Below are positions 1-9,371 of a stretch of 9,371 nucleotides of DNA, in pieces. The DNA lies in the NCBI GenBank assembly GCA_937858165.1, contig CALLZA010000280.1, forward strand, positions 1 to 9,371, written 5' to 3'. Source of the DNA: an uncultured Ardenticatenia bacterium. Lineage in GTDB: Bacteria > Chloroflexota > Anaerolineae > Promineifilales > Promineifilaceae. Every line of letters begins with the position of its first letter. The stretch's first letter is position 1. The notes under the pieces were generated by a model, which ran no database searches, had not been told where the DNA came from, and was given only the letters and a program-made list of their open reading frames with translations. The position numbers were made by a program, and so were the translations under genes.

Positions 1-1197
1 CGCGTCCTCGACGCGGTGCTTCTTCTCCTTCAGCTCGACCGCGGTCGCCGCGCCGTCGCGGATGATGGCCACGCCACCGCTCAGCTTCGCCAGGCGCTCC
101 TGCAGCTTCTCCTTGTCATAGTCGGAGGTGCTGCGGTCGATCTCGACCTTGATCTGCTCGACCCGGCCGGTGATCTCCTTCTCGTCGCCCTTGCCGTCGA
201 CGATGGTCGTGTCGTCCTTGGTGCTGACGACCTTGCCGGCGCGACCCAGATCGCTGATCTGGACCGTGTCCAGCTTGCGGCCCATCTCCTCGGTGATGAG
301 CTGGCCGCCGGTCAGGGTGGCGATGTCCTGGAGCATGGCCTTGCGGCGGTCGCCAAAGCCGGGGGCCTTGATGGCCAGGGCGTTGATCATGCCGCGCAGC
401 TTGTTGAGCACCAGCGTCGCCAGCGCCTCGCCATCCACGTCTTCGGCGATGATGACCAGGTTCTTGCGGCCGATCTGCACCAGCTTCTCCAGCACGGGGA
501 TGATGTCCTGGGCGCTGCTGATCTTCTTGTCGTGGATCAGGATGTAGGCGTCTTCGATGACGGCTTCCATCGTGTCGGCGTCGGTGATGAAGTAGGCGCT
601 AATGTAGCCGCGGTCGAACTGCATGCCCTCGACGTACTCGGTCTCGAACTCCAGCGCCTTCGACTCTTCGACGGTGATGACGCCGTCCTTGCCGACCTTG
701 TCCATGACCGTGGCGATCAGCTTGCCGATCTCCGGGTCCTGGGCCGAAATGGAGGCGACGGAGGCGATCTCCTCGAAGCTGTCGATGGAGATGGCCATGC
801 CGCGGATCTTGTTGGACAGCGCCTGGGTGCCGGCCTCGATGCCCTGCTTCAGCAGCATCGGGTTGGCCCCCGCGGCGACGTTCTTCAGCCCCTCGTGGAC
901 CATGTGCTGGGCCAGGACGGTGGCGGTGGTGGTGCCGTCGCCGGCGATGTCGTTGGTCTTGATGGCCGCTTCCTTGAACAGCTGGGCGCCCATATTCTCA
1001 TACGGGTCCTCCAGCTCGATCTCCTTGGCCACAGTCACGCCGTCGTGGGTGATGGTCGGCGCGCCGAACTTCTTGTCGATGGCCACGTTGCGCCCCTTGG
1101 GGCCGAGGGTGGTGGAGACGGCCGTCGCCACCGTGTCGATGCCGCGCTTCAGCTTGCGGCGAGCGTCTTCCGAAAAAACGAGTTGCTTCGCAGTCAT
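1..1197 (-). CDS. groL: Chaperonin GroEL (60 kDa), C-terminus beyond window
   Basis: Cytosolic ATP-driven folding chamber that works with GroES. The minus strand reads [16 protein letters not shown] and continues for exactly 399 codons to the window edge, where the frame is still open; family members are about 540-550 residues, so roughly a quarter is missing. Visible landmarks: LGPKGRNV near residue 31, Asp52 in HDG, the nucleotide-binding GDGTTT at 86-91, LLKQGIEAG in the equatorial domain, [10 protein letters not shown] in the apical domain. The last visible residues are RVEDA, so the ATP-hydrolysis aspartate (E. coli Asp398) is at bases 4-6, the penultimate visible codon. The ATG at 1197 follows a GGAGAA Shine-Dalgarno (1206-1211) by 8 bases and lies 21 bases after the groES stop, so the two genes form one operon. 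Identity is certain; completeness is not testable here. Confidence 0.98.
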
Positions 1198-1218
1198 TGC
1201 GTCAATTCTCCGTGTAGA

Positions 1219-1515
1219 TTAGTTCTCGAGGATCGCCAGAACGTCCGATTCCTTCAGGATCAGTACTTTCTTGTCGTCGATCTTGACTTCCGTGCCGCCA
1301 TACTTGGCGTAGAGGACGATGTCGCCCACTTCCACGTCCATCTTGATGCGCTTGCCGTCTTCGTCGCGGCGGCCGGGGCCGACGGCGATGACTTCGCCTT
1401 CCTGCGGCTTCTCTTTGGCCGTTTCCGGCAGCACCAGGCCGGAGGCCGTGGTGGATTCGCGCTCCTTGGGTTCGACGACCAGGCGATCGCCAAGCGGCTT
1501 GAGTTTCATAGCCAT
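1219..1515 (-). CDS. groES: Co-chaperonin GroES (10 kDa)
   Basis: The lid of the GroEL folding chamber; forms a heptameric ring in the cytosol. The 98-residue product has the normal family length and the usual landmarks: [12 protein letters not shown] at the N-terminus, the mobile loop around residues 17-33 ([18 protein letters not shown]), the [10 protein letters not shown] turn, [16 protein letters not shown] and the C-terminal [13 protein letters not shown]. The frame stays open upstream to 1611, but that extension runs through the CIRCE operator and is not GroES-like. The start at 1515 is preceded by AGGAGA with 9 bases of spacing; a second in-frame ATG at 1509 would sit too far from it. 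First gene of the operon, followed by groEL. Confidence 0.97.
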
Positions 1516-1580
1516 GTCAGACACTCTCCTATCCAAAGGTGTTTCGATTGTCAGGTTCTTGTGTTGGGAGCTTGCAGCAA

Positions 1581-1607
1581 TTAGCACTCGCATAGAAGGA
1601 GTGCTAA
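1581..1607. promoter_or_regulatory. CIRCE operator (HrcA binding site)
   Basis: Perfect inverted repeat TTAGCACTC (1581-1589), 9-base spacer, GAGTGCTAA (1599-1607), identical to the CIRCE consensus. It starts about 5 bases downstream of the predicted transcription start and lies in the 5' leader of groES. CIRCE is bound by the repressor HrcA, whose activity depends on GroEL, so the operon should be heat-induced through feedback. hrcA itself is not in the window. Confidence 0.98.
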
Positions 1608-1619
1608 TCAACGATCAGC

Positions 1620-1648
1620 ATTCTAGCAGCCGTGTTGGCGATTGTCAA
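1620..1648 (-). promoter_or_regulatory. groESL promoter, housekeeping sigma type
   Basis: On the minus strand, -35 TTGACA (1643-1648, full match), 17-base spacer, -10 TAGAAT (1620-1625, 5 of 6). Predicted start of transcription is near 1613, just upstream of CIRCE. The arrangement is the classic HrcA-repressed vegetative promoter; no alternative heat-shock sigma site is visible. Confidence 0.92.
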
Positions 1649-1686
1649 GAGGATTTTGGCAGTCTTGTGGGGGGAGTGCCAGAAAA

Positions 1687-1757
1687 GTGGTTAGTGGTTC
1701 GTGACGAGTGGTTCGTAAAGAAGAAACCAGCTACTCGTCACTTTCTTACTGGTCACT
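1687..1757. repeat. Heptamer repeat site A, head-to-head with hairpin
   Basis: On the plus strand GT recurs every 7 bases at 1687, 1694, 1701, 1708 and 1715 (units GTGGTTA, GTGGTTC, GTGACGA, GTGGTTC, GTAAAGA). Opposing units lie at 1731-1757. GTGACGAGT (1701-1709) is a perfect inverted match to ACTCGTCAC (1733-1741), and pairing continues inward for about four bases if G-U pairs are allowed. The right-hand part overlaps the last codons and stop of the TPR gene. It belongs to the same repeat family as the sites at 4748-4811 and 9119-9274. It could act as a transcription terminator for the TPR gene, although no T-run follows. Confidence 0.75.
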
Positions 1758-2966
1758 ACCCAACGTCGCCCGGCGGCACTCCAGCAGCCCTTCGTTGGCC
1801 TGGCCGACGATAAGCTCGTTGGTTGTGGCGTCGAGCACCTGCTCGAAGAGGGGCGCGGCCAGGTTGCACTCGCTCAGGTCGCGGCGGATGTAGGCCGTGG
1901 CCAGCATGTTGAAGAAGCGGGCGTTGAGGTCGGTCGCCCGGCCATAGAGGTTGACGGCCGCTTCCAGCGCCTCGACCGCGTCGGCGTAGTTGTTCTGCCG
2001 GAAGTACGCCTCGCCCAGCCGCCCCTGGGCGCGGGCCATGTTGGGGTTCAGGCGTGTCGCTTCCAGCGCGTTCTGTTCGGCCAGCGAGTCGTCGCCCAGT
2101 TGCAGGTACATATAGGCCCGGCCGTCGAACGCCTCGGCGTTGTCGGGGTCAACGGCCAGCGCGTCCTCGAAGCTGAGCAGGGCGTCGGGAATACTGCCCG
2201 TGCCGTAGTAGTTGTAGGCCAGGCCGATGTGGAGGTCGGGGTTGCTGGGGTCAGACTCCAGCCCCAGAACGTACTGCTCCATCGCCTCGGTGTAGCGCCC
2301 CTGATAGGTGAACACGGTGGCCATGTAGTAGCGGGCGATGGGGTTGTCCGGCTCGATGCGCACGGCGTCGTCGGCGAAGAGCTGCGCCTGTTCGTACTTC
2401 TCCGGGTCACCCTGCAGGATGGTGCCGCCGGCGGCGTAGGCCAGGGCGGTGGCGTTATTGGGGTTGATGTTAATCGCTTTGCGCGCTGCCTGGGCCGCGT
2501 TGGCATATTGCAGGTTGGCGGCGTTCTCGTCGCCCAGGTCGCTCAGCCGGTCGCCCTCGGCCAGATAGGCGGCGGCGGCGGCCGTCCAGACCGCGTCGTT
2601 CTCCGGGTCAAGGATCGTCGCCTGCTCGGCGCGTTCCACGGCCTTGTCGGCCTGGTTCTCGCGCACCAACAGGTCGATGACGCGAATGTAGAACTCGGGG
2701 TTTGACGGGTCGCGCTGGATGGCCTCGTTATAGAAGCCGATGGCTTCGTCGTTGGCGTCGTCGTCGCGGCTCAACTCGGCCAGCACGGCGAACTCGGTGG
2801 CCGAGCGCGTCGGTTCGGCCGTCGGCGTGGGCACGATGGCGCTGCGCACCTCCTCAGCGTTCTGAATGACGTAGAGGCTGACGGCAATGCCGAAGGTGAC
2901 GAACAGCACCAGCAGGCACGAAGGGCCGCGGCGCGGGTAGCGAGGTGGTTTGCGATTGATGATCAT
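1746..2966 (-). CDS. Membrane-anchored tetratricopeptide repeat protein
   Basis: A 406-residue protein. The N-terminus is basic (RKPPRYPRRG) followed by one hydrophobic segment at about 17-36 and a short PTPTAEPT linker, so it is probably tethered to the cytoplasmic membrane with the repeats outside. Degenerate TPR units run from about 58 to 400; clear ones include AIGFYNEAIQRDPSNPEFY (75-93), YEQAQLFADDAVRIEPDNP (191-209), YTEAMEQYVLGLESDPSNP (225-243), DALLSFEDALAVDPDNAEA (261-279) and YADAVEALEAAVNL (327-340). TPRs are protein-binding scaffolds; partner and pathway cannot be told. The ATG at 2966 precedes the only plausible anchor, but there is no Shine-Dalgarno. The last codons (GSDQ and the TAA stop) are made of heptamer repeat DNA, so the natural C-terminus may have been altered. 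Confidence 0.9.
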   Translation of the reverse strand: MIINRKPPRYPRRGPSCLLVLFVTFGIAVSLYVIQNAEEVRSAIVPTPTAEPTRSATEFAVLAELSRDDDANDEAIGFYNEAIQRDPSNPEFYIRVIDLLVRENQADKAVERAEQATILDPENDAVWTAAAAAYLAEGDRLSDLGDENAANLQYANAAQAARKAININPNNATALAYAAGGTILQGDPEKYEQAQLFADDAVRIEPDNPIARYYMATVFTYQGRYTEAMEQYVLGLESDPSNPDLHIGLAYNYYGTGSIPDALLSFEDALAVDPDNAEAFDGRAYMYLQLGDDSLAEQNALEATRLNPNMARAQGRLGEAYFRQNNYADAVEALEAAVNLYGRATDLNARFFNMLATAYIRRDLSECNLAAPLFEQVLDATTNELIVGQANEGLLECRRATLGSDQ

Positions 2967-2981
2967 GGCGATTGGCCGTTG

Positions 2982-2996
2982 CCAACGCGGCGTTGG
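2982..2996. other. Small inverted repeat in TPR gene leader
   Basis: CCAACG (2982-2987), 3-base loop, CGTTGG (2991-2996), a perfect 6-bp dyad lying between the predicted transcription start (near 3000) and the ATG of the TPR gene. It could be an operator or an RNA hairpin; short GC-rich dyads also occur by chance in such DNA. Confidence 0.35.
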
Positions 2997-3006
2997 TCAA
3001 CCGCGC

Positions 3007-3035
3007 ATCATAGCAGCGGGTGGTTCGGGCGGCAA
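3007..3035 (-). promoter_or_regulatory. Predicted promoter of TPR gene
   Basis: On the minus strand, -35 TTGCCG (3030-3035, 4 of 6), 17-base spacer, -10 TATGAT (3007-3012, 5 of 6). Transcription would start near 3000, giving a leader of about 34 bases. It lies in the 120-base gap after the glycosyltransferase, so the TPR gene can be transcribed independently. Confidence 0.7.
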
Positions 3036-3060
3036 TGGGTGCTCAGCGCGGGCTAAGAAA

Positions 3061-3151
3061 GCGCAGGGGGCAGGTGGCAATGCCGCTCATTGCTCGGCGG
3101 CCACACCCCTTTCCCCTGTGCCCTGGCTGCCCCCCTGCGCCTCTGCGCCCG
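3061..3151. repeat. C-rich low-complexity repeat at glycosyltransferase 3' end
   Basis: The plus strand has irregular CCCCTGTG / CCCCTGCG / CTCTGCG units at 3103-3151 (CTG recurring roughly every 8 bases), with a related G-rich patch at 3061-3077. The repeat overlaps the last ~20 codons of the glycosyltransferase and the gap behind it. It is a different sequence from the 7-base repeats elsewhere in the window. Confidence 0.5.
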
Positions 3152-4094
3152 CCCGCAGCCGCCACCACACCCCACTCGGATAGCCGAGCATCTTGGCTAC
3201 GTCGCCTACCAGACGGATGATGGGGATGAGGGCGAAGGCGCGGGCGCGGGCCGGCGGCCGCCAGCCCCAGGTGTTGGCCCACAGCCGCTCGGCCGGGCGG
3301 CGCGAATAGGCGCCGACGCCCAGCAGCAGCAGCAGCCAGCCGATGAACCGCTCGCGCCAGATGGCGCGTAGGATGAGCGGCAGCCCGACCAGGTAGGTTA
3401 GATAGCGGACGGCGTGGCGGCGCGGCCAGAGGTTGGCTTTGCCGTCGCCGCGGGCATAGGCGCGATACTGGCGGTAGAAGGCGCGCAGGCTGGAGCGCGG
3501 CCGGAAGTAGGCCACCGCGCCGGGAGCGAAGGCAAATGGGCCGAAGCGCTCGCGCAGTGCTTGGTCGAACACCAGGTCTTCGCTGTGTTCCAACCACTCC
3601 GGATAGCCGCCGACGGCCGCCCAAGCGCTCTTGCGAAAGGCGACGGAGCGGCTGGAGGGCAGGAACTGCTGCGGGTCGATCTCGCGCCGCGCGGGCAGCA
3701 CCGTCGCGCCCATGACGACCTCGAAGTCGGTGAACGGGTCGGCCTCGAACCAACCGCCGACGGCCTGCACCGCCTCGTCGGCGAACGGGGCCAGCAGCTC
3801 TTCCAGCCAGGTGGGCGAGAGGACGACGCCGGCGTCGGTGGCGGCGATGATGTCGCCCGTGGCCGCGGCGATGGCCCGGTTGCGCCCCTGGCTGATGTTG
3901 CTGCCTGGCGCGACGATGACCCGCAGCGGCAGCCGGCGGGTGTACTCGTCCAGAATGGCCGGCGTGGCATCGACCGAGCCGCCGTCGCAGATGACGACTT
4001 CGTCCGGCGGGCGGGTCTGGTCGAGGATGGAGTCGAGCAGCGGCCGCAGCGCCTCCCCTTCGTTCTTGACGGTAGCAACGATCGAGACCTTCAT
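3087..4094 (-). CDS. Glycosyltransferase family 2, membrane-associated
   Basis: Predicted inverting GT-A glycosyltransferase of 335 residues that moves a sugar from a nucleotide donor onto a lipid or polysaccharide acceptor; the actual substrates are unknown. Seen: MKVSIVATVKNEGEALRPLL at the start, nucleotide-binding DGGSVDAT (37-44), a TDAG at 86-89 in the DXD position, the acceptor-side SEDLVFD (171-177, candidate base in ED), and Q-R-ARGD around 209-217. Hydrophobic segments follow at about 231-246, 250-263 and 286-303. The start at 4094 is chosen because the Rossmann strand begins there; the frame continues to 4169, but that stretch is not family-like. No Shine-Dalgarno is visible. Residues after ~313 (AGAEAQGGSQGTGERG) are low-complexity and encoded by C-rich repeat DNA. 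It is divergent from the HD-domain gene. Confidence 0.92.
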   Translation of the reverse strand: MKVSIVATVKNEGEALRPLLDSILDQTRPPDEVVICDGGSVDATPAILDEYTRRLPLRVIVAPGSNISQGRNRAIAAATGDIIAATDAGVVLSPTWLEELLAPFADEAVQAVGGWFEADPFTDFEVVMGATVLPARREIDPQQFLPSSRSVAFRKSAWAAVGGYPEWLEHSEDLVFDQALRERFGPFAFAPGAVAYFRPRSSLRAFYRQYRAYARGDGKANLWPRRHAVRYLTYLVGLPLILRAIWRERFIGWLLLLLGVGAYSRRPAERLWANTWGWRPPARARAFALIPIIRLVGDVAKMLGYPSGVWWRLRAGAEAQGGSQGTGERGVAAEQ

Positions 4095-4197
4095 GTTACT
4101 ATCTAGGGTAAGAAACACTGTCCGTTGCGATTGGTTGCACACGCCGGCCAAATTGCCGCGGCGCGTCATGTCGCGCTCAGGAACGCCTCATTCTCTC

Positions 4198-4743
4198 ATG
4201 GACGTAGACCGCTTGCTGGAGTTGCTGCTGCACGGGAATCAGTTGAAGCGCACCGCGCGCACCGGGTGGGTGCAGCGCGGCGTGCCGCTGCCGGAAAACG
4301 TCGCCGCCCACACCTTCGGGGTGGTCTATGCCACGCTGCTGCTGGCCGACCTGGTGGAGCAGCCGATCGATATGGCCGCGGCGCTGGCCATGGCAGCGCT
4401 CCACGACCTGCCGGAGGGGCTGACGACCGACATCCCCACGCCCGCCTGGCGCTTTCTGCCCAGCGGGGCCAAGACGAGCGCCGAGCGGCAGGCGATGGAA
4501 CAGATCGCCGGCGAGACGCCCACCGGCCGCCGCCTGTTGGCGTGGTGGGAGGAGCTGTTGGCCAACGAGACGGCCGAGGCGCAACTGGTTCATGATGCCG
4601 ACAAGCTGGATCAGTACCTTCAGGCGGTGGTCTATGAGCAGCAGACCGGCAACCGGTTGTTGCAGGAGTTCTGGCTGGTGGCCCACCGCTTCCACTATCC
4701 GCAGGCGCAGGCGGTGTATGACGAGTTGCGGCGGAGAAGATAG
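4198..4743 (+). CDS. HD-domain hydrolase, YfbR/HDDC2-like 5'-deoxynucleotidase
   Basis: A 181-residue soluble protein of the HD superfamily. It resembles E. coli YfbR, which removes phosphate from deoxynucleoside 5'-monophosphates and so acts in nucleotide pool salvage. Metal and catalytic positions are all present: ENVAAHT (His38), ALHDLPEGLTTDIPTP (His69, Asp70, Glu73, Asp78; compare HDASEVLTGDLPTP in YfbR), and HDADKLDQYL (Asp135). Length is near the family's ~180-200. The frame is open far upstream (to 3631) only because it runs antisense through the glycosyltransferase. ATG 4198 gives the family-typical N-terminus. An in-frame ATG at 4168 would add ten residues; AGGAA at 4179-4183 is rather far from 4198, so the choice is not absolute. 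Exact substrate is inferred. Confidence 0.88.
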   Translation: MDVDRLLELLLHGNQLKRTARTGWVQRGVPLPENVAAHTFGVVYATLLLADLVEQPIDMAAALAMAALHDLPEGLTTDIPTPAWRFLPSGAKTSAERQAMEQIAGETPTGRRLLAWWEELLANETAEAQLVHDADKLDQYLQAVVYEQQTGNRLLQEFWLVAHRFHYPQAQAVYDELRRRR

Positions 4744-4747
4744 TTGC

Positions 4748-4811
4748 CAGTGTCCAGTGTTCAGTGTCCAGTGAAGCCCACTGACAACTGAATACTGGAT
4801 ACTGAGTACTG
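4748..4811. repeat. Heptamer repeat site B, head-to-head long hairpin
   Basis: CAGT recurs exactly every 7 bases at 4748, 4755, 4762 and 4769; its complement ACTG recurs every 7 bases at 4780, 4787, 4794, 4801 and 4808. The two halves share one axis. Bases 4748-4765 pair with 4787-4804 as an 18-bp stem with two G-U pairs, then a 3x3 internal loop, then CAGTG/CACTG (4769-4773 with 4779-4783) closing a 5-base loop. It starts 4 bases after the HD-gene stop and could double as its terminator, though no T-run follows. Confidence 0.85.
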
Positions 4812-4822
4812 CCCGACTCCCA

Positions 4823-4851
4823 TTGGCAACCGCCGCCCCTTCTGGCAAAAT
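4823..4851 (+). promoter_or_regulatory. Predicted promoter of LysM-M23 gene
   Basis: -35 TTGGCA (4823-4828, 5 of 6), 17-base spacer, -10 CAAAAT (4846-4851, 4 of 6). The start would be near 4858, only about 5 bases before the ATG at 4864, implying a nearly leaderless mRNA. This agrees with the absence of a Shine-Dalgarno there. The weak -10 makes this tentative. Confidence 0.5.
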
Positions 4852-4863
4852 ACAACGCGGCTT

Positions 4864-6381
4864 ATGCAGAAACAACACCGCCTTCTACCCTTTGTGCTGG
4901 TCGCGCTGGTCTTCTTGGCCCTGGCGCAGCCGATTGCCCTGATGGCCCAGACGGAGCCGACGCCGACGCTGGCCCAGCCGGCGGCCACGTCCGATGCGGC
5001 GTCTACGCCTGACCCTGCGGCGGCCACGCCCGGCGAGGCCACGGCCACGCCCGACCCCGCCGCGCCGCCCGTGCCCCGCGTCCACGTCGTTGTCGAGGGG
5101 GAGAACCTGACCACCATTGCCGCCGACTACGGCGTGACGGTCGAGGACATTCTGGCCATCAACAACCTGGCCAACGGCGACCTGCTGCAACTGGGGCAGG
5201 AGTTGATCATCCCCGGCGGCACGGGCGAGGCCATTGCCACCGTCTACACCATCGGCGCGGGTGACACCCTGGCCGAGGTGGCGGCCATCTTCAACACGAC
5301 GCTGGCCGACGTGGTGGCCACCAACCGCCTCGTTGCCGCCGACCTGCCGCTCATCATCGGCCAGACGGTGCCGGTGGTCAGCCGCACCGGCTCGGCCGCG
5401 CCCCGCCCGGCGACGGGCCGCCCCTATCTGGTGGCCACCGGCGACACGCTGCTGACCGTGGCCGCGGCCCACAACCTGACCCCGGCGGCGCTGGCCGCGG
5501 CCAACGGGCTGACAAGCCCCACCCTCTTCCCCGGCCAACGGCTGCGCATCCCCGACGAGACGGCCGTCTATCGCCACCTGCCCGAAGGGTGGCTGGATGT
5601 GCGGGTCTCTCCGGCCAACCCCGGCCAGGGGGCAACCGTCGCTATCAGCGTCGCCAACCTGCTGCCGGGCACGCCGGCCGGGCGTCTGGGCGAGCAGGCG
5701 TTGCACTTCGCGCCGGCGGCCGATGGGTACGTCGCCCTCGTTGGCCTGGACGCCTTCGCCGAGCCGGGGCTGTATGACCTGGAGATCAGCGGCGGCGACG
5801 AGCGCGGCCTGTGGCAGCCGCTGCGCGCGGGGCTGACGGTGACGGCCACGGCGTATGACACACAGTACATCACCGTGGGCGAGGCGCTGGACGGGCTGCT
5901 CGACCCGGCCGTTCGGGCCACGGAGGACGCGTTTCTGCACGACATCTTCGCCGTCTTCGACGAGACGCAGCACTGGGAGGGGGTCTTCACCTACCCGGTG
6001 ACGACGACCGTCATCTCGGCCGGCTATGGCGGTCGCCGCTCCTATAACGACGGGCCGATCGAGATCTACCACACCGGCCTCGACATCGCCGCGCCCCAGG
6101 GAGAGACGGTCAGCGCCCCGGCGGCCGGCGTTGTGGCCTTCAGCGACGTGGTGGAGCTGCGCGGCGGCATCATCATCGTCGACCACGGCCGCGGCGTGAT
6201 GACCGGCTATTACCACCTGTCGGAGCGGCTGGTCAGTGCGGGCGATGCCGTGGCTGCCGGGCAGCCCCTCGGCCGCGTCGGCTCTACCGGCTTGTCGAGC
6301 GGCCCGCACCTGCACTGGGATCTGCGCGTTATGGGTGTGCCGGTCGATCCGTTGCCCTGGATAGAGCGGACATTTCCATAG
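4864..6381 (+). CDS. Secreted LysM / M23 metallopeptidase (murein hydrolase type)
   Basis: A 505-residue envelope protein. A signal peptide (1-29, ending near LMAQ) precedes a Pro/Thr/Ala linker (30-71). Three LysM peptidoglycan-binding repeats follow at about 73-117, 127-170 and 187-230, each with a GD/GE-(N/T)L start and a GQ-LIIP or GQRLRIP-type end. Then comes a ~90-residue beta-rich spacer (240-330) of unknown type. The M23/LytM domain (~375-500) has HTGLD (His403, Asp407), YYHL (His451) and GPHLHWD (His482, His484), so the zinc ligands and catalytic histidines look intact and the enzyme should cut peptide cross-links in the wall. Whether it is an active hydrolase or a regulator of one is unknown. 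ATG 4864 opens the signal peptide; no Shine-Dalgarno. The TAG stop overlaps an AGACCTGGCAGG palindrome. Confidence 0.93.
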   Translation: MQKQHRLLPFVLVALVFLALAQPIALMAQTEPTPTLAQPAATSDAASTPDPAAATPGEATATPDPAAPPVPRVHVVVEGENLTTIAADYGVTVEDILAINNLANGDLLQLGQELIIPGGTGEAIATVYTIGAGDTLAEVAAIFNTTLADVVATNRLVAADLPLIIGQTVPVVSRTGSAAPRPATGRPYLVATGDTLLTVAAAHNLTPAALAAANGLTSPTLFPGQRLRIPDETAVYRHLPEGWLDVRVSPANPGQGATVAISVANLLPGTPAGRLGEQALHFAPAADGYVALVGLDAFAEPGLYDLEISGGDERGLWQPLRAGLTVTATAYDTQYITVGEALDGLLDPAVRATEDAFLHDIFAVFDETQHWEGVFTYPVTTTVISAGYGGRRSYNDGPIEIYHTGLDIAAPQGETVSAPAAGVVAFSDVVELRGGIIIVDHGRGVMTGYYHLSERLVSAGDAVAAGQPLGRVGSTGLSSGPHLHWDLRVMGVPVDPLPWIERTFP

Positions 6382-6393
6382 ACCTGGCAGGTC
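6380..6393. repeat. AGACCTGRCAGG palindrome, copy 1
   Basis: GACCTG (6381-6386) and CAGGTC (6388-6393) form a 6-bp inverted repeat around one base. It begins inside the TAG stop of the M23 gene. The same core, AGACCTG-R-CAGG, recurs at 8895-8906 and, inverted, at 8954-8965, so it looks like a dispersed element rather than a one-off hairpin. Confidence 0.6.
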
Positions 6394-6405
6394 GTTTCCT
6401 TAAGG

Positions 6406-6434
6406 TTGTCGGTGGCGGCGCGAACTGTTATAAT
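6406..6434 (+). promoter_or_regulatory. Promoter of the 519-aa gene / operon
   Basis: -35 TTGTCG (6406-6411, 4 of 6), 17-base spacer, -10 TATAAT (6429-6434, perfect). Transcription would start near 6441, leaving a leader of about 48 bases that ends in a strong Shine-Dalgarno (AGGAG, 6478-6482). Confidence 0.85.
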
Positions 6435-6488
6435 GACGCGGTTCAGGACCACTCCACATCGACTAGGCCTCTGCCACAGGAGTTCGCG

Positions 6489-8048
6489 GTGAATCAGACT
6501 CAGATTCAGTCCACGGAGCAGTGGGAATCGGGTTTCTCGCTGTCCGATACTGACCTCGAGCAAATCTACAACCACTTTCTCGAAACCGAAAAACCCCAGA
6601 CCGTCGCGGAACTGGCCGGACTTGTTATTCGCTCGCGTGTGCGGGAGCAGGCGGCCGAAGTGCGCCGGATCATCTCCGGCAGCACCGTCTACCAGCCGCG
6701 GCGCAGCTATGCCGTGGGCGAGGAAGTGATCTTCCCGGCGCTGCGGCTGGCCAAGGGGCAGGTGACGCAGGTGCGGCCGGGGTATAACCCCGAATACGGC
6801 GACTTCAACGTCATCACTGTTAACCTCAAGGGCAAGCCACGCGATTTCGTGGCCGACTATACGCCGAGCCACGCGCTGAACGACAGCGACGGCGGTGTGC
6901 TGACCGAGCAGATGGCCGGCGACGCCGAAGCGATTCAGGCGGCGCACGGCGCGACGGTGGCGGCGCGGATTGGTGCGTCACTGGCCGGACGAGATGACTT
7001 CGTCAACATCGGCGAAGAGTGGTTCGTCAAGTCGCTCATGGCCGACGTCAACATCGGCCACCTTCATCTGACCGAGGCCATTCTCGACATGACCGACGGG
7101 GGGCCGTTGACGACGGCTGAGATTCTGCCGCAACTTGAACTGGACCCGGGCGTCGATGCCCAGGTGCAGGCGTTCTCGCTGAACCACCATCTGTTGCGCG
7201 ACGGCCGCTTCGACGATGTCTCGCCGGCCGGCGAAGCGCGCTGGTTCCTGCGGCGCATGGAGCCGGACGCCGTGCAGACGACGCCCGACCGGCTGGTCTA
7301 TCAGCCCATCGCCTATGACCGCTCGCTGCTCTCGCCGCAGCAGATCGCGCTGGAGCAGGAGCTGGACGACGAGTGGTCCGACCTGACGCCGGCCGCGCCG
7401 AGCGACACGGTTGTTCTGGCGCTGTCCTACCCACACCGTTGGGCGGGCACGCTGCCGATTAACGCGCGCACGCGGGCGCTGTTCGACGCCGGGCGCTCGC
7501 CCCGGCGTCGCGTGGTTTTCATCGACGACGAGACGAATGAGTCGATTGCCGGTTGGGTGGTGGCCGAGGGGCGCTACGTCCACGGTCTGTCGAACTGGTA
7601 TAAGGACAACGCCATTCCCGTCGGCGGCTTCCTGCATCTGCGACCGGGGCCGGAGCCGGGCACGATCCTGCTGGGCTACGACCGGCGGCGGGCGCAACGC
7701 GAGTGGGTGCGCCTGGGGGCGGTGAAGGATAACAAGCTCCAGTTCGAGTTGATGCGGCGGGCCATTCCCTGTGGCTATGACGATCTGCTGATCGTCGGCA
7801 CGGATGTGGTGGCGGCGGTGGACGCCCACGCCAAGCGCGCCACGTCGCTGAAGCTGTCGGTCGGCGCGCTGTTGAGCGAGGTCTTCCCGTCGCTGGCCGG
7901 GCTGACGCCGCAGAACAGTGTCCACGCCAAGACGCTTTATAGCGCCATCAACATGCTGCGGCGCGTGCCGCCGGGGCCGATTTTCGCCGAGCTGATGCGC
8001 AATCCGGCCTTCAAGGGTGTCGGCGACCACTACTGGCAGCAAGAGTAA
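6489..8048 (+). CDS. Hypothetical multidomain protein with HARE-HTH-like winged helix
   Basis: I do not recognise a named family for this 519-residue protein. It starts at GTG 6489, supported by AGGAG 6 bases upstream. No signal peptide or membrane segment. Visible parts: a helical N-terminal segment (20-66); a beta-rich region with GEEVIFPALRLAKGQV and RPGYNPEYGDFNVI (77-109); a winged-helix-like segment (189-256) with GGPLTTAEILPQL and LNHHLLRDGRFDDV, whose pattern resembles RNA polymerase delta / HARE-HTH domains (helix, helix, then RDGRF and a W-L wing); a beta-rich region (305-408) with LPINARTRALFDAG, FIDDETNESIAGWVV and GLSNWYKDNAIPVGGFLHL; and a helical C-terminus (415-519) with AKTLYSAINMLRRVPPGPIF. 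The domain calls are inference. Probably cytosolic and nucleic-acid binding, and co-transcribed with the next gene. Confidence 0.8.
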   Translation: MNQTQIQSTEQWESGFSLSDTDLEQIYNHFLETEKPQTVAELAGLVIRSRVREQAAEVRRIISGSTVYQPRRSYAVGEEVIFPALRLAKGQVTQVRPGYNPEYGDFNVITVNLKGKPRDFVADYTPSHALNDSDGGVLTEQMAGDAEAIQAAHGATVAARIGASLAGRDDFVNIGEEWFVKSLMADVNIGHLHLTEAILDMTDGGPLTTAEILPQLELDPGVDAQVQAFSLNHHLLRDGRFDDVSPAGEARWFLRRMEPDAVQTTPDRLVYQPIAYDRSLLSPQQIALEQELDDEWSDLTPAAPSDTVVLALSYPHRWAGTLPINARTRALFDAGRSPRRRVVFIDDETNESIAGWVVAEGRYVHGLSNWYKDNAIPVGGFLHLRPGPEPGTILLGYDRRRAQREWVRLGAVKDNKLQFELMRRAIPCGYDDLLIVGTDVVAAVDAHAKRATSLKLSVGALLSEVFPSLAGLTPQNSVHAKTLYSAINMLRRVPPGPIFAELMRNPAFKGVGDHYWQQE

Positions 8049-8054
8049 TCGTCC

Positions 8055-8094
8055 GGTGCCGGCCGTTGCCCGACTGCGGGCGGGAGCCGGCGCT
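8055..8094. other. Intercistronic hairpin
   Basis: Bases 8055-8063 and 8086-8094 pair (GCCGGC core plus G-U extensions). After a 2x2 mismatch, 8066-8072 pairs with 8077-8083, with GCCCG/CGGGC closing an ACTG loop. All pairs share one axis. It occupies most of the 68-base gap between the 519-aa and 149-aa genes and ends 7 bases before the Shine-Dalgarno of the latter. It could lower downstream expression, stabilise the upstream message, or be a dispersed palindromic element. Confidence 0.7.
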
Positions 8095-8116
8095 TACAAC
8101 GAGGAGTTAGATAGGC

Positions 8117-8566
8117 TTGTCCAGCTATCCGCGGCCAACAATCAAGACGACTCACCTGCGACGGGTGACGCCGGAGACGCGCTTCTACATCGACTACGGT
8201 TGGTGGGATGAGGGGCATCTCGACCTGCGAACCTACTTGCTGGCCCGGCTGTCGCTGGGCATCGAGGGCGGCTCGGAGCTGCCGGCGGAGCGGGTTGACC
8301 TCGTCGACGCCAAGACGGGCGAGGTGCGGCAGGTGGATGCGTTCCAATACCTCGTTCAGAACTACTTTAGCCGCCACGGGAACGACATGGCGATGCAAGG
8401 CTCCATCGTCGATGCCGTCTTCAGCGTGCTGCTGGCTAACGGCAACCAGCCGATGACGATCAGCGAGATCGCCGAGCGCGTCCAGCGGCCGAGCGAGCTG
8501 CTGATGAAGACGTTCGGCGGGTCGCAGATCTATCATGGGATTCGGCCGTTGTTCGACGAAGAGTAG
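8117..8566 (+). CDS. Hypothetical protein with predicted C-terminal HTH
   Basis: A 149-residue protein I cannot name. The start is TTG at 8117: it is the first start after an in-frame TAG (8108-8110) and lies 10 bases after AGGAG (8102-8106). The N-terminal part has a basic patch (RPTIKTTHLRRVTPETRF, 6-23) leading into FYIDYGWWDEGHLDLRTYL (23-41), which reads like a conserved core. A short DLVDAKTGEVRQVD motif follows (61-74). The C-terminal part (95-143), VDAVFSVLLANGNQPMTISEIAERVQRPSELL followed by GGSQIYHGIRP, fits a winged-helix or similar HTH with a hydrophobic wing. No signal peptide or membrane segment. It follows the 519-aa gene by 68 bases on the same strand with no visible promoter between, so the two are probably co-expressed. 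Function unknown. Confidence 0.82.
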   Translation: MSSYPRPTIKTTHLRRVTPETRFYIDYGWWDEGHLDLRTYLLARLSLGIEGGSELPAERVDLVDAKTGEVRQVDAFQYLVQNYFSRHGNDMAMQGSIVDAVFSVLLANGNQPMTISEIAERVQRPSELLMKTFGGSQIYHGIRPLFDEE

Positions 8567-8641
8567 GTTCGTCGTCCAGCGCCTGAGCGCGTTCTTCAGC
8601 CGAGCAGAGCGCCGCGCGCGCTAAGGCGCTGGCCGACGAAC
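8567..8641. repeat. 25-bp imperfect palindrome filling the intergenic gap
   Basis: Bases 8567-8591 are the reverse complement of 8617-8641 at 23 of 25 positions (mismatches at 8575/8633 and 8585/8623), around a 25-base loop. The left arm begins at the first base after the TAG of the 149-aa gene. The right arm ends at the base before the ATG of the MoaD-like gene, so the element is the whole gap. No T-run follows, so a standard intrinsic terminator is unlikely. Confidence 0.9.
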
Positions 8642-8902
8642 ATGAACGTCGACGTAAAGCTCTACGGCACTCTACGGCGCTATCGCCCGGCCGGCGCGCC
8701 GGGCGAGGGCCACACCCCCTTTGTGATCGCGCTGCCGCCGGCGCTGACCGTGGCCGATCTTCTGGCCGTGTTGAACATCCCCGACGGGCTGGCCAGCGCC
8801 GCGGCGGTCAACGATGAAGCGGTGGAGATCGACTACCCACTGCGCGACGGCGACCGGGTTAGCCTGTTTCCGCCTTCGGCCGGTGGAGATGCACAGACCT
8901 GA
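8642..8902 (+). CDS. MoaD/ThiS-family ubiquitin-like sulfur carrier with C-terminal extension
   Basis: An 86-residue beta-grasp protein. MNVDVKLYGTLRRYR is the typical first strand and loop of MoaD-like carriers, LTVADLLAVLNIP is the helix after strand 2, and DGDRVSLFPPSAGG (69-82) is the typical end. Relatives are adenylated on the terminal glycine and converted to a thiocarboxylate that supplies sulfur for molybdopterin, thiamine, cysteine or tRNA thiolation; which one applies here cannot be told. Here the Gly-Gly (81-82) is not terminal: DAQT follows, encoded by the start of a palindromic repeat that also provides the TGA stop. As translated, the protein would need trimming before activation. 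No Shine-Dalgarno precedes the ATG, which abuts a 25-bp palindrome. No MoeB/ThiF, MoaE or JAMM-protease gene is in the window. Confidence 0.85.
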   Translation: MNVDVKLYGTLRRYRPAGAPGEGHTPFVIALPPALTVADLLAVLNIPDGLASAAAVNDEAVEIDYPLRDGDRVSLFPPSAGGDAQT

Positions 8903-8965
8903 CAGGTAGGTGGCCAGGCGCTCTCCGGCAGGAGCAAGCCGTGGGGCCGCCTCCCTGTCAGGTCT
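8895..8965. repeat. AGACCTGRCAGG element, copies 2 and 3 (inverted pair)
   Basis: AGACCTGACAGG at 8895-8906 and its exact reverse complement CCTGTCAGGTCT at 8954-8965, separated by 47 bases that contain a smaller CTCC-GGCA-GGAG hairpin (8923-8934). The left copy contains the TGA stop of the MoaD-like gene. It may serve as a terminator-like hairpin, but no T-run follows. The core matches the copy at the stop of the M23 gene. Confidence 0.75.
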
Positions 8966-8990
8966 TGGTCTGTTCTGGGGGAGGGCCTGG

Positions 8991-9019
8991 TTGACGCCGG
9001 TGGCCCCAGCCCTTAGAAT
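8991..9019 (+). promoter_or_regulatory. Promoter of tRNA-Arg
   Basis: -35 TTGACG (8991-8996, 5 of 6), 17-base spacer, -10 TAGAAT (9014-9019, 5 of 6). Transcription would begin near 9026, about 13 bases before the mature tRNA 5' end. The same -10 hexamer and spacing are used by the groESL promoter. Confidence 0.85.
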
Positions 9020-9038
9020 TGGTTTTGAGGGACGCTCG

Positions 9039-9112
9039 GCCCCCGTAGCTCAATTGGACAGAGCATCGGCCTTCTAAGCCGAATGTTGCAGGTTCGAGCC
9101 CTGCCGGGGGCA
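9039..9112 (+). tRNA. tRNA-Arg (anticodon TCT)
   Basis: A complete cloverleaf can be drawn. The acceptor arm is GCCCCCG (9039-9045) with CGGGGGC (9105-9111) and discriminator A (9112). The D arm is GCTC/GAGC. The anticodon arm is TCGGC-CTTCTAA-GCCGA, placing TCT at positions 34-36. The T arm is GCAGG-TTCGAGC-CCTGC. CCA is not encoded. It reads AGA (and AGG by wobble) arginine codons. It stands alone, with no second tRNA visible. Confidence 0.96.
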
Positions 9113-9118
9113 TTTATC

Positions 9119-9274
9119 AATTAGGAATTAGGAATTGGGAATTCAGAGCGCTGACCGCTGACTGCTGACCGCTGACTGCTGACCGCTGACTGCTGACCGG
9201 TGACCACTGACCACTAACCGCTGACCACTAACCGCTGACCACTAACCGCTGACCGCTGACCACTGACTACTGAC
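9119..9274. repeat. Heptamer repeat site C, tandem array
   Basis: It opens with four AT-rich 7-base units (AATTAGG, AATTAGG, AATTGGG, AATTCAG; 9119-9146). After a 2-base step come 18 uninterrupted 7-base units at 9149-9274. These are variants of YRCTGAC: CGCTGAC (7 copies), TGCTGAC (3), CACTAAC (3), CACTGAC (2), and one each of CGGTGAC and TACTGAC make up most of the array. The units resemble the reverse complement of site A units such as GTGGTTA. The array runs to within one base of adapter sequence, so its true length is unknown. Nothing coding is seen between the tRNA and the contig end. Confidence 0.93.
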
Positions 9275-9275
9275 C

Positions 9276-9371
9276 CTGTCTCTTATACACATCTCCGAGC
9301 CCACGAGACCGTACTAGATATCGTATGCCGTCTTCTGCTTGACAAAAACAACACCATACACGAAAACTACA
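9276..9371 (+). other. Illumina Nextera adapter read-through (not genomic)
   Basis: Bases 9276-9294 are the 19-bp Tn5 mosaic end CTGTCTCTTATACACATCT. Bases 9295-9309 are CCGAGCCCACGAGAC, the Nextera read-2 adapter. Bases 9310-9317, CGTACTAG, sit in the i7 index position and match the index I remember as N702. Bases 9318-9341 match the P7 flow-cell sequence (ending TATGCCGTCTTCTGCTTG) with one mismatch at 9320. Bases 9342-9371 are A/C-rich noise typical after an adapter. The organism's sequence ends at about 9275. Confidence 0.98.

Follow-up and report, generated by a model that had tools for sequence, protein, structure and literature searches.

Heptanucleotides repeated in tandem between genes, and varying from strain to strain, are known from heterocystous cyanobacteria as STRR sequences, and REP/RAYT elements and MITEs are extragenic repeats, short and palindromic, which are mobilised in trans and have many of their copies at the 3' ends of genes; we know of no heptad arms among the latter. 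In eukaryotes, interstitial telomeric repeats keep one fixed strand polarity, and their head-to-head fusion yields an arm order equal to the one described below. Heptad repeats have so far been reported piecemeal, for Cyanobacteria, Xanthomonas and Beggiatoaceae, and judging from the part of the literature that was accessible the GGGAATC heptads of Xanthomonas are the nearest published case. The available portion of Rehm et al. 2015 (PMC4692102) describes GGGAATC and GGGGA(C/T)T repeats in Xanthomonas and Nostoc, with 70 and 75 inverted pairs in Xanthomonas and a few inverted pairs only in Nostoc; these repeats are mostly intergenic, rarer between divergent genes, near or overlapping stop codons and not associated with mobile elements, and their G-rich units form G-quadruplexes, four units being preferred. 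TAACTGA direct repeats were described in Beggiatoaceae, Cyanobacteria and Bacteroidetes by MacGregor 2015 (PMC4679880), the available sections of which report intergenic arrays that are mixed with related heptads, occur in distant phyla, are missing from the corresponding gaps of relatives and have no known mechanism; in the main genome nearly all are direct (169 sets, one inverted) and lie mainly just 5' of start codons.

Here we report that three sites in the window, i.e., the whole stretch of 9,371 nucleotides analysed, carry members of a repeat family that is larger than the first-pass annotation supposed. Set beside the earlier reports, the data show a single architecture in which the arms keep a strict order and certain outer ends are preferred, and one of the units occurs in genomes labelled from about 13 phyla. 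The features at the three sites are as follows:

1686..1757, no strand assigned: element 1, an imperfect hairpin of AGTGGTT/CGTGACG-like units and their complements (sequence, fold, weak period 7)
4742..4810, no strand assigned: element 2, a hairpin of AGTGTCC/AGTGTTC units and their complements (sequence, period 7, fold)
9039..9112, plus strand: tRNA-Arg (TCT) gene (ARAGORN)
9119..9275, no strand assigned: element 3, an AATTAGG arm, then a short core and about 18 complementary-type units (Tandem Repeats Finder, period scan)
9119..9143, plus strand: AATTASG-type left arm of element 3 (Tandem Repeats Finder, period 7)
9144..9153, no strand assigned: CAGAGCGCTG core separating the arms of element 3 (sequence)
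9149..9275, minus strand: long right-type array of element 3 (period 7, 18.1 copies by Tandem Repeats Finder)

Element 1 is placed between the control region of groES and a TPR gene, the stop codon of which (1746-1748, minus strand) falls inside it; element 2 starts within the TAG stop codon (4741-4743) of an HD-domain gene, and element 3 begins 6 bases past the 3' end of the tRNA-Arg gene. The long array of element 3 has AGTGGTC-type units when read on the minus strand (CTGACCG, CTGACTG and CACTAAC as written), and site 3 is a mixed element combining two unit types. Its CAGAGCGCTG core also occurs as part of the loop in some AATTASG hairpins of the window's genome and of G001, a near-complete genome of the same genus of which 1.26 Mb was sampled. 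The final 96 bases of the window are mostly sequencing adapter; the array ends at 9275 because the sequence from 9276 onward is what we take to be Nextera adapter, so that the array is truncated there.

A strict or near-strict 7-base period had been claimed for all three sites, which holds for sites 2 and 3, where lag-7 identity was 0.67 and 0.78 (other lags between 2 and 13 gave at most 0.25 and 0.30, respectively) and where the best period-7 run was reached in 0/1000 Markov shuffles. Periods of 2-14 scanned over the window gave an above-threshold run for 7 only, and for its multiple 14. At site 1 the periodicity is weak: lag-7 identity was 0.46 vs 0.38 at other lags, the best run was reached in 1/1000 shuffles, and the site was missing from the Tandem Repeats Finder list and stayed below the threshold of the window scan (periods 2-14). 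Head-to-head copies were confirmed at sites 1 and 2, which fold back strongly (RNA fold z of -4.65 and -7.80); at site 3 no such fold-back was obtained, whether for its first 75 bases (z of +0.63) or its first 85 (z of +1.61).

The many copies that were predicted are present: three ACTGACN units (up to 3 mismatches, overlapping matches included) gave 294 matches in the window's own genome vs 35 for the reversed pattern. Across same-genus genomes the number of pattern matches ranged from 1 to 314 (up to 2 mismatches) and presence at a given gap varies between species, in keeping with the dispersed and changing family first proposed. Period 7 was the most frequent among the periods 4-21 tested in the sampled 1.26 Mb of G001, and seven unit types (AATTASG, AATGACG, AGTGGNC, RGTRGCG, AGGTGCT, GGACGAC and GGACCAC) cover 153 of its 154 period-7 runs. 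The repeats are one family with respect to their single architecture but not with respect to their units, of which there are at least seven types, two of them joined at site 3.

In a full element two arms flank a short loop, the units of one arm being oriented one way and those of the other in complementary fashion. All 45 facing pairs have the arms in the same order (0 in the other), with 7 direct pairs besides, and among 40 genomes the AATTASG hairpin gave 74 matches per strand in the natural order and 0 in the reversed order. The outer ends favour one phase of the unit, falling at the first A of AATTASG in 69/112 and 64/112 cases. Purine richness was considered as the rule behind the order; it is obeyed by period-7 pairs (40/41 in G001, 96/98 across phyla) and period-8 pairs (13/13 in G001) but fails for 3/5 pairs in G000 and, in G001, for 4/9 period-9 and 3/3 period-12 pairs. 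Heptad arm order is governed by unit register, not by purine content. Single arms are frequent (n=56) and 38 of them have the common polarity (p = 0.01). Nine of the 45 facing pairs are of mixed type; five of these join two similar types, four of the five within one gene. The two arms of a hairpin resembled each other no more closely than did arms taken from different hairpins matched for type (18.7 vs 18.5 of 21; p = 0.14, 33 of the 36 same-type hairpins taken in), and fold-back copying of one arm from the other was rejected as a general rule; for AGTGGNC alone, arms of the same hairpin were more alike (19.6 vs 18.1), and mirror agreement at the C/G position within AATTASG was 70/113 vs 63.1 expected (p = 0.066). 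With respect to the loops, a 6-mer was common to 189/496 pairs from G000 and G001 vs 24 (maximum 41) in shuffles, and in one Prevotellaceae assembly a 7-mer was common to 89/91 loop pairs. For the remaining eleven assemblies with at least two listed loci this was the case for 2/79 pairs, and whole-hairpin copying is therefore not general.

After merging, 118 elements were obtained from G001, 85 in gaps and 29 inside called genes. They adjoin protein genes, and some tRNA genes, at the 3' end: 51/93 gene-end distances were within 10 bp, vs 6% under random placement, and 5 elements were observed in divergent gaps where 34.5 were expected. Many sit in tight tandem gaps. Over tandem gaps the median residual length was 78 bp without and 87 bp with an element; given this similarity the elements represent added sequence. 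Compared with what is available on the Xanthomonas heptads, the 7-base tandem units, the enrichment in gaps (85/118), the inverted pairs (45), the closeness to stop codons, the scarcity between divergent genes and the lack of association with mobile elements are common features, and the reversed-order control, the shared ends and the cross-phylum hairpin are found here only; the GGGNATC unit of Xanthomonas and Nostoc is not among the seven types. With the TAACTGA arrays, insofar as the source covers them, our repeats share the seven-base intergenic arrays, the mixing of related heptads, the distant phyla and the empty gaps in relatives, whereas here the units are different and the hairpin form and the position at gene 3' ends dominate (only 15/77 gene-start distances were within 10 bp). 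The presumed likeness to STRR lies in strain-variable, intergenic tandem heptanucleotides. Searches of open-licence papers gave no account of such hairpins in Chloroflexota, and six unit strings searched literally in these papers returned no title on bacterial repeats.

Empty sites in relatives had also been predicted, and no heptad array was present in 6/6, 6/6 and 6/7 of the same-genus relatives checked at sites 1, 2 and 3, respectively; G001 bears an AATTASG left arm at the position of site 3. Loss in the relatives may be compatible with these absences too. The relative G003 shows TAGTGAGCC in place of the window's first unit TAGTGACC at site 1 and CTGAATACTGAGCAC in place of its last units at site 2, and these short sequences are possibly seeds or scraps of arrays. 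Among 111 elements, flanking direct repeats of 2-9 bp were no commoner than in shuffled pairs, i.e., there was no sign of target duplication, and the element flanks did not clearly match the unit in a way that would allow priming. Insertion into older palindromes was discarded (flank complementarity of at least 8/10 bases in 1/111 elements vs 0.5 expected).

Our data suggest that the repeats likely spread by a copying process. The explanation we prefer, although we regard it as evenly poised, is a superfamily of MITE-like hairpins in DNA, non-autonomous and approximately 40-130 bp long, built from 7-base units and copied by a putative trans-acting activity. A hairpin would be copied into a gap and would persist chiefly between a stop codon and the control region of the next gene; the survivors would be rewritten unit by unit through slippage and exchange with other arrays, whereby the arms would diverge and mixed elements such as site 3 would arise. 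This reading is favoured by the fixed arm order, the preferred ends, the lack of target duplication, the loops common in some genomes, the empty sites in the genus, the elements being added sequence, and the AATTASG hairpin in many phyla. Counted against copying are the mostly unshared loops, the arms being no more alike within a hairpin and the commonness of single arms, and against a MITE-like nature specifically that most MITEs leave a target duplication; moreover, no transposase was tied to the hairpins among the families searched (Y1 transposase, RVT_1, integron integrase and Ku). Growth in place, by local slippage and template switching at small gene-end sequences with units copied between arrays and no mobile element, is a less probable account. 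It fits the independent variation of the arms, the site-specific loops of most assemblies and the G003 sequences as possible seeds or scraps; free slippage, however, should yield many units and not the few that cover nearly all G001 runs, and the recurrence of AATTASG in different phyla, the preferred outer phase and the loops common in G000/G001 and in the Prevotellaceae assembly also count against growth in place.

That the hairpins are transcription terminators or protectors of mRNA 3' ends, kept near stop codons by selection, would agree with the gene-end distances, the scarcity in divergent gaps and the strong fold-back of sites 1 and 2, but appears improbable. Folding of 47 tandem period-7 hairpins had no bias for the sense RNA (p = 0.87) and that of 20 period-8 hairpins was worse in the sense direction (p = 0.019), and selection on sense RNA was discarded; G-U pairs numbered 146 in sense and 170 in antisense. 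Also against such structures, G005 (97% complete) has 2 pattern matches vs 314 in G001, and many elements lie in tight tandem gaps or, for 29/118, inside called genes. We consider it very improbable that the elements are scars of end extension, in which a telomerase-like activity would add one unit strand to both 3' ends of a break before head-to-head joining. Because two repeat-capped ends would be joined, the fixed order of facing arms, differing arm units and arbitrary loops would follow; independent arms, mixed elements, single arms of common polarity and the absence of target duplication are predicted as well. The available part of the DRT10 report (PMC12632851) offers a precedent, a bacterial enzyme making tandem-repeat DNA on an RNA template, with repeats of 9 nt in one system and other lengths in others; its product is described there as plasmid- or cell-borne cDNA, whereas here the arrays are chromosomal and neither G001 nor G000 has an RVT_1 match. 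The lack of Ku in 40 genomes, the loops common to hairpins in some genomes, the preferred outer phase and the flanks, in which no priming match to the unit was clear, speak against end extension too. Its wider form, a many-phylum bacterial counterpart of telomere healing that would add one-polarity repeats to free 3' ends and leave a hairpin where two capped ends were joined head to head, is likewise a long shot, and interstitial telomeric repeats differ in being eukaryotic, our arrays being bacterial and chromosomal.

With respect to the activity that might copy the hairpins, the search for a linked reverse transcriptase or transposase, proposed at the outset, gave none that looks required among the families covered; a different enzyme, such as a reverse transcriptase too divergent for the RVT_1 profile, may be responsible. 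The RVT_1 profile had no match in the repeat-rich G001, and the Y1 transposase profile PF01797, matched in G000, G001 and G003, had none in G004 (98% complete, 48 pattern matches), which together with the heptad arms sets these repeats apart from REP/RAYT elements, as the missing target duplication does from MITEs. Integron integrase was found in 3/24 genomes searched, with nothing above the TIGR02249 cut-off in G000-G007, which distinguishes the repeats from attC cassettes. As each of the four families is absent from some repeat-rich genome, none of them looks required; within one genus the usual candidate enzymes are thus unlikely as necessary machinery. This raises the question of how a hairpin of about 70 bp is copied when no transposase, reverse transcriptase or target duplication is evident, and the genus is suited to testing it since copy numbers among its species span two orders of magnitude.

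Finally, array 3 had no match when compared with plasmids, and six stretches of viral contigs contained an AATTASG hairpin and one an AGTGGWC hairpin. By eye, some arrays were nested within other arrays.

The window comes from a draft genome (G000; 4.45 Mb, 1043 contigs, 79% complete) and carries genes for groES, a TPR protein, a glycosyltransferase, an HD-domain protein, a LysM/M23 peptidase, a ThiS-family protein and tRNA-Arg(TCT), together with a gene that we take, from its sequence, to be groEL; two adjacent genes at 6489-8566 (519 and 149 aa) had no Pfam match. The three repeat elements are positioned as follows:

1686-1757: element 1, at the 3' end of the TPR gene, with the TPR stop codon inside the element
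4742-4810: element 2, starting within the HD gene's stop codon
9119-9275: element 3, starting 6 bases past tRNA-Arg

The 7-base period that the first-pass annotation saw at all three sites is strong at elements 2 and 3 and weak at element 1. Folding is strong for elements 1 and 2 and is not strong for the visible first part of element 3, and element 3 is mixed, i.e. different unit types are joined in it. Element 1 is located upstream of TTAGCACTC-N9-GAGTGCTAA (1581-1607, upstream of groES), which we take to be a match to the CIRCE operator. Positions 9276-9371, where the contig ends, are an artefact of assembly, presumably about 66 bases of Illumina Nextera adapter with index followed by about 30 more bases; the first 19 bases of this stretch recur in eight other G000 contigs (9 of the 32 contigs seen) and in one further DNA stretch, L146.

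The suggestion that such repeats occur in many copies genome-wide was borne out, since a three-unit pattern with ≤3 mismatches gave 294 matches in G000 vs 35 for the reversed pattern, both counts including overlapping matches. With ≤2 mismatches the pattern is present in 21 of 40 genomes, G000 among them, and the number of matches varies between 1 and 314 in the eight genomes of the genus (G000-G007). The reversed control is commoner in some genomes (e.g. G020, 154 vs 6 for the natural pattern), and other heptads are therefore present there. For the near-complete G001 of the same genus, a 1.26 Mb sample holds 154 runs of period 7; periods 8, 9, 6 and 12 have 60, 40, 33 and 22 runs, and periods 4, 5, 10, 11 and 13 have 0-2 each; the multiples of 7 gave 100 (period 14) and 51 (period 21) runs, and periods 15, 16, 18, 19 and 20 gave 17, 38, 24, 7 and 1, respectively. 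Seven unit types (AATTASG, AATGACG, AGTGGNC, RGTRGCG, AGGTGCT, GGACGAC and GGACCAC), in a list drawn up after inspecting the runs, account for 153 of the 154 period-7 runs with ≤1 mismatch.

Runs of units in one orientation (arms) are mostly paired across short loops into hairpins, and facing arms keep one order in the data examined. A first pass over G001 found 33 of 36 adjacent arm pairs inverted, in a single order throughout; with shorter arms included, 45 facing pairs have one order, none the opposite order, and seven pairs are direct. At 119 cross-phylum and viral loci, which were chosen because each holds such a hairpin, 94 facing pairs have the same order, none the opposite, and 37 pairs are direct. 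A search of 40 genomes for the AATTASG hairpin gave 74 matches on each strand (nested ones counted; matches in five of the genomes), and its reversed-order version has none in the same 40. The cross-phylum elements (n = 112) are 39-129 bases long (median 70.5), and their outer ends coincide with the initial A of AATTASG in 69 and 64 cases. In one register over all G001 types, outer ends fall in phase 0 (29/72) and phase 6 (20/72), while those of RGTRGCG are scattered over phases. Single arms have this same polarity in 38 of 56 cases, which is looser than for facing pairs. Mixed-type facing pairs make up 9 of the 45; five of these combine the similar types GGACGAC and GGACCAC, four of the five being repeats inside one gene. 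At L095:12453-13564 four heptad hairpins lie within one called gene at a spacing of approximately 342 bases and look as if they were part of a repeated protein stretch.

Using gene calls made here for the G001 sample (1084 genes, 88% coding), 67 of the 118 period-7 elements lie in tandem gaps, 13 in convergent and 5 in divergent ones, with 29 inside called genes and 4 at edges; random placement would give 34.5 in divergent gaps. Of 93 distances to a gene end 51 are ≤10 bp (6% by random placement), and of 77 distances to a gene start 15 are (5.5%). Elements near a stop number 22 of 26 in tandem gaps <60 bp vs 3 of 13 where ≥150 bp is left over, and thus tight gaps drive much of the closeness to gene ends. 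Raw counts for the cross-phylum set are 56/99 (ORF end ≤10 bp) and 27/81 (ORF start ≤10 bp); divergent gaps hold 14 of its elements, and 10 are within ORFs. A clear ORF ends close to 77 of the 224 element ends, at a distance of ≤6 bp for 48 of these 77. An AATTASG-type element is located 4-5 bases 3' of 2 of 15 tRNAs (tRNAs from 60 of 63 sampled stretches).

The expected empty sites in relatives were found at all three gaps. Between the HD and LysM genes all six relatives covered are without any array (G001 and G003-G007; G002 uncovered), with a scrap retained in G003. In G014, from another genus, an unrelated GGACGAC-type array lies directly behind the same stop codon; there the gene after the HD gene also ends with its own heptad hairpin, of TAGTGCG units, right at the stop codon (L113). 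The TPR-groES gap is without a heptad array in six of six (G001, G003-G007): in G003 both flanks match the window and, by eye, approximately 63 bp are missing, and the gap has period-8-like repeats in G001 and, by eye, other short repeats in G006 and G007. At tRNA-Arg six of seven (G002-G007) are without an array, and in G001 the gap is filled by an AATTASG/AATGACG hairpin. Gains are the simpler reading of these patterns; losses are possible at the compared gaps, above all at the tRNA gap common to G000 and G001.

A scan of GTDB genomes found the AATTASG hairpin in at least 112 stretches, for 80 of which titles were obtained. Among the matches listed these name Planctomycetota, Anaerolineae and other Chloroflexi, Bacteroidetes (including Prevotellaceae, Chitinophaga, Lunatibacter), Selenomonadaceae, Clostridiales, Patescibacteria, Planktothrix, Pseudanabaena, Endomicrobium, Gemmatimonadota, Acidobacteria, Gammaproteobacteria, Latescibacteria, Nitrospinota and Deltaproteobacteria, i.e. 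about 13 phyla as grouped from record titles, most records being metagenome bins in which wrong binning is possible. Named strains among the matches listed are of Chitinophaga, Lunatibacter and Pseudanabaena, and by our estimate well below one chance match is expected for so long a pattern. Hairpins of AATTASG or AGTGGWC are also present on seven viral contigs (L239-L245), two of which carry several.

How the repeats spread may be read in part from the loops. Loop sequence is shared by 189 of 496 pairs in G000/G001 vs 24 in shuffles, and by 89 of 91 pairs in one Prevotellaceae assembly, which argues for copying of entire hairpins in these genomes. Among eleven further assemblies a loop is shared by 2 of 79 pairs; together with the independent arms and the mixed elements, this suggests that rewriting or separate addition of arms takes place as well. 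The hairpin would be copied whole, as a non-autonomous element, and units would afterwards be exchanged between arrays, a reading to which we give about an even chance, with growth in place, an RNA-level function and end-extension as its rivals.

The machinery searches, bounded by the reach of the models and by genome completeness (71-99% for most, 68% for G007), gave no RVT_1 match in G000, G001, G002, G004 and G007, and RVT_1 is present in 11 of 24 genomes searched, including the repeat-poor G005. Y1 transposase matched in 33 of 40 genomes, with no match in G004; integron integrase was found in 3 of 24 genomes searched, with none above the cut-off in the genus, and Ku was absent from all 40 genomes. 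Because of these results, each of the four is unlikely to be a requirement in this genus.

Rehm et al. (2015, PMC4692102) describe GGGAATC repeats of Xanthomonas that form inverted pairs and lie close to stop codons, and on that account the present architecture is of a kind already known. Arrays of TAACTGA are described by MacGregor (2015, PMC4679880) from Beggiatoaceae, Cyanobacteria and Bacteroidetes. Both heptads fit the register A/G-A/G-T-N-A/G-N-G/C (as AATCGGG and AGTTATC). By our estimate approximately 1 in 5 random heptads does so in some rotation or strand, and a common register that may link them to the present heptads is therefore only a lead.

Other periods in the G001 sample include period-8 arrays of GCAGGGGA (e.g. 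L070:12684-12750 and L060:874-913), with the same arm order in 13 of 13 facing pairs and a position near gene ends (14 of 25 at ≤10 bp). Period-6 ATCGCT-like arrays are also present, and the period-9 CRCAGATTA arrays (e.g. L040:2787-2860) are inverted too (9 pairs).
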